From NCBI GenBank assembly GCA_021325455.1, contig JAJPHD010000013.1, forward strand, positions 1 through 64,000: a stretch of 64,000 nucleotides of DNA. The letters are read 5' to 3'. Source of the DNA: Actinomycetota bacterium. GTDB taxonomy: Bacteria; Actinomycetota; Acidimicrobiia; Acidimicrobiales; JAJPHD01. How positions within the stretch are numbered: the first letter of the stretch is position 1; every line of letters starts with the position of its first letter. The notes under the pieces were generated by a model that was not told where the DNA came from, searched no databases, and worked only from the letters and a program-made list of their open reading frames with translations. The translations under genes and the position numbers were made by a program. Shown here piece by piece: positions 1 to 64,000 of the stretch.

Positions 1-2
1 CC

Positions 3-209
3 ACCCCGGCCACCGGGGTGGACAAGGGGGCGGTCATCTCCACCTTCGCCTCGGGCGGCAAGAGCCAGGCGGGCCAGCACGGGAAGGCGTCCTCCACCAC
101 CACGACCTCGGCTCCATCCCCTTCCACCACCGCCCCGGGGTCGAGCCCTCAGGCCAGCCACCCCAGCGCCAGCAGCCACCCCGGCGCCAGCAGCCACCCC
201 GGTCACTGA
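3..209 (+). CDS. C-terminal end of a protein truncated by the window edge; Ser/Thr/Pro/His-rich tail
   Basis: Open frame runs off the left edge; low-complexity C-terminus SHPSASSHPGASSHPGH. Confidence 0.4.
   Translation, partial: TPATGVDKGAVISTFASGGKSQAGQHGKASSTTTTSAPSPSTTAPGSSPQASHPSASSHPGASSHPGH
156..206 (+). repeat. About 2.8 tandem copies of an 18-bp unit (agccaccccRgcgccagc) coding for SHPxAS
   Basis: Read directly: copies at 156-173, 174-191, 192-206. Confidence 0.75.
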
Positions 210-313
210 GAGGCCCGGGGGCTTCGCCCTGAGGGCAGGGTCACCTGGACAGGCCCGAGCAGGGCCCTCGGCCCGGCGACCTCCGGGCTGGCTGACGGGC
301 AGGTGGCGGCCGG

Positions 314-763
314 CTACCGGTCGGCGGCCGGCTGGTGCCGGAGCGCCAGGGAGTTGATGCACCAGCGCTCGCCGGTCGGAGCGGGGCCGTCGTCGAAGAC
401 ATGGCCCAGATGGGACCCGCACCGCCGGCACCGCACCTCAGTGCGCACCATGCCGTGGCTGGTGTCGGGGACCAGCTCCACCCGTCCTGCCGCCGCTGGC
501 TGGGTGAAGCTGGGCCAGCCGCAGTGGGACTCGAACTGAGCCGAGGCGTCGAAGAGCTCCTGCCCGCACGCCGCGCACCGGTAAGTGCCGTCGGGCGCCA
601 CGTGCACGTACTCACCGCTCCAGGGCGGCTCGGTGCCCCCCTGGCGGAGGACCCGGAAGCGCTCCTCCCCCAGCACCTCCCGCCACTCCTGCTCGCTGCG
701 CTTGTCGACCTGGGGACTCTCGCTCTGCATGGCCCCCAGGGTAGAGACCCTGGTCAGCCCCAA
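314..763 (-). CDS. msrB: Peptide-methionine (R)-S-oxide reductase; start may be 730
   Basis: CAACGQELFDASAQFESHCGWPSF, CRRCGSHLGHVFDDGP, RWCINSLAL motifs. Confidence 0.95.
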   Translation of the reverse strand: MGLTRVSTLGAMQSESPQVDKRSEQEWREVLGEERFRVLRQGGTEPPWSGEYVHVAPDGTYRCAACGQELFDASAQFESHCGWPSFTQPAAAGRVELVPDTSHGMVRTEVRCRRCGSHLGHVFDDGPAPTGERWCINSLALRHQPAADR

Positions 764-821
764 CGCCCGGGGGACCTGCCCGGGGCACGCCCGGGCGGGC
801 CGCTCGGGCTCCCGGGGAACC

Positions 822-1802
822 TCACCTGTGCAGCAGGCGGGTGACCTCGGCGGGTACCGGCTGGTGGGCCTCCCGGTAGGCCCGGGCCATGGTGGAGGCG
901 GCCCGGGCCACCAGGGCCTGGGGCGGGCGATCCTTCAGGAACAAGCCGAACTGGGCCGCGGCGTCCACCGGGTCGTGCTCGTCCTGGAGGAGCATGTACC
1001 CCATGAACACATGGGCGTCGGGGTAGGAGGGGTCGATGGCGATGGCCTCGGCCACCATGTCGCGGCCCTTGTTCACGAGGGCGCGCTTGTGGTCCGCAAC
1101 CCCTGCCTTGCGCAGCAGCCAGCCCTGGTAGGCGAGGGCCTCGGGCTGGTCCGGGTTGGACTTGAGGACCTGGCTGAAGAGCTTGCTGGCCTGCACGTCC
1201 TTGCCCTGGCTGGCCAGCAGGCGGCCCTCGACCAGCTCGGCCGCCAGCTGCTTGGCCGGGGTGGAAGCCTGGACCGACCCGCTGACCTGCTGGGTGGGCA
1301 GGCGGGCGCTCAGGTAATGCCCGAGAAGCAGGCCCGCCGCCACCACGAAGGCGGCGATGGCGGCCAGACCCACCCAGGTGGACCGGTGCCTGCCCCCCCG
1401 GACGGGGACCTGACCGGCCGGGCCGCCCATGGAGGCAGCTCCGCCTGCCGGGGGGCCGCCGCCTCCCGGCGCCGGAGAAGCACCCCCGGCCCGGTCCTCA
1501 TCCCCGACGTCCCCCGGTGACGACGAGCTGCCGCCGCCCACTGCCCGCAGCTCGGCCAGGGCCCGGATGGCCGCCGCCGCCCGCGCCGTCTGCTCCTCGC
1601 GCAGGGCCTCGTAGTCGGCCTGCTCCAGCTCGCCGGCCCGGTGGTCGCGCTCCAGGGACCGCAGGGCGGCCAGCGCCGCGTCCCGCTCCTCCCGCAGGGC
1701 CAGCTCGTCCAGGGGCTGTCCTGTCTCCCGGGGGGCCAACCCCCCCCGCTCCCGAGGGGCCGCTTCCCGGGCCTCCGGCGAGACCCTTGCCTCTCCTCTC
1801 AC
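822..1802 (-). CDS. CcmI-like cytochrome c biogenesis protein (N-terminal CcmI-like segment, TM helix, TPR region)
   Basis: ERDAALAALRSLERDHRAGELEQADYEALREE then TM and TPR-like repeats; last gene of the ccm operon. Confidence 0.75.
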   Translation of the reverse strand: MRGEARVSPEAREAAPRERGGLAPRETGQPLDELALREERDAALAALRSLERDHRAGELEQADYEALREEQTARAAAAIRALAELRAVGGGSSSSPGDVGDEDRAGGASPAPGGGGPPAGGAASMGGPAGQVPVRGGRHRSTWVGLAAIAAFVVAAGLLLGHYLSARLPTQQVSGSVQASTPAKQLAAELVEGRLLASQGKDVQASKLFSQVLKSNPDQPEALAYQGWLLRKAGVADHKRALVNKGRDMVAEAIAIDPSYPDAHVFMGYMLLQDEHDPVDAAAQFGLFLKDRPPQALVARAASTMARAYREAHQPVPAEVTRLLHR

Positions 1803-2278
1803 CTGCGCAGCACCGCCTCCACCAGCTCCCGGTCCTCGTCGCTGACCACGGGACCCCCTGACCGGCCCCGTCGGCGCCGCCGCCCGAACACCCCCACCAG
1901 CACCACGGCTGCCGCCGCCACCAAGGCTCCCGGGAGGACCCAGACGAGGAAGCCCAACCCCGTGGCAGGGGGCCGCAGTATCACCCCGGCGCCGTAGCTG
2001 GACTCCACCGCCTTCTCGATGGCCGTGTCGCTCTTGCCTGCCCTCACCTCCTTGGCCACGAACTGCCTGATGGCCACGGCGGTGGAGGCATTGGACTCCG
2101 CCACCGACAGGTCGGCACAGCTGGGGCAGCCGATCAGGTGGTCCAGCTGGGAGATGCGCTGGGCGGTGGTGGGCGGCCGGCCACCCAGGCGCACGCCGCT
2201 CCCGATGACCAGCCCGAGGACCAGCAGGACGCCGAGGAGGGCCCAGCTCCAGCGGGCGACGATGCTCCTCATTGCCAT
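1799..2278 (-). CDS. ccmH: Cytochrome c-type biogenesis protein CcmH
   Basis: LIGCPSCADLSVAESNAS (CxxC) plus C-terminal TM; overlaps neighbours by a few nt. Confidence 0.85.
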   Translation of the reverse strand: MAMRSIVARWSWALLGVLLVLGLVIGSGVRLGGRPPTTAQRISQLDHLIGCPSCADLSVAESNASTAVAIRQFVAKEVRAGKSDTAIEKAVESSYGAGVILRPPATGLGFLVWVLPGALVAAAAVVLVGVFGRRRRRGRSGGPVVSDEDRELVEAVLRR

Positions 2279-2817
2279 CAGTACCCCCGGGCCCGGGCCA
2301 CGGCCAGCAGGCGGTCCAGCCCGCTCACCGTCACCGGGCCGTCGATCTCGGAGAGGATCCGCCCCTTAGGGCTGATGAGGAAGGACGTGGGCGGGCTGCG
2401 TACCCCGTAGCGGAAGGCGTAGTCCCCTTCGGGGTCGGCCAGCACCGGATAGCGCCCCCCGTGCTCCTCGACCCACTTGGCCGCCGGGCCCGGCTGGTCC
2501 TCCAGCACCACGCCGAGCACGGCCACCCCGCCGGACCGGCGGTGCTGGCGCCAGAAGGCTTCCAGCTGCGGCTCTTCCTGCTGGCAGGGGACGCACCAGT
2601 GGGCGAAGAAGTTCACCAGGACGAAGCTCCCCCTCATCCTGGCCAGGCTCACCCGGCCTCCCCCGGTGAGGGAGGGCCCGGCGAGGGCCGGGGCCGGCTT
2701 GTCGATGAGCGGGGTGCGGTCGGCCACCGTGGTCGCCGGGGGGGACACGGCGAAGACCACGATGAGGGCCACGACGACCACCCCCACGCCGGTAGCGATC
2801 CAGCGGATGCGGGTCAC
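2278..2817 (-). CDS. ccmG: TlpA/DsbE-type thioredoxin (CcmG)
   Basis: FFAHWCVPCQQEEPQL (WCxxC), N-terminal TM, operon position. Confidence 0.85.
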   Translation of the reverse strand: MTRIRWIATGVGVVVVALIVVFAVSPPATTVADRTPLIDKPAPALAGPSLTGGGRVSLARMRGSFVLVNFFAHWCVPCQQEEPQLEAFWRQHRRSGGVAVLGVVLEDQPGPAAKWVEEHGGRYPVLADPEGDYAFRYGVRSPPTSFLISPKGRILSEIDGPVTVSGLDRLLAVARARGY

Positions 2818-4880
2818 GCCCCGCCCTCCGCCGTCCTTGGGGCCTCCGCCATGGCGGAAACACCCGCCGGCGCTCCCCGGCGGCCGGGAACGGGCAACCC
2901 CGGCGCCAGGTCAGGAGAGGCGTCCCGGGCCCGCTCCTCCCGGCGTCGGCCGGGGGGCGCCTGCAAGCGGCGAGGGGCAGCTGCCAGCGCCGTCCCGAGG
3001 ACCACGATGGCGGCCCCGATCCACAGCCAGCTGACGAGGGGCTGGACGATCACACCGATGAGGACCGGCCCTCCCTTGTGCTGGGCCGGGCCGTCGAAGG
3101 TGAGGTACACGTCGGAGCGCCAGCCGGGAGAGACCGATGGCGACCCGATCCCCTGGGCGTCGGTCCCGAACTGGCTGATGCCGGGGCGCAGCACCCCCCG
3201 GCCCGACACGGCCACGTCGGCGACCAGCTCGCTGCGGGCCGGGGTGACCTTCGTGTGGGTGCCCTGGTAGGTGAGGGTGTGACCGAGCACCCGGGTGGGC
3301 CGGCCCCTGGACAGCTGGACCTGGGTCCGGTGGCCGAAGGAGAGGCTGGCGGCCAGGGCCACCCCGATCACCACCACCCCCAGATGGACCACCATCCCGC
3401 CGTTGGTCCGCCCCGTGAGGGCCCGCCACAGCCCCCGGCCGCTGGTGGCCTGGGCCCTTACGGAGTGGGCGAGCTGGCGCAGGGCCGTGGTGGCGGCAAA
3501 GGCGCCCAGGCCGAAGGCCAGCAACGGTGCCAGGCCCCTGATGCCGGCCAGGGCGCAGCCCAGGACGGTGAGCACCCCGGCCCAGGCAGGAAGCACCAGG
3601 CGGGACCCCAGGACGGCCGGCGAGGACCTCTTCCAGGACAGGACGGGCCCGATGGCCATGAAGAACAGCAATGCCAGCCCTATGGGGGTGGTCATGGTGT
3701 CGAAATAGGGTCGTCCCACCGTGAGCGACCGGTTGTCCAGGGCCTGCACGAACAGGGGGAAGACCGTGCCCAGCAGGACCACGAAGGCGAAGGCCGCGAA
3801 CAGCAGGTTGTTGACAAGGAAGCCGCCCTCCCGGGAGAGGGCGGAATCGACCCGGGCGGGAGCCCGCAACCGGTCCCCCCGCCACCCGATGAGCCCCACC
3901 GATGCCGCCACAGCCACCCCCAGGAAACCGATGAGAACGGGCCCCAGGTTCGAGTTGGAGAAGGCGTGCACGGATTGGAGCACACCCGAGCGGGTGAGGA
4001 AGGTGGCCAGGATGGTCAGGCAGAACGTGGCCATGACCAGGGACAGGTTCCACACCCGCAGCAAGCCCCTCCTCTCCTGGGCCACCACCGAGTGCAGGTA
4101 GGCGGTGGCCGTCAGCCAGGGAAGGAAGGCGGCGTTCTCGACCGGGTCCCACGCCCAGAACCCGCCCCAACCGAGGACCTGGTAGGACCACCACGCCCCG
4201 AGCACGATCCCCGCCGAGAGGAAGCCCCAGGCGAACAGGGTCCACCGCCTGGTCTCCACCAGCCATCCCTCCCCCAGGCGCCCGGTCACGAGCGCCCCCA
4301 CGGCGAAGGCGAAAGGCACCGTGAAGCCTACGAACCCGAGGTACAGCATGGGCGGGTGGATCACGACCAGGGGGTTGTTCTGCAGCAGCGGGTTGGGGCC
4401 GGGGCCGTCCACCGGCACGGGGCCCTTCACGGGGGCGAAGGGGTTGGCCGGGCCCACCATCAGCCCGAAGAAGAAGGCCGCCACGGCGTAGACGGTGAAG
4501 GTGGCCCAGCCCACCAGGGGATCTCCCGCCCGGCGCCGGAACTTCCAGCCCATGGCCGCCGCGTAGCCGGCCAGGATCAGGGCCCACAGCAGTATGGAGC
4601 CCTGGAGGGCCGACCACATGCCGGTGATGCTGAAGAGCAGTGGTGTCTCCCGGCTGTTGTTGGCCGCCACGTAGGCGAGGGAGAAGTCGTGGGTGATGAG
4701 GGCGTGCTCCATGGCCCCCGTCGCCACCAGCGCCCCCAGCAGGATCAGGCCGGCGTACAGCCCTCCCTGACGCAGGATGGAGGCCTTGTGACGGGCCAGC
4801 CCGACGCCCACCACCCCCATGCCGGCCAGGGCAGCGAGGAAGCCCAGGAGGACGGCGCTGCGCCCCAGAGCCTCGTTCAC
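2814..4880 (-). CDS. ccmF: Heme lyase subunit CcmF
   Basis: Multi-TM with WWD-type motif WGGFWAWDPVENAAFLPWL. Confidence 0.92.
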   Translation of the reverse strand: MNEALGRSAVLLGFLAALAGMGVVGVGLARHKASILRQGGLYAGLILLGALVATGAMEHALITHDFSLAYVAANNSRETPLLFSITGMWSALQGSILLWALILAGYAAAMGWKFRRRAGDPLVGWATFTVYAVAAFFFGLMVGPANPFAPVKGPVPVDGPGPNPLLQNNPLVVIHPPMLYLGFVGFTVPFAFAVGALVTGRLGEGWLVETRRWTLFAWGFLSAGIVLGAWWSYQVLGWGGFWAWDPVENAAFLPWLTATAYLHSVVAQERRGLLRVWNLSLVMATFCLTILATFLTRSGVLQSVHAFSNSNLGPVLIGFLGVAVAASVGLIGWRGDRLRAPARVDSALSREGGFLVNNLLFAAFAFVVLLGTVFPLFVQALDNRSLTVGRPYFDTMTTPIGLALLFFMAIGPVLSWKRSSPAVLGSRLVLPAWAGVLTVLGCALAGIRGLAPLLAFGLGAFAATTALRQLAHSVRAQATSGRGLWRALTGRTNGGMVVHLGVVVIGVALAASLSFGHRTQVQLSRGRPTRVLGHTLTYQGTHTKVTPARSELVADVAVSGRGVLRPGISQFGTDAQGIGSPSVSPGWRSDVYLTFDGPAQHKGGPVLIGVIVQPLVSWLWIGAAIVVLGTALAAAPRRLQAPPGRRREERARDASPDLAPGLPVPGRRGAPAGVSAMAEAPRTAEGGA

Positions 4881-5332
4881 GATGAGCCGTTGGCCCCGGG
4901 CTTCACCCGGTTGGGATGGGCGGCGACGTAGTTGGCCGAGTGCTTCACCATGATCTCGTTGGAGAGGAACTTGTCGGTCCCCCGGGCGAAGTGGCCGACC
5001 ACCACCACGGCGCGCCCCGGCGCGAAGAGCTGGGGCGGGCTGCTCGTGTTCACGACGGGGACCGTGACCCCGTGGCTGCGCATGGAGAAGTCCGTTCCCC
5101 GGGAGGTCTGGTGCACGGTGCCCCTCACCACCACCCCTTCCATGCGGAAGGTGGTCGTACCGAGGCTGGACCGCAGGGCCACGGCCTGGTTCACCGTCTC
5201 GAAGTAGTTGATGGAGCTTCCCAGGCCCTTGGCCAGGAGGAAGCCGATGGCGGCCACGATGATGACCCCCACCACCCAGAGCCGGCGGGGGTGCTCCAGG
5301 CGGCCACGAGAGCGGGCCGAGGCTACTGCCAC
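4877..5332 (-). CDS. ccmE: Heme chaperone CcmE
   Basis: N-terminal TM, OB-fold-like region, VKHSANY heme-binding His/Tyr motif. Confidence 0.85.
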   Translation of the reverse strand: MAVASARSRGRLEHPRRLWVVGVIIVAAIGFLLAKGLGSSINYFETVNQAVALRSSLGTTTFRMEGVVVRGTVHQTSRGTDFSMRSHGVTVPVVNTSSPPQLFAPGRAVVVVGHFARGTDKFLSNEIMVKHSANYVAAHPNRVKPGANGSS

Positions 5333-5475
5333 TCGCCCTCCTCCTCGGGCTCGGCGTCCGGGGTGGGCGGGGGCAGGGACCGGGCCAAACTGCGGTGGCG
5401 GTAGACGACGGCGGCGGAGTAGGCGGCCACGCTCACCAGCACCACCGAGTAGCCGGCATCGATGAGCCCGCTCAT
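5323..5475 (-). CDS. ccmD: CcmD-like small membrane protein (50 aa)
   Basis: MSGLIDAGYSVVLVSVAAYSAAVVYRHRSLARSLPPP; in the expected slot between ccmC and ccmE. Confidence 0.7.
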   Translation of the reverse strand: MSGLIDAGYSVVLVSVAAYSAAVVYRHRSLARSLPPPTPDAEPEEEGEWQ

Positions 5476-6248
5476 GCCGCCCTCCCTTCGGCCCGCCGCT
5501 CGGCTAGGGCCCGGGCCAGGCCCTCTCCCTGCTGGCGCTCGGCCAGGGCCTCCACGGCGTAGCGGTGGGCCACCAGCCAGGCGTAGACCAGGGTGAAGGC
5601 ACAGAACCCGAGGAGCAGGGTCCAGGCCATCAGCCCGTGAACGTGCACCTGGCGCTGGGGGTTCAAGACGGTGCCCGTCTGGTGCAGGGTCTTCCACCAG
5701 TAGACGGACAGGTAGCTGATGGGCACGTCGGCGAAGGCCAGGATGGCCGCCACTGCCGAGCGCTTGGCCCTGGTGCCGGGGTCCGAGGGCACCCGCCGCA
5801 GGGCAAGGTAACCGAGGTAGAGGACGAACAGCAGCGCGGTGGAGGTGAGCCGGGCGTCCCAGGTCCACCACACGCCCCAGGTGGCCTTGCCCCATATCGA
5901 GCCCGACACCAGGGTGAGCCCGCAGAAGAGCACCCCCACCTCACCGGACGCCGCTGCCAGGCGGTCCCAGACGACGGACCGGGTCCGGCGCCAGAGGTAG
6001 AGCAGGCTGGCGGCGGCGGTCACCCCAAAGGCCAGGTAGGCCACCCAGGCCACGGGCGGGTGGATGTACAAGAGGCGCACCAGCTGGCCCAGGTTCGTGC
6101 TGGGGGGGGTGACCCAGAGCCCGAGCCAGACCGTGGCCGCCACGGAGGCCAGGCCGACCACCCCCGTGGCTGTGCGGACGAGCGAGCCCGGCCGGCGGGA
6201 AGAAGAGGAAGTGAGGGGACGGCGCGCCTGGCGCCTGGTGATGATCAT
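5472..6248 (-). CDS. ccmC: Heme exporter protein CcmC
   Basis: Six-TM CcsA/CcmC family, ATWGVWWTWDARLTSTALLF WWD motif. Confidence 0.92.
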   Translation of the reverse strand: MIITRRQARRPLTSSSSRRPGSLVRTATGVVGLASVAATVWLGLWVTPPSTNLGQLVRLLYIHPPVAWVAYLAFGVTAAASLLYLWRRTRSVVWDRLAAASGEVGVLFCGLTLVSGSIWGKATWGVWWTWDARLTSTALLFVLYLGYLALRRVPSDPGTRAKRSAVAAILAFADVPISYLSVYWWKTLHQTGTVLNPQRQVHVHGLMAWTLLLGFCAFTLVYAWLVAHRYAVEALAERQQGEGLARALAERRAEGRAA

Positions 6249-6913
6249 GATTCCTCCAGCAGGGGGCCGAAGGCCAGCACCCCCAAGGCTAGGTAGACGA
6301 CGGCGAAGACGGCCAGGAGCCGGAGCCAGGGATCACCCTGTGCCGGGTGCCCGGCCAGGCCCGCCTCCCAGGCCTTGGTGGCACCCAGGAGGACGGGGGC
6401 CACCACCGGCAGCAGCAGGAGCGGCAGCAGGGTTTCCCGCACCCGGAGGCTGGCGGCGAGGACCCCGTAGGCGGTGCCTGCCGCGGCCAGGCCCACCGTG
6501 GCCGCCAGGCACGTCCCGAGCAGGAGGAGGGCGCCCTCGAGGTGGGCACCGTAGAGCACCACCACACCGGCGGTGAGCACGGCCTCCAGCACCCCGAGCT
6601 GGGCGGCCACGGCTGCCGCCTTGCCGAGGAAGATGCCTGCCGGGTCGAGGCCCGACAGCCGTAGCCCCTCCCGGGCGTGGTCGGAGGCCTCGATGGCGAA
6701 GCTGCGCTGGACGGCCAGCACGGCCGAGAACAGCACCGCCACCCAGAAGAGCCCCGGCGCCGCCTGGCCGAGGAAGCCCCGGTCGGGGTCCAGGGCGAAA
6801 GCGAACAGGATGAGCACCAGCAGGGCGAAGGGCAGGACCTGGTTGGTGGCCACCCGGGAGCGCAGCTCGACGCGGATGTCCTTGCCCGCCACCAGCGCGG
6901 CGTCACGCCACAT
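6245..6913 (-). CDS. ccmB: Heme exporter protein CcmB
   Basis: CcmB-like ABC permease between ccmA and ccmC. Confidence 0.85.
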   Translation of the reverse strand: MWRDAALVAGKDIRVELRSRVATNQVLPFALLVLILFAFALDPDRGFLGQAAPGLFWVAVLFSAVLAVQRSFAIEASDHAREGLRLSGLDPAGIFLGKAAAVAAQLGVLEAVLTAGVVVLYGAHLEGALLLLGTCLAATVGLAAAGTAYGVLAASLRVRETLLPLLLLPVVAPVLLGATKAWEAGLAGHPAQGDPWLRLLAVFAVVYLALGVLAFGPLLEES

Positions 6914-7601
6914 GGACGCGCTCCGGGGTGTTGGGAGGGCTCCCGCCCCAGAGGACCAGCTCCTCCCCCTGCACCTGGCCCCCCGCCATGGCTACCAGGC
7001 GGCTGGCCAACGGCCGGGCCCGGTCGGCCTCGTGCGAAGCCAGCAGGACCGTGCTGCCCCCCGCCGCCGCCTCCCGCACCATCTCGTCCACCAGGTCCCG
7101 CCCCGAGGCGTCCAGGCCGGCATGGGGCTCGTCGAGCAGCCACAGCTCGGGGCGACGGGCCAGCAGGATGGCCAGGGCGACCCGGCGACGCTGGCCGGCG
7201 GACAGCCGCCCCACGCTCGTCCTGGGCAGCCGGCCGTCCAGGCCCACCCGGGCCAGGGCCGCACCCAGGTCCCGGGCGGGAGCGCCGGCGGCCCTCACCG
7301 CGAAGCGCACGTTGTCGATCACGGAAAGGTCGTCGTAGAGGAAGGTGGCGTGGCCGAGCAGGGCCACCCGCCGGCGCACGGCCCTCTGGCGGCGGGCCAG
7401 ATCCTCGCCCAGCACCTCGGCCCGCCCCGAGCTCACGGGCAGGAGCCCGGCGCAGGCCCGCAGCAGGCTGGTCTTGCCCGCCCCGTTCGGTCCCTGGATG
7501 AGGACGACCTCGCCGGGAGTGACCTCGAGGTCCACGCCGGCCAGCGCGGGGAAGCTGCCGATGAGGGCCACGGCGCGTTGGAGGCGGACAGCGGGGGGCA
7601 T
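6903..7601 (-). CDS. ccmA: Heme ABC exporter ATPase CcmA
   Basis: Walker A GPNGAGKTSLL, signature LSAGQRRRVALA, Walker B LWLLDEPHAGLD. Confidence 0.92.
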   Translation of the reverse strand: MPPAVRLQRAVALIGSFPALAGVDLEVTPGEVVLIQGPNGAGKTSLLRACAGLLPVSSGRAEVLGEDLARRQRAVRRRVALLGHATFLYDDLSVIDNVRFAVRAAGAPARDLGAALARVGLDGRLPRTSVGRLSAGQRRRVALAILLARRPELWLLDEPHAGLDASGRDLVDEMVREAAAGGSTVLLASHEADRARPLASRLVAMAGGQVQGEELVLWGGSPPNTPERVHVA

Positions 7602-7746
7602 GGGCTTCTCTCAACCGGCAATGGTAGGGGTGACCTGCCACTCCGTTCCATGCGGGCGCCCCCGGCCGGAGGCGGCCCCGGCGCCGGCCACTCCTGGTGA
7701 GGGCCCGACCCCTGCAGCCCCGGCCCCGGGGCTAACCTCGGCTGCG

Positions 7747-8688
7747 GTGGGGCTGAGGCGGGTGGCAGGCATCCTCGGGCGCCTTCTGGTGCTGGCAGGG
7801 GTGGTGGTCCTCCTGTTCGTGGCCTACCAGCTGTGGGGAACGGGGCTGGCGGAGGCCAAGAGCCAACAGGCTCTCCGCCGCCAGCTGACCCATGAGCTGC
7901 GCCGCCCAGCCGCCGCTCGGGCCCCCTCCGCCCCCTCCGCCACATCTGCCCCCACCTCCACCACCCCCGACCCCGCTCCCCCGCCCCCCCAGGGCCACGC
8001 CGTGGCCATCATCCGCATCCCCAAGATCCTGGTCAACAAGGCCGTGGTCCAGGGGGTGGCTGAGCAGGACCTGCGCATGGGGCCAGGGCACTACCCGAGC
8101 ACCCCCATGCCGGGCCAGCCGGGCAACTCGGCCATCGCCGGTCACCGGACCACCTATGGCGCCCCCTTCTTCCGGCTCAACGAGCTGGTGCGGGGGGACG
8201 TCATCTACGTCACCACCCGCCAGGGCCGCTTCGAGTACAAGGTCCTGAGGTCCTTGGTCGTATCGCCTGACGACCTGGCCGTCCTCGACCGCACCCGGCG
8301 GCCCGAGCTCACCCTCACCACCTGCAACCCCCGCTACAGCGCGGCCCAACGCCTGGTCGTCCAGGCCCTGCTGGTGGGCCACCCCGCCCCTCCCCCCCCC
8401 ATGGCGGCGCCGGCGCCGGGCCAGCAGGCCACCTCGGGCGGGCGCGACAACCCCACCCTGGCCGGTGGCCTGGCCGGGGGGACGGCCAGCTTCGTGCCCT
8501 CCCTCGAATGGGGCCTGCTGCTCCTGGCCGCCTTCTGCGCCACCTGGCTCCTCGGCCACTACTGGCGGCTCCGCCGCCATAGCCGGGCCGGGCAGTGGGT
8601 CACCTGGGTGGCGGGCACGCCGGTCTGCCTCGCCATCCTGTTCTTCTTCTTCCAGCAGGTCAGCCTGCTCCTGCCTGCCTCGTTCTGA
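7747..8688 (+). CDS. Class E-like sortase with additional C-terminal TM region
   Basis: N-terminal TM, AIAGHRTTYGAPFF, TLTTCNPRYSAAQRLVV; in-frame GTG at 7747 chosen over ORF start 7345. Confidence 0.85.
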   Translation: MGLRRVAGILGRLLVLAGVVVLLFVAYQLWGTGLAEAKSQQALRRQLTHELRRPAAARAPSAPSATSAPTSTTPDPAPPPPQGHAVAIIRIPKILVNKAVVQGVAEQDLRMGPGHYPSTPMPGQPGNSAIAGHRTTYGAPFFRLNELVRGDVIYVTTRQGRFEYKVLRSLVVSPDDLAVLDRTRRPELTLTTCNPRYSAAQRLVVQALLVGHPAPPPPMAAPAPGQQATSGGRDNPTLAGGLAGGTASFVPSLEWGLLLLAAFCATWLLGHYWRLRRHSRAGQWVTWVAGTPVCLAILFFFFQQVSLLLPASF

Positions 8689-8709
8689 CCGGGCCCCGCC
8701 AGGCTCGGC

Positions 8710-10185
8710 TCAGCCCCGCACCGCCTCCTCGCCCCGCACCAGGCGCAGGTCGGCGTCGACCATCATGGCCACCAGCTCGGGCAGGCCCACCTCCCGGCGC
8801 CAGCCCAGGATGGCCTCCGCCCGGGACGGGTCACCGACCAGCACGTCCACCTCCGCCGGGCGGATGTAGCGCTCGTCCACGATCACGTGGTCACGCCACT
8901 CCAGGCCCACGTGCCCGAAGGCCAGCTCGCAGAAGTCCCTCACCGAGTGGGTCCTTCCCGTGGCCATCACGTAGTCCGACGGCTGGTCCTGCTGCAGCAT
9001 CAGCCACATGGCCCGCACGTAGTCGGCGGCGTAGCCCCAGTCCCGCTGGGCCTCCAGGTTGCCGAGGGCCAGGTGGCGGTCCAGGCCGGCGACGATCCTC
9101 GCCACCCCGTGGCTGATCTTGCGGGTGACGAACTCGAGGCCCCGGCGGGGCGAGTTGTGCACCACCACCAGGCCCACCCCGGCGGCGAAGCGGCCCGACT
9201 CCGTTTCCAGGTCGCACATCCAGCCCCGGTAGGGCCGGCGCTCCACGGAGAAGACCTGGCCGGGGGCCTCTGCCCCCTCCAACGGTCCCCGGCGCCCGGC
9301 ATCCCCCCCTCCCCCCCGGGCCCGGGCGAGCCCCTCCGGGCCGACCAGGGCCGGCTCGGGTCGGGGGGACAGGCGCAGTCGGTCCCCGGCCCTCACGGCC
9401 TCGGCCGGTCGCTCCCCCGAGGCCAGGATGACGACGTGCTCCGGGGTGCACTCGATGGCCGCCCCCCGGGCGCGGAGGCTGACCGACTCCCCCTCGTGCC
9501 AGTAGGTGGAGCGGGCCGTCACGGGCGTCCAGCCGTCGCCGTCCCACACCTCGAGGGGCTCGGCTGATGACCGGGCCGCCTCGCCGATGGGCACGATGTC
9601 GACGCAGCCATCCCGGCGCACGACCACGGGCGTGGCCGGGGGCACGCTCTCGTGGTTGAACGAGATGCCCGATGAGGCGTGCAGCCCGTAGCTCTCCCGG
9701 TAGTTGACCGTGATCCAGTGGCCATAGACCTTGGCCACGCCGTAGGGGCTCCGGGGGTAGAAAGGGGTGGTCTCCCTCTGGGGCACCTCCTGGACCTTGC
9801 CGAACATCTCCGACGAGCTGGCCTGGTAGAAGCGGATCTCGGGGTCGACGACCCGGATGGCGTCGAGCATCCTGGTGACACCGAGGGCCGTGGTCTCCCC
9901 GGTCAGAACGGGCTGGCTCCAGGAGGTCTGCACGAAGGACTGGGCGGCGAGGTTGTAGACCTCGGTGGGCCGGTTCTCCCGCAGCACGTTGATCATCGAC
10001 ACCTCGTCAAGCAGGTCGCCCGTGACGAGCCTCAGGCGGTCCTGTATGTGCGCGATGCGCTCGAAGTTGACGGTGCTGCTCCGGCGCAGCATGCCGACCA
10101 CCTCGTAGCCCTGCTCGAGGAGGAACTCGGCAAGATAGGAGCCGTCCTGGCCCGTGATGCCGGTGATGAGGGCACGCCGCCGCAT
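8710..10185 (-). CDS. gmd: GDP-mannose 4,6-dehydratase, intein-containing precursor
   Basis: [71 protein letters not shown] motif split by the insert. Confidence 0.95.
9154..9648 (-). other. Predicted mini-intein (165 aa) within GDP-mannose 4,6-dehydratase
   Basis: Insert [14 protein letters not shown]...CTPEHVVIL...[26 protein letters not shown] between FNHE and SPRRG; Ser1, TxxH block B, terminal HN, +1 Ser. Confidence 0.9.
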
Positions 10186-10230
10186 GCCCTAAGTTTCTAG
10201 CGGTTGGGGGAGGCCGGTGCTGGGACGGCC

Positions 10231-11016
10231 CTATCTCCCCGTCCAGCGGGGCGGCCTCTTGTCGGCGAAGGCGGCGATCCCCTCCCGGCTGTCCTCGGTC
10301 TGGGTGGTGATCGTGAGGAGGGCGTGCAGGTGGGCCAGGGCGGGGCCGGCCGCCTGGTCCCACACCTGGTAGAAGGAGTCCCGTCCCAGGCGGACCACCC
10401 CCGGGGGCTTGGAGGCCAGGGTGGCGGCCAGCTCGTCGGTGGCGGCGTCCAGCTCCTCCGGGGGCACCACTTTGGTGACGAAGCCGATCCGCTCCGCCTC
10501 CTCGGCCCCCACCCGCCGGCCGGTGAGCATGAGCTCCAGGGCCTTCTTGGGGGGCATGGAACGGGTGAGGGGCACCGTGATCATGTAGGGCCAGAGCCCC
10601 ACGTCCACCTCGGGGGAGCCGAAGACGGCATCTTCGGAGGCCACCACCAGGTCGCAGGCCAGGGCCAGGCCGAACCCCCCGGCCAGCGCGTACCCCCTGA
10701 CGCGGGCGATGGTGGGCTTGCCGAGGGCCCACAGCTCCTGGAACAGCGAGGCCAGGTGCCCCCGGCCCTCGTGGAGGGCCAGGAACCCGGTGTCGTCCTC
10801 CGGCGCCATCCCCCCCAGGTCGGCACCGGCGCAGAAGGCCTTGTCACCCGCCCCGCTCAGCACCACCACCCTCACGTCGGGGTCGTCCTTGGCCCGGGCC
10901 ACCCCTTGGCGGAGCTCCTGGACCACGGACCAGGACATGGCGTTGCGGCGCTCGGGCCGGTTGATGGTGAGGCGGCCCACCCCCCCGGCCACCTGGTAGA
11001 GGACGTCCTCGCTCAC
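10231..11016 (-). CDS. Enoyl-CoA hydratase/isomerase family protein
   Basis: RLTINRPERRNAMS, GDKAFCAGADL, GYALAGGFGLALACDLVVASEDA; start GTG 11016. Confidence 0.92.
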   Translation of the reverse strand: MSEDVLYQVAGGVGRLTINRPERRNAMSWSVVQELRQGVARAKDDPDVRVVVLSGAGDKAFCAGADLGGMAPEDDTGFLALHEGRGHLASLFQELWALGKPTIARVRGYALAGGFGLALACDLVVASEDAVFGSPEVDVGLWPYMITVPLTRSMPPKKALELMLTGRRVGAEEAERIGFVTKVVPPEELDAATDELAATLASKPPGVVRLGRDSFYQVWDQAAGPALAHLHALLTITTQTEDSREGIAAFADKRPPRWTGR

Positions 11017-11043
11017 CCGGGCGACGGTAGCGTGTTGACGACC

Positions 11044-11652
11044 ATGGGTTTCGCACTCGTCGCCCTGGCGGCTGGCCTGGCCCTCGGGCTGGCGACCGGA
11101 GGGCGCCTGGCCAACATCGGCCGGCGCCCGGTGCGCGCCTGGCCGCTCCTGGGCCTGGGCCTGGTTGCCGACCTGGCCGCCGCCCACCTCACCGGCCTCG
11201 GGGCGGTGGTCGTCGTCCTCCTCGGCTACGGCTTCCTGATGGCCTTCGCCCTGGCCAACCTGGGCCTGACCGGCATGAGCCTGGTGGTGGTGGGCCTGGC
11301 CCTCAACGCCTTGGTCATGTCGGTGGACACCGGGATGCCCGTGCGCGGGCCGGCCGTGGTGGCCGCCGGCCTGGCCACCCCCGCCCAGGTGGCGCGCCTG
11401 GACCACCCCGGGCCCGGCCTGGAGGTGGTGGACGGGCCCCACCACCTGGCCCGCGCCGCCGACGGCCTGGTGGCCCTCTCCGACACCATCCCCTTTGCAC
11501 CCTTCGGTGAGGTGGTGTCCTTCGGGGACCTCATCCTGGCCGTGGGCCTGGCCGACGTGGCCTTCAACCTCACCCGGCCCCGCCGCCGCCCCGCCCATGC
11601 CCGCCGTCGCCGCCTGCCCCTTCGCCTGGAGGGCCAGCCATCGCCTCGATAG
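11044..11652 (+). CDS. DUF5317-like multi-TM membrane protein
   Basis: [21 protein letters not shown]...[24 protein letters not shown]. Confidence 0.7.
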
Positions 11653-11693
11653 CCATCGTCTCCCACCGCCTGGGGGGCACCGACGGGGTCTCG

Positions 11694-12713
11694 GTGGAGG
11701 CGGCCAAGTGGGCCTCCGCCCTGACCGCCCTCGGGCACCAGGTGTACACGGTCGCCGGCGAGGGGGAGGCGGACCGCCTGGTGGCCGGCCTGGCCTGGGC
11801 CGCCGGCGCCCGCCCGTCCGGGGGGTGCCCGTCCCAGCCCGCCGAGCCCCCGTCCCGGCGGGAGGTGGAGGCCGCCCTGGGCGACGCCGACGTAGTCGTG
11901 GTCGAGAACCTCTGCTCGCTCCGCCTCAACCCAGCCGCCACCGAGGCCGTGGCCCTGGCCTTGCGAGGCCGGCCGGCCGTGCTGCGCCATCACGACCTCC
12001 CCTGGCAGCGCCCGGCGGCCGGGCGCGAGGTGCCCCCCAGTGACCCCGCCTGGGCGCACGTGACCATCAACGAGCTGTCCCGGCGCCAGCTCGCCGCCCG
12101 GGGCATCGCCGCCACGACCATCTACAACGCCTTCGACCCCGACCCCCCCGCCGGCGACAGGGAGGGTACCCGGGCCCGCCTGGGGGTCCCTCCGGACGGG
12201 TCCCTGGTGCTCCAGCCCACCCGGGCCATCAGGCGCAAGGCCGTCCCGGCCGGCCTGGCCCTGGCGGAGTCCCTGGGGGCGCACTACTGGCTGACCGGCC
12301 CCGCCGAGGAAGGGTACGGGCCCGAGCTGGAGGCCCTGGTGGCCCGGGCCCGGGTGCCGGTCCACCGGGGCCCGGCCGCCCGGGTGGCGGATGCCTACGC
12401 CGCCTCGGACCTGGTGGCCCTCCCCTCCTCGTGGGAGGGGTTCGGCAACCCTGCCATCGAGTCCGCCCTCCACCTCCGGCCCCTCGCTGTGGGCCCCTAC
12501 CCGGTGGCGGCAGAGCTGGCCGGGTTCGGGTTCCACTGGCTCCCCGCCAACAGGCCAGCGGCCGTGGCCAGCGCCCTGCGGGCACCCGGTCTGGCCGCCC
12601 TGGTCGGGGCCAACCGGGCCGTGGCCCGCCGCCACTTCTCCCTCCGAGACCTCCCTGGTCGCCTGGCCCGGCTCCTGGATGGCCTGTCCCGCCGGCCGGT
12701 TACCGTACAGTAA
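11694..12713 (+). CDS. GT4-like glycosyltransferase; true start probably upstream ([14 protein letters not shown] is in frame)
   Basis: [46 protein letters not shown]. Confidence 0.8.
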
Positions 12714-12714
12714 C
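12699..12714. promoter_or_regulatory. Inverted repeat GTTAC-CGTACA-GTAAC, candidate TetR operator
   Basis: Read directly, 5 bp upstream of the tetR ATG; same architecture as 43476-43491. Confidence 0.65.
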
Positions 12715-12718
12715 CACC

Positions 12719-13339
12719 ATGGCCCAGCCGACCGTCGTTGCCGCCTCCCCTCGGGCCACCCGGCTGCCGGCGGCGGTCCGGCGCCGCCAGCTGCTCGACA
12801 CCGCCCTCACCGTGTTCTCCGACCGCAGCTACCACGCCGTCTCCATGGACGAGGTGGCCGAGGCGGCGGGAGTGACCAAGCCCGTCCTCTACCAGCACTT
12901 CGGGTCCAAGCGGGCCCTCTACCTGGAGCTGCTCTCCGATGTGGGAGCCCAGCTGGGCGAGGCCCTGGCCAAGGCCACGGCCCAGGCCGCCTCCCCCCAC
13001 GAGCAGGTGGAGCGGGGATTCCGCGCCTACTTCCGTTTCGTCCAGGACCACGAGGCCGCCTTCCGGCTGCTCTTCAGCGGGGGGGCCCGGCGGGACCCCG
13101 AGTTCCGCCACGCCGCCCGCCGGGTGGAGGACGGCCTGGCCCAGGTGGTGGCCAGCCTCATCGATGCCGACATCGACGACGACCACCGTCACCAGCTCGC
13201 CTACGGGGTGGTGGGCCTGGCCGAGGCCACCAGCCGCCACTGGCTGTCCCGGCCCGCCGGCCGCACCGACCCCGAGGTCCTGGCCAAGCGGATGGCCCAG
13301 CTGGCGTGGGCCGGCCTGCGGGGGGTGTCGCGAGACTGA
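12719..13339 (+). CDS. TetR family transcriptional regulator
   Basis: AVRRRQLLDTALTVFSDRSYHAVSMDEVAEAAGVTKPVLYQHFGSKRALYLELL. Confidence 0.92.
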   Translation: MAQPTVVAASPRATRLPAAVRRRQLLDTALTVFSDRSYHAVSMDEVAEAAGVTKPVLYQHFGSKRALYLELLSDVGAQLGEALAKATAQAASPHEQVERGFRAYFRFVQDHEAAFRLLFSGGARRDPEFRHAARRVEDGLAQVVASLIDADIDDDHRHQLAYGVVGLAEATSRHWLSRPAGRTDPEVLAKRMAQLAWAGLRGVSRD

Positions 13340-15069
13340 GCCGGCCGATACCTGCCGACCTCCCCCGTCGCCTGGTGCAGACCCTGCGCCTGGGCCAGTC
13401 GATGCTCGGGACCGGCTACCTACAGCCGGTGAGGCCCGACCGGCTGGCCGCCCTGGCCCTGGACGTGGCCCGCTGGGGCATCTCGCCCGTGGGGGCCTGG
13501 GCCCTCGCCGCCCACGCCGGGCCCGATCGGCTGGCCGTGGTGGACGACAGGGGCGCTCTCACCTACCGGGAGCTTCACCAGCGGGCCAACGCCCTGGCCC
13601 ACTCCCTGCGACGGCGGGGCGTGGAACCCGGGGCGGGCGTGGCCATCCTGTGCCGCAACCACCGGGGCTTCGCCGAGGCCACCGTGGCCGCGTCCAAGCT
13701 GGGGGCACGGGTCCTGTTCCTCAACACCGCCTTCGCCCCTCCCCAGCTGGCCGATGTCGTGCGCCGGGAGGACCCGGCCGTCCTGGTCTACGACCATGGC
13801 CTGGCCGAGGTGGTCGAGCCGGCCGTCTCCACCTGCCAGCGGGTCGTCACCTGGGTCGAGGAGGGCCGGCGCCCCGCCGATCCCACCGTGGACGAGCTGG
13901 TGGAGGCGGGCGACCCCGGGGAGCCGCCGGCGCCGGCGAGGCCGGTGCGCTTCGTGGTGCTCACCTCGGGCACCACGGGGGCCCCCAAGGGGGCCCAGCG
14001 GGACAGCGCCAATGCCCTGGAGGCGGTGGACTCCATCCTCTCCAAGGTCCCCCTCCGGGCCCGGCAGGCCACGGTCATAGCGTCCCCTCTCTTCCACGCC
14101 TGGGGCTTCTTCCACCTGGCCACGGGGCTGGCGCTCGGGTCCACCCTGGTGCTCCGGGCCCGCTTCGACCCCGAGACCGCCCTCTCGGACATCTGCCGCC
14201 ACCGGGCCACCACGCTGGTGGTGGTGCCGGTGATGCTGCGCCGCATCCTGGACCTGCCCCCGGAGCGCTTGGCCCTCTACGGCCCGGCCCAGCTGGGCGT
14301 GATCGCCTCCAGCGGCTCCGCCCTGCCGGGCCCGCTGGCCCTGCGGGCCATGGACACCTTCGGGGACGTGCTCTACAACGTGTACGGCTCGACCGAGGTG
14401 GCCTGGGCGTCCATCGCCACTCCCGCCGACCTGAGGGCCGCTCCCGGCACGGCCGGGCGCCCGCCCCGGGGGACCGTGGTGCGCCTCTACGACCAGCGCG
14501 GCCGCCCGGTGGAGGGACCGGGCCGGGTGGGGCGGATCTTCGTGGGCAACCGCTTCCAGTTCGAGGGCTACACGGGAGGGGGCACCAAGACGGTGCGGGA
14601 CGGCCTGATGGCCACCGGCGACGTGGGCCACTTCGACGGGGAGGGCCGCCTGTGGGTGGACGGCCGGGACGACGAGATGGTCGTCTCGGGGGGCGAGAAC
14701 GTCTTCCCAGCCGAGGTCGAGTCCCTGCTCTCGGCCCACGAGGCGGTCGAAGAGGTGGCCGCCGTGGGGGTGGACGACGAGGAGTTCGGCCAGAGGCTCA
14801 AGGCCTTCGTGGTCCTCCGGCCCGGCGCCACCCTCACCGAGGACGAGGTCAAGGCGCACGTGCGGGCCAACCTGGCCCGCTACAAGGTGCCCCGGGAGGT
14901 CGAGTTCCTCGACTCCCTGCCCCGCAACGCGGCCGGCAAGGTGGTAAAGGCGGAGCTGGGCCTCGGCGCCGCCGGCCGCCTCGAGAGGGCCCGGGGGGCC
15001 GGCCGGGAAGGCGCTACTCCGGGGAGGAACGGCTCAAGCCGAGCTTCTCGTAGACCGGCGCGTCGCTGA
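13336..15069 (+). CDS. AMP-dependent acyl-CoA synthetase/ligase; start uncertain (13336, 13375 or 13402)
   Basis: VVLTSGTTGAPKGAQR, YNVYGSTEVAWASIA, MATGDVGHFD, LPRNAAGKVVK. Confidence 0.9.
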   Translation: MSRPIPADLPRRLVQTLRLGQSMLGTGYLQPVRPDRLAALALDVARWGISPVGAWALAAHAGPDRLAVVDDRGALTYRELHQRANALAHSLRRRGVEPGAGVAILCRNHRGFAEATVAASKLGARVLFLNTAFAPPQLADVVRREDPAVLVYDHGLAEVVEPAVSTCQRVVTWVEEGRRPADPTVDELVEAGDPGEPPAPARPVRFVVLTSGTTGAPKGAQRDSANALEAVDSILSKVPLRARQATVIASPLFHAWGFFHLATGLALGSTLVLRARFDPETALSDICRHRATTLVVVPVMLRRILDLPPERLALYGPAQLGVIASSGSALPGPLALRAMDTFGDVLYNVYGSTEVAWASIATPADLRAAPGTAGRPPRGTVVRLYDQRGRPVEGPGRVGRIFVGNRFQFEGYTGGGTKTVRDGLMATGDVGHFDGEGRLWVDGRDDEMVVSGGENVFPAEVESLLSAHEAVEEVAAVGVDDEEFGQRLKAFVVLRPGATLTEDEVKAHVRANLARYKVPREVEFLDSLPRNAAGKVVKAELGLGAAGRLERARGAGREGATPGRNGSSRASRRPARR

Positions 15070-16069
15070 AGCAGAAGAGGTCGACCTGGCTCGCCGCCTC
15101 CACGCTGAAGGGGCACCAGGACGGCACGGCCACCAGGTCGCCGGTCCTTAGCTCGACGGCGCGTCCCTCCAGGTGGGCCCGGGCCTGGCCCGAGAAGACC
15201 TGCCACACGGCCGACCCACAGGTGCGGCGGACGGCGGTACGGGCCCCGGGGCGCAGACGGTGCATCTCCAGGCGCAGGGTCATGAGGGCGTCATCGCCGG
15301 TGGTGGGGTTGGAGAAGCGGACGGCGGCGTGGCCCGGTTCGACCGTGGCCGGGTGGCCCTCGGCCTCCAGCTCCAGCTGGGCGGCCAGGGCCTCCCCGGT
15401 GTGGGCGAAGCGGTAGGCCGCCAGCGGGGAGTTGGGCTGGTCGGGGAAGGCCACCGGCCGCAACCCGGGGTGGGCCCAGAGCCGCTCGGACCGGGAGCGG
15501 AGCGGCGTGGCCCGGGTGGCCAGCTCCTCGGGGCCCAGCTCGAAGAACCCGGCGTCGAGCTGGCGGACCAACGGGATGTCCAGTCCGTCCAGCCAGGCCA
15601 TGGGGTGGTCAGTGGTGTTGTGGTGCTCGTGCCATGACCAGCCCGGGGTGAGGAGCAGGTCTCCCCTCCGCATGGCAACGGGGTCGCCGTCCACGTTGGT
15701 CCACACCCCCTCGCCCTCCACCACGAAGCGGAAGGCGGTCTGGGTGTGCCGGTGGCAGGTGGCCACCTCGCGGGGCCCCAGGTACTGGATGGCGGCCCAC
15801 AGGGTGGGGGTGGCGTAGGGCTGGCCACCCAGCCCCGGGTTGGCCAGGGCCATGGCCCGCCGTTCCCCCCCCTTGCCCACGGGCACCAGCTCCCCGGCCC
15901 GGGCAGCCAGGGGCAGGAGGTCGGCCCACCGCCACACGTGGGGCCGTGCGGCGGGCGCGGGCGAGTCGGGCATCAGGCTGGGGGGCTGGGTCCAAAGGGG
16001 CATCAGCCCGGCAGCAGCCAGGTCGGCATAGAGCCGGTCGACGGCTGTCCGGTCGAGGGCGACGGTCAT
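15014..16069 (-). CDS. Gentisate 1,2-dioxygenase-like bicupin protein
   Basis: HRHTQTAFRFVVEGEGVWTNVDGDPVAMRRGDLLLTPGWSWHEHHN. Confidence 0.85.
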   Translation of the reverse strand: MTVALDRTAVDRLYADLAAAGLMPLWTQPPSLMPDSPAPAARPHVWRWADLLPLAARAGELVPVGKGGERRAMALANPGLGGQPYATPTLWAAIQYLGPREVATCHRHTQTAFRFVVEGEGVWTNVDGDPVAMRRGDLLLTPGWSWHEHHNTTDHPMAWLDGLDIPLVRQLDAGFFELGPEELATRATPLRSRSERLWAHPGLRPVAFPDQPNSPLAAYRFAHTGEALAAQLELEAEGHPATVEPGHAAVRFSNPTTGDDALMTLRLEMHRLRPGARTAVRRTCGSAVWQVFSGQARAHLEGRAVELRTGDLVAVPSWCPFSVEAASQVDLFCFSDAPVYEKLGLSRSSPE

Positions 16070-16098
16070 GGCACACCTCCTGGGGCCGTTGTACCCTC

Positions 16099-16602
16099 CT
16101 ATGCTGCCAGCCTGTCCCGGAGGGCCGCTGGCGGGGATGGCCGGCGAGGGGGGAGGGCCAGCACGTGGCCCACCAGCCGGGCCCGGCCCCCACCCTGGTC
16201 CAGGCGAATGGTCACCCGCACCGCCCCTTCCCCGCAGAGGGGCAGGCGCCAACAGCTCCTCGAGTAGGCATCCACCACCCCTAGCAGGGTGCCGGGCAGA
16301 GGGCGGGAGCCCTTCAGCCGGCGCGTCGTCCTCACCGAGACCGCTGGGGGCCCGGCCCAGTGCCGGAGCCGGGCCGCCCAGCCCGGCGCCCGCCTGGTGC
16401 GGGCCGACACCACGACCGGGACCGGGGAGGGGTTGCCGACCCACACCTCCGCTTCGGGGCCCCGGTCCCCGGCCCAGGCCAGGCTGACGAGGGCCTCCGC
16501 ATCCCCGGGCCGGTCACCGCCGCGTAGCCCGAGGCCGGTGAGGAGGCCGGCGCCGGCCAGGGCCCCCACCGTCACCGCCACCACCAGCGCCAGGTCGGCC
16601 AT
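16099..16602 (-). CDS. Hypothetical membrane-anchored protein
   Basis: N-terminal TM MADLALVVAVTVGALAGAGLLTGLGLRGG, coding-like on the expected strand. Confidence 0.5.
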   Translation of the reverse strand: MADLALVVAVTVGALAGAGLLTGLGLRGGDRPGDAEALVSLAWAGDRGPEAEVWVGNPSPVPVVVSARTRRAPGWAARLRHWAGPPAVSVRTTRRLKGSRPLPGTLLGVVDAYSRSCWRLPLCGEGAVRVTIRLDQGGGRARLVGHVLALPPRRPSPPAALRDRLAA

Positions 16603-16626
16603 GGTGCAACTGTGCCCCTGGAGGCC

Positions 16627-16653
16627 GTGAAGGACCAGCAAAAAGTCCTTCAC
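16627..16653. promoter_or_regulatory. Perfect 9-bp inverted repeat GTGAAGGAC-N9-GTCCTTCAC in a divergent intergenic region
   Basis: Read directly; flanked by direct repeat GTGCAACTGT (16604-16613, 16663-16672). Confidence 0.6.
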
Positions 16654-16685
16654 AATCTTTCAGTGCAACTGTAGGATCGGGTCCC

Positions 16686-17609
16686 GTGCTGGACCTCCGG
16701 CGCCTCCGGGCCCTGAGGGCGGTGGTTGAGACGGGCTCGGTGACGGCGGCCGCCGAGGAGGTGGGTTACACGCCCTCGGCCATCAGCCAGCACGTCACCA
16801 GCCTGGAGAGGGAGACCGGCACGGTCCTGCTGGAAAGGGCCGGTCGCGGGGTCCGGCCCACCGCCGCCGGCCGCCTCCTGGCCAGCCACGCTGCCGAGGT
16901 GATGGCCAAGGTGGCCGAGGCCGAAGCGGCACTGGCAGCCCTGCGGGCAGGCGAGATGGGGACCTTGCGGGTGGCCTCCTTCCCCACCGCCGGCGCCGCC
17001 CTGGTGCCCCCCGCCCTGGCCCGCCTGCGCCGCCGCATGCCCGCGCTGGAGGTCGACCTGCGGGTGGCCGAGGCGCACGAGTCCTTGCCCATGGTGCGCC
17101 AGGGCGAGCTGGACCTGGCCGTGATCACCTATGACCCCCACCTCTCGGAAGGGCGCGGCGAGGGCCTCCACCTCGAGCACCTGCTGGACGATCCCTTCAG
17201 GGTGGTCCTGCCCCGCGGCCACCGGCTGTCGCGCCGGCGGGTGCTGAGGCTCGCCGAGCTGGCCGGCGAAGCCTGGGTGGAGACCATGTGCTCCCAGGGC
17301 TGCTGCCAGAACGCCGCCTACGAGGCCTATGGCCGGGCCGGCTTCACCCCCCGCCGGGCCGTGCAAGCCGCCGAGTACTGGCCGGCCCAGGGCTTCGTGG
17401 CCGCCGGCCTCGGGGTGGCGCTGATCCCCACCCTCGGCCTCGGCACCCTCCACGACGGCGTGGTCGTGCGACGGCTGGAGCGCTCCGAGGAGCCGGTCCG
17501 CCGGGTGCAGGCCGCCACCCGGCCGTCCATCGCCGGCCAGCCCCCGGTCAAGGCCATGCTCGAGGCCCTGCACGAGGCCGCCTGGTCCCACCGGCGGACC
17601 TCGGCCTAG
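16686..17609 (+). CDS. LysR family transcriptional regulator
   Basis: LDLRRLRALRAVVETGSVTAAAEEVGYTPSAISQHVTSLERETG. Confidence 0.92.
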   Translation: MLDLRRLRALRAVVETGSVTAAAEEVGYTPSAISQHVTSLERETGTVLLERAGRGVRPTAAGRLLASHAAEVMAKVAEAEAALAALRAGEMGTLRVASFPTAGAALVPPALARLRRRMPALEVDLRVAEAHESLPMVRQGELDLAVITYDPHLSEGRGEGLHLEHLLDDPFRVVLPRGHRLSRRRVLRLAELAGEAWVETMCSQGCCQNAAYEAYGRAGFTPRRAVQAAEYWPAQGFVAAGLGVALIPTLGLGTLHDGVVVRRLERSEEPVRRVQAATRPSIAGQPPVKAMLEALHEAAWSHRRTSA

Positions 17610-17676
17610 GCTCGCAAGCACCTGTCCTGGTGGTGAGCGGCAGGACGGGACCCCGCTGCCAAACGAGAGGTCGCTG

Positions 17677-18363
17677 ATGCTCTCCCGATCCAGTCCGACC
17701 CGGCCCCCCCTGACCCGGCACCAGGCGGAGCACCATTTCGTGGTGCCCGCCGGCGACCTCGTGCGCCGGGCCGTCCCCACCCTGGTCGAGGTGGCCCTGG
17801 TGCCGGCGGTGGTCTTCTACCTGGTGCTCACGAACTTCGGCCTGGAGGGGGCCATGATGGGGGCCCTCTCGTGGTTTGGGCTGGCCCTGGTGCGCCGGGC
17901 GGTGGCGGAGCGCCGCCTGTCGGCCATCCTGTGCGTGGCGGCCCTCCCCATGGCCTTCCGGGCCGCCACCTCCCTCGCCACCCATTCAGCCTTCGCCTAC
18001 TTCGGCCAGTCCATGGCCGCCGCCGCCGGCCTGGGGGGGCTGTTCCTGCTCTCGGCCGTCCTGGGCCGCCCCATCATCCAGCGCCTGGCCACCGACTTCT
18101 GCCCCCTTCCCCCCGCCCTGCTGGGACTGGCACCCGTTCGCCGCCTCATGGTTGGGCTCTCCTACATCTGGGGGGTGGTGCTGGTCGTGGAGGCCGCCGG
18201 CGTGGCGGTGGCCTTCCTCAGCCTGCCCCTGCCTACCTTCGCGGCCGCCAACGCCGGCCTCTACTGGGGCCCCACCCTGCTGGCGGCGGTGGGCTCGGGC
18301 GTCTGGTTCGTGCGCTCGGCCCGCCGGCACGGCATCCGGGTGAGCTTCCGGCCGGCGATGTAA
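17677..18363 (+). CDS. VC0807-like (DUF3159-type) membrane protein
   Basis: Multi-TM, VALVPAVVFYLVLTNFGLEGAMMGALSWFGLALVRR. Confidence 0.65.
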   Translation: MLSRSSPTRPPLTRHQAEHHFVVPAGDLVRRAVPTLVEVALVPAVVFYLVLTNFGLEGAMMGALSWFGLALVRRAVAERRLSAILCVAALPMAFRAATSLATHSAFAYFGQSMAAAAGLGGLFLLSAVLGRPIIQRLATDFCPLPPALLGLAPVRRLMVGLSYIWGVVLVVEAAGVAVAFLSLPLPTFAAANAGLYWGPTLLAAVGSGVWFVRSARRHGIRVSFRPAM

Positions 18364-18378
18364 CCCTCAGGGCAGGTG

Positions 18379-18400
18379 CCGGCACCGGAGGTGCCGGTTT
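18379..18400 (+). terminator. Intrinsic-type terminator: CCGGCACC-GGA-GGTGCCGG then TTT
   Basis: 8-bp GC stem, 3-nt loop, short T run, 15 nt after the stop at 18363. Confidence 0.65.
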
Positions 18401-18403
18401 ATC

Positions 18404-18427
18404 CAAGTGAGTTGCGCAACCCACTTG
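18404..18427. promoter_or_regulatory. 24-bp near-perfect palindrome CAAGTGAGTTGCGCAACCCACTTG, candidate Fur/Zur/Nur-type operator
   Basis: 11 of 12 positions pair; 22 bp upstream of a Fur-family gene. Confidence 0.7.
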
Positions 18428-18449
18428 AAGATACGCTAACCTGTCCCTC

Positions 18450-18917
18450 ATGGGCCGCCGACCCCGGGTGCCGGCCATCGTGGCCGAGGTGATGAGGGAC
18501 CAGGAGCACCACGCCTGGACCCTGGAGGAGCTGGAGGCGGCCCTCGATGCCCGGGGCACCCCCGCCGACTTCTCCACCGTCTTTCGGGCCATGGGGCGCC
18601 TGGAGGCCGAGGGGGTGGTGTGCAAGGTCGAGCTGGCCGACGGGCGGGCCCGCTACGAGCTGGGCACCGGGCACCACGATCACCTGCACTGCGAGTCCTG
18701 CGGGCGGCTCACCCCCCTGCCCTGCCGGGTGGTCGACGCCGCCGTGGCCGAGGTCGAGGCCGCCACCGGCTTCGCCGTGAGCGGCCATCGCCTGGTGGTG
18801 ACCGGAACCTGCCGCCCCTGCCAGTCGAGCGGGACCACCAGCGCCCGCCACCCTGCAGCCGAGGAGCCTGCCCAGCGGGCCGCATCCCGTGAGGAGGCCA
18901 CATGGCCGGGTCCATAA
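18450..18917 (+). CDS. Fur family metal-dependent regulator
   Basis: TLEELEAALDARGTPADFSTVFRAMGRLEAEGVV...HHDHLHCESCGR...CRPC. Confidence 0.9.
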   Translation: MGRRPRVPAIVAEVMRDQEHHAWTLEELEAALDARGTPADFSTVFRAMGRLEAEGVVCKVELADGRARYELGTGHHDHLHCESCGRLTPLPCRVVDAAVAEVEAATGFAVSGHRLVVTGTCRPCQSSGTTSARHPAAEEPAQRAASREEATWPGP

Positions 18918-19816
18918 ACCTGTGGGACCCCTCCCACGTGAGCGGGGTGGCCGTGCTCGTCACAGCCTTCCTGCTCGGCATCGTGCACGGGGTCACCCCC
19001 GACGAGCACACCTGGCCCATCACCTTCTCCTACGCCGTGGGCAGCTACTCGAGCCGCCGGGGCCTGCGCACGGGGCTCACCTTCTCCCTGGCCTTCACCT
19101 TCCAGCGGGCCCTCACCGCCGAGCTCGCCTACCTGGGACTGGCGGGGCTGTTCACCATCGCCCCGCTGGACGACGCCATCTATGTGGCGGTGGGAGCCCT
19201 CATGGTCGTGGGAGGGGTCATGATCCTGCGCCGGGGCCATCCCGTCCACGCCCACCTCACCGCCCTGGCCCGCCACGGCCACTCCGCCGACCCCGAGAGC
19301 ACCCCGGCCTGGCTCGACGACCCCCGTCCCTGGATGCCCGCCGTGCACGGCTTCGTGGCCGGCTGGGGGTTCGGCGCCTTCGCCATCATCATCTACACGG
19401 TCCTCGCCCCCGCCATGCACTCCGCCGTCCTGGGATGGGTCCCAGGGGCGCTCTTCGGCCTCGGGACCACGGTGGTGCAGGCCCTCGGGGGGGCCGCCTT
19501 CGGCTGGTTCATGTCCCGCCGGGGCCTCACCCCCGACGCCCTGCGCCAGGTGGCCCTGCTCACCGCCGCCCGGACCCTCAAGTGGGGCGGGGTGGCCTTC
19601 GTGGCCGCCGGGCTGCTCGGCCTCACCTTGCCCCGCCTGGCCGGGGCGAGCCTGGCCACCGGCATCCACGTGCACAACCTGGACACCATCGGGCTGCCCC
19701 TGGCCCTGGTCGTGCTCACCGTCCTCGGGGTGGGAGGGGGCACCCTCGTCACCCAGGTGCGCGCCTGGAGCCGAAGGGCCCCGAAGGACCTCACCGGCCC
19801 GGCCCCCACCCGCTGA
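18902..19816 (+). CDS. NicO/UreH-like nickel/cobalt-type metal transporter
   Basis: Multi-TM; LGIVHGVTPDEHTWPITFSYAVGSYSSRRGLRTGL; overlaps the fur-like gene. Confidence 0.7.
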   Translation: MAGSINLWDPSHVSGVAVLVTAFLLGIVHGVTPDEHTWPITFSYAVGSYSSRRGLRTGLTFSLAFTFQRALTAELAYLGLAGLFTIAPLDDAIYVAVGALMVVGGVMILRRGHPVHAHLTALARHGHSADPESTPAWLDDPRPWMPAVHGFVAGWGFGAFAIIIYTVLAPAMHSAVLGWVPGALFGLGTTVVQALGGAAFGWFMSRRGLTPDALRQVALLTAARTLKWGGVAFVAAGLLGLTLPRLAGASLATGIHVHNLDTIGLPLALVVLTVLGVGGGTLVTQVRAWSRRAPKDLTGPAPTR

Positions 19817-19820
19817 GGCT

Positions 19821-21167
19821 ATGACCGAGGAGCCGGCCCCCGACCAACCCCCGCCCGAGCAGCATCCCATCCTGAGGACCCCCCTCTCGGAGGGGGCGCC
19901 GGCCCCCCGCCGGCGGCCCGGACCGCTGCGCCTCGGGCGCAACGTGAACGTGGCCACCCTGGCCCGGGTGTCCATGAGCGCGGCCCGGGCCCTGGCCGGC
20001 GTGGTCGTGCCCGTGTACCTGGCCTCGGTGGGCTACAGCGCCCTGAGGCTGGGCCTTCTCTTCGTGGTGGCGGGCGTGGCGTCGGCCCTGCTCTCCACCA
20101 CAGTGGGGTTCCTCTCGGACCGCCTCGGGCGCAAGGCCTTCATGGTGGCCGTCCCCCTCCTGGCCACCCTGGGCGGGGTGGCCTTCGCCCTCACCCTCAA
20201 CCCGGTGGCCATCTTCGCCGGCGCCGCCCTCGGCTCGTTCGGCCGGGGCGGTGGGGCCGGCGGGGGGACGGTGGGTCCCTACGCCCCCGCCGAGCAGGCC
20301 CTGGTGGCCGAGTCGGTACCCGCTGCCAGGCGCAACAGCGCCTTTGGATGGCTCGGGTTCGGCTCCTCGGTCGGGGCCGTGGCCGGCAGCGCCGTGGTCG
20401 TCGGCCTGGTCCCGGGCCATCCCTCGGCAGCCCATGCCATGGCCGCCTACCGCCCTGCCTTCGTGGCCCTGGCGGCGTGCGCCTTCCTGGCCTCGGTGCT
20501 CGGGCTTCTCCTTCGCGAGATACGGCCTTGCTCCCCCACCCCCCACCCCCGATCGCACCGGCCCCTCCTCCCCCGGGCATCCCGCGGCCTGCTCTACCGG
20601 CTGTGGATCACCAACGCCATCAACGGCACGGCGGTGGGCATGTTCGGGCCCTTCGTCTCCTACTGGTTCTACCGCCGCTTCGGGGTGGGGGCGGGGACCA
20701 TCGGGGAGCTGTACGCCATCATCAACGCCTCCACCACCGTGGCCAACCTGGCGGCGCCTGTCGTGGCCCGGCGCCTGGGCCTGATCCGGTCCTCGACGCT
20801 CTTCCGCATAGCCCAGTCGGTCCTGCTCGTGCCCATGGTGCTGGCTCCCAGCTTCGCCGTGGCGGGCGCCATCTACCTAGTCCGCATGATGGCCCAGAGG
20901 GCCTCCATGCCCCTCCGCCAGTCATACGTCATGGCCCAATCCGATCCCGCCGAGCGGGCCAGGGTGGCTGCCCTGGCCCAGCTCCCGACCCAGGGGACGA
21001 CAGCAGCCTCTCCGGCCGCAGCGGGAGAGCTGTTCGACCACGTGGCCCTGGCCGCCCCCTTCCTGGCCGGCGCCGCCCTCCAGCTCACCAACGCCATCGT
21101 GTACTACGCCTTCTTCCGGCGGCGACCTCCGGAGGAGGAATTGGCCCGGGCAGCAGGGTCCTCATAG
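19821..21167 (+). CDS. MFS transporter
   Basis: 12-TM-like, LGLLFVVAGVASALLSTTVGFLSDRLGRKAFMV. Confidence 0.85.
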   Translation: MTEEPAPDQPPPEQHPILRTPLSEGAPAPRRRPGPLRLGRNVNVATLARVSMSAARALAGVVVPVYLASVGYSALRLGLLFVVAGVASALLSTTVGFLSDRLGRKAFMVAVPLLATLGGVAFALTLNPVAIFAGAALGSFGRGGGAGGGTVGPYAPAEQALVAESVPAARRNSAFGWLGFGSSVGAVAGSAVVVGLVPGHPSAAHAMAAYRPAFVALAACAFLASVLGLLLREIRPCSPTPHPRSHRPLLPRASRGLLYRLWITNAINGTAVGMFGPFVSYWFYRRFGVGAGTIGELYAIINASTTVANLAAPVVARRLGLIRSSTLFRIAQSVLLVPMVLAPSFAVAGAIYLVRMMAQRASMPLRQSYVMAQSDPAERARVAALAQLPTQGTTAASPAAAGELFDHVALAAPFLAGAALQLTNAIVYYAFFRRRPPEEELARAAGSS

Positions 21168-21220
21168 GATTCACATCCAGATCTCAGGAACCTTCCAGCA
21201 TCCCGTCATACCCTTTGCCC

Positions 21221-22858
21221 ATGACCGCTCCCCGTTTCAGCCGCCGGAGCCTGCTCGCCACCTCGGCCAAGGTGGGGGCGGGGGCGGCCGCCATGACCGC
21301 CGGACTGGCCGGCGGGGGCTTCTTCCAGGGTGGCCCGGCCAGCACGGTGCCCAGCTCGTCACGGCGGTCTGCGGGCCGGACCCGGCCCCGGACCGTGGCC
21401 ACCACCGACCTGCGCTCGCCGCCCGCTCCCCCCGGCGTGCAGAGGTTCGTGAGCCGGCCCGACCTCACCCCCCCTCAGGTGAGGGTGATCCGTTCCGAGG
21501 CCTACAGGGACCAGGAGCCGGAGCTCCCCCGCTACCTGTTCCTCTCGCCCGACCCCATCAACGTCAAGGGGCCCATCGGAGCCATGATCGTGGACACCGG
21601 GGGCGACCTGGTCTGGTGGTCGGTACCGCCCCACGGCGTCCCCTTCAACCTGCGGCCCCAGACCTACGACGGCCAGACCGTCCTCACCTACTGGCAGGGG
21701 GACTTCATTGCCGGCCACGGCGAGGGCTATTACGTGATGCTGGACACCACGTACCGGCCCAGCCGCCACAGCCCGGTCAAGGCCGGCAACGGGCTGCAGG
21801 GCGACCTGCACGAGTTCCTCATCACCCCCTACGGCAGCGCCCTGCTCACCTGCTACTACGAGCACCAGGGCGTCTACCAGTGCGCCGCCCAGGAGGTGGA
21901 CATCGCCACGGGCGAGGTCAAGTTCCAGTGGGACACCCTGCACAACGTGAGCCTGGCGGAGTCCTACCAGCCCAAGCCCTCCAAGGGCGCCTACGACTTC
22001 TTCCACATCAACTCCATCGACCTCTGGCCGGCCCGGGTCGCCCCTTACCACCAGGACCTGCTGGTGAGCGGGCGCAACGTGTGGGCCGCCTACCGCATAT
22101 CGAGGGACCGCCCGGGGGGGCGGATCGTGTGGAAGCTCTCGGGCAACCCGACGGGCAAGGGCCCCCACGGCGGGTCGTTCCGCATGGGCAAGAACACCAA
22201 CTTCGAGTGGCAGCACGACGTGCTGGCCCTCCCTGACGGCTCGGGGGTGAGCATCTTCGACGACGCCGAGGGGCCGCCGTCCCCTGAGAAGCAGGCCCGG
22301 GGCCTGATCCTCAACATGGACCAGCGCACTCGGTCGGTGACCCTGCGCCACCAGTTCTTGCATACCAGCACCCCGGGCGGGGTCCAGGTCCCCTTCGAGG
22401 GCAACGTCCAGCTCCTTCCCAACGGGGGCTACCTGGTGGGCTGGGGGGGCGTGCCCTTCGTGTCGGAGTACGGGCCCCCCGGCGGCGACGTGAACGGGAC
22501 CATGGACCTCGACCTCCAGCTGCCCGAGCACTACAGCTCCTACCGGGCCTACCTCTACGACTGGACGGGGCGCCCTCCCGACAGCGAGCTGGCTCTCACG
22601 GTGCTGCCCGGCCCCTCCTCGGGCCAGTACGTGGCCCACGTCAGCTGGAACGGGGCCACCGAGGTCGACTCCTGGTCGCTGCATGCCGGCTCGTCCCACT
22701 CCTCGAGCCTCCCCGAGGTGGCGGCGGCCGCCCGCACGGGCTTCGAGACCGTCATCCCGGTGGACCTTTCCGGATCGTCCCTTGACTTCCAGGTGACGGC
22801 TCTGGACCGGGAGGGGCGCCCCCTGGCCACCTCCCGGCGGGCTCAACCGCCATCCTGA
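21221..22858 (+). CDS. Arylsulfotransferase (ASST)-like protein with Tat-type signal
   Basis: FSRRSLLATSAKVGAG twin-Arg signal; IVDTGGDLVWW...QGDLHEFLITPYGSALLTCY...HINSIDL. Confidence 0.85.
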   Translation: MTAPRFSRRSLLATSAKVGAGAAAMTAGLAGGGFFQGGPASTVPSSSRRSAGRTRPRTVATTDLRSPPAPPGVQRFVSRPDLTPPQVRVIRSEAYRDQEPELPRYLFLSPDPINVKGPIGAMIVDTGGDLVWWSVPPHGVPFNLRPQTYDGQTVLTYWQGDFIAGHGEGYYVMLDTTYRPSRHSPVKAGNGLQGDLHEFLITPYGSALLTCYYEHQGVYQCAAQEVDIATGEVKFQWDTLHNVSLAESYQPKPSKGAYDFFHINSIDLWPARVAPYHQDLLVSGRNVWAAYRISRDRPGGRIVWKLSGNPTGKGPHGGSFRMGKNTNFEWQHDVLALPDGSGVSIFDDAEGPPSPEKQARGLILNMDQRTRSVTLRHQFLHTSTPGGVQVPFEGNVQLLPNGGYLVGWGGVPFVSEYGPPGGDVNGTMDLDLQLPEHYSSYRAYLYDWTGRPPDSELALTVLPGPSSGQYVAHVSWNGATEVDSWSLHAGSSHSSSLPEVAAAARTGFETVIPVDLSGSSLDFQVTALDREGRPLATSRRAQPPS

Positions 22859-24038
22859 GCGGAGCCGGCTGGAGCTGGCGCCCCAGCAGGCCGGCCAGGC
22901 CCAGGGCGACCACCCCCACCAGGGCCAGGACCGAGAAGGCAGCGGCGGGGTCCCCCTGCAGGCCCTGCACCACCAGGGCCACCACGATGCCCCCGGCGTT
23001 CCCCGACAGCCACAGGAAGGCCGTGGCCGTCCCGCCGGCACTCCCGGCCCGGCGCTCGGCCAGCTCCAGGACGACGGGCAGGTCGGGCAGCACCAGCAGC
23101 CCGATCACGACCAGGGCGCCGGCGGCGGTGCCCAGGCCGGGGCGGGCGGCCATCAGGGCGCACCCGGCCGCCATGGCCACCGCCGAGAGCCCGATGGCCT
23201 GGGGCTGGAGCCGGCGGGACGCCACGAGCGGCGGGATGGCGGCGCAACCTGCCACCCCCGCCACCACCATGGCCACCAGGACGCTGTCGGTGCCCGAGGC
23301 GCTGACCCCCGCCGGCTTGAGAAGGGCCTCCACCCAGGTGGCCAGGGCGATGAAGACGCCGAAGCCGAGGAACACCATGGCGGCCAGGTTGCGCAGCACC
23401 CGGTCGGACCACAGGTCCCTCATGGCCCCGGCGGTAGCTCCCACGTCGGCTGCCTGGGGGGCGTGCAGGGGGCGGCCGAGGGAGACGACCAGCACGCCGG
23501 CCGCGGCCAGGCTGTAGGCCGCGCTCACGACCAGGACCAGGTCCAGGCGGCCTGCCCCCAGGGCCCCGCCCAGCACGAAGGCCTCTATGAAGCCGAGGAA
23601 GGTCCCCGCCGAGCACACGGCGATGCCGGCCGGGCGCTGGGGCTCGGCCAGGTAACGGGTGGCGACGCCCGTCAGGGCGTTGAGGACGGCCGGCTGGGCC
23701 ACCGCCACCAGGAGCTGGCCGGCCAGCAGGAAGGGGTAGCTCCCTCCCCCTCCCAGGCGCACCAGGGCCCCGGCCGCCGTCAGCCCCGCCCCCGCCGCCA
23801 GCGTGGGGCGGAACCAGCGGTCAAGGGCCCGCCCGGCCGGCAGGGCCAGCACCACGTAGACGAGCGGGAAGACCTCGGAAAGCCATCCGATGTCGGACGC
23901 GGACACGCCCAGGTGAGCGGCTGCCCCGGTCGTGACGGGGGTGAAGTTGAGCCACAGCATCTGGTTGGCCGAGGCGAGGAGGCCGAAGCCGCCGATGGGC
24001 AGCCAGCGGCTGGCGGGAGGACCGGGGCGAGCGGCCAT
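22752..24038 (-). CDS. MFS transporter
   Basis: LGVSASDIGWLSEVFPLVYVVLALPAGRALDRW; start ATG 24038; 3' end overlaps the ASST gene. Confidence 0.85.
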   Translation of the reverse strand: MAARPGPPASRWLPIGGFGLLASANQMLWLNFTPVTTGAAAHLGVSASDIGWLSEVFPLVYVVLALPAGRALDRWFRPTLAAGAGLTAAGALVRLGGGGSYPFLLAGQLLVAVAQPAVLNALTGVATRYLAEPQRPAGIAVCSAGTFLGFIEAFVLGGALGAGRLDLVLVVSAAYSLAAAGVLVVSLGRPLHAPQAADVGATAGAMRDLWSDRVLRNLAAMVFLGFGVFIALATWVEALLKPAGVSASGTDSVLVAMVVAGVAGCAAIPPLVASRRLQPQAIGLSAVAMAAGCALMAARPGLGTAAGALVVIGLLVLPDLPVVLELAERRAGSAGGTATAFLWLSGNAGGIVVALVVQGLQGDPAAAFSVLALVGVVALGLAGLLGRQLQPAPLRMAVEPAGRWPGGAPPGPEPSPGSQGTIRKGPPG

Positions 24039-24047
24039 CGCAGCAGT

Positions 24048-25340
24048 ATGGACCAAGATAGGGTTCGGCTGATGCCTCCCCCCGCCCTGGCCCGCCCGAG
24101 CCCGAGCCCGACCGGGGCTGCCCCCGCCCCGGTGGTCGTCCCCCCGGAGGCCCTCTTCACCCGCCTCGAAGCCGCCACGGCCGGCCTCGACCCGCCCCTG
24201 GCGGCCGTGGACCTGGCGTCGTTTGACGCCAATGCCCTTGACCTGGCCCGGAGGGCCGGGGGCCTCCCGGTGCGGGTGGCCACCAAGTCCGTGCGCTGCC
24301 GGCACCTGCTGGAAAGGGTCCTGGCCGTCCCCGGCTTCCGGGGGGTGATGGCCCACTCCCTGGCCGAGGCCCTCTGGCTGGCCCGGGGTCCCGGAGGCCT
24401 CCCCGACGTGCTGATGGGCTACCCCAGCGCCGACCGGCGGTCGCTTGGCGAGCTGGCCTCCGACGAGCTGGCCGCCTCCCGGGTCACGATCATGGTCGAC
24501 TCGCCCGATCAGCTCGACCTGGTCGACTCCGTTGCCCCTCCGTCCCGGAGGCCCCCCATCCGGGTGTGCCTGGACATCGACGCCTCCTTGCGGATGGCCG
24601 GCGGCCGGGTGCACCTGGGGGTCCGCCGCTCGCCCGTCCACCTGGCCTCCGAGGCCGAGGCCCTGGCCAGGGCGGTGGTCGGGAGGCGGGGGTTCTCCCT
24701 CGTGGGGGTCATGGCCTACGAGGCCCAGATAGCAGGGGTGGCAGATCGCCCTCCCGGGCGCCCCTTGCGGGCCATGGCCGTGCGGGCCATGCAGGCGGCC
24801 TCGGCTGCCGAGCTGGCCCGGAGGAGGGGGGCGGTGGTGGCCGCCGTGTCCAAGGTGTCACCCCTCGAGCTGGTCAACGGGGGCGGCACCGGCAGCCTGG
24901 AGAGGACCGCCGCCGACCCTGCCGTCACCGAGCTGACAGCTGGCTCCGGGCTGTTCGGCCCGGCCCTGTTCGACCATTACCGCGCCTTTCGCCCCTACCC
25001 GGCCGCCCTCTTCGCCCTGCCCGTGGTGCGCCGGCCCGACCAGGGGACGGTCACGGTGGCGGGCGGGGGCTGGGTGGCCTCGGGGGCGGCCGGAGCCGAT
25101 CGCCTCCCGGTCCCGGTGTGGCCCGAGGGGCTCCAGCTCACCCGGGCCGAGGGGGCAGGCGAGGTCCAGACCCCCCTGCGCGGGACGGGAGTGAGCAGCC
25201 TGCGGGTGGGGGACCGGGTGTGGTTCCGGCATGCCAAGGCTGGAGAGCTGTGCGAGCACGTGTCGGCCCTCCACCTGGTGGGCGAGGGGGAGGCCCGGGC
25301 GGTCCCCACCTACCGGGGGGAGGGCCAGGCCTTCGTGTGA
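24048..25340 (+). CDS. Alanine racemase/D-threonine aldolase-like PLP enzyme
   Basis: VATKSVRCRHLLERVLAVPGFRGVMAHSLAEALWLA; VCLDIDASLRMAG. Confidence 0.8.
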   Translation: MDQDRVRLMPPPALARPSPSPTGAAPAPVVVPPEALFTRLEAATAGLDPPLAAVDLASFDANALDLARRAGGLPVRVATKSVRCRHLLERVLAVPGFRGVMAHSLAEALWLARGPGGLPDVLMGYPSADRRSLGELASDELAASRVTIMVDSPDQLDLVDSVAPPSRRPPIRVCLDIDASLRMAGGRVHLGVRRSPVHLASEAEALARAVVGRRGFSLVGVMAYEAQIAGVADRPPGRPLRAMAVRAMQAASAAELARRRGAVVAAVSKVSPLELVNGGGTGSLERTAADPAVTELTAGSGLFGPALFDHYRAFRPYPAALFALPVVRRPDQGTVTVAGGGWVASGAAGADRLPVPVWPEGLQLTRAEGAGEVQTPLRGTGVSSLRVGDRVWFRHAKAGELCEHVSALHLVGEGEARAVPTYRGEGQAFV

Positions 25341-26644
25341 CCGGCACCTGGGCCAACTGGGCCGGGAACCAGAGGGCCAGCGGCATGACGGTCGTCCACC
25401 CCCGGGGCCCCGAGGAGATCGCCCGGGTGGTGAGGAGGGCGGCGGAGGAGGGCCGGCGGGTCAAGGTGGCCGGCTCGGGGCACTCCTTCACCGGTATCGC
25501 CGTGCCCGTGGACGTGCTCGTGGTCCTGGACCGCCACGCCGGCGTGGTGGCCCTGGACCGGAGGACGGGCCTGGTCACGGTGGAGGCCGGCATGACCCTC
25601 GGCCGGCTGAGCGCGGTGCTGGCCGAGGCGGGGCTGTCGCTCACCAACCTGGGCGACATCGACGCCCAGACGGTGGCCGGCGCCATGGCGACGGGCACCC
25701 ACGGGACCGGCGAGCGCTACGGGGGGCTGGCCACCCAGGTCCGGGGGCTGCAGATGGTGCTAGCCGACGGATCGGTGCTGGACTGCGAGGCCGAGGTGCT
25801 CCGGGCCGCCCGGGTGAGCCTGGGCGCCCTGGGGGTGGTCTCCACCGTGACCCTCCAGGCCGAGCCCCTCTTCCCCATGCGGGCCGAGGAGGGCCCCATG
25901 GGGCTCTCGGAGCTGCTGGACCGCTTCGACGAGCTGGCCGGCTCCGTGGACCATTTCGAGGCCTACTGGTTCCCGCACACGCAGCGGGCGCTGGTCAAGC
26001 GCAATACCCGCCTGCCCCCCGACGCCGCCCTGGACCGGCTCCCCCGGTGGCGGGAGTGGGTGGACGACGAGCTGCTGGCCAACACGGTCTTCGGCTGGGT
26101 GCAGGCCCTGGGTCGGCGCTTCCCGTCCACCGTGCGGCCCCTGGCCCAGGTATCGGCCCGGGGCCTGGCGCCCCGGACCTTCACCGACTGGTCCCACCGG
26201 GTCTTCACCTCGCCAAGGCGCGTCCGGTTCAAGGAGATGGAGTACGCCCTGGCCCGGGAGGGCTTCGTCCCCGTGCTGCGGGAGCTGGTGGAGGCCATCG
26301 GGCGCTCGGACCTGCGCATCAGCTTCCCCGTGGAGCTGAGGGTGGCCCCCGCTGACGACATCCCGCTATCCACCGCCAGCGGCCGGGACTCCGCCTACGT
26401 GGCGGTGCACGTGGACCACGCCACCCCCCACCGGGACTACTTCGACCTGGTCGAGTCGGTGCTGGCCGGAGCGGGGGGGCGGCCCCACTGGGGAAAGCTC
26501 CACAGCTTGGACGCCGAGTCCCTCCGGCCCCGCTACGACGGGTTCGACGGCTTCGTGGCCCTCCGGGACCGGCTGGACCCCTGCGGGCGGTTCACGAACC
26601 CCTACCTGGACCGGGTGCTCGGGCCGCCCGGGTCGGCGGCTTGA
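25337..26644 (+). CDS. D-arabinono-1,4-lactone oxidase/aldonolactone oxidase family FAD enzyme
   Basis: VKVAGSGHSFTGIAVP, AGAMATGTHGTGERYGGLATQV, HWGKLH. Confidence 0.92.
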   Translation: MTGTWANWAGNQRASGMTVVHPRGPEEIARVVRRAAEEGRRVKVAGSGHSFTGIAVPVDVLVVLDRHAGVVALDRRTGLVTVEAGMTLGRLSAVLAEAGLSLTNLGDIDAQTVAGAMATGTHGTGERYGGLATQVRGLQMVLADGSVLDCEAEVLRAARVSLGALGVVSTVTLQAEPLFPMRAEEGPMGLSELLDRFDELAGSVDHFEAYWFPHTQRALVKRNTRLPPDAALDRLPRWREWVDDELLANTVFGWVQALGRRFPSTVRPLAQVSARGLAPRTFTDWSHRVFTSPRRVRFKEMEYALAREGFVPVLRELVEAIGRSDLRISFPVELRVAPADDIPLSTASGRDSAYVAVHVDHATPHRDYFDLVESVLAGAGGRPHWGKLHSLDAESLRPRYDGFDGFVALRDRLDPCGRFTNPYLDRVLGPPGSAA

Positions 26645-27275
26645 AGCGGGAGCGCTCCTTCTCGGCCGAGGCCCGGAAGCGGCAGCCGGCCAGGTGGTCG
26701 TTCACGACCCCCAGGGCCTGCATGGCCGCGTAGGCCGTGGTCGGGCCCACGAACCTGAACCCCCTCCGGCGCAGCTCGGCCGAGAGGGCCTTCGACTCGG
26801 CCGTGGAGGAGGGGACCTCGGAGAAGGACCCTGGCGCCGGCCGGGCCCGGGGAGGCTCGTACGCCCACAGCAGGCCTCCCAGGGACAGTCCCTCCTCCCA
26901 CAGGGCCAGGGTGGCGCGGGCATTGGTCAGCGCCGCCTCGATCTTGCCCCGGTGGCGCACGATGCCCGGGTCCGACAGCAGCCGCTCCAGGTCCTGGTCC
27001 CCGAAGGCGGCCAGGGAGGCGGGGTCGAAGGAGGCGAAGGCCTTCCTGAAGGCCGGGCGCTTGCGCAGGATGGTGAGCCAGGACAGACCGGCCTGGAACC
27101 CCTCCAGGCACAGCTTCTCCAGCACCCGGGCCTCTTCTCCCACTGGCCTCCCCCACTCGCGGTCGTGGTAGGAGCGGTACTCGGGGGGGGAGTCGCCCCA
27201 GCGGCAGCGGGGGACGCCGTCGTCGCCGACGGCGAGGTCGGCAGGGAGGCCGGCAGTACCGCCCGGGTGTGCCAC
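26592..27275 (-). CDS. tag: DNA-3-methyladenine glycosylase I
   Basis: RCRWGDSPPEYRSYHDREWGRPV, CLEGFQAGLSWLTILRKR, FRFVGPTTAYAAMQALGVVNDH. Confidence 0.95.
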   Translation of the reverse strand: MAHPGGTAGLPADLAVGDDGVPRCRWGDSPPEYRSYHDREWGRPVGEEARVLEKLCLEGFQAGLSWLTILRKRPAFRKAFASFDPASLAAFGDQDLERLLSDPGIVRHRGKIEAALTNARATLALWEEGLSLGGLLWAYEPPRARPAPGSFSEVPSSTAESKALSAELRRRGFRFVGPTTAYAAMQALGVVNDHLAGCRFRASAEKERSRFKPPTRAARAPGPGRGS

Positions 27276-27279
27276 CTCC

Positions 27280-29367
27280 TCAGCGTAAGGCGGCCGCCAC
27301 GGCCAGGACGGCGACCAGGGCCACCAGCATGTAGGCCATGTACGCCTCCAGGCGCCCGCACTGGAGCCTTCGCACCTGGGCCACCACCCACAGGAGGCCG
27401 AGGCGGGCGGGCCGGTAGAGGTAGGTCTCGACCGGCTCGACCACCCGGGCCTGGTGCTCCAGGTGGGCGTGCCCGGGCCCCGGCGCGGCCCCAGGACCGG
27501 CCCCGGGCGGCGGGGGTGAGAGAGAGGGGGAGGCCGACGACACCAGGGCCCGCCTCGACCCCAGCACGTTGCCGAGCACGTGGCGGGCGACGTTGGCGTA
27601 GCCGAAGGCGCTGTAGCTGTCCGGTCCGCTCACCCCCCCCGTGGCCGAGCGCCAGGCCGGGACCCGCCGCACCCGGAGGAACCGGCCCCGGGACAGTGCC
27701 ATGGTGGCAAGGGTCACGACCACGAACCCGACGGGCAGGGCCACGAAGGCCCATGAGGGGGAGAGGATCGAGAACCCCTTGAAGACGGGCTGGAGGACCC
27801 AGGGCGACTTGAGGCTCTGGTCCACCAGGCCGACGGGGACCACCGGGCCCAGCCCCCGGGCCACGTAGCGGATGACGTAGGGAGCCCCGGCGGCCAGGCC
27901 CAGGCACGAGGCCGCCAGGAGGACCAGGCCGGCCCGGCCCAGGAGCCCTCCTTCGCCGGCCACCGGGGGGCGGGATCGCCCCCGGGGGCCGTCCCCACCG
28001 GAGCTCCCGAGCACCCCCAGCCCGACCAGCCGGGCGAAGGTGAGGGCGGCCACGCCGGCGGTGAGGGCCACCAGAGCCCCGCCGGCAGCCATGGACAGCC
28101 GCACCGCCAGGGAGTGCACCCGGAACTGCTGCATGAGGGCCTCCAGGACGAACCACTCGGACACGAAGCCCATCGTGGGCGGCAGGCCGGCCAGGGTCAG
28201 AGCCGAGGCGGTGAACGCGGCCGAGCTCCAGGGGTGGGTCCGCCACAGGCCCGAGAGGTGCTCCAGGCGGGAGCTCCCCCAGTCGGCCTCCATGTTGCTG
28301 GCCGCGGCGAACAGGCCCGACTTGGCCACCCCATGGGCGATGGCCTGGAGGGTGGCCGCCAGCAACCCCACCGCCACCAGGCCCGCGTGGTGGGTCGACG
28401 CCCCCGCCAGGGCCACCCCGTAGCCGACCAGGATCACGCCCCCGTTCTCCACGCTGGAGTAGGCGATGACCCGGTCCAGGTCGGACTGGACGGCGGCAAA
28501 GACCATCCCCAGCAGGGCCGTCAGCCCGCCCATGACCAGCACCAGGCAGGCCAGCCACACCGGGGGAGGTCCGAGGAGGCCGAGGAACCGCCACAGGCCG
28601 TAGAAGCCGGCGTTGACGGCCACCCCGGCCAGGGCCGCCCTGACCGGGCCGGGCGCCACGGGGTAGCCAGGGGGCATCCAGACCTGGAAGGGGACCAGAC
28701 CCACCTTGGCCCCGAACCCGCCCACGATGAGGGCGTAGGCGGCGGCCTCCACCCCGCCAGCGGGCAGGGCGTGCCAGGAGCCGAAGGCCAGCGAGTGGGT
28801 CTGGCCGGCGAGGAGCAGGAAGCCGAGCAGCAGCAGGGCTCCTCCCCCCTTCCCGATCCCCAGAGCGGCCCAGCTGGCCACTGGCTGGCTGGCCCGGGCC
28901 CGGGTCACCGCCATCAGCACGTAGAAGGCGACGGTCATCGCCTCCCAGGCGAAGAGGAAGGTGAAGGCGTCGCCGGCCACGATGACCAGAGCCACCGACC
29001 CCAGCAGGAGGGCGTAGCCGGCGCCCGCCCCCCTCCCCTGGACACGGCGTTGGGGCCCCGCCCAGCCGGCGGCCACGGCCGAGACCAGCACCCCGAGACC
29101 CGAGGTCAAGGTGAGGAACAGCCCGGCCAGGTGGTCCAGGCGGAGCGAGGTGCGTCCCAGGCCGAGAAGGTTCCCGAGGTCCACCGACTCCGCCGGGCCC
29201 ACCACCGAGAGGACCCCGGCGGCCAGGAGGGCGCAGCTCCCGGCCAGGGCGGCCAGGTAGGGAAGGGGCCTGACCCAGCGCCGCGCCGTCCCCCAGACGT
29301 GGTCGATGGCCGCCCCCAGGGCCAGCACGGCCAGGCCCACGACGAGGAGGGCTTCGCGGGGCGTCAC
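27280..29367 (-). CDS. HyfB/NuoL-like antiporter-type membrane subunit
   Basis: DAFTFLFAWEAMTVAFYVLM; SDLDRVIAYSSVENGGVILVGYG; start GTG 29367. Confidence 0.88.
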   Translation of the reverse strand: MTPREALLVVGLAVLALGAAIDHVWGTARRWVRPLPYLAALAGSCALLAAGVLSVVGPAESVDLGNLLGLGRTSLRLDHLAGLFLTLTSGLGVLVSAVAAGWAGPQRRVQGRGAGAGYALLLGSVALVIVAGDAFTFLFAWEAMTVAFYVLMAVTRARASQPVASWAALGIGKGGGALLLLGFLLLAGQTHSLAFGSWHALPAGGVEAAAYALIVGGFGAKVGLVPFQVWMPPGYPVAPGPVRAALAGVAVNAGFYGLWRFLGLLGPPPVWLACLVLVMGGLTALLGMVFAAVQSDLDRVIAYSSVENGGVILVGYGVALAGASTHHAGLVAVGLLAATLQAIAHGVAKSGLFAAASNMEADWGSSRLEHLSGLWRTHPWSSAAFTASALTLAGLPPTMGFVSEWFVLEALMQQFRVHSLAVRLSMAAGGALVALTAGVAALTFARLVGLGVLGSSGGDGPRGRSRPPVAGEGGLLGRAGLVLLAASCLGLAAGAPYVIRYVARGLGPVVPVGLVDQSLKSPWVLQPVFKGFSILSPSWAFVALPVGFVVVTLATMALSRGRFLRVRRVPAWRSATGGVSGPDSYSAFGYANVARHVLGNVLGSRRALVSSASPSLSPPPPGAGPGAAPGPGHAHLEHQARVVEPVETYLYRPARLGLLWVVAQVRRLQCGRLEAYMAYMLVALVAVLAVAAALR

Positions 29368-30209
29368 GCCCCGCCTCCCGAGGGCAGCAGGCCGACGGCG
29401 AGCAGGATGCCGTGCAGCAGGCTGAACGGGCTGGGCGGCGAGCCCGGCACCCAAACGTCCACGGGCACCAGGTCCCCCACTCCTCCCCTGGTGGCGTACG
29501 TGGGGTGCACCAGCCCGCCGCTCACGGCGTCGGTCCCGGCCGCCACCACCACCTTGGGATCGGGCATGGCCTCCCACGTCCGGCGCAGCGGCCCCGCCAT
29601 GCCCGCCGCCCCGGCCCCCGTCACGAGCAGCAGGTCGGCGTGGCGGGGGGTGGCGGTGAAGAAGATGCCCAGGCGCTGGACGTCGTACACCGGGTTGGTG
29701 AGGGCGGCCACCTCCCATTCCTCGGAGCCGTCGGAGCCGGCATCCACGTGGCGCACGTGGATGGAGCGCCGCAGGGACCTGACCCGGCGGCCCAGCTCGG
29801 AGCGGACCTTCCCCAGCGCCTCCTCGTCGTCCTCCCCCGGAGGGACCACCAGGGCCTGCCGGGAGACGCTGGCCGTCTCGTGGTCGGGCCCGAACCGGAA
29901 CAGCTCGGGGTGGCGGGAGGTGCAGCGTCCGCACAGGATGCAGCGGCCCCGATCCAGGCGGAGCCGGCCTCCTTCCTCGCTGATGGCTCCGGTCGGGCAC
30001 ACCTCCGCCACCCCCTGGGGGGGGCTGGCCCCCTCCGCGACCGACACCGCACCCATCCATCCCGGTCCGTAGCCATCGGGGCGGCGGGGGTAGGCGGTGG
30101 TGACGATCCCTTCCCGCAGGCCGCGCAGCACCCACATGTGGGCCTGGCCCGGGATGTGGCGGAACGGCTCCAGCGACCGCCGCACCCTGTCCGGGACCCC
30201 CCTACCCAT
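29364..30209 (-). CDS. NuoB/HycG-like small subunit with N-terminal ferredoxin-like domain; proximal-cluster cysteines absent
   Basis: CPTGAISEEGG...CILCGRC; NPVYDVQRLGIFFTATPRHADLLLVTG; MPDPKVVVAAGTDAVSGG; VPGSPPSP. Confidence 0.88.
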   Translation of the reverse strand: MGRGVPDRVRRSLEPFRHIPGQAHMWVLRGLREGIVTTAYPRRPDGYGPGWMGAVSVAEGASPPQGVAEVCPTGAISEEGGRLRLDRGRCILCGRCTSRHPELFRFGPDHETASVSRQALVVPPGEDDEEALGKVRSELGRRVRSLRRSIHVRHVDAGSDGSEEWEVAALTNPVYDVQRLGIFFTATPRHADLLLVTGAGAAGMAGPLRRTWEAMPDPKVVVAAGTDAVSGGLVHPTYATRGGVGDLVPVDVWVPGSPPSPFSLLHGILLAVGLLPSGGGA

Positions 30210-31708
30210 CACCCGGCCACCCCGGCCACCGACAGCCCGAAGCTGGCTTCTATGAACACGAAGTCCGTGTAGATGTCCCCCCGGAAGGCCTGGGCGAAGA
30301 GGGCCAGGTTGTGGAAGGCCGGGCACCTCGGCCTGGCCGCCCGGAGGCGGCCGTCCTCCACCTCCACGAGGTAGAGCAGCTCGCCCTGGGGGGCCTCGGC
30401 CCAGCCCAGGGCGGTGCCGTCAGGAGGGTCGAACTGCGCCCGCCAGGGCCCGTCCCCGGCCCCCGCCAGCCCCTCCAGGGCCTGGCGGGCCAGGGAGAAG
30501 GAGCGAGCCACCTCCGCCACCCGCACCTCCTGGCGGGCCAGGGCGTCCCCCCTCTCCCGGGGCTCGACGGCCTGGGCGCCCAGGCGGGGATAGGCGCCGT
30601 AGGGGCGGGCCACCCTGAGGTCCTCGGCCAGCCCGGATGCCCGCCCTATGGGCCCGACGGCGCCGTGGGCCCCGGCCACCTCTGGGGGCAGCACACCGGT
30701 CCCCCGCAGCCGGTCCAGGAAGGAAGGGGTCTCCATCAAGAGCCTGATGTCGGCCGTGGCCCCCTTGTCGATCCGGGCCAGCTCGGCCAGGGCCTGGGCC
30801 GCCCCCAGGGAGGGCGGGCCCGAGACCCCCCCCGGCACGACCACCCCCCGGCCGAAGCGGTGCCCGCACAGGCGGGCCTGCAGGCGCAGCACCCGTTCCT
30901 TGTGGAGGCTCAGGCGGGCGTAGGCCACGGCCTGGCCCGCCCCCTCGGTGTGGCGGACCATGGAGTCCAGGTGGTTGGCCACCCTCTCCAGCTCGGCGTG
31001 CAGCACCCGGGAGAGGCCGGCCCGGGGCGGGACCTCGACCCCGGCCAGGGCCTCCAGCGCCTGGCAGTAGGCGCTGGCCTGGGCCACCGAGGTGGTCCCC
31101 TCCACCCTCTCCGCCAGGAGGACCCCGTCCCCGACAGACAGGCCACAGAAGCGCCGGGAGAGGCCCCGGTGCTTGTGGTACACGCGCGTGCGCAGGTGCG
31201 GTATCTCCTCCCCCGGCGTCTCGACCAGGTACTGGATGGCCTCGAAGACCCCGGAGCGCACCGGGCCGTAGGGGATGGTGAACAGCCCCTCGCCGCTCAC
31301 ATGGCCGGGCAGGGGCTCCTCGCTGGGGTCGAGGCAGCCGACGTCGGCCGCCGTCCCCGGGCGGGGCCGGGGCGTCCCCGGGGCCAGGGGCAGCACCAGG
31401 GGGTCGAGGCGGGGGTGCCCGAGGGGCCGGACCCCGTAGAGGTCGTGCAGCTCCCGCTCGTACCAGGTGGCCCCGGGCGTGGTAGGGGTGAGGGCCTGGT
31501 AGGCACCCACCTCGGGAGCCAGGACCTCCTCCTCCAGCCCATAGCGGCCCGGCCAGGCCAGGACGGCCCGGAGGCAGAGGGACCCGTCCGGCCGTCCGGT
31601 GGGCAGCAGGGCGGCGAAGCGGGCGCCGGCCCGGACGGCACCCGCCACCCGGGAGGCCAGCTCCTCGCCCACCAGCCCACCCCCCACCGGGGCAGCGGCC
31701 TCCCTCAT
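30209..31708 (-). CDS. HycE/NuoCD-like large subunit lacking [NiFe]-ligating cysteines
   Basis: YERELHDLYGVRPLGHPRLDPL (NuoC-like); VSGEGLFTIPYGPVRSGVFEAIQY; GVLLAERVEGTTSVAQASAYCQALE (NuoD/HycE-like). Confidence 0.9.
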   Translation of the reverse strand: MREAAAPVGGGLVGEELASRVAGAVRAGARFAALLPTGRPDGSLCLRAVLAWPGRYGLEEEVLAPEVGAYQALTPTTPGATWYERELHDLYGVRPLGHPRLDPLVLPLAPGTPRPRPGTAADVGCLDPSEEPLPGHVSGEGLFTIPYGPVRSGVFEAIQYLVETPGEEIPHLRTRVYHKHRGLSRRFCGLSVGDGVLLAERVEGTTSVAQASAYCQALEALAGVEVPPRAGLSRVLHAELERVANHLDSMVRHTEGAGQAVAYARLSLHKERVLRLQARLCGHRFGRGVVVPGGVSGPPSLGAAQALAELARIDKGATADIRLLMETPSFLDRLRGTGVLPPEVAGAHGAVGPIGRASGLAEDLRVARPYGAYPRLGAQAVEPRERGDALARQEVRVAEVARSFSLARQALEGLAGAGDGPWRAQFDPPDGTALGWAEAPQGELLYLVEVEDGRLRAARPRCPAFHNLALFAQAFRGDIYTDFVFIEASFGLSVAGVAG

Positions 31709-33168
31709 GGCCCCACTCCCAGCTCGCTCGCCGCCCGGGAAAGGACGTGGCTCAGCGCCGAGGGGGGATGGACCCCGAGGATGGCCAGAGCCACCAGGCC
31801 GGCTGCCATGGCGGCCACCATCCAGGCGCTCGTCTCCCCCCTGGCAACGGTGGCGCCGGCGGTGGAGCCACCGGCGGGCGTCGGCGAGGCCATGGTCCTG
31901 GTGGCCCACCAGCTGAGCCCCAGGAAGGCCAGGACCACCAGGCCCACCAGCACCGCCACCACGCCGTCGCTCGGGACCGAGAGCCCGCCGGCCACGATCA
32001 GGAACTCCGAGCGGAAGATGCCGAACGGCGGTGCCGCCGACAGGGCCAGCACGGCCAGCACCAGCATGGGCCCCGTCCAGGGGAGCACGCCGATCCCCCC
32101 CCGAATAAGGCGCAGGTCCTTGGTCCCCAGCTTGGCGAGCACGGACCCGGCGCCGAAGAAGGCCGTCCCCTTGGCGGCGCCGTGGGCCAGGACCTGGAGG
32201 AGGACCCCGACCACGGCCAGAGGGGCGGCGAAGCTCATGCCTATGGCCATGATCCCCATGTGCTCGATGCTGGAGTAGGCAAGGAGGCGCTTGAGGTCCC
32301 GCTGGCTCACCACGTACAAGGCGGCCAGGGCGAGGGAGGTGATGCCGAACCCGAGGAGCACCTCTCGGGGGAAGGCGTAGCCCACGGCGCGCCCGGTTAT
32401 CTGGAAGTAGCGCAGGATGGCGTAGAACGAGACGGCCAGCAATGCCCCCGAGAGCAGAGCGGAGACCGGGGTGGGGGCCTCGGAGTGGGCGTCGGGCAGC
32501 CAGGTGTGCACCGGCACCAGGCCCATCTTGGTCCCGAAGCCCAGCACGGCCAGGAGGTAGGCGAGCCGGACGAGACCGGGGGGCAGCCGATGGGCGACGG
32601 AAAGGAGAGGCCCTATGGCCATGTGGTAGGCGGGGCCGAGGGCGCTGGCCCCTGCGGCGTACATGGCCACCGTGCCGAACAGAGCTATCCCCAGCCCCAT
32701 GGAGGCGATGATCAGGTACTTCCAGGACGCCTCCGCCGCCCCGTCGGTGTCGTCCAGGGCCACGAGCAGGGCCGACACCACGCTGGCGATCTCGAGGGCG
32801 GCCCAGATCTCCACCAGGCTGTTGACGACGGGCGTCACGGCCATGGCCCAGCAGAACAGGTTCAGCCCTGCGTAGAGGCGCCGGGAGTAGCGGGGGTCGT
32901 GCCGCCGGCCCACGTAACCCATGGCGAACACCGCCGTCAGGGCGTAGAGGAAGGCCGTGGTGAGCAGGAACACCAACGAGAGGTCATCGGCCCGCAACCA
33001 ACCACCGAGCGCCATCTGGCTTCTCCCCCCGGCTCTTCCCACCAGGGCGAGGGAGAGGCCGAAGGTGGCTGCCCCGGCTACGACCGTGGCCCCCTGGGCC
33101 AGGCGGGTAGGGCCCCACCACGCCACCACGGCGGCCACGAGGGGGACGACCAGTATCGCCAGGAGCAT
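31705..33168 (-). CDS. HyfF/NuoN-like antiporter-type membrane subunit
   Basis: KMGLVPVHTWLPDAHSEAPTPVSALLSG; LKRLLAYSSIEHMGIMAIG. Confidence 0.9.
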   Translation of the reverse strand: MLLAILVVPLVAAVVAWWGPTRLAQGATVVAGAATFGLSLALVGRAGGRSQMALGGWLRADDLSLVFLLTTAFLYALTAVFAMGYVGRRHDPRYSRRLYAGLNLFCWAMAVTPVVNSLVEIWAALEIASVVSALLVALDDTDGAAEASWKYLIIASMGLGIALFGTVAMYAAGASALGPAYHMAIGPLLSVAHRLPPGLVRLAYLLAVLGFGTKMGLVPVHTWLPDAHSEAPTPVSALLSGALLAVSFYAILRYFQITGRAVGYAFPREVLLGFGITSLALAALYVVSQRDLKRLLAYSSIEHMGIMAIGMSFAAPLAVVGVLLQVLAHGAAKGTAFFGAGSVLAKLGTKDLRLIRGGIGVLPWTGPMLVLAVLALSAAPPFGIFRSEFLIVAGGLSVPSDGVVAVLVGLVVLAFLGLSWWATRTMASPTPAGGSTAGATVARGETSAWMVAAMAAGLVALAILGVHPPSALSHVLSRAASELGVGP

Positions 33169-33170
33169 CC

Positions 33171-33860
33171 CTAGCCCCTCAGCCTGTCCAGCACTTCGGT
33201 GGAGAGGGTCCCCGTGCGGCCGTGATGGACCCGCACCAGCACGCCGAAGAAGACCACGGCCACCAGCAGGTCGAAGAAGAACGTGACCTCGGCCAGCAGA
33301 GGCAGCCGGGAGGCCAGCACCAGGCTGGCGACGGACACCCCGTTCTCCAGGGCGAAGAAGCCGATGGCCTGGGACACCACGTCAGCGCGCAGGATGACGA
33401 GGAGGAAGGCCACGAGCACGGCCGCCATGGCCAGGCCGAGGGCCGCCACCGGAAGGGTCGAGGTCACGGGAACCGCCTCCAGGATGAAGAGCCCGAAGGC
33501 CGCCACGGCCAAGGCGATGAGGGTCATGCTGGCCACCTTGAGCCGTTCGCTGCCCGCCACCTCCGTCTCCACCCCGGCCAGGAGGCGAAGGACGACGGCA
33601 GGGATCACCACGACCTTGATGAGGAACGAGATGCCCGCCACGGCGTAGGCCTCGGGGACATGGCGGAGAGCGGCCAGCAGCACGGCCAGGCCCACCACGC
33701 AAAGGGACTGGAACGCATAGAGCCGTACCTGGGTGCGGGCCAGGGCGGAGCGGAGCATGGCGAACTCGGCCAGCACCACGAGCAGGGCGATGGCATCGGC
33801 CACCCCCGAGAAGGCCGGGGGGGCAGCCAGGGTGGAGACCGCCAGGAGGGCTGGACCCAT
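33171..33860 (-). CDS. HyfE/NuoK-like membrane subunit
   Basis: AYAVAGISFLIKVVVIPAVVLRLL; SQAIGFFALENGVSVASLV; start ATG 33860. Confidence 0.85.
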   Translation of the reverse strand: MGPALLAVSTLAAPPAFSGVADAIALLVVLAEFAMLRSALARTQVRLYAFQSLCVVGLAVLLAALRHVPEAYAVAGISFLIKVVVIPAVVLRLLAGVETEVAGSERLKVASMTLIALAVAAFGLFILEAVPVTSTLPVAALGLAMAAVLVAFLLVILRADVVSQAIGFFALENGVSVASLVLASRLPLLAEVTFFFDLLVAVVFFGVLVRVHHGRTGTLSTEVLDRLRG

Positions 33861-34816
33861 CAGGCGTGCCCCACGTAGAGGATGAGGATGGCCAGGACGG
33901 AGAGCAGGAAGGCGGCGGCCATGAACTCGGTGATCTTGAACAGGCGCAGCTTGGAGAACGAGTTGTCGATGAGGGCGAAGAGGAAGCCCACACCCAGGGC
34001 CTTGCCGAAGAAGATGGGGATGGCGAGCAGCACCGACGAGGCGTCCCGGGTGCTGGACAAGCCCCAGGGGGCGGCGAAGACGTTGATGAGCAGCACGTAG
34101 AGGATCACCTGCTTCATGGCCGATCCCCACTTGAGGAGGGCCATGGCCGCTCCGGAGTGCTCCAGGGTCCGGGCCTCGTCGATCATGCCGAACTCGAGGG
34201 TGCTGGAGTGGGTCTCCACGGGGATGCGGGCCGTGTCGGACAGCACGGCCAGGAAGAAGGCGAAGGCGGCCAGGATGTGGGAGGGGCGCACCGCCTGGCC
34301 CAGCGAGGCCCGGGCCGTGGCCGCCTCGGCGTAGGGGAGGTCCGTCGTGGTGATGATCGCCACCACGAAGGTCACGAAGAGGATGGTGGGCTCGATCAGG
34401 GCGGCGAAGGTCATGGCCCGGCTGCTGCCCAGCTGGGCGTAGGGGCCGCCGGTCTCGGCCGCCGCCACCGAGATCGAGAAGGCGGCCAGGGCGAGGAAGA
34501 AGGCACCACCCAGGATGTCCCCCATGTAGCCGAGCGGGAGGCCGAAGGTGGTGAGCTCGGGGATGAGGAGGGGGACGATCAGGTAGCAGGTGAAGGCCAC
34601 CACCGGGGCGGCCAGGAACACCCAGCTGGCCTGCTCGGGGACCAGGGTCTCCTTGCTGAAGAGCTTGGCCAGGTCATAGTACGGCTGCAGGATGCGGGGC
34701 CCACGCCGGCCCTGCAGACGCGCCTCCATGTGGGAGATGGCTCCGGAGAGGAAGGGGGCGAGGCCCACCACCATCAGGTCCTGGACCAGCTGGATCGTGT
34801 AGACAGACAGCTCCAC
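33860..34816 (-). CDS. HycD/HyfC/NuoH-like membrane subunit
   Basis: EARLQGRRGPRILQPYYDLAKLFSKE; DTARIPVETHSSTLEFGMIDEARTLEHSG. Confidence 0.93.
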   Translation of the reverse strand: MELSVYTIQLVQDLMVVGLAPFLSGAISHMEARLQGRRGPRILQPYYDLAKLFSKETLVPEQASWVFLAAPVVAFTCYLIVPLLIPELTTFGLPLGYMGDILGGAFFLALAAFSISVAAAETGGPYAQLGSSRAMTFAALIEPTILFVTFVVAIITTTDLPYAEAATARASLGQAVRPSHILAAFAFFLAVLSDTARIPVETHSSTLEFGMIDEARTLEHSGAAMALLKWGSAMKQVILYVLLINVFAAPWGLSSTRDASSVLLAIPIFFGKALGVGFLFALIDNSFSKLRLFKITEFMAAAFLLSVLAILILYVGHA

Positions 34817-35007
34817 CCACGCCTCCCGCTAAGGGAACACCGACTTGGGTAGAGGCCATCAGCACGCTGGCGGTTCGGGCAGAACCCACCGGAGCCTCAT
34901 CCGGTCGGGCCAGCATACCGAGGCGGGACCGGGCCGTGCGACATCGCCCCCCGGTGGCCACCTCCGGTCGTTGGCCCGGGGCCGCCCCGGGTTAGGGTCC
35001 AGGCCCC

Positions 35008-35937
35008 ATGGAGAGCGGCTCGGCCATCGAGACCGGCCTCGGCTTCCTTCCCGAGGCTGGCCCTACCCGGGAGGTCTGCCGGATCGCCGAGGAGGGCCCT
35101 TGGGACTACCTCGCCACCGGGGAGCACATCATGTTCCATGGGCCGGCCACCAACGGGATGGTGGCCCTGGCGTGGGCAGCGGGACAGACCAGCCGGGTCA
35201 GGCTCCTCACCAGCATCACGCTCGTGCCCCTCTATCCGCCCGTGCTGCTGGCCAAGCAGGCCGCCGAGCTGGACCGGCTCTCGGGCGGCCGGCTGGCCCT
35301 GGGGGTGGGCATCGGGGGGGAGAGCCCCCTCGAGTTCGGCGCCGCCGGCGTCCCCCGCCATGAGCGGGGCGCTCGCACCGACGAGGCTCTGGTCGTGGCC
35401 AGGCGCCTGTGGACGGGCCAGGAGGTGACCTTCGACGGGAGGTTCTGTGCGTTCGAGGCAGGTCGCCTCCAGCCGCCGCCGGCCCAGCCCGGCGGGCCTC
35501 CTGTCTGGGTGGCCGGCCGGGCCGAGGCCGCCGTGCGGCGGGCAGGGCGCCTGGGCGATGTCTGGTACCCCTACCTGTACTCCCCCGAGCGCCTGGCCAG
35601 GAGCCTCGTCCTGCTCCGGCAAGCCGAGGCCGAAGCGGGGCGGCCGCCGGGGTCGGTGGGGAGCGCCGTCTTGTGCTTCGTCAACGCCGGGCCCGACGCT
35701 GCTGGCGCTCACCGCGAGGCCGTGGCGGCGGTCAGCTACACCTACCAGACCGATTTCAGCGGCGCACCGGGGCGCTACCTGGTGACGGGGACGCCGGCCA
35801 TGGTGGCCCGCCGGCTGGCCGAGCTGGTCGAGGCCGGGGCCGGGAAGGTCGTGCTGCAGCCCAGCTGCCCTCCGGAGGAGGCGGTGACCCAGAGCCGGCG
35901 CCTCGGGGAGGAGGTGGTGCCGGCACTGAGAGGCTGA
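35008..35937 (+). CDS. LLM class (F420-dependent type) flavin oxidoreductase
   Basis: TSRVRLLTSITLVPLYPPVLLAKQAAELDRLSGGRLALGVGIGGE. Confidence 0.9.
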   Translation: MESGSAIETGLGFLPEAGPTREVCRIAEEGPWDYLATGEHIMFHGPATNGMVALAWAAGQTSRVRLLTSITLVPLYPPVLLAKQAAELDRLSGGRLALGVGIGGESPLEFGAAGVPRHERGARTDEALVVARRLWTGQEVTFDGRFCAFEAGRLQPPPAQPGGPPVWVAGRAEAAVRRAGRLGDVWYPYLYSPERLARSLVLLRQAEAEAGRPPGSVGSAVLCFVNAGPDAAGAHREAVAAVSYTYQTDFSGAPGRYLVTGTPAMVARRLAELVEAGAGKVVLQPSCPPEEAVTQSRRLGEEVVPALRG

Positions 35938-35967
35938 GACGGCGGCTCCTCCCCGGGGGCCGCCCTG

Positions 35968-36870
35968 TCACCGCCGGGCGGGCCGAAGCCGCCGCCTGGG
36001 GGATGGGAGCGCCTCGGAGACGGCGATGCCTGCCAGCACCAGCCCCGCCCCCACGGCCGCCAGGGGCCGGAGAGGCACCCCGGTGGCCAATCCCACCATG
36101 GCCGCCGTGACCGGTTCCAGCATCAGGAGCAGGGCTGCTCGCGAAGCGCTCAGCCGGCGCTGGCCCCAGGTCTGGAGGACGAAGGCCAGCACCGAGGCGA
36201 CCACCGCCGTGTAGAGAGCGGCCAGGAGGGCGCCCCCGCTGAGGCCGTAACCGCCGTAGAAGAAGCCAGGGACGAGGGCCCCCACACCCACCACCGCCAG
36301 CTGGATGGCGGTGAGCCGGACGGGGTCGTGGCGGGAAGCGACCCGGGCCAGGACGACCAGGTTGAGGGCGAACCCGAGCGCGCACCCCAGGGTCAGCGCC
36401 TCACCCAGACCGAGGGTGGGCCTGGCCCCGGTCAGCAGGTACAGGCCACCGCCGGCCAGGGCCGCCCCCGCCCACACCCGGGCCCGGGGCCAGCGCTTCC
36501 AGGCCATGGCCGACAGCACGGGCACGATCACCACCAGGAGGTCGGTGATGAAGGCGGACACCGACGATGTGACCAGGCGCAGGCCCGCCGTCTGCAGCAG
36601 GTAGCCCGCCAGGAGCGGCACCCCGGCCGCCACCCCCGCTCCCCACTCCCCGGGCGTGGCCGGCCGCCGCCAGGCCACCGGGGCCAGGATGGCGGCGGCG
36701 ATGAGGAACCGTACGGCTACGAAGGGCACCGGGCCTGCCCCGCTCAGAGCCCCCTTCACGACCAGGAACGTGCTCCCGAACAGGACGGCTGCCCCGGCCA
36801 CGGCCAGCTGGGAGCACAGGCGGGTCCGCCCTTCTCCCGCGTGGGCGCTGCGGTCGGTACACTGGAGCAC
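35968..36870 (-). CDS. EamA/DMT superfamily transporter
   Basis: AAVLFGSTFLVVKGALSGAGPVPFVAVRFLIAAAIL; two EamA repeats. Confidence 0.9.
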   Translation of the reverse strand: MLQCTDRSAHAGEGRTRLCSQLAVAGAAVLFGSTFLVVKGALSGAGPVPFVAVRFLIAAAILAPVAWRRPATPGEWGAGVAAGVPLLAGYLLQTAGLRLVTSSVSAFITDLLVVIVPVLSAMAWKRWPRARVWAGAALAGGGLYLLTGARPTLGLGEALTLGCALGFALNLVVLARVASRHDPVRLTAIQLAVVGVGALVPGFFYGGYGLSGGALLAALYTAVVASVLAFVLQTWGQRRLSASRAALLLMLEPVTAAMVGLATGVPLRPLAAVGAGLVLAGIAVSEALPSPRRRLRPARR

Positions 36871-36875
36871 CAGTG
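36860..36875. promoter_or_regulatory. Palindrome CACTGG-AGCA-CCAGTG spanning the divergent start codons
   Basis: Read directly; perfect 6-bp arms. Confidence 0.6.
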
Positions 36876-37472
36876 CAGTATAACGACCGGGACGCCCACT
36901 CCGACCTGAGCCGCCTGGCCCATGGCGTGGCCCGTACCGCCCGGGCGCTGCGCACCGCCCGGGGCTGGAGCCTGGATGCCCTCTCGGCCCGCTCCGGGGT
37001 GAGCAAGGGCGTACTGGTGGCCTTGGAGCAGGGCCGGGCCAACCCCAACCTGGCCACCCTGGTGCGCCTCACCGAGGCCTTCGGGGTCCCCCTCACCCAC
37101 CTGCTGCAGATGGAGGAGGAGCCGACCGTCCGCCTGGTCAGCCCCGACCAGGCGGTCGTGCTGTGGAGGGGTGAGGCCGGGGGAAGCGGCACCCTCCTGG
37201 CCGGGAGCGATCCACCTCACGGGGTGGAGGTGTGGCGCTGGGTCATGGAGCCGGGCGAGGTCAAGGTGGGAGGTGCCCATGCCCCCGGGACCCACGAGGT
37301 GGTCTCGGTGGAGAGCGGCAGGCTCACCCTGGTCGTCGACGAGGGGGCCTACGAGATCGGGGCGGGGGGGTCGGCCTCCTTCTCGGCCTGGCACGACCAC
37401 CGGTACGAGAACCAGAGCCGGCGCCAGGTGCGCTTCGTCATGGTGGTCACGGTTCCCTCGCCGGAGGGGTGA
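36873..37472 (+). CDS. XRE family regulator with C-terminal cupin domain
   Basis: TARALRTARGWSLDALSARSGVSKGVLVALEQGRANPNLATLVRLTEAFGV; cupin-like C-terminus. Confidence 0.9.
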   Translation: MQYNDRDAHSDLSRLAHGVARTARALRTARGWSLDALSARSGVSKGVLVALEQGRANPNLATLVRLTEAFGVPLTHLLQMEEEPTVRLVSPDQAVVLWRGEAGGSGTLLAGSDPPHGVEVWRWVMEPGEVKVGGAHAPGTHEVVSVESGRLTLVVDEGAYEIGAGGSASFSAWHDHRYENQSRRQVRFVMVVTVPSPEG

Positions 37473-37884
37473 CGGGTCCCGTTCCCCCGGTGAGCTGGGC
37501 CACGAGCCCCCTCACCCGTCGGTCGATCTCGTCGACGATGGGGCGGACCTGGTCGACCGGGAGGCCGGCCGGGTCCCTGAGGTCCCAGTCGAGATGCTGC
37601 GTGCCGGGGAAGACGGGGCACGTGTCGCCGCAGCCCATGGTGACGACCACATCGGCCGCTCGAGCAGCGTCCTCGGTGAGCGGTTTGGGGAACTCCTTGG
37701 AGGTGTCCAGCCCTTTCTCCTCGAGCACGGCGACGACGGAGGGATTGAGCTCTCTGGCGGGCTCTGAGCCGGCGGAGAGAACCTCGACGCGGCCGGCGGC
37801 GTGGTGGTCGAGCAGGACCTTGGCGGCCAGGCTCCGCCCCGAATTGTGGACGCAGAGGAACAGCACCACGGGCTTGGCGCTCAC
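37447..37884 (-). CDS. arsC: Low-molecular-weight phosphatase-fold arsenate reductase
   Basis: VLFLCVHNSGRSLAAKVLLDHHA; VVVTMGCGDTCPVFPG. Confidence 0.9.
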   Translation of the reverse strand: MSAKPVVLFLCVHNSGRSLAAKVLLDHHAAGRVEVLSAGSEPARELNPSVVAVLEEKGLDTSKEFPKPLTEDAARAADVVVTMGCGDTCPVFPGTQHLDWDLRDPAGLPVDQVRPIVDEIDRRVRGLVAQLTGGTGPVTPPAREP

Positions 37885-38945
37885 CGGCCGGCTCCCGCCT
37901 TGACGCTGCCAGGTCGGCGGTAGGAGCGCTGGCGTGCCCACAGGGCGACATAGACCAACGTCACGAGAACCGGGACCTCGATGAGCGGGCCGACCACCCC
38001 GGCCAGGGCCTGCCCGCTGGTGACCCCGAACACCCCGATGGCGACGGCGATGGCGAGCTCGAAGTTGTTCCCGGCAGCGGTGAAGGCCACCGTGGCAGTG
38101 CGCTCGTAGCCGAGGCCGATGGCCCGGCCCAGGAGGAACGACCCGAACCACATGATGACGAAGTAGGCCAGCAGGGGCAGGGCGATACGGGCCACGTCCC
38201 CAGGGTGGGTGGCGATGGTGTGGCCCTGGAGAGCGAAGAGGATGACGATCGTGTACAGGAGGCCATAGAGGGCGAACGGCCCCAGGCGGGGGAGCAGCCG
38301 GTTCTCGTACCAGTCCCGGCCGCGGGCCCGCTCACCGATGATGCGGGTGAGGAAGCCGGCAACCAGCGGCACGCCGAGAAAGATGCCCACGGTCCCGGCG
38401 ATGCGGCCCATGGACAGGTGCAGGCCCACCGTGGAAAGGCCGAGCCAGCCGGGAAGCACCTCGAGGTAGAAGTAGCCGAGGACGGAGAACATGAGGATCT
38501 GGAAGAGCGAGTTGAGAGCCACCAGGACCGCCGCCGCCTCCCGGTCGCCGCAGGACAGGTCGTTCCAGATGAGCACCATGGCGATGCAGCGGGCCAGGCC
38601 GACGATGATCAGCCCGGTGCGGTAGGTGGGCTGGCCGGGCAGTAGCAGCCAGGCCAGGGCGAACATGACCGCCGGGCCGACCAGCCAGTTGAGGACCAGG
38701 GACAGGGCGAGCATGCGCCGGTCCCGGGTGACGGCGCCGATCTGGCCGTAGCGGACCTTGGCCAGCACCGGGTACATCATCACCAGCAACCCGATGAATA
38801 TGGGCAGGGAGGTCCCCGATGTGACCTGGATGGCGTCGAGGTGCCTGTTGAGGCCGGGGACGGCCCGGCCGAGCCCGATGCCGGCCACCATGGCGGCGAT
38901 GATCCACACTGGCAGGAAGCGGTCGGCCAAGCGGAGATGGGCCAT
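37881..38945 (-). CDS. acr3: ACR3-family arsenite efflux transporter
   Basis: GLIIVGLARCIAMVLIWNDLSCGDREAAAVLVALNSLFQ. Confidence 0.93.
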   Translation of the reverse strand: MAHLRLADRFLPVWIIAAMVAGIGLGRAVPGLNRHLDAIQVTSGTSLPIFIGLLVMMYPVLAKVRYGQIGAVTRDRRMLALSLVLNWLVGPAVMFALAWLLLPGQPTYRTGLIIVGLARCIAMVLIWNDLSCGDREAAAVLVALNSLFQILMFSVLGYFYLEVLPGWLGLSTVGLHLSMGRIAGTVGIFLGVPLVAGFLTRIIGERARGRDWYENRLLPRLGPFALYGLLYTIVILFALQGHTIATHPGDVARIALPLLAYFVIMWFGSFLLGRAIGLGYERTATVAFTAAGNNFELAIAVAIGVFGVTSGQALAGVVGPLIEVPVLVTLVYVALWARQRSYRRPGSVKAGAGR

Positions 38946-39042
38946 CACCGGCCCCCCGGGCACGCTCCCCGGCGCCGCTCGCCGGGACACCACGTCGCTC
39001 ACGTCCGGTCCCCGCCAGCGAGGGCGGCCCTCCGAGGGAGGA

Positions 39043-39480
39043 TCAGCGGCACGAGCTGGCCCGTGCCGCTGATCCCTCCGGCTCGGGACCCGTCGTGCAG
39101 CACCCCGGCGTGTCGAGGTCGTAGAGGACCGTGTAGATCTCCCACCGCTCCCCGCCGGGGGCACGCACCCACACCTTGTCCTGGAGGGCGTAGCAGCAGG
39201 CGGTGTGCTCCTCCACCGCAGTGGGCAGGCCCTGTTCCGCCAGGCGGGCCCGAGCGCCAGCCACCTCTTCGGTCGACTCCACCTCGACGCCCAAGTGGTC
39301 GAGCGTGCCGGGCCGCCGGTCGTGGTCCTCGATCAGGACCAGCTTGAGCGGCGGCTCGCCGATGGCGAAGTTGGCATAGCCGGGCCGGCGCTTGGCCGGG
39401 GTCGTGGCGAACAGCTTGGAGTAGAAGTCGACGGCCCGGTCGAGGTCGGCCACACTGAGGGCCAGTTGCACCCGTGACAT
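39043..39480 (-). CDS. arsI: ArsI/CadI family VOC dioxygenase-like protein
   Basis: VQLALSVADLDRAVDFYSKLF; EEHTACCYALQDKVWVRAPGGERWEIYTV (vicinal Cys). Confidence 0.85.
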   Translation of the reverse strand: MSRVQLALSVADLDRAVDFYSKLFATTPAKRRPGYANFAIGEPPLKLVLIEDHDRRPGTLDHLGVEVESTEEVAGARARLAEQGLPTAVEEHTACCYALQDKVWVRAPGGERWEIYTVLYDLDTPGCCTTGPEPEGSAARASSCR

Positions 39481-39497
39481 CCCAACCCCCTGCTAGC

Positions 39498-39513
39498 ATT
39501 GAGTCCGGTCAAT
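39498..39513. promoter_or_regulatory. Inverted repeat ATTGA-GTCCGG-TCAAT, candidate ArsR box
   Basis: In the 67-bp arsI/arsR divergent gap; second palindrome TGACG-TT-CGTCA at 39536-39547. Confidence 0.6.
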
Positions 39514-39547
39514 GCATTCATCTTAGTCGATGCAATGACGTTCGTCA

Positions 39548-39937
39548 ATGGAAAGGTGGGCGGTGGCCCGAAGAACCAGGCTGACGCCGGTGGAGCAGGA
39601 GGTCGAGTGCTGCCCCTCGGGGTTGTCCGTTCCACTCGCATCCGATGACGCCGCCGAGCTGGCCCGGGCCTTCGACGCCTTGGGAGACCCGGTCCGGCTC
39701 CGGCTCCTTTCCATGCTGGCGGCCGCCCCTTCGGGTGAGATCTGCGTATGCGACCTCGTGGGCCCGCTGGGCAGGACCCAAGGCACCGTCTCGCACCACC
39801 TGAAGGTCCTGGGTGAGGCCGGGCTGGTCCATGGTGAACGCCGGGGCAAGTGGGTCTGGTACTCCCTGGACCGGGACCGGCTCGCCGCTCTGAGAGACGC
39901 CATCGAGCCAGCCAGAGTGGCCTCCGAGGCCGGCTAG
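39548..39937 (+). CDS. arsR: ArsR family arsenic-responsive repressor
   Basis: ALGDPVRLRLLSMLAAAPSGEICVCDLVGPLGRTQGTVSHHLKVLGEAGLV. Confidence 0.92.
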   Translation: MERWAVARRTRLTPVEQEVECCPSGLSVPLASDDAAELARAFDALGDPVRLRLLSMLAAAPSGEICVCDLVGPLGRTQGTVSHHLKVLGEAGLVHGERRGKWVWYSLDRDRLAALRDAIEPARVASEAG

Positions 39938-40191
39938 GAGCCCGTGAGGGTGAAGTCGACGATGATGCACTCCTGGTCCCCCACCACCCAGGCGTCATGG
40001 CCCGGGCCCACCCCATGGGCGTCCCCGGGTCCGAGGTCCAGCTCGGTCCCGTCGTCCATGGACACGTGCAGCCGGCCGGCCATGACGTAGCCGGTATGGG
40101 CCAGCTGGCACGAGGCGGAGCCCGCTGTCAGTCCGAGGGCTCGCATCTCCGCCTCCCTGCCCAGGAGGCGAGGGCAGAGCACCTGCACCAC
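39934..40191 (-). CDS. Small cupin-domain protein
   Basis: TGYVMAGRLHVSMDDGTELDLGPGDAHGVGPGHDAWVVGD. Confidence 0.75.
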   Translation of the reverse strand: MVQVLCPRLLGREAEMRALGLTAGSASCQLAHTGYVMAGRLHVSMDDGTELDLGPGDAHGVGPGHDAWVVGDQECIIVDFTLTGS

Positions 40192-40384
40192 CCGGCCAGT
40201 CTGCCACGCCCGGCCTTGCCCGGCACCGAAGCGCCGTAGCCTGGGACAGGCTGGGTCACCGGCGGACGAGGCACCGTGGCTGGCCGGGTGCGGATCTTGG
40301 CGACGGCCCTTCCCGGAGCTGGCCGGCTGATCTCACACTTCGACGTGCCGGCGCCCTTCGGGGCGCCTGAGAGGAGGACACCAG

Positions 40385-41188
40385 GTGCGCCACGGACTCT
40401 TCTGCCCCCCCTTCGACGCGCTGGCCGACCCGGCCACGCTGGCACGCCTGGCGGCCGCCGCTGAGGCAGCAGGCTGGGACGGCATGTTCCTCTGGGACCA
40501 CCTCCTCTACTCGGGCCCGGTGCGGGACATCTGCGACCCGTGGATATGCCTGGCGGCGATGGCGGCGGCTACCTCCCAGCTCGAGCTCGGGCCCATGGTC
40601 ACCCCCCTCCCTCGCCGCCGCCCGGCCGTGGTGGCCCGCCAGGCGGCGACCCTGGACCGGCTGGCGAGGGGCCGCCTCGTGCTCGGGTTCGGCCTCGGGG
40701 ATGACTTCGTCGGCGAGTTCTCCCGCCTCGGTGACGTTGCCGACCCCCGAGTGCGGGCGTCCCAGCTGGACGAGGGTTTGGAGGTGCTGGCCGCCCTCTT
40801 GTCCGGCCGCCGCGTCAGCCACCGCGGGATGCATTACACCGTTGCCGACGTGAGCTTCCACCCCGGTCCCAGCCGGCCAGGGGGCATCCCGCTGTGGGTG
40901 GCGGGACGCTGGCCGCACCGGGCACCGCTCCGGCGAGCCGCCCGTCACGACGGGATCGTCGTCATCCAGATGGAGCGGCCGGCCCAAGTCGCCGAGCTCC
41001 GGGAGCGCCTGGCCGGCTACGGGGCCGACCTGGCCCGGTTCTCCGTGGTGGTCGTGGGCGGCCAACTCAATGAACCTGGGCCCTGGGAGGAGGCGGGAGT
41101 CGACTGGTGGCTAACGCAGGTCGGCCCCTACCGGATCGAACCGGGCCAGGTGCGCAGGATGGTCGAGGCCGGGCCGCCCACGACGTGA
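40385..41188 (+). CDS. LLM class (F420-dependent type) oxidoreductase
   Basis: AAEAAGWDGMFLWDHLLYSGPVRDICDPWI; RQAATLDRLARGRLVLGFGLGDD. Confidence 0.9.
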   Translation: MRHGLFCPPFDALADPATLARLAAAAEAAGWDGMFLWDHLLYSGPVRDICDPWICLAAMAAATSQLELGPMVTPLPRRRPAVVARQAATLDRLARGRLVLGFGLGDDFVGEFSRLGDVADPRVRASQLDEGLEVLAALLSGRRVSHRGMHYTVADVSFHPGPSRPGGIPLWVAGRWPHRAPLRRAARHDGIVVIQMERPAQVAELRERLAGYGADLARFSVVVVGGQLNEPGPWEEAGVDWWLTQVGPYRIEPGQVRRMVEAGPPTT

Positions 41189-41342
41189 CGGGCCCGGCCT
41201 CGAGCACGGCATGGCGATCTTCGACGCTCTCGGCAGCTACCTGGCGTTCCGAACCCGTCGTGGACGACCCTCGGTCCTCGACTGGCCCTCCCCGGTGTCG
41301 AAAGTACGCCGACCTGGACCATGCACCGCAAAGGAGAATGTC

Positions 41343-42026
41343 GTGAAGCTGCTCCTCACCTCGGCCGGCATCAAGAACGCCAGTATCGGGGATGCCCTCG
41401 TCCAACTCCTCGGCAAGCCGATTGCCGACTCCGACGCCCTCTGCATCCCTACCGCCAGCTACGCCAGCTACGCCATGGGGGGACCGGGGGCGGCCTGGCG
41501 GTTCATCACCGGCCGAGCCACCACCCCGATGTGCGAACTGGGTTGGAACTCCTTGGGAGTACTCGAGCTCACCGCCCTGCCCAGCATCGGCAAGGACCAA
41601 TGGGTTCCCCTGGTCGAGAAAACGGACGCCCTGTTGGTGAACGGTGGTGATGCCCTGTATCTCAGCCACTGGATGCGCCAGTCGGGTCTGGCGGATCTGC
41701 TGCCGTCGCTGTCGGAGGTGGTGTGGGCAGGGTTGAGTGGTGGGAGCATGGTCATGGCCCCGCAGATCGGCAAGGAGTTCGTCAGCTGGGAGCCACCCGG
41801 TGGCGGCGACGCCGCGTTGGGAGTGGTCGATTTTGCGATCTTCCCGCACCTCGATCACCCGGACCTGCCCGAGAACACGATGGCCGACGCAGCCAGGTGG
41901 GCAGCGAGCTTGCCCGTGCCGGGTTACGCCATCGACGATGAGACTGCCATCAAGGTGACCGACGGCACCGTTGAGGTCGTCTCAGAAGGGCACTGGAGGC
42001 TATTTACCCCACCCCGAAGAACATGA
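41343..42026 (+). CDS. Peptidase E-like (S51/class I GATase-like) protein
   Basis: LLLTSAGIKNASIG; TDALLVNGGDALYLSHWMRQSGL; WAGLSGGSMVMAP. Confidence 0.85.
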   Translation: MKLLLTSAGIKNASIGDALVQLLGKPIADSDALCIPTASYASYAMGGPGAAWRFITGRATTPMCELGWNSLGVLELTALPSIGKDQWVPLVEKTDALLVNGGDALYLSHWMRQSGLADLLPSLSEVVWAGLSGGSMVMAPQIGKEFVSWEPPGGGDAALGVVDFAIFPHLDHPDLPENTMADAARWAASLPVPGYAIDDETAIKVTDGTVEVVSEGHWRLFTPPRRT

Positions 42027-42144
42027 CCGGAATCCGACCGGCTTCCGGCCCGGGACGACGGCTCCAGGAGGACGGCGACGACCAGCGGGCCAGGCGCCCA
42101 TAGCCCAGACGGACCCACTCCCTGTCCGTGGGCACCAAGGTCGG

Positions 42145-43359
42145 CTACTGGATGTGCATGCCACTGATGGCCCTGGCGATGATGAGGCGCTGGATCTCGG
42201 AGGTCCCCTCGAAGATCGTGTAGATCTTGGCGTCCCGGTGCCAGCGCTCGACCGGGTAATCCCTCACGTAGCCGTAGCCGCCCAGGACCTGGATGGCCTG
42301 CTCGGTGACCCACACCGCGGTCTCTCCAGCGAACAGCTTGGACATGCTCCCCTCGCCCGCGCTGAAGGGCTTGCCGGCCTTGCCCATCCAGGCCGCCCGC
42401 CAGCAGAGCAGCCGGGCAGCATCTATGTGCATCTTCATGTCGGCCAGCTTGAAGGCGATGGCCTGGTTCTCGATGATGGCCCGCCCGAACTGCTTGCGCT
42501 CCTTGGCGTACTGCAGGGCGTATTCATAGGCGGCCCGGGCGATACCCACAGCCTGGGCCCCCACGATGGGGCGGGAAGCCTCGAAGGTGGCCATGGCTGC
42601 CTGTGAGCTGGACGATCGTCCCTCACGGGCCCGGGCCAGCCTCTCGTCAAGCCTCTCCTTGCCACCGAGCAGGCAGGAGCCGGGGACCCGGCAGTCGTCC
42701 AGGATGACCTCGGCGGTGTGGGAGGCCCTGATGCCCATCTTCTTGAACTTCTGGCCCTGGGACAGCCCGGGTGTCCCAGGGGGCACCACGAAGCTGGCCT
42801 GCCCCCTCGACCCGAGGGCGGGGTCCACCGAGGCCACCACCACGTGCAGGTCGGCCAGGCCGCCGTTGGTGATCCAGGTCTTGGTCCCGTTGAGCACCCA
42901 GGTGTCGCTGGCCTCGTCATAGGTGGCCCGGGTCCGCAGCGAGCTCACGTCCGAACCGGCGTCGGGCTCCGATACGCAGAAGGCGGCCAGCTTGATGTCG
43001 TCCGGGGTCCCGAAGCATTGCGGCACCCACTCGAGGATCTGCTCCTGGGTCCCGTTGGCGAAGATGCCCGCCACCCCCAGCGTGGAGCCGAAGATGGCCA
43101 AGGCTATGCCGGCATCCCCCCAGGACATCTCCTCGTTGACCAGCGGCATGGTGATGCCCGTCGGGTCGGCGAAGGCGTTGGCGACGAACTCGAAGGAGTA
43201 GAGCCCGATCCGGGCCGCCTCCTCGATGATCGGCCACGGGGTCTCCTCCCGCTCGTCCCACTCATGGGCTGCAGGGCGGATCACCGACTCGGCGAAGTCG
43301 TGCACCCACTTCTGGATCTGGAGCTGGTCCTCGTTGAGATCGAGCGATAGGTCCGCCAT
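42145..43359 (-). CDS. Acyl-CoA dehydrogenase
   Basis: [72 protein letters not shown]. Confidence 0.95.
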
Positions 43360-43449
43360 GTCCTGTCCTCACTTGAGAGTCGGGCGCCGGGAAGGCCGCC
43401 CCTGCCCCGCTCCCGGCCGGGCACCCACTGGCGGCCTTCGCGTCGCCAT

Positions 43450-43491
43450 GTTACTGTCGGGTAAGTTACCCATAAGTTACTGGATGGTAAC
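43450..43491. promoter_or_regulatory. Two operator-like sites: GTTAC-TGTCGG-GTAAG (43450-43465) and GTTAC-TGGATG-GTAAC (43476-43491)
   Basis: Read directly; upstream of the acyl-CoA dehydrogenase; same architecture as 12699-12714. Confidence 0.65.
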
Positions 43492-43676
43492 CCGTCTGGC
43501 CAGTGGGACCTGACCGCGGAGACGAGGGGCGCCGGGCCACCTGGCGCCTCATCCCGGCCGGTAGTAGTCTTTCTTTACTAGATAGAGCTGGGCATGCCAC
43601 CGATGAGGCAGGCGAGCTAACGTTGACCTCGACCACCTTGAGGGTCCGTACGGGGGCGTGCCGTAGCGAACAGGGG

Positions 43677-45329
43677 ATGAGCATGCGGGATCGCAGGCAG
43701 CACCGTGAGGGGTCGGGGTTGGCTGACCTGGACGAGGCCGATCTCGTCGCCGCCTATGGGGAAGGCAGGCCGGGGGCCTTCGAGGAGCTCTACCACCGCC
43801 ATGCCCCCGTCGCCTGGCGTACGGCGGCCGCCGTGCTCGGGACCGTCGAGGGAGCGGTGGACGCCGTGGTGGCCGCCTTCGCCTGGGTGCTGATGCTCGT
43901 CCCCCGCGAGCAGGTCTGCGAACCGGGGCAGTTCCGCTCCTGCCTGCTGGCGGCCACCAGGGATGCCTCCTTGGACGAGCTGCGCAAGCAGGAGCACCTG
44001 GTAGGAGCGGGCGCCACCGGTCATGCGGGCAGCGCCCTGGCGGAGGGCGCTCCTTCCGGCGCGCTCCCCGAAAGGGACGCCCCCCGGCCCCGGGACGATG
44101 AGGGCACCACCCCCGGCGACGGCCCCCCTTCCCTTCCGGCCCGGGCCATGGCCAGCGCCCCGCTGGCCGATGCCTTCAGGGGCCTGCCTGAGCGGTGGCG
44201 GACCATCCTGTGGCTCACCGAGGCGGAGGGGGTCCCGGTCCCCGATGCAGCTGGCATCCTCGGGGTGCAGCCGTCAACGGCGGTGCAGCTGGCCAAGCGG
44301 GCCCGCTCTGCCCTCACGGCCCGTGCCCGCCAGCTCTGGCTGTCCCGCCCGGACCTCGACCGGCGCTGCCCACCCGTGGTCCGGCGCCTGGACGAGTACG
44401 CCGCCGGCGGCCTGGGGCGGCAAGACCGGGCCCGGGTGGGGAGCCACCTGGCCGGCTGCCCCCTTTGCCGCTCCCGCCTGGCCGAGATCGACGACCTGGG
44501 AGGGGCCCTGCGGTCCTGCCTCGTCCCGCTCCCCCTCTCGCTGTTAGAGGAAGCGGCCGTCAGGGCCCATCTCGCCGGGGAGGAGCCTCACCGGGAGCCG
44601 GGGCTCAGGCTGGGCGCCTTCTCGTTGGCCGCCCGCAAGCCCCTGGCCAGCGTCTCCCTCGGCCTCCTGGCCCTCGGCATCATCGGCACCTCGTTGGCCG
44701 GCCAGGGAGCGGTGTCCAGCCGCAAGCCGCATTTCGCCCTGCCCGAACTGCCCGGTGCCAGCGCCACGGTGGTGCAACCGGTGGCCGGCCACCACCGGGA
44801 CACGCCGGCGCTGCGGGCCCTGCTGGCCCGGGCCCTGAGCTCGGGCTCTCGAGGGCGAGCCCATCGGTTCCCCGGGACGGGATCGACCTCGACCGCCGCC
44901 ACCAGCACGGTGGGAGCAGTGCTCGGGCCGTCGCTGGCCAGCCCCACCGGGAGCCCGGGAGGCTCCAGTGGTCCTACGAGCACCAGCGGCAGCGGAGGAG
45001 CCGGGACTTCTACTGGAGGTGGAGGTAGCGGGACCACTGCCGCCCCCAACCAGACGACCACCACCTCCCCGGCCCCCACCACCTCGCTGGTGACGAGCAC
45101 CACGGCACCATCGACGACCGCACCTCAGGTCACTTTGACGGTACCCACCCTGTCGTCCACCACGACGACCCTCGACCTCCAGAAGACAGTCTCATCGGTG
45201 GTGTCGACCCTGGCCGGCACCGCCTCGAGCACGGTGTCGACGACGACCCAGACGGCCACCAGCCTGACCGACACCGTCTCCTGCACCGGCGTCCAGCTGC
45301 TCCAAGCCGGCTCCGGCTGCACCGGCTGA
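43677..45329 (+). CDS. ECF-type sigma factor fused to zinc-finger anti-sigma-like domain, TM helix and Ser/Thr-rich tail
   Basis: DEADLVAAYGEGRPGAFEELYHRHA; GVPVPDAAGILGVQPSTAVQLAKRARSAL; HLAGCPLCRSRL; PLASVSLGLLALGIIGTSLAG. Confidence 0.75.
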   Translation: MSMRDRRQHREGSGLADLDEADLVAAYGEGRPGAFEELYHRHAPVAWRTAAAVLGTVEGAVDAVVAAFAWVLMLVPREQVCEPGQFRSCLLAATRDASLDELRKQEHLVGAGATGHAGSALAEGAPSGALPERDAPRPRDDEGTTPGDGPPSLPARAMASAPLADAFRGLPERWRTILWLTEAEGVPVPDAAGILGVQPSTAVQLAKRARSALTARARQLWLSRPDLDRRCPPVVRRLDEYAAGGLGRQDRARVGSHLAGCPLCRSRLAEIDDLGGALRSCLVPLPLSLLEEAAVRAHLAGEEPHREPGLRLGAFSLAARKPLASVSLGLLALGIIGTSLAGQGAVSSRKPHFALPELPGASATVVQPVAGHHRDTPALRALLARALSSGSRGRAHRFPGTGSTSTAATSTVGAVLGPSLASPTGSPGGSSGPTSTSGSGGAGTSTGGGGSGTTAAPNQTTTTSPAPTTSLVTSTTAPSTTAPQVTLTVPTLSSTTTTLDLQKTVSSVVSTLAGTASSTVSTTTQTATSLTDTVSCTGVQLLQAGSGCTG

Positions 45330-45415
45330 CCGGAGGGCGGCCCCTGGTCCCCCCCCAGGTCAGCGGGCCCGGCGGGAGCCGGCCCTGCTCGGCGCCCCGG
45401 TGGCGCCGGCCCGAG

Positions 45416-45616
45416 TCAGGCCGGCCTGACGTTGGAGGCCTGCAGGCCCTTGGGTCCTTCCACGATGTCGAACTCCACCTTCTGGCCCTCCTGCAGGCTG
45501 CGGTACCCATTCATCTGGATGACCGAATGATGGACGAAGACGTCACGGCCTCCATCCTGCGAGATGAACCCGTAGCCCTTGTCGGCATTGAACCACTTGA
45601 CTGTCCCGGTCGCCAC
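45416..45616 (-). CDS. Cold shock domain protein
   Basis: [33 protein letters not shown]. Confidence 0.95.
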
Positions 45617-45793
45617 GGCGGCAAACCCCCTTCGTTGATGCTGATCCTTGAAGAGGGCACTGCTTTGTAGCGACTGCCGTCGTCCAGCGAACTCCCTCGG
45701 CCGGGCACCATAGCAGGCCCCGGAGCCCGGCAAGGCCCGCCCGGGCCGAACGCTCGCCGGGCCGGGGGGCCCTCCGGGCTCGAGCACGGCTGG

Positions 45794-47155
45794 CTAGAGC
45801 CCCCTCGCTCTCCTCACCTTCGTCCCCCCGGGGCTGTCCTCCACGACCCAGCCCCTGGACACCAGCTCCTGCCTCAGGGCGTCGGCGCTGGCATAGTCCC
45901 GCTCAGCGCGGGCCCGGTCGCGCCGGGCCACGAGGGAGGCCGTCTCCCCGTCCAGGGCGTCCCCTCCCCCACCGAGGGCCAGCCCCAGGGGCGACGCCAG
46001 GCTGGCGACCGTGGCGGCCAGGCGCCGGCCCTCTTCCACCCGGCCGGAGTCCAGGGCGGAGTTGGCCCGCCTCACCAGGTCGAAGAGCATCCCCACGGCT
46101 GCGGGGGTGTCGAGGTCGTCCTCCATGGCGGCCGCAAAGCGCTCTCGCGCCCCCTCATCGGCTTCGCCCAGCTCAGCCCCGGCCACCCGGCGGGCCAGGG
46201 CGTCCAGGCGATCCAAGGAGCGGCTGGCGTCGGCCATGACCGCCGGCGTGACCTCCATGGGCTTGCGGTAATGCGACTGCAGCACGGCCAGCCGGTAGGC
46301 GCGCCCCTCGTACCGGGCCAGGAGGTCGGCCATGGTGGTGAAGTTGCCGAGAGACTTGGACATCTTCTCCCCGCCGGTCTCGACCATGCCATGGTGCATC
46401 CAGTGCCTGGCGAAGGGCCGGCCCAGCGCCACCGCCTGGGCCCGCTCGTTCTCGTGGTGGGGGAAGCGCAGGTCCAGCCCCCCCGTGTGCAGGTCGAAAC
46501 CCTCCCCCAGCAGGTCCAGCGACATGACCACGCACTCGGTGTGCCAGCCTGGCCGCCCCGGCCCCCAGGGAGCCTCCCAGGACGGTTCGTCCGACCGGGC
46601 CAGCTTCCACAGGGCGAAGTCCAAGGGGGAGCGCTTGTCGGCGGGCCCTTCCACCCGGGCCCCGGCCCGCAGGGAGTCCAGGGGCTGGCGGGCCAGCAGC
46701 CCGTATCCCTCGACCCTGGCCACCTCCATGTAGACCCCGTCGGCAGCCCGGTAGGCGTAGCCGCGCGACTCGAGCTCCGCCACCGCCTCCACCATGGCCT
46801 CCACGTAGCGGGTGGCATGCGGCGTCTCGGTGGGACGGGCCGCCCCCAGGGCGTCCATCGCCTCCCACCAGGCCTTCTCCTGCTCGGTGGCGACCTCCTC
46901 CCACGAACGGCCCTCGGAGCGGGCCCGGTCGATGATCTTGTCGTCGATGTCGGTCACGTTGGAGACGTGGTGGACTTCCACGCCTCGCCACTCCAGGTAG
47001 CGACGGAGCACGTCGTAGACCAGGACGAAGCGCCCGTGCCCTATATGGGGGGTGTCGTAGACGGTGGGGCCGCACACGTACATGGCCAGGTGGCCCGGTT
47101 GACGCTGGTCCAGGTCCACCACCCGGCCCAGCGCCGTGTCGTGGACGCGGAGCAC
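45794..47155 (-). CDS. cysS: Cysteinyl-tRNA synthetase or MshC-type ligase; cysS favoured
   Basis: MYVCGPTVYDTPHIGHGRFVLVYDVLRRYL; GWHTECVVMS; HHENERAQA; GEKMSKSLGNF. Confidence 0.9.
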   Translation of the reverse strand: MLRVHDTALGRVVDLDQRQPGHLAMYVCGPTVYDTPHIGHGRFVLVYDVLRRYLEWRGVEVHHVSNVTDIDDKIIDRARSEGRSWEEVATEQEKAWWEAMDALGAARPTETPHATRYVEAMVEAVAELESRGYAYRAADGVYMEVARVEGYGLLARQPLDSLRAGARVEGPADKRSPLDFALWKLARSDEPSWEAPWGPGRPGWHTECVVMSLDLLGEGFDLHTGGLDLRFPHHENERAQAVALGRPFARHWMHHGMVETGGEKMSKSLGNFTTMADLLARYEGRAYRLAVLQSHYRKPMEVTPAVMADASRSLDRLDALARRVAGAELGEADEGARERFAAAMEDDLDTPAAVGMLFDLVRRANSALDSGRVEEGRRLAATVASLASPLGLALGGGGDALDGETASLVARRDRARAERDYASADALRQELVSRGWVVEDSPGGTKVRRARGL

Positions 47156-47172
47156 AACGCTACGGTAACGCC

Positions 47173-49761
47173 ATGCCGCTCCCCGACAAGCCCTCGCTCG
47201 AAGGCTTGGAGGAGGCCTGGTCGGCCCGGTGGGAGGCCGAGGGCACCTACCGCTTCGACCGCCGCCAACCCCGCGAGCAGGTCTTTGCCATCGACACGCC
47301 CCCACCCACGGTGAGCGGCTCCCTCCACATCGGCCACGTCTTCTCCTACACCCACACCGACACGGTGGCCCGCTACCGGCGCATGCGGGGGGCTGACGTC
47401 TTCTACCCGATGGGTTGGGACGACAACGGCCTGCCCACCGAGCGGAGGGTCCAGCTCTTCTTCGGGGTCCGCTGCGACCCGTCCCTGCCCTACGACCCCG
47501 GCTTCCAGCCCCCCGAGAAGCCCGGCGCCGAGCCCGTCCCCATCTCCCGGCCCAACTTCATCGAGCTGTGCCTGCGCCTCTCGGCCCAGGACGAGCAGGC
47601 CTTCGAGGCCCTGTGGCGCCGGCTGGGCCTCTCGGTCGACTGGAGCCTCACCTACACCACCATCGGCGAGCGGGCCCGCCGGGCCGCCCAGCGGGGGTTC
47701 CTGCGCCTCCTCGACCGGGGTGAGGTCTACCAGTCCGAGGCCCCCACGCTCTGGGATGTGGACTTCCAGACCCCCGTGGCCCAGGCCGAGCTGGAGGAGA
47801 GGCAGATAGCCGGCGCCTACCACCGCCTCCGCTTCCCCAGCGTCGCCGAAGGTCGACCTCCAGTTGAAATCGAGACGACCCGGCCCGAGCTGCTGGCCGC
47901 CTGCGTGGCGCTGGTGGCCCACCCCGGGGACGCCCGGTACTCAGACCTGGCCGGGACCAGGGTGAGGACCCCGCTGTTCGGGGCCGAGGTCCCCGTCCTC
48001 ACCCACCCTCTGGCCGACCCCGAGAAGGGCACCGGTGCGGCCATGGTCTGCACTTTCGGGGACACGACCGACGTGACCTGGTGGCGGGACCTCGGGCTCG
48101 GGTCCCGGGTGATAGTGGGGCGCGACGGCCGGCTCCTTCCCGTGCAGTGGGGCACCCCCGGCTGGGAGAGCGCCGACCCGGCGCGGGCCCAGGCCGTCTA
48201 CGACCAGCTTGAGGGCCAGACGGTGGCCAGCGCCCGCCGGCGGGTGGTTGGCCTGCTCCGGGAGGAGAGGGCCCTGGTCGGCGAGCCCACGCCCATCACC
48301 CACCCCGTGAAGTTCTACGAGAGGGGGGAGCGACCCCTGGAGGTGGTCACCAGCCGCCAGTGGTTCATCCGCACCATGGACCACCGCGACGAGTTGCTGA
48401 GGAGAGGGGAGGAGCTGGCCTGGCACCCGCCCTTCATGGCGGCCCGCTTCCGCTCCTGGGTGGAAGGGCTGTCGGGGGACTGGAACATCAGCCGCCAGCG
48501 CTACTTCGGTGTCCCCTTCCCGGTCTGGTACCGGGTGAGGCCCGACGGCTCGGTCGACCATGCCCAGCGCCTGCTCCCCCCTGAGGACCTCCTCCCCGTG
48601 GACCCCTCCACCGATGCCCCTCCCGGCTACACCGAGGACCAGCGGGGCGAGCCGGGGGGTTTCGCCGGCGACCCCGACGTCATGGACACCTGGGCCACCT
48701 CCTCGCTCTCACCCCAAATAGCGGGAGGCTGGGAGGACGACCCTGACCTCTTCGCCCGGGTCTTCCCCATGGACCTGCGCCCCCAGGGGCATGACATCAT
48801 CCGCACCTGGCTCTTCTCCACCGTCGTGCGCTCCCACCTCGAGCACGGAACCCTCCCCTGGTCCCACGCCGCCATCTCCGGGTTCGTGGTGGACCCGGAC
48901 CGCAAGAAGATGTCCAAGTCCAAGGGCAACGTGGTCACCCCCATGGCTCTCCTGGAGCGCTATGGAGCCGATGCCGTGCGCTACTGGGCGGCCTGTGGGC
49001 GCCCCGGCATGGACGCCACCTTGGACCCTAACCGTCCGAAGCAGGTTGAGGTCGGGCGGCGCCTGGCCATCAAGCTGCTCAACGCCTCCCGCTTCGTCAT
49101 CGGCCGCCTGGACCAGGCAGCCTCCGGGGCGGCCCGCAGCGCCATCCGCTCCGGGACCCTGGCCAGCGTGACGGACCCGGTCGACCGGGCCCTGCTAGCC
49201 CGCCTGGGGAACGTGGTGGACGAGGCCACGGCCGCCTTCGAGGGCTACGACTACGCCAGGGCATTGGAGCGGGTGGAGAGCTTCTTCTGGGCGTTCTGCG
49301 ACGACTACCTGGAGCTGGTCAAGATCCGCTCCTACGGAGGGGACGGCTTGGCGCCGGCCCGCACTGCTTCGGCCCGGGCCTCCCTGCGCCTGGCGCTCTC
49401 GGCCATCCAGAGGCTCTTCGCCCCCTTCCTCCCCTTCGCCACCGAGGAGGCCTGGTCGTGGTGGCAGGAGGGCTCGGTCCACCGGGCTCCCTGGCCCACC
49501 AGCGCCGAGCTGGACTGCGGGGGGCGGGCCGAGCTGCTCGAGCCGGTCACTGCTGTGCTGGGCGCCATCCGGGGGGCCAAGTCCGAGGCTCACCGCTCCA
49601 TGCGCTCCCCCGTGGAGGAGGTGCGCGTCGCCGGAGGACCCGACGACCTGGAGGCCCTTCGGCTGGCCCACGACGACCTGGTGGCCGCAGGCAACGTCAC
49701 CGGCACCATCACCATGGCTCCCGCCCCCTCGCTGGGGATCCGGGTGGTGCTGGGCGGCTGA
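47173..49761 (+). CDS. valS: Valyl-tRNA synthetase
   Basis: PPPTVSGSLHIGHVFSYTHTDTVARYRRMRG; DVMDTWATSSLSPQI; KKMSKSKGNVV. Confidence 0.95.
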   Translation: MPLPDKPSLEGLEEAWSARWEAEGTYRFDRRQPREQVFAIDTPPPTVSGSLHIGHVFSYTHTDTVARYRRMRGADVFYPMGWDDNGLPTERRVQLFFGVRCDPSLPYDPGFQPPEKPGAEPVPISRPNFIELCLRLSAQDEQAFEALWRRLGLSVDWSLTYTTIGERARRAAQRGFLRLLDRGEVYQSEAPTLWDVDFQTPVAQAELEERQIAGAYHRLRFPSVAEGRPPVEIETTRPELLAACVALVAHPGDARYSDLAGTRVRTPLFGAEVPVLTHPLADPEKGTGAAMVCTFGDTTDVTWWRDLGLGSRVIVGRDGRLLPVQWGTPGWESADPARAQAVYDQLEGQTVASARRRVVGLLREERALVGEPTPITHPVKFYERGERPLEVVTSRQWFIRTMDHRDELLRRGEELAWHPPFMAARFRSWVEGLSGDWNISRQRYFGVPFPVWYRVRPDGSVDHAQRLLPPEDLLPVDPSTDAPPGYTEDQRGEPGGFAGDPDVMDTWATSSLSPQIAGGWEDDPDLFARVFPMDLRPQGHDIIRTWLFSTVVRSHLEHGTLPWSHAAISGFVVDPDRKKMSKSKGNVVTPMALLERYGADAVRYWAACGRPGMDATLDPNRPKQVEVGRRLAIKLLNASRFVIGRLDQAASGAARSAIRSGTLASVTDPVDRALLARLGNVVDEATAAFEGYDYARALERVESFFWAFCDDYLELVKIRSYGGDGLAPARTASARASLRLALSAIQRLFAPFLPFATEEAWSWWQEGSVHRAPWPTSAELDCGGRAELLEPVTAVLGAIRGAKSEAHRSMRSPVEEVRVAGGPDDLEALRLAHDDLVAAGNVTGTITMAPAPSLGIRVVLGG

Positions 49762-49768
49762 TCCCGCC

Positions 49769-50737
49769 GTGGTCCCTCCCCCGCCCACCACCGACGCCGA
49801 GGTCGCCCCCTTTGCCCGGGCCATCGGCCTGCCCGGCATCGTGGACATGCACACCCACTTCATGCCCCCCGCCATCCAGGACGCCGTCTGGCGCCACTTC
49901 GACTCCCTGGAGCCGCCCTGGCCGGTCCTCTACCGGTGGCCGGAGGACCGGCGCCTGGAGATGCTGGCGCGCCTCGGGGTCCGCCACCACACGGCCCTGG
50001 CCTACGCCCACCGGCCGGGGGTGGCGGGCTGGCTCAACCGCTACACCCTGGCCCTGGCCGCCCGGGAGGCCCAGGTGGTCCCCACCTTCACCTTCTATCC
50101 CGAGCCCGGGGCTGCCGAGGAGGTGGGTCGGGCCCTGGCCGCCGGCGGGGCATGTGCCAAGGTGCACCTCCAGGTGGGCCGGTTCGACGCCAACGACCCG
50201 CTCCTCGACGAGGTGTGGGCCCAGCTGGAGCAGGCCGCCATCCCCATAGTGCTCCACGCCGGGGCGGTGGAGGACGGCTCAGGGGGCGAGGAATGGTGCG
50301 GCCCGGGGCCCGTAGCCCGCCTGCTGGAGCGCTTCCCCGCCCTGCACCTGGTCCTGGCCCACCTGGGCGCCCCCGACCATGCCGCCTTCTTGGACCTGGC
50401 CCGCCGGCACCCGCTCATGTGCCTCGACACCGCCATGGCCCTGGTGGGCTGGCCCCGGCTGGGCCAACCCCCCCGGGACCTGGACCGCCGCCTCGCCGAG
50501 CTGGACGGGAGGGTGGTGTGGGGATCGGACTTCCCCACCATCCCCGTGCCCTACGCCGACCAGGTGGCGGCCCTGGTCCGGCTGGGGTTGGGAGAGGGGT
50601 TCCTCCGCCGGGTGCTCTGGGAGACCCCGGGGCGCCTGCTCGGGATAGGCACCGACGAGAGCGGAGGCCAGGCCGGAGCGGCACGGGCGCCGTTTGGCCC
50701 GGGAGAGGTCAGCGGGCAGGAACGGCGGAGTAGGTGA
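49769..50737 (+). CDS. Amidohydrolase family (metal-dependent hydrolase)
   Basis: LPGIVDMHTHFMPPAI; LHLVLAHLGAPDHAAFLDLARRHPL; VVWGSDFPTIPVPYA. Confidence 0.9.
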   Translation: MVPPPPTTDAEVAPFARAIGLPGIVDMHTHFMPPAIQDAVWRHFDSLEPPWPVLYRWPEDRRLEMLARLGVRHHTALAYAHRPGVAGWLNRYTLALAAREAQVVPTFTFYPEPGAAEEVGRALAAGGACAKVHLQVGRFDANDPLLDEVWAQLEQAAIPIVLHAGAVEDGSGGEEWCGPGPVARLLERFPALHLVLAHLGAPDHAAFLDLARRHPLMCLDTAMALVGWPRLGQPPRDLDRRLAELDGRVVWGSDFPTIPVPYADQVAALVRLGLGEGFLRRVLWETPGRLLGIGTDESGGQAGAARAPFGPGEVSGQERRSR

Positions 50738-51344
50738 GGCTGGTGACGTCACCGGGGTCGAAGACGGCCCCCGGGCTGCGCATCACCACCACCGCCTCGT
50801 CCCCGGTGGCGGCCTGGAGGGCGGCGCTGGCCACCACCACCTTCTCCCCCCCCGGCACCCTGGCCTCTGAGACTATGCGTGCATCGGGGGGCATCTCGTC
50901 GCCGATGACGGCCCTCACCTGGGCCGCCGTCTCGGCCGGGTAGACGTTCTCCACGTAGGAGAGGGCCCGCCCCCTTATGAAGCGGACGTCCTGGTAGGTG
51001 TCCTCGCCGTTGGCGTAACGGGGCCAGTAGCTCCCCTTGGGTGCATCCGGGTCGGGGGTGTGCCCGGCGTCCCATGCGGCCTTGGTGGCCCCGAAGCCGG
51101 TTATGTCAGCCACGGCAGGATTCGTGGTGGTGGTCGTGGGATGGGTGGTCGGCGGCGCTGTCCCCCCGGGGGAGGCCGCCGTGGTGGACGGGGCCGTGAG
51201 CTTCGTCGTGGCCGGGCGCCGGTGGGTCGTGGCAGTGGCCGCCGTGGAGGAGTGGGTGCAGGCGGTGAGCACCAGCCCCCCGGCCACCAGCACAGCGGGG
51301 ACCGCCCCGCCTCGCCACCCCCGCATCGCGCCCATGGGCCCCAA
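50709..51344 (-). CDS. Putative lipoprotein of unknown function; start may be 51326
   Basis: Signal peptide with lipobox LVLTAC followed by a Thr/Pro-rich linker. Confidence 0.7.
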   Translation of the reverse strand: MGPMGAMRGWRGGAVPAVLVAGGLVLTACTHSSTAATATTHRRPATTKLTAPSTTAASPGGTAPPTTHPTTTTTNPAVADITGFGATKAAWDAGHTPDPDAPKGSYWPRYANGEDTYQDVRFIRGRALSYVENVYPAETAAQVRAVIGDEMPPDARIVSEARVPGGEKVVVASAALQAATGDEAVVVMRSPGAVFDPGDVTSLTYSAVPAR

Positions 51345-51372
51345 CCTAGTGACGGCGGAGCAACCGGAGGTG

Positions 51373-51420
51373 TTCGCTGGCGGGGGGCTGAAGGGGGGGC
51401 GGCCAGCCCCCCGCTGCGAA
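51373..51420. other. Strong stem-loop TTCGC-tg-GCGGGGGGCTG ... CAGCCCCCCGC-t-GCGAA
   Basis: 11-bp perfect plus 5-bp outer arms read directly in an intergenic region. Confidence 0.7.
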
Positions 51421-51423
51421 CGC

Positions 51424-51457
51424 CGGAGCCAGCGGGGAGGGGGAACCCGCGGCTCCG
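51424..51457. other. Second stem-loop CGGAGCC-a-GCGGG ... CCCGC-GGCTCCG
   Basis: 7+5 bp arms, directly adjacent to the first stem-loop. Confidence 0.65.
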
Positions 51458-51502
51458 TTCAGGAGCCATTCTGCCCGAAGGGGCAATATCTGTCAACCAG
51501 GT

Positions 51503-51527
51503 ATTAGAGATAGGGATTATCTCTAAT
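51503..51527. promoter_or_regulatory. AT-rich palindrome ATTAGAGATA-GGGAT-TATCTCTAAT
   Basis: Perfect 10-bp arms overlapping the GH38 stop codon. Confidence 0.65.
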
Positions 51528-54500
51528 CTCGATGGGCACCTGTCACCGTGAGCTTGAGGGTCAGGATCTCGAAGGGCTCGAGGACGGTCGAAAGGGCCGT
51601 CCCCGCTTCCATCGGCTCCAACGCCAGGGGGGCGATCTCCCGCTCCATCAGGTCCGCCCGAACGGCCCGGGAAAGGGGGAAGCCGACCTCGATCCGTACC
51701 GGGCCTCGACCGCCATGGGCCTCGTAGGCCCGCAGGATGAGCTCATCCCCCTCCTCGGCCTGCTTCAGGGTGTCGAGGACCACCCCGGGCCGGTCGACGC
51801 GGACCAGCGAGCCCGCCCTTGCCAGCGGACCGGGGTGGGGGTCGGCCAAGGTGGGCTCCAAGGCCATGTTGAGGGCCAACCCCTCCTCGACCACCCGACC
51901 GCCCTCGATGCCGCCCCGATGGGGCAGGAGGGAGTAGGTGAACCGGTGCCGGCCCTGGTCGGCCTCAGGGTCAGGGGAGGTGGGGGACCGCAGCAGGGAC
52001 AGGCGAAGGGTGTGGCCCCTTACGTCGTAGCCGTACTTGCTGTCGTTGAGAAGGGCCACCCCGTAGCCTGACTCCGAGAGGTCCGCCCAGCGGTGGGCGC
52101 ACACCTCGAAGCGGGCCTGGTCCCAGCTCGTGTTGGCATGGGTGGGGCGCTCGACGTGGCCGAACTGGATCTCGAAGCTGGCATGGGGAGCGCGCACGGC
52201 TACGGGGAAGGCCACCTTGAGCAGGCGGTGGCGCTCGTGCCAGTCCACCTCGGTCTCGAAGTCGATGCGGGGGGAGCCGGCATGGAGCCACACGACCTGA
52301 TCCAGCCGGGAGGACCCGAACGAGCGCCGCAGGCGCAGGCCGGCCCTAAGCGGGCCCGACTCCACCACCTCCAAGCTGTCGAGGGCGGTGAGGGCCGTGG
52401 TGCGGTCCTGGTAGTGGTCGTCGATGTCCCAGGCGTCGAAGTGCGGGGGTTCATCGTCAAAAAGCGCCAGCAGGTTGGCCCGCTCGCCGGCTGCCACCAC
52501 CTCCCGGGCAGCCACCTTATCGAAGACCGAGGTGAACAGCCCATCGGCGTCCAGGGTCAGGCGGAGCAGGCCGTTCTCCAGGCGATCGGGAGCGGCTTCC
52601 ACCGGAGCCTCCTCGAGAGGCGTGGTGGCGGGCAAAGCGTCCTCCGGCCCGAGGTCGAAGCTGGCCCACCCGCAGGGCGGCACCGGGACCCGGGCCAACC
52701 ATGACCCGTCATGGGCGCGCTGAACGGGATGGACCCTTCCGTCGCCGCCGGCCAGGGCCGGCCCCCGGGGGGCTCCGGGCAGGGGGACCGTCTCGTGGCG
52801 GGCGTGGCCGGCGGGGTTGAAGACCACCACGGGGCGCCTGGCCCACGACGTGTCGACCAAGCTCGCCAGGCCCTCCCGAGCGCGATAGGTGATCCGGCCG
52901 GCAGAGCCCAGCACCCGGGCGTGGGCCTCGCCCGTCTCCCGGTACACCCAGTTGATGCTGGACCCGGGCAGGATGTCGTGGAACTGGTGAAGGAGCAGCT
53001 CCTCCCAGGCCCGGTGGAGCTCCCCGGCCGGGTAGGCCTGGGCGCCCCCCAGGGCAGCCAGCCCCGAGGACCACAGCTCGGCTGCCCGCAGGGCCAGCTC
53101 GGCCTGCCGGTTGGCCGCCTTGGTCCTGGCCTGGGTGGTGTAGGTGCCCCGGTGGAACTCCAGGTAGAGCTCCCCCACCCAGGTGGCCAGGCGGGGCCCA
53201 TCGGAAGCCAGCCGGTCGAGGAAGTCCCTCACCGGCTCGACCCTCACCCTGGGCAGACCGCCCAGGTCCGCCAGGCGGGCGGCCCGCTCCAGCATCTCCC
53301 GGTTGGGCCCGCCCCCTCCGTCGCCGTACCCGAACGGGTAGAGGGACACAGCCGAGCGGCCGTGGTCGGCGAAGTTGGCCGTGCTGTGGCGCAGCTGGGC
53401 CACTGAGAAGTCACCGTTGTAGGTGTCAGCGGGCGGGAAGTGGGCCAGCACCCTCGTACCGTCGATGCCCTCCCACCAGAAGCTGTGGTGCGGGAAGCGG
53501 TTGGCGTCGTTCCAGGACAGCTTCTGGCTCACGAACGCCCTCACCCCGGCCCGGGCCAGGATCTGGGGCAGGCTGGCGGGGTAGCCGAAGGCGTCGGGCA
53601 GCCAGCAGTCCGTGGTCTCCACGCCGTAGGCCGAGGCGAAGAACCGCTTGCCGTGCAGCAGCTGGCGCACCAGGGACTCGCCCGAGGGGATGTTGCAGTC
53701 GGCCTCCACCCACATGGACCCGACCGGCTCCAGGCGTCCCTCCGCCACCCGTCGGCGCATCCGCTCGAACAGGTCGGGGTAGCTCTCCTGCATCCAGGCG
53801 TGGTGCTGGGCCTGGGAGCAGGCGAAGCGGTAGGCAGGATGAGCCTCCATGAGGCCGAGGGCCGTGGCCAGGGTGCGGGCGCACTTGCGCTTGGCCTCGC
53901 GCACGGGCCAGAGCCAGGCCGTGTCTATGTGGGCATGGCCAACCGCCGAGACCCAGTGGGCTCCGGCCGCCGCAGGCAGCGCCAGGGCATCGACCAGCCT
54001 GTCGCGGGCCGCCCTGGCCGAGGCTCCCACCGCCCGGGGGTCCAGGGCGGCGCAGGCTTCCCGGAGGGCGGCGAGCACCTCCGCCTTCCGGGGCTCGCCC
54101 GGGGGGAGGGCTCGAGCCAGCTCGGCCAGCACGCCCAGGTCCAGGGCCAGGGCGTCCACCACCTGGTTGCGCACCGCCAGATCCATCGGCCCCAGCTGCA
54201 GGCGGGGGGGCCCTCCGGGGTCGGGGTCGAGGAGCCTCTCGCCCCGGGCCACGGGGTTGGCCGCTGCCTCCAGGTACAGCTCCACCGCCTCGCCCCCTTC
54301 GGCCTTGGTGGCCAGGGTCACCTCCTGGTGGCGGGAGGAGACTCCCGCCAGCGGCGCCCCGTCCCGCCACAACAGGCCCTCGGCGCCGAACCCGGGGTCC
54401 CCGTGGTAGCCGAGGTCTGCCCGCAGGACGACCTCCTCGCCGGCCCAGTCCTCGGGCACCCGGCCCACCAGGCGGAACCAACATGTGTCCCAGTCCGCGC

Positions 54501-54687
54501 CCCACGCCCAGCCCGGGCCACAGGCCTCCCAGGGCCCGGCCACCGCTTCCTCATAGGGCACCGGCTCTCCGTGCACGGGGTGGGCGGCCAGGACCAGCGG
54601 CGAGAAGGGGCCGAGCCGGGCCGGCAGGACATAGCGGCGGAGCAGGTGCCCCACCCGGTCCAGGATCCGGCCAGCCTCATCGCGCAA
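51523..54687 (-). CDS. GH38 family alpha-mannosidase
   Basis: AVGHAHIDTAWLWPVREAKRKCARTLATALGLMEAHPAYRFACSQAQHHAWMQE; WLPDAFGYPASLPQILARAG. Confidence 0.95.
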   Translation of the reverse strand: MRDEAGRILDRVGHLLRRYVLPARLGPFSPLVLAAHPVHGEPVPYEEAVAGPWEACGPGWAWGADWDTCWFRLVGRVPEDWAGEEVVLRADLGYHGDPGFGAEGLLWRDGAPLAGVSSRHQEVTLATKAEGGEAVELYLEAAANPVARGERLLDPDPGGPPRLQLGPMDLAVRNQVVDALALDLGVLAELARALPPGEPRKAEVLAALREACAALDPRAVGASARAARDRLVDALALPAAAGAHWVSAVGHAHIDTAWLWPVREAKRKCARTLATALGLMEAHPAYRFACSQAQHHAWMQESYPDLFERMRRRVAEGRLEPVGSMWVEADCNIPSGESLVRQLLHGKRFFASAYGVETTDCWLPDAFGYPASLPQILARAGVRAFVSQKLSWNDANRFPHHSFWWEGIDGTRVLAHFPPADTYNGDFSVAQLRHSTANFADHGRSAVSLYPFGYGDGGGGPNREMLERAARLADLGGLPRVRVEPVRDFLDRLASDGPRLATWVGELYLEFHRGTYTTQARTKAANRQAELALRAAELWSSGLAALGGAQAYPAGELHRAWEELLLHQFHDILPGSSINWVYRETGEAHARVLGSAGRITYRAREGLASLVDTSWARRPVVVFNPAGHARHETVPLPGAPRGPALAGGDGRVHPVQRAHDGSWLARVPVPPCGWASFDLGPEDALPATTPLEEAPVEAAPDRLENGLLRLTLDADGLFTSVFDKVAAREVVAAGERANLLALFDDEPPHFDAWDIDDHYQDRTTALTALDSLEVVESGPLRAGLRLRRSFGSSRLDQVVWLHAGSPRIDFETEVDWHERHRLLKVAFPVAVRAPHASFEIQFGHVERPTHANTSWDQARFEVCAHRWADLSESGYGVALLNDSKYGYDVRGHTLRLSLLRSPTSPDPEADQGRHRFTYSLLPHRGGIEGGRVVEEGLALNMALEPTLADPHPGPLARAGSLVRVDRPGVVLDTLKQAEEGDELILRAYEAHGGRGPVRIEVGFPLSRAVRADLMEREIAPLALEPMEAGTALSTVLEPFEILTLKLTVTGAHRD

Positions 54688-54890
54688 GGGCGCGCCTCCT
54701 TGGTGTCGTCTCTGCTCTCGGCCCGGCTGCCGTGGCCCACACGGCTGGGGTCGTCGTGGGCGACCCCGCCTCAGCGCGGAAGGCTAGCCCAGTGGGCCAG
54801 GAAGAACGTCGGAGGGGCCTGAGCGCCCAGCGCTAACTGGGTCACGGGACCCCCTGTGCTCGGCCGGGGAGAAACGGCTGGAACTGCTCG

Positions 54891-55418
54891 TCAGCGCGGC
54901 TCCCGAGCGGAATAGACCCGTTCGGCGAAGTCCTCGACCGTCTCCCCGCATTCCTTCAGGCGCCGCTCGGCCATCTCGGCAGAAGGGGCACTGAACAGGT
55001 CCCGGGCCCGCAGCTCCCGGAACCAGCGGCGCAGGCGGTCGTAGCTCTGCTCCTCCTCTTCCAGCTCGGGCAGGGTGAGCTTGTCTATCTCGATCTCCCT
55101 TCTCACCTCGGCCTCGAACTTGTCGCACTCGGCCAGGAACTCCGCCCACTCGGCCTCGCGGTCCTCGGTGAACATGCGCTCCAGCAGGGAGGCCGTCTCC
55201 TCGGAGGGGACCACATCGAAGACATAGAGCTGGCCATCGGCCCGCTCCACCAGCCGGGCGGCCCGCTCCACCCGCTCGTCGAAGCCCTCCCCCGTGGGAA
55301 GAGCCCACGTGGCCTGCTGGAGGGAGACGGCTCCCGCCCTTCTCAGCTCCCGCCAGATCGCCACGCGATGGCGCGAGGGCTCCGCCGGGACGCGGTAGGC
55401 GAGCACCCGCCAGCTCAT
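54891..55418 (-). CDS. ChrB N-terminal domain-like protein (chromate resistance family)
   Basis: WRVLAYRVPAEPSRHRVAIWRELRRAGAVSLQQATWALP; start ATG 55418. Confidence 0.8.
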   Translation of the reverse strand: MSWRVLAYRVPAEPSRHRVAIWRELRRAGAVSLQQATWALPTGEGFDERVERAARLVERADGQLYVFDVVPSEETASLLERMFTEDREAEWAEFLAECDKFEAEVRREIEIDKLTLPELEEEEQSYDRLRRWFRELRARDLFSAPSAEMAERRLKECGETVEDFAERVYSAREPR

Positions 55419-55661
55419 GGCGCCATGCCCTCCGGGCCGCTCCAGGCGCCGGCCGCTGCCATGCTCTGTCGCCCGTCTACTTTCGTAACGCATGCTACAA
55501 TCCAGTACTGTAACAATTATGCCCGTCAAAGGGGGACGTGCCGTACCTGGTGGACCCTGGCTCCTCCCCCCGACAGCCGTCCCGCTCCTCAGCGCCCCGG
55601 GGGCCGCACCGGCCACGGCGGGCCGCCGGAGCCCCCCCAGGGGAGCCGTCGAGGAGGCCCG

Positions 55662-56432
55662 GTGACCCCCCAGCCCCACCTCCCCGGCATCTTCCGCACC
55701 CTCGAGCCCCTACTGGCCCACTACGGCTACCTGGCCGTGGGCGGCCTGGTGCTGCTCGAGGACTTCGGGGTCCCCGCCCCGGGCGAGACGGTGCTCATCG
55801 CCGCCGCCGTCTATGCCGGCGCCGGGCGCCTGAACGTGGTGGCGGTGGCCGCCTTGGCCTTCGTGGCCGCCGTCCTGGGCGACAACATCGGCTACGCCAT
55901 CGGCCACTTCGGGGGCAGGGAGCTGGCCCTGCGCTGGGGGCGCTACGTGCTCCTCACGCCCGAGCGCCTCGACCACGCCGAGGACTTCTTCCGCCGCCAC
56001 GGAGGCAAGGTGGTGAGCATCGCCCGGTTCGTGGAGGGCCTGCGCCAGGTCAACGGGATCATCGCCGGGATCTCCGAGATGCCCTGGATCGCCCGCTTCG
56101 TCCCCTACAACGCCCTGGGGGCGGCGCTGTGGGTGGGCCTGTGGGTCACCGTGGGCTACACCGCCGGGAACCACATCGACGCCATCTACCACCAGGTCAT
56201 CCATTACGAGGCCTACTTCGGCATCGCCGTGGTGGTGGTGTTCCTGGCCTACCTGGGTCACCGGCTCTGGCGCCGCCGCCAACGGTCCCTCTCCCCCTCC
56301 CGGGCCGGCTCCCCGGTAGAGCCCGGCGTCCTCATCGGCAGCAACTCGACGGCCGAGGACCCAGATAGGTCCCCGCTGCCGGGGGGTCCGGCCGTCGACC
56401 AGGAGGGTCGACCCGGCCCCAGCGCCTCATAG
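55662..56432 (+). CDS. DedA family membrane protein
   Basis: LLEDFGVPAPGETVLIAAAVYAGAG; AVLGDNIGYAIGHFGGRELALRWGRYV; SIARFVEGLRQVNGIIAGISEM. Confidence 0.92.
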   Translation: MTPQPHLPGIFRTLEPLLAHYGYLAVGGLVLLEDFGVPAPGETVLIAAAVYAGAGRLNVVAVAALAFVAAVLGDNIGYAIGHFGGRELALRWGRYVLLTPERLDHAEDFFRRHGGKVVSIARFVEGLRQVNGIIAGISEMPWIARFVPYNALGAALWVGLWVTVGYTAGNHIDAIYHQVIHYEAYFGIAVVVVFLAYLGHRLWRRRQRSLSPSRAGSPVEPGVLIGSNSTAEDPDRSPLPGGPAVDQEGRPGPSAS

Positions 56433-56553
56433 GGGTGCGCCTCCCGGTGGGGAGACCCTGACCTACTCCCCGCCAGGACTTCCCGCTCCTCTCACCCCAG
56501 CCCTCCAGCAGCCCTGCCTCATCCCACCCTCCGGGCAGCCACGGACACTGGGC

Positions 56554-57423
56554 ATGGCCTTCGATCTGGAGCACTACAAGCGCCGGGCATCCAGGCTGCT
56601 CTGGGACGACCTCGACTTCGGGTCGTTCCGAGCTGAACCCCTCCGTCCCGAGGTCCTCCGCTGTCTCAGCTACATGCACGACGTCGAGTACCACACGGTG
56701 TGCTATCTCCGGGACCTCCTGCTAACTCCGGCTCACGCTGACCCCCGGATGACGGCCTTCCTCAGCATGTGGGCCTACGAGGAGCTCTGGCACGGCGAGG
56801 CGCTGGCGGGGGTGCTGGAGGCCCACGGGCACCCCCACGGCGATGACCGGGTGGCCGCTCTCCGGGCGGGCCTGGGATGGCGGGACCGCGTCCGGCCCCT
56901 CGTCATGGCTGCCGGAGGCTGGTGGGCGGGGCCCAGTTTCGTCGCCTTGCAGATGGCATGGGGAGCGGTGAACGAGTCCACCACCCAGGCCGGGTACTCG
57001 CTGCTCGCCCGCCAGGCCGGCCACCCCGTGCTCGCCCAGCTGCTGTCCCGGATCATGCGCCAGGAAGGCGTGCACCTGGACTTCTACACCAGCCAGGCCA
57101 GGGCCCGGCTGGCCGCCAGCGCCAAGGCCCAGCACCTCACCCGTTGGGCTCTGGCCCGGCTGTGGCGTCCGGTGGGATCGGGGGTCATGCCGCCCGAAGA
57201 GACCGGGTTCGTGCTCTCCTACCTGCTGGGGGACGCCGAAGGCCGCCGGCAGGCCGAGCGCTTGGACCGCCGGATCGACCGCCTCCCCGGCCTGGCCGGG
57301 CTCGGGCTGCTGCGCCGAGTGGTGGAGGCCATTCCCTGCCCCCAGCCGGGCCCACCCCGGGCGGATCCTGTCCGAGGCCCGGCTGCTGCCCGGCAGGGGG
57401 GAAGGGGTACCGTCTCTGCGTGA
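56554..57423 (+). CDS. Ferritin-like/diiron (acyl-ACP desaturase-like) protein
   Basis: HDVEYHTVCYLRDLL; AYEELWHGEALAGVLEAHG; NESTTQAGYSLLAR; RQEGVHLDFYTSQAR. Confidence 0.7.
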   Translation: MAFDLEHYKRRASRLLWDDLDFGSFRAEPLRPEVLRCLSYMHDVEYHTVCYLRDLLLTPAHADPRMTAFLSMWAYEELWHGEALAGVLEAHGHPHGDDRVAALRAGLGWRDRVRPLVMAAGGWWAGPSFVALQMAWGAVNESTTQAGYSLLARQAGHPVLAQLLSRIMRQEGVHLDFYTSQARARLAASAKAQHLTRWALARLWRPVGSGVMPPEETGFVLSYLLGDAEGRRQAERLDRRIDRLPGLAGLGLLRRVVEAIPCPQPGPPRADPVRGPAAARQGGRGTVSA

Positions 57424-58418
57424 CAACGATCTACCGGGATGCAGATGCCAGCCTCGACGACCTACAGGGGCTCCCCGTCACCATCGTCGGCTTCGGCAAC
57501 CAGGGACAGGCGCAGGCCCTCAACCTCCGGGACTCGGGAGTGGAGGGCATCGTCGTTGCCAACCGGGAGGACGACTACCGGGAGCGGGCCGCCGCGGCCG
57601 GGTTCCCCGTCATGGCCATACCCGACGGCGTCCGCCGGGCCGGCGTGGTGCTCCTCCTCATACCGGACGAGGTCCAACCTCAGGTGTTCCGGGCGGAAGT
57701 GGCTCCGAACCTGGCCACAGGGAGCTGCCTGGTGGTGGCATCCGGCTACAACCTGGCCTTCGGCCTCCTCGACGTCCCTCCCGGAGTGGACGTCGTCATG
57801 GTTGCCCCCCGCATGATCGGCGCCGCCGTCCGGTCCCTCTATGCACAGGGGAAGGGCTTCCCCTGCTTTGTCTCGGTGGAGCGCGACGCCACGGGCCGGG
57901 CCTTGGCACTGGCCCTGGCCGTCGCCAGGGGGATCGGGGCCACGCGGGCCGGAGCCATCGGCTCCTCGGCCCGGGAGGAGGCCGCCCTGGACCTCTTCAG
58001 CGAGCAGGCGGTGTGGCCGGTGATCCTCTCGGTGTTCCGGGCTGCCTACGACGTGCTGCACGCCGAGGGGTTCTCGGACGAGGCCGTGCTCTCCGAGCTG
58101 TACCTCTCGGGCGAGCCGGCCGAGGTCATGACTGCCGCCGCCGAGGTGGGCCTGTTCGAGCAGCTGGCCCTGCACTCCCAGACGAGCCAGTACGGCCAGC
58201 TGCGCTCCTTGCTCATGTCCGACGAGTCGGCCCTGCGGGCCCGCTTCGCCGAGGTGATGCGGGGCTCCATCCTCTCGGGCACCTTCGCCCTGGAGTGGTC
58301 CTCGGGGTCGGAAGGGGGCCCCGACCGCATCGCCCCGCTCCGAGAGCAGGCCCTCGCTCACCCGCTGGTGGCCGCCGAGAGGAAGGTGCGCGACGGATTG
58401 GCGAGGCGGCTCCCGTAG
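57420..58418 (+). CDS. Ketol-acid reductoisomerase family paralog with substituted active site
   Basis: VTIVGFGNQGQAQALNLRDSGVEGIVV; PPGVDVVMVAPRMIGAAVRSLY; RAGAIGSSAREEAALDLFSEQAV. Confidence 0.85.
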   Translation: MTTIYRDADASLDDLQGLPVTIVGFGNQGQAQALNLRDSGVEGIVVANREDDYRERAAAAGFPVMAIPDGVRRAGVVLLLIPDEVQPQVFRAEVAPNLATGSCLVVASGYNLAFGLLDVPPGVDVVMVAPRMIGAAVRSLYAQGKGFPCFVSVERDATGRALALALAVARGIGATRAGAIGSSAREEAALDLFSEQAVWPVILSVFRAAYDVLHAEGFSDEAVLSELYLSGEPAEVMTAAAEVGLFEQLALHSQTSQYGQLRSLLMSDESALRARFAEVMRGSILSGTFALEWSSGSEGGPDRIAPLREQALAHPLVAAERKVRDGLARRLP

Positions 58419-58497
58419 CGGGTGCGGCCGGGGGTGGGCCTCGGTCGGCCCGCTGGAGGGGTCCAGGTTCCCGGCTCCGGGCCCGACCAAGGTCGGA

Positions 58498-58513
58498 ATA
58501 CCCATAGGGGTAT
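58498..58513. promoter_or_regulatory. Operator-like palindrome ATACCC-ATAG-GGGTAT
   Basis: Upstream of trx; same 16-mer architecture as 60231-60246. Confidence 0.75.
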
Positions 58514-58569
58514 ACTGGTTCACATCACCGTGAGGAGCCCGAACAGCGGCTCCAGGACAGGAGGAAGCG

Positions 58570-58977
58570 GTGACGGTCGCGCTGAACAACGGCAACTTCG
58601 ATGAGACCGTGAGGTCGAACGAGACGGTGCTCGTGGATTTCTGGGCCAGCTGGTGCGGTCCGTGCCGGATGTTCGCCCCCATCTTCGAAGCGGCATCGGT
58701 CGCCCACCCCGACCTGGTCTTTGCCAAGGTCGACACCGAGGAGGAGCAAGAGCTAGCGGCCCGGTTCGGGATCATGTCGATCCCCACGCTGATGGTCTTT
58801 CGCCAGAGCGTGCTGCTCTACGCCCAGCCCGGGGCGCTCCCCGGCCCTGCCCTCGAAGAGCTGATCAACAAGGTGCAGGCGCTCGACATGGAGGAGGTGC
58901 ACCGCCAACTGGCCAGGGCCAGCTCGGCACCTCAGGGGCCGGCGGTGGAGGAGCCAACCCGAGGGGAGGTGGCCTGA
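58570..58977 (+). CDS. Thioredoxin with C-terminal extension
   Basis: VLVDFWASWCGPCRMFAPIFE; MSIPTLMVFR. Confidence 0.95.
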   Translation: MTVALNNGNFDETVRSNETVLVDFWASWCGPCRMFAPIFEAASVAHPDLVFAKVDTEEEQELAARFGIMSIPTLMVFRQSVLLYAQPGALPGPALEELINKVQALDMEEVHRQLARASSAPQGPAVEEPTRGEVA

Positions 58978-58979
58978 CC

Positions 58980-59378
58980 ATGGAGGCCTTCGAGACGGTC
59001 CTCGAGCGGCCGCTGGACGATGCCGAGACAGTGGTACGCGAGGCGCTGGCCGAGGAGGGGTTCGGGGTCCTGACCGAGATCGATGTTGCTGCCACCCTGG
59101 AGGCCAAGCTCGGCGTGCACCGGTCGCCGCTCAAGATCCTCGGGGCCTGCAACCCGGGGCTCGCCCATCGGGCTCTGGGCATCGACCCCAGCCTGGCCCT
59201 GGTCCTGCCCTGCAATGTGGTCCTCGAGGACGCTGGCGAGGGCCGTAGCCGGGTGGCCATCGTCGATCCTCGTCTCCTCCTCGCCACGGGCGGGGGGGCG
59301 TCAGATGGTGAGCTCGAGACGCTGGGGGCACAAGCTGCCGCCTCCCTCGAACGGGTGGCCGACCGTCTGAAGGGATGA
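58980..59378 (+). CDS. DUF302 domain protein
   Basis: LAEEGFGVLTEIDVAATLEAKLGVHRSPLKILGACNPGLAHRALGIDPSLALVLPCNVVL. Confidence 0.9.
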   Translation: MEAFETVLERPLDDAETVVREALAEEGFGVLTEIDVAATLEAKLGVHRSPLKILGACNPGLAHRALGIDPSLALVLPCNVVLEDAGEGRSRVAIVDPRLLLATGGGASDGELETLGAQAAASLERVADRLKG

Positions 59379-60100
59379 CGATGGCGGGCGGCCCGGACAG
59401 CCAGGACCTCCCAGCTGCCAGGTCGGTGCTGGCCGTCTGCGCCCATCCCGACGACGAGAGCTTCGGGCTCGGAGCGGTGCTTGACCGCTTCGTCGAGAAC
59501 GGCGCCCTGGTGTCCGTGCTGTGCTTCACCCGCGGGGAGGCCTCCACTCTTGGCATCACCGAGGCGGCTCTTGACGAGCTGCGCAGCGCCGAGCTGGCCC
59601 GGGCCGCTGCCGAGCTCGGCGTCGCCCGGGTGGAGCTGACCGCTCATCCTGACGGCTCGTTGGAGTCGGAACCCCTGGACCAGCTGGCCGCCGAGGTGGC
59701 GGCCATGGCCCTGGAGGTGGGTGCGGAGCTGCTGGTCGTCTTCGATGAAGACGGCGTCACGGACCACCCCGATCACCGCCGTGCCACCCAGGCTGCTCTG
59801 GCCGGCGCCCCTGGACTGGCGGCGCTGGCCTGGACCGTCCCCCGGAGCGTCTCTCAGGTCCTCAACGCCGAGCTGGGCACCACCTTCATCGGGCGTCCCG
59901 AGGAAGAGATCGACCTGGTGCTGCGGGTGGACCGCGCTCGTCAGCATCGAGCGATCGCCTGCCACCAGAGCCAGTCCACCAACAACCCCGTGCTCAGGAG
60001 ACGGCTCGAACTGCTAGGTGATACCGAGTCGCTGCACTGGCTTCGCAAGGCAGATCCTCACGTTCCCCCCCGGCTCCCCCACCACCCGAGGAGGCCCTAG
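59375..60100 (+). CDS. PIG-L/LmbE-like deacetylase
   Basis: VLAVCAHPDDESFGLGAVLDRFVENGALVSVLCFTRGEAS; DHPDHRRA. Confidence 0.92.
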   Translation: MTMAGGPDSQDLPAARSVLAVCAHPDDESFGLGAVLDRFVENGALVSVLCFTRGEASTLGITEAALDELRSAELARAAAELGVARVELTAHPDGSLESEPLDQLAAEVAAMALEVGAELLVVFDEDGVTDHPDHRRATQAALAGAPGLAALAWTVPRSVSQVLNAELGTTFIGRPEEEIDLVLRVDRARQHRAIACHQSQSTNNPVLRRRLELLGDTESLHWLRKADPHVPPRLPHHPRRP

Positions 60101-60230
60101 TCGAGGCCGAGGGCCCGCCGGGCGCCCCGGCACCGAGCCTGCCGTCCTCTGCCAGGCCGGGCTCCTCGGCCACTCCTGGGCCGAGCTCCCCGCTCTCCGA
60201 GCGAGTGGCAGGCCCGGCTTCATCTCTGTG

Positions 60231-60246
60231 ATACCCTACTGGGTAT
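60231..60246. promoter_or_regulatory. Operator-like palindrome ATACCC-TACT-GGGTAT overlapping the ATG at 60245
   Basis: Perfect 6-bp arms with 4-bp spacer. Confidence 0.75.
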
Positions 60247-60439
60247 GTGCAGAATGGTGACGTGCCGGAAGTGCGGGCGACCCTCCTGGCGGGGGTGCGG
60301 TGCCCATGTCGAGCAGGTGCTCGGACATGTTCCCAAGTCGGAGCGGTGCCGGTGCAGAGAGGAGGCAGCCCCGTCTCGTCGTGGCTGGTGGCAACGGGTC
60401 GTCGGCGACCGGGGCCCCTCCCAGGTTCCTCAGCGCTAG
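60245..60439 (+). CDS. Small Cys-rich conserved-type actinobacterial protein (64 aa)
   Basis: MCRMVTCRKCGRPSWRGCGAHVEQVLGHVPKSERCRCREEA. Confidence 0.75.
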   Translation: MCRMVTCRKCGRPSWRGCGAHVEQVLGHVPKSERCRCREEAAPSRRGWWQRVVGDRGPSQVPQR

Positions 60440-60735
60440 GCATCGAGACGGGCTCCTCCACCCACCGCCGCCGGGCCGCATCCAGCGCGACGAGCTCGGC
60501 ACATGGGCCGCCCGTGAGGTGGTAGCGGTTCACCCCACGAAGGGCGGCCCATCCTCGGCCCGGACAGCCGCTCCCATCGTGTGCACACCGGTCCCGTTTG
60601 GGACCAGCAGCGGTCGATCGTGGACCGGTCAGTTCGACCAGCTCCCCCTCGTCGTCGGTCAGGTCCCGGCGCAGATCGAGGCTGACGGCCACCGTGCCCG
60701 TAGCGGCCATTGGAGATCAATGCCATGATCTCGGC

Positions 60736-61431
60736 ATGGAGTTCATCGGCCAGGATCTGTCCGGCGTGCGGTTCACTCGCTGCCTGCTGCCCGGCGCTGT
60801 CATCCGAGGGTCCGACGTCACCGGGATGGAAATCGATGACCCCCATCTTCCCGAGGTTTCCCTGTGGGTCAACGACGTCAACGTCGTCCCGTTCGTAGAG
60901 GGCGAGCTCAACCGCCGCTTCCCCGGCCGCGAGCTGAAGGCGGCGACCACCCCCGACGGTTTGCGCGCCGCCTGGGCGGCGGTCGAGGAGACGTGGGCAG
61001 CCGCCCTGCCCACCGCCATTGGGCTCCAGGACGTCTCCGTCGACGGTGAGTGGAGCTTCTCCCAGACTCTTCGCCATCTCGTGATGGCCACCAACGCCTG
61101 GCTCCATGGCACGATCCTCGGCCGGGAGAAGCCGTTCCACTGGATTGGCCAGCCCTTCGCCGAGTACGAGCTGGAGGGGGGCGACATGACGATCTTCCGG
61201 GAGCCGGCGTCGTACGAAGAGGTCCTCGCCATCCGTGGTGACCACCAAAAGATGGTCCGCGACTACCTGGACACCGTCACCGAGGAAGTGCTCGCCGAGA
61301 CCCGCCCCCATCCATGGACACCCGAGCACCGCGTCACCATCCTCCACTGCCTGCATGTCATCCTCAACGAAGAGTGGGAGCACCACCGGTACGCTGTCCG
61401 CGACCTCCGGAAGGCCGAAGTGGACACGTGA
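60736..61431 (+). CDS. DinB superfamily protein with short pentapeptide-like N-terminus
   Basis: WSFSQTLRHLVMATNAWLHGTILG; HCLHVILNEEWEHHRYAVRDL. Confidence 0.85.
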   Translation: MEFIGQDLSGVRFTRCLLPGAVIRGSDVTGMEIDDPHLPEVSLWVNDVNVVPFVEGELNRRFPGRELKAATTPDGLRAAWAAVEETWAAALPTAIGLQDVSVDGEWSFSQTLRHLVMATNAWLHGTILGREKPFHWIGQPFAEYELEGGDMTIFREPASYEEVLAIRGDHQKMVRDYLDTVTEEVLAETRPHPWTPEHRVTILHCLHVILNEEWEHHRYAVRDLRKAEVDT

Positions 61432-61448
61432 CGGGTCTCCCGCCTGCG

Positions 61449-62828
61449 CTATCCGGGCGAACAGGCGCCCCCGTGGAGACGGATCTCTTCCCGCCACGGT
61501 GTGACATCGGGGTCGGGCCGGAAGTCACCGGTGCGAGCGTCTTGGTGGTAAGAGGCGAGGGGCGGATCGCCCGCTGCTATGCGGTTGAGCGCCTCCAGGA
61601 GGCGATCGACATCGCCTTCAGTGGTGTTGATGCCGCAGCTGGCCCGCACCGCCCCGGGCATGTGGCGCCGGTCGCCGCGGCGCACCTCGCTGCGGTAGGT
61701 GGCCACCTCGCTCGCCGACAGGCCCAGCAGGCGCATGAGGTAGGGATGGGCGCAGAAGCAGCCGTGGCGGACGCCGATGCCCTCCTCGGCAGCCAGGCGA
61801 GCTGCCACCAGCCCATGGGGTATGCCCTCAACCGTGAAGGCGGCGACCGGCAGGGTCTCTTGCCCGGAACTGGGCCCGAGCAGCCGCACCCCCGGGATGG
61901 ATGCCAGGCCCCCGCGTAGCTGCCGGGCCAGTCTGCGGTCGTGGTCGGCTATGGCCTCCCAGCCGATGTCGCCCAGGACGTCCATGGCCCCGTGGAGGGC
62001 CACCGCCCCGACCACGTTGGGGGATCCGGCCTCCTCGCGCTCCGGGGGCTCGGTCCAGACCACCTCGCCCAGGTCGACCAGGTCGACGGCACCGCCCCCA
62101 GCAAGGAACGGGTCGCCATCGGCAAATGCGGCTCGGGGCCCGATGAGCACTCCGGCCCCGAACGGGGCGTACATCTTGTGACCACTGAACGCCACGAAGT
62201 CTGCGCCTTCGTATAGGCGTCGATGAGGTGCGAGCTGGGCGGCGTCGACCACTACCGGTACGCCCCGGCGGTGGGCGGCGGCGATGATCGTGTCGACAGG
62301 CGGAAGCCATCCGGTGATGTTCGAGGCACCGGTGACGGCCACGAGGGCCGGGCGGGGACGTTCGTCGAGGGCCGCCTCAACGTCCTCGAGGGAGAAGGTA
62401 CCCTCGGGTCCGCACTCCACATGACGGCACGTGGCGACCCGGGCCCATGGCAGCAGGTTGGCGTGGTGCTCGACCACGGTAGTCACGACCACATCGGTGG
62501 GAGCCAGGCGCAGGCGGTAGGCGAGATGGTTGAGCGCCTCGGTGGTGTTGCGGCAGATGATGGCCACATCGTCGCCTCCGGCGCGCCCGGCAAAGGTCAG
62601 CGCCGCCTCGCGGGCCTCCTCGTAGGCGGCGGTGGAAAGGCGGGACTTGTAGCCCGCCCCTCGGTGGACGCTTGAGTACCAGGGTACGAACTCGTCCACC
62701 CTCTTCATGACCGAGGGCAGCGCAGCGGTGGAGGCGGCGGCGTCCAGGGACAGGTACGGTCGCCTCCTGCCGTCGAGGCAGGGCACCGGCGTGCCGTCTC
62801 CGACCAGCGGGAGCGGAGGAGCTCTCAC
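61449..62828 (-). CDS. Class V aminotransferase/cysteine desulfurase family protein
   Basis: LSLDAAASTAALPSV; CRNTTEALNHLAYRL; VVVDAAQLAPHRRLYEGADFVAFSGHKMYAPFGAGVLIG; RHGCFCAHPYL. Confidence 0.92.
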   Translation of the reverse strand: MRAPPLPLVGDGTPVPCLDGRRRPYLSLDAAASTAALPSVMKRVDEFVPWYSSVHRGAGYKSRLSTAAYEEAREAALTFAGRAGGDDVAIICRNTTEALNHLAYRLRLAPTDVVVTTVVEHHANLLPWARVATCRHVECGPEGTFSLEDVEAALDERPRPALVAVTGASNITGWLPPVDTIIAAAHRRGVPVVVDAAQLAPHRRLYEGADFVAFSGHKMYAPFGAGVLIGPRAAFADGDPFLAGGGAVDLVDLGEVVWTEPPEREEAGSPNVVGAVALHGAMDVLGDIGWEAIADHDRRLARQLRGGLASIPGVRLLGPSSGQETLPVAAFTVEGIPHGLVAARLAAEEGIGVRHGCFCAHPYLMRLLGLSASEVATYRSEVRRGDRRHMPGAVRASCGINTTEGDVDRLLEALNRIAAGDPPLASYHQDARTGDFRPDPDVTPWREEIRLHGGACSPG

Positions 62829-63241
62829 GAGTCCCGGAGCGGGGCAGCCGAGGAAGAGGCCACCTCGACCCGACGAGGTTTGGCTCCCTCGGCCACTGGT
62901 ACCCGGAGATGGAGCACCCCATCGACGTAGGACGCCTTGACCTCGTCTGCCTCCAGGCTCTCACCCAGCAGCAGCTGACGGGTGAAGATCCCCTGCGGCC
63001 GCTCGCACACGACGGTCTCGGTCCCCTCGTCGCTCCAGTACCGCTCGGCCTTGACCGTGAGCACGCTCCTCTCCACCGTCACCTCGATGGACTCCGGCCT
63101 CACGCCGGGCAGATCGAGGTCGAGGTGAAGCTGCTCGCCCTTGCGGTAGGCGTCGAGAGGCATCGCATAGGTGATCCTCTCATCACGCAGGGGTTCGAAG
63201 AGTCGCTCGAGCTCGTGGAAGGGATCGAATCGCACCAACAT
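62825..63241 (-). CDS. Hsp20/alpha-crystallin family small heat shock protein
   Basis: YRKGEQLHLDLDLPGVRPESIEVTVERSVLTVKAER; ASYVDGVLHLRVPVAE. Confidence 0.93.
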   Translation of the reverse strand: MLVRFDPFHELERLFEPLRDERITYAMPLDAYRKGEQLHLDLDLPGVRPESIEVTVERSVLTVKAERYWSDEGTETVVCERPQGIFTRQLLLGESLEADEVKASYVDGVLHLRVPVAEGAKPRRVEVASSSAAPLRDS

Positions 63242-63272
63242 CTCTACCTCCTTGCTGGTTGGGACTTCTTCG

Positions 63273-63935
63273 TCACCGTTGAACACCATGAGCCGATCGG
63301 TCGGTGGGGCCGAAGGTCACAACCTCTCGGCCAGTGAGGCGCCAGGCAGCCTGGCTGGGGGCTGCGGGACCAGGACGGGCATGGGCCCCGGCCGCAACCG
63401 AGGATGCCTCCGCCACCCGCTCCGGGTTCATGGTGCGGACAGGGCCGGTCCCGTCGAGGTCCCGGAGGGTCACCAGCACCCTGTGCAGGGAGTGCAGAGC
63501 AGCTTCGAGGTTGACGGACGAGACGTTGTCGGGGCGCCTCCCGAGATGCTGGGCCAGCTCGCTGGCGAGCCCCTGGAGCCTGGCGACGAGCTCTGGGAGA
63601 GCCTCCGTCCGGCTGGTGGGGGCCTCTTCTGGAGCCCTGGGCCCAGGACCGCCTCTCTCTCCGGGGGCCGGCACAGGCAGGGCGCTACTCTGCTCGGCCG
63701 CCAGGTCGGCCCGCCCGTACGCCGGATGGCAGTTCCAGCTCCTGAGGAACCCTTGGGCCTGTCGGTAATCCCCGGCCCGAGGGCCGCCTTCTCGGGGGGC
63801 ACAGAGAGCGATGACCCCCGTGTGCCCTGCGCCTCTCGGTTCGGCACCAGCCCCGCGGTGGTTCCGGTCGGCTGCTGTCTGTGCTGGGAGCTTGTCAGCC
63901 GTCATCTCGGTGCACCTCCTGGGCCCATCGTGCAA
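63273..63935 (-). CDS. Hypothetical protein, uncertain
   Basis: Only the helical stretch ALPELVARLQGLASELAQHLGRRPDNVSSVNLEAALHSLHRVLVTLRDLD looks coding-like. Confidence 0.35.
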   Translation of the reverse strand: MHDGPRRCTEMTADKLPAQTAADRNHRGAGAEPRGAGHTGVIALCAPREGGPRAGDYRQAQGFLRSWNCHPAYGRADLAAEQSSALPVPAPGERGGPGPRAPEEAPTSRTEALPELVARLQGLASELAQHLGRRPDNVSSVNLEAALHSLHRVLVTLRDLDGTGPVRTMNPERVAEASSVAAGAHARPGPAAPSQAAWRLTGREVVTFGPTDRSAHGVQR

Positions 63936-64000
63936 GAGCCAGGGGCGGGCCGTCAGGGCCGAAAGTCCCTACCGCACTGAGTTGCGCCGACTGGGAGAGG

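Follow-up and report, generated by a model that had tools for sequence, protein, structure and literature searches.

Ehr complexes without the ligands of the NiFe site have already been described (PMC4378227, PMC10284858, PMC10432482, PMC7894505, PMC6349859). Those of Geobacter, Sulfobacillus, Nitrospira and others are built from the same HyfB/NuoL-, NuoH-, HyfE-, HyfF-, NuoCD- and NuoB-like set of subunits as the complex analysed here, and in both the NiFe cysteines are absent (PMC4378227, PMC10284858, PMC7894505). The difference lies in the N2 site, as the other Ehr lineages examined retain the N2 cysteines, whereas the clade of the present locus has acidic residues in their place and a single-cluster ferredoxin fused to NuoB. 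The absence of NiFe ligands in Ehr was known before; what appears to be new here is the clade-wide loss of the N2 ligands and their replacement by conserved acids. No description of a loss of N2 ligands in Ehr, or of acids in their place, was found in the open literature, although an earlier mention is possible.

Several better-known systems can be compared with this complex. In formate hydrogenlyase of E. coli (HycB-G, 7z0s), HycG is the top solved homologue of the small subunit and HycE is among the best for the large subunit, but HycG has N2-type cysteines, HycE has the NiFe cysteines and the ferredoxin proteins are separate. MbhJ and MbhL of the membrane-bound hydrogenase Mbh (6cfw, Pyrococcus) resemble the two subunits here in fold and sequence, but Mbh has an active NiFe site and an adjoining cluster, and this complex has neither. 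Complex I (NuoB/Nqo6, NuoCD/Nqo4) has the folds, the arginines flanking N2 and the antiporter-like subunits with their key charges in common with it; it differs in that the present complex has no N module, no N2 and no quinone ligands, and its host has a separate, normal NuoB. The Mrp cation/H+ antiporters, which exchange ions by NuoL/M-like subunits without redox cofactors, are a possible functional analogue, but they lack NuoB, NuoCD and NuoH, all of which are present here; the operon is not counted among them.

The window (the whole stretch of 64,000 nucleotides that was analysed, positions 1 to 64,000 of contig JAJPHD010000013.1 of an Actinomycetota bacterium, assembly GCA_021325455.1) contains a tight six-gene operon in which several starts and stops overlap and the NuoB-like gene is the fifth. 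The genes are ordered NuoH, HyfE, HyfF, NuoCD, NuoB-ferredoxin and HyfB, as follows:

33860 to 34816, minus strand: NuoH/HycD-like subunit, channel acids kept
33171 to 33860, minus strand: HyfE-like membrane subunit (PRK11492, 70 bits), start approximate
31705 to 33168, minus strand: HyfF-like antiporter subunit, E126, K214, K333 and E388 kept
30209 to 31708, minus strand: NuoC/NuoD (HycE)-like large subunit, NiFe cysteines replaced, start overlapping the stop of the upstream gene by 4 bases
29364 to 30209, minus strand: NuoB/HycG-like small subunit (P0001), 281 amino acids, stop included in the coordinates, with an N-terminal single-cluster ferredoxin domain
27280 to 29367, minus strand: HyfB-like antiporter subunit, GTG start overlapping the NuoB stop, E146, K225, K353 and E408 kept

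Every contig of sufficient length shows this order, in about 80 loci that represent several actinobacterial families. Judged by its sequence, with six group 4/complex I-like subunits in one operon and no NiFe motifs, the complex is classed as Ehr. It does not pass as a group 4 [NiFe] hydrogenase, the four NiFe cysteines and the proximal [4Fe-4S] ligands both being missing, nor as a complex I (NDH-1), for which the N2 ligands in NuoB and the quinone ligands His38/Tyr87 are both missing.

The NuoB-like reading frame begins with an ATG at 30209, which overlaps the stop of the large-subunit gene (TGATG), and ends with a stop at 29364. The true start of the protein could be M25, the position at which most homologues begin; residues 4-43 have low confidence in the AlphaFold model. 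The protein belongs to the Oxidored_q6 family (Pfam), which it matches over residues 164-269 with 68.4 bits against a curated cut-off of 27, and Pfam models of single-cluster 4Fe-4S domains match residues 84-120. The best solved chains by sequence are HycG (7z0s_G, E 1.9e-33) and MbhJ (6cfw_J), and Foldseek retrieves the same two chains with the AlphaFold model (mean pLDDT 78.6). The residues that concern the iron-sulfur sites are the following:

29922 to 29999, minus strand: four cysteines of the remaining [4Fe-4S] site, C71 (29997-29999), C90 (29940-29942), C93 (29931-29933) and C96 (29922-29924)
29721 to 29732, minus strand: former N2 ligands 1 and 2, D160 (29730-29732; D in 83 of 83 sequences) and E163 (29721-29723; E or D in 81 of 83, V in 2)
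29529 to 29531, minus strand: former N2 ligand 3, D227 (D or E in 83 of 83)
29439 to 29441, minus strand: former N2 ligand 4, S257 (S in 76, A in 5, N in 1, D in 1)

The initial annotation, made from the sequence of the window alone, had proposed that the N2 ligands of this protein are replaced and that a single ferredoxin-type cluster is left, and both points hold in alignments with canonical homologues. GSDGSEE stands for GSCNGCE, GTDAVSGG for GTCAVS and GSPP for GCPP, and three of the four ligand positions carry acids (D160, E163 and D227) instead of random residues. The only cysteines are C71, in CPTGAI, and C90, C93 and C96, in CILCGRC; all belong to the ferredoxin part, so that there is no alternative nearby cysteine to fill the N2 positions, and the set of four is conserved in all 85 homologues that have the domain. 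This combination, the last cysteine of the first motif with the first three of the second, is the one that ligates a single cluster in two-cluster ferredoxins and NuoI, named N6b in complex I. A sequencing or assembly error is practically excluded because over 80 loci, which come from many genomes, show the same residues, and a misalignment of the motifs is just as implausible, as invariant residues on either side and canonical homologues fix the alignment. L001, the host's own normal NuoB at another place in its genome, retains the four cysteines (CC, GVCAS and GCPP); recovering these motifs shows that the method is able to detect an intact site.

Relatives were found in genomes of the same order and in 182 stretches from named organisms, of which 80 loci, all actinobacterial, were read, and further searches covered 397 genomes of the phylum with the large subunit as query and 397 genomes of the order with NuoB as query. 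One of the two patterns of the first scan held GSDG[SA][ED]EW, which biased it towards the N2-less form; the bias is milder in the order-wide search, with an N2-less, cluster-free NuoB as query, and the large-subunit query is free of it, which makes the phylum search blind to the NuoB motif. In the phylum search N2 was missing only in three loci, the ones with a large subunit more than 50% identical to the query, and 29 of the 30 loci read in the order-wide search were N2-less; the later searches give the same picture as the first scan. The N2-less actinobacterial sequences in the tree form one clade (SH-aLRT 100), with hosts in Acidimicrobiaceae, Streptomyces, Amycolatopsis, Leifsonia, Actinocatenispora and a Propionibacteriaceae MAG; Mycobacterium branderi, on a plasmid (L153), is N2-less too, with N at ligand position 1 and A at position 4. 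The N2-less state is fixed in this strongly supported actinobacterial clade. The substitutions are not general among Ehr homologues: among those examined they are found only in the actinobacterial clade and in one distant lineage.

The large subunit has changed as well. It has AERVEGTTS and FIEASFGLS where RxCGxC and DPCxxC are expected, the NiFe ligand motifs being absent, and the position of the first NiFe cysteine is E in 83/83 sequences. Together with D160, E163, D227 and S257 in the small subunit, these replacements agree with the earlier claim that the NiFe site and N2 are both gone. The quinone ligands His38 and Tyr87 (Thermus thermophilus Nqo4 numbering) are aligned with F and G. The arginines that flank N2 are kept, in 84/84 and 83/84 sequences; they correspond to the arginine of the HRG motif (Yarrowia R121) and Nqo4 R84, taken by alignment as Yarrowia R141. 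In Yarrowia complex I, replacement of R121 causes the loss of N2, leaving the complex otherwise intact and abolishing quinone reduction (PMC8042128). The change seen here is the opposite one, in which the arginines are kept and the cluster gives way to carboxylates. On homology, the simplest inference is that these acids supply the negative charge which the cluster would otherwise provide, and preserve the interface between the subunits. The polar residues E164, H270, K271, D321, R336, H467 and D479 of the large subunit are specific to the clade, which suggests that the polar network has been remodelled. The large subunit of the window (30209-31708) has Q at the histidine of the L1 motif (SVAQ instead of SVAH), where 80 of 83 relatives have His.

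In the membrane arm, the charged residues are preserved almost without change. Within the N2-less clade, HyfF keeps K214 (83/83), K333 (84/84) and E388 (84/84), and HyfB keeps E146 (82/83), K225 (83/83) and K353 (84/84); overall, the relay glutamates and lysines of both subunits are present in 77-84 of 80-84 loci, mostly with no exception, and E201, E208, E214 and D284 of NuoH in 69 of 69. This near-invariance indicates that the ion-translocation machinery is under selection, but conserved membrane residues by themselves cannot separate a pump from an antiporter.

Related complexes show an order in the loss of redox centres. NiFe and N2 cysteines are both present in the formate hydrogenlyase types (L147, L148, L152), and six further loci (L122, L139, L143-L146) retain the cysteines of N2 along with CxxC pairs of the large subunit. 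The NiFe cysteines are absent and N2 is kept both in loci with two ferredoxin clusters (L038, L130, L131, L135) and in loci with one (L132, L136); L187 and L188 are small subunits of N2-intact Ehr, possibly of the same type as Rv0082. Loss of the NiFe cysteines is therefore more widespread than the N2-less clade, and it probably came before the loss of N2. The tree needs two origins of the N2-less state, the second one on plasmid pMESIL01 of Allomeiothermus silvanus (Deinococcota; L154:8019-8888), which encodes a NuoB that lacks the N2 ligands, has a ferredoxin domain for one cluster and shows the letters T, D, E and S at the ligand positions. This looks like an independent second loss, with its exact place uncertain, as the branch is long (1.5) and the fork open. 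Two further variants of the site are also seen: in L133 and L134 an Asn takes the place of the fourth N2 cysteine (GNPP) and the other three are present, which might give a [3Fe-4S] or an Asn-ligated cluster, and L126-L129, which form the sister group to the N2-less clade, have shifted N2 cysteines (CGACE, AACGPACGGG) together with GSPP, a possible altered cluster site.

One genus (g40) has gone further. In three genomes of this genus (G039, G468 and G527) the ferredoxin domain is deleted, which leaves a NuoB with no Fe-S ligand set:

L039:9954-10550 (G039), with L158 and L159 (G468 and G527): cluster-free NuoB-like subunit, N2 ligand positions D/V/D/D or S

Identity to G039 is 90% for G468 and 63% for G527, so that the cluster-free state is conserved. 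In the L039 operon, the only one of the three examined in full, each of the 15 pump residues that were tested is preserved, and there is no sign of a ferredoxin gene to replace the lost domain; the only CxxCxxC match within it overlaps the frame of HyfF and looks spurious. The last cluster would be dispensable in this genus.

The reading favoured here, with a probability of roughly one half, is that selection maintains ion translocation in this complex of the Ehr type, which would be devoid of N2-mediated quinone or H2 chemistry, in which acids replace the cluster and the remaining cluster serves as an entry point or sensor. By sequence, the complex lacks the NiFe site, N2 and ferredoxin cluster I, a single [4Fe-4S] site is left and the charge relay of the membrane arm is intact. 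The membrane arm would move H+ or another cation, by translocation or antiport, and the peripheral arm would gate it with little or no redox activity of its own. From homology, the three carboxylates are predicted to stand in for the anionic cluster opposite the two conserved arginines; they may hold the NuoB-NuoCD interface together and offer a protonatable site beside the former Q/NiFe cavity. The remaining N6b-type cluster would not be a link in a long chain but a local electron entry, or a redox, iron or oxygen sensor that gates the pump. Without a redox reaction the complex would need another source of energy, which might be an ion gradient (antiport). A bolder version, which is proposed only tentatively, is that these proteins are a branch of the complex I superfamily free of an electron chain, with NuoB/NuoCD as a non-redox gating or proton-relay module, a carboxylate triad instead of N2 and, in one genus, no Fe-S site in the operon at all.

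The conservation of the cluster wherever its domain is present suggests real electron transfer in most members, which counts against a non-redox reading, and a soluble donor or acceptor encoded elsewhere could take part. It could be argued from this that the pump is driven by a rerouted redox reaction, in which the remaining [4Fe-4S] cluster passes electrons to a small substrate or mobile carrier lodged in the space of N2 or of the NiFe site. Ferredoxin-type domains usually dock electron carriers, the ligands are conserved in 85/85 sequences and the large subunit has acquired new conserved polar residues, also at the old site. However, the distance from an N6b-like cluster to the Q/NiFe-like cavity without N2 should, on the complex I geometry that we assume, exceed about 20 Å, genus g40 retains the complex without that cluster, and no linked partner enzyme, such as a recurrent oxidoreductase gene of the formate dehydrogenase kind, was found among the neighbours of 80 loci; such rerouting is therefore considered rather unlikely. 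The initial annotation had left it at a redox chain "gone or rerouted", which is supported as far as it goes; "gone" fits better, direct transfer from the remaining cluster to some acceptor being the less likely alternative.

It is less probable still that D/E/D binds a mononuclear metal (e.g. Fe, Mn or Zn) that replaces N2 as a new catalytic or electron-transfer site. An acid is almost invariant at three of the four ligand positions and the replacement recurs with other letters in A. silvanus, but a strict metal site would hardly allow N at position 1, as in M. branderi, or V at position 2, as in g40, and the arginines expected to face the site are better suited to charge pairing than to metal binding. 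That the operon is a degenerating remnant of a hydrogenase-like complex, drifting after loss of function, is very improbable: it would fit that NiFe, ferredoxin cluster I and N2 have disappeared step by step, followed in one genus by the entire ferredoxin domain, but gene order and membrane charges are kept in about 80 loci of several actinobacterial families and the replacement residues are near-invariant.

It has long been asked how complex I couples electron transfer through N2 and quinone to proton pumping at a distance. A conserved relative that has the pump charges, and lacks N2, NiFe and quinone ligands, would allow ion transport by the membrane arm to be studied apart from the redox reaction, and an N2-less family is a natural test of whether complex I-like pumps need an electron chain. 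The labels "hydrogenase", "ferredoxin" and "NADH-quinone oxidoreductase subunit" attached to these actinobacterial genes are not reliable as statements of function.

Around the operon, the flanks in the window encode an arylsulfotransferase-like protein, an ALO/FAD oxidase, MFS transporters and luciferase-like monooxygenases, and show no common pattern. Several genomes have a second Ehr operon (L034, positions 1-4000; L035, L057, L082 and L089), in which N2 is intact where NuoB was read (L034, L035, L057 and L082); L034, L057, L082 and L089 have it together with the N2-less operon on a single contig, which means that one cell contains the two forms. In 26 of 80 loci, L075 being an example, HyfB is followed directly by a gene for a universal stress protein, a hint of a role in stress. 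Genes for DUF190 proteins, enolase and histidine phosphatase also recur near the operon, including on the M. branderi plasmid.

Follow-up and report, generated by a model that had tools for sequence, protein, structure and literature searches.

Ehr complexes (Coppi 2005, Marreiros 2013; described in PMC6349859 and PMC10284858) are six-subunit homologs of group 4 hydrogenases without [NiFe] ligands, and their operons encode two antiporter-like subunits together with NuoH-, HyfE-, NuoB- and NuoCD-like subunits. Genes of similar appearance have been described in the literature on fluoride. Weinberg 2010 reported the crcB motif before 'formate hydrogen lyase' genes, and DNA-repair genes were also named among fluoride-riboswitch genes (PMC2864571). 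A 2024 review counts 'formate hydrogen lyase', tied to fermentation, among the commonest fluoride-riboswitch-associated enzymes, ranks Na+/H+ antiporters directly behind exporters in frequency among riboswitch-associated classes, describes enolase, inorganic diphosphatase and CrcB as fluoride-stress genes, and states that HF entry acidifies the cytoplasm (PMC11139923). Our literature searches, which did not cover the primary Ehr papers, returned no paper linking Ehr to fluoride.

We analyzed a stretch of 64,000 nucleotides (the window; contig JAJPHD010000013.1) from an Acidimicrobiales genome of the Actinomycetota. The window carries a six-gene operon on the minus strand with the content of an Ehr operon, listed here from the first gene to the last:

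33860-34816 (-): HycD/NuoH-like membrane subunit, first gene of the operon, GTG start (PF00146, E 2e-33)
33171-33860 (-): HyfE-like membrane subunit (NF008556, hydrogenase 4 membrane subunit, E 7e-20, below the curated cut-off)
31705-33168 (-): HyfF-like antiporter subunit (PF00361)
30209-31708 (-): large subunit, NuoC-NuoD/HycE-like, without [NiFe] and quinone ligands
29364-30209 (-): small subunit, ferredoxin-like and NuoB/HycG-like domains (PF01058 and Fer4 families)
27280-29367 (-): HyfB-like antiporter subunit, GTG start (NF005086, hydrogenase 4 subunit B, E 3e-111, below the curated cut-off)

All six genes were open and every junction was coupled by a stop/start overlap or a gap of a few bases; the large-subunit ORF (499 aa, ATG start) overlaps each neighbor by 1-4 nt. 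The profile matches and ORF junctions thus agree with a preliminary description of this DNA, which had placed HycD-, HyfE-, HyfF- and HyfB-like genes in a single coupled minus-strand operon; the sixth gene, whose NuoB-like product carries a fused ferredoxin domain, was absent from that description. The same gene set in the order D-E-F-L-S-B was found in relatives wherever contigs permit. Canonical NuoD and NuoB are encoded elsewhere in the genome. A DNA-3-methyladenine glycosylase-like gene, identified by eye (26592-27275, -), follows the hyfB-like gene within a few bases, and its co-transcription with the operon is probable.

Alignments with MbhL (E 1e-36), HycE (E 1.5e-34) and Nqo4/NuoD (E 2e-31) covered most of the large subunit. 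Its predicted fold had a pLDDT of 90, and the nearest solved structure was HycE (7z0s_E, TM 0.89); by alignment and prediction, the NuoC/D-HycE fold is therefore kept and is closest to HycE. In a joint alignment, the four [NiFe] Cys columns of E. coli HycE read E203, T206, S493 and G496, i.e., the CxxC ... CxxC ligands of group 4 [NiFe] hydrogenases are not present:

31091-31102 (-): position of the first [NiFe] Cys pair, codons E203 to T206 (joint alignment with HycE)
30221-30232 (-): position of the second [NiFe] Cys pair, codons S493 to G496 (joint alignment with HycE)

This is what the preliminary description had proposed, namely a large subunit that lost all four Cys and retained its fold. 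The motif LAERVEGTTSVAQ starts at 31079 as given there and ends at 31117 rather than 31108. No conserved Cys was found anywhere in the large subunit among 36 relatives, so that conserved Cys pairs elsewhere in the subunit, which that description had named as an objection to its proposal, were not seen. Meanwhile, approximately 80 positions were invariant among these 36 relatives, which come from several actinobacterial families, and E203 was invariant in 79/79. The complex I quinone ligands were also replaced in the alignment (Nqo4 H38 by F155 and Y87 by G204); a quinone reductase was rejected because these ligands are absent.

These results bear on the name under which such genes are known. 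A functional [NiFe] hydrogenase or formate hydrogenlyase, as given in annotations and in reviews of fluoride regulons (PMC11139923, PMC2864571), would be in line with the HycD/HyfB/HyfE/HyfF homology. However, the four [NiFe] Cys were missing here and in every riboswitch-associated member examined, as in all examined Ehr large subunits of both tree branches, and the annotated loci read contained no formate dehydrogenase, maturation protease or Hyp genes. An active enzyme of this kind was rejected because its [NiFe] ligands are absent, and we regard it as extremely improbable. The 'formate hydrogen lyase' of the literature and the operons studied here share RF01734 directly before hyc/hyf-like genes and are probably the same genes; whereas the literature describes a formate-oxidizing enzyme, every member checked here lacked the [NiFe] ligands. 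Since these ligands are absent, the genes encode no hydrogenase, at least in the members read here. The name 'formate hydrogenlyase' thus seems misapplied in fluoride regulons, where these genes probably encode an ion-moving complex for fluoride stress.

The small subunit consists of an N-terminal ferredoxin-like domain followed by a NuoB/HycG-like domain, and its best PDB relatives were HycG and MbhJ. The CxxC, C and PGC of these two proteins correspond to D160xxE163, D227 and PGS257. All four ligands of the proximal/N2 [4Fe-4S] cluster, as present in group 4 [NiFe] hydrogenases, are gone from the small subunit (D, E, D, S):

29721-29732 (-): D160 to E163, replacing the CxxC of the proximal/N2 [4Fe-4S] cluster
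29529-29531 (-): D227, replacing the third N2 Cys
29439-29441 (-): S257, replacing the fourth N2 Cys (PGSPP versus PGCPP)
29922-29999 (-): C71, C90, C93 and C96, ligands of the one remaining [4Fe-4S] cluster (CP and CxxCxxC)

A similarity search showed the same N2 ligand replacement in all close relatives in the same order. Across 80 named loci and the window, position 227 was D or E in 81/81, position 163 was E or D in 79/81, and the four ferredoxin Cys were kept in 81/81. The 80-locus set was drawn with search patterns that include D160 and S257, so that the invariance of these two residues is in part a product of the selection; the patterns did not include D227, the ferredoxin Cys or the large-subunit residues. 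Strict D-E-D-S conservation as the mark of a metal site was weakened as a candidate, as Mycobacterium branderi has N/D/D/A and some members have A or V at 163 and A or N at 257. The Cys of a second cluster were seen in the small subunits of more distant relatives, and, judging from its residues, only one ferredoxin-type cluster can remain in the present complex. Because the N2 and second-cluster Cys are lost, the usual wire of two ferredoxin clusters, N2 and an active site is cut to one isolated cluster. One further locus (L097) has a small subunit with no ferredoxin domain, D/V/D/D at the N2 positions and no clear riboswitch; by sequence, such a complex may be devoid of metal clusters.

Charged residues of the proton path are retained in the four membrane subunits. 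E126, K214 and E388 of the HyfF-like subunit, which align with NuoM E144, K234 and E407, were invariant in 90/90 relatives, and E142, K221 and E404 of the HyfB-like subunit were invariant in 100/100; the Mrp-type TM5 Glu, TM7 Lys and TM12 Glu/Lys were therefore present in both antiporter subunits. A decaying Ehr or hydrogenase operon without function would explain the loss of many cofactor ligands. However, the six open genes, the coupled junctions, the constant gene set and order, the invariant large-subunit positions and the 100% retention of pump residues leave this reading very unlikely, and a pseudogene was rejected because it is contradicted by such strong conservation.

Among the known systems, complex I and Mrp Na+/H+ antiporters share the NuoH/NuoL/NuoM-type subunits with conserved Glu/Lys/Glu. 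Unlike respiratory complex I, the present complex has no quinone ligands, no N2 and no NADH module. It keeps a hydrophilic arm, whereas Mrp has none; therefore, we did not file it as Mrp. In E. coli formate hydrogenlyase-1, HycE (7z0s_E) and HycG (7z0s_G) provide the nearest solved folds of the hydrophilic subunits, but [NiFe], the proximal cluster and the FdhH/HycB partners are missing here.

The region upstream of the operon was compared with the fluoride riboswitch family. At the gathering threshold, Rfam gave no match across the window. With a permissive threshold, RF01734 matched at 34843-34899 (-), 26 nt upstream of the hycD-like start, with 17.6 bits (E 0.03) against a gathering score of 34; although below the cut-off, this was the top RF01734 match of the whole 2.95 Mb genome.

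34843-34913 (-): fluoride-riboswitch-like aptamer of the RF01734 type, P1 CCGG/CCGG, pseudoknot GAGGC/GCCUC

Model R1, built from 18 Rfam-confirmed riboswitches (six other loci only), scored 27.9 bits at this leader (E 4e-6). The aptamer is divergent and its P3 is weak. Among the named actinobacterial loci, 61 had 150 nt or more of upstream sequence; model R1 matched just before the first gene in 59 of these, and the match reached 17 bits or more in 53. The pseudoknot, which is not part of model R1, forms in 94% of cells, and 4/5 of its pairs change on both sides. In addition, RF01734 scored above gathering at the operon start in Amycolatopsis, Streptomyces, Streptantibioticus, Actinacidiphila, M. 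branderi, Burkholderia and others; in M. branderi, it stands before a NUDIX gene that precedes the operon. With shuffles that preserve base composition only, the 3' strand of the aptamer paired downstream better than 95% of shuffles in 35/61 leaders. In the window, this pairing ranked only 11/100 and the leader folding z was -1.0; therefore, we claim no switching mechanism.

We then read the distribution of the complex from a large-subunit tree (quick search, SH-aLRT support). The 75 Ehr rows were separate from HycE/HyfG (SH-aLRT 99), the hydrogenase references being from E. coli only, so that the clustering with bona fide [NiFe] enzymes which the preliminary description had considered was not seen. 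Together with the absent [NiFe] Cys and the operon content, this position supports its assignment to the Ehr-type relatives of group 4 hydrogenases. All riboswitch-associated Ehr fell into one clade (64 rows, support 99), and riboswitch-free Ehr formed a separate branch (11 rows, support 87). The members without N2 were one clade inside the riboswitch clade (47 rows, support 100); this form was found in Acidimicrobiales MAGs, Streptomyces, Streptantibioticus, Actinacidiphila, Amycolatopsis, Pseudonocardiaceae, Acidothermus, Propionibacteriaceae and Streptosporangiaceae, as well as on a plasmid of M. branderi. In addition to the [NiFe] ligands missing from the described Ehr complexes, this N2-less clade has lost the N2/proximal cluster and one ferredoxin cluster; it differs from them further in a ferredoxin fusion in the small subunit, the order D-E-F-L-S-B and a fluoride riboswitch. 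Ehr operons of order B-D-E-F-L-S or S-B-D-E-F-L had no riboswitch in the loci read. We take S-B-D-E-F-L to be the gene order of M. tuberculosis Rv0082-Rv0087, the locus to which the operon had been likened at first. The likeness holds only for gene content: S-B-D-E-F-L operons (L252, L253), which have no [NiFe] Cys, keep the CxxC of N2 intact, and relatives of this order (L110/L111) fall in the riboswitch-free branch. A closer mycobacterial relative was found on the M. branderi plasmid. Within the riboswitch clade, N2 was intact in L096, L098-L101 and Burkholderia, which suggests that the ancestral complex was redox-active. Two loci sister to the N2-less clade (L102/L103) showed partial N2 loss (PGS versus PGC, third Cys shifted) and no ferredoxin domain, and still stand behind a fluoride riboswitch; they are a possible intermediate.

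The best explanation, to which we give a probability of about 50%, is a redox-uncoupled, fluoride-induced ion-translocating complex. We infer that fluoride would, through the leader riboswitch, switch on a six-subunit Ehr complex of the complex I/Mrp type in this strain. Its large subunit can bind neither [NiFe] nor, to judge from the ligand positions of complex I, quinone, and in its small subunit the N2/proximal cluster and one ferredoxin cluster of the original two are lost. With these ligands and clusters gone, no known route takes electrons to the coupling cavity. The complex would translocate protons or cations, possibly as F-/H+, largely or wholly without redox chemistry, and this would offset the acidification and the loss of proton-motive force caused by HF entry. 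Because the N2 ligands are lost and the leader resembles a fluoride riboswitch, we no longer start from the assumption of an unknown electron donor and acceptor. The lone [4Fe-4S] cluster may be structural or a redox sensor; its strict retention, odd if no electrons are handled, argues for a remaining redox or sensing role.

That retention (81/81) also agrees with a fluoride-induced redox-driven pump, in which electrons would enter at the single ferredoxin-like cluster, reach some acceptor or cofactor, e.g., a metal in the D160/E163/D227 pocket, and drive the antiporter modules in the manner of other Ehr or Mbx complexes. Close relatives in the riboswitch clade keep N2 and both ferredoxin clusters, and the former ligand positions are usually acidic, both in agreement with such a pump. 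However, the usual wire neighbors of the remaining cluster, ferredoxin cluster I and N2, are both gone, the large subunit offers no conserved Cys, and no conserved oxidoreductase partner was found beside the operon when neighbors were probed with fluoride-gene references only. We therefore consider a redox-driven pump unlikely.

Fluoride-related genes accompany the complex in several relatives; these neighbors and the distribution of CrcB among genomes speak for the fluoride-induced complex proposed above. Plasmid-borne relatives adjoin enolase, inorganic diphosphatase, DUF190 and CrcB genes. CrcB-like genes occurred in about 26/132 loci and enolase in 14/132, where approximately one enolase would be expected by chance (an estimate from one copy per 3 Mb). 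In the window's genome (96% complete), no CrcB was found and the CLC-F signature (GREGT/V) was absent from all five CLC proteins; another genome (G609) had neither CrcB nor any CLC. In the order, CrcB was present in 9/26 genomes with the N2-less complex versus 275/371 other genomes, an anti-correlation (Fisher p 6e-5; 9e-5 for genomes at least 90% complete) that is uncorrected for kinship and drawn mostly from incomplete MAGs. This pattern would fit a complex that itself exports fluoride, e.g., by F-/H+ exchange, in place of the missing CrcB/CLC-F. However, 9 of the 26 carriers also have CrcB, and the antiporter-like subunits in this superfamily are known to move cations rather than halides; no subunit of the complex matched PF02537 or a CLC family. 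Fluoride export by the complex is thus a doubtful reading. Its wider version appears improbable: a complex I-like machine would then be the riboswitch-controlled F-/H+ exporter that many Actinomycetota have in place of CrcB/CLC-F, and the former N2 pocket (Asp/Glu/Asp/Ser) would serve as an ion- or metal-fluoride-sensing or gating site.

If the redox-uncoupled translocation is true, the complex would possibly be a third kind of bacterial fluoride defense. For the orphan Ehr complexes, or at least for one branch of them, fluoride stress is a directly testable function, and an experimental test is feasible because cultured Amycolatopsis and Streptomyces carry the complex. A complex that works without N2, [NiFe] and quinone would offer a natural test case for how antiporter modules of the complex I type can be driven or gated without electron transfer.

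Three additional observations were made among the relatives. An Alicyclobacillus plasmid (L203) carries an orphan Ehr-type large-subunit gene (7612-9314) with its own fluoride riboswitch, and no other Ehr subunit is annotated within 8 kb of it. Plasmid pMESIL01 of Allomeiothermus silvanus bears two Ehr operon copies (L210, L211) with T/D/E/S at the N2 positions; N2 was lost independently there, and the copies have no riboswitch and an ArsR-type regulator nearby. Finally, in six loci (L087, L093, L095, L138, L155, L181) the N2-less operon has a more distant Ehr operon as its neighbor. Most of these second operons possess a fluoride riboswitch of their own, and the small subunit read from one of them (L095) has the N2 Cys intact.
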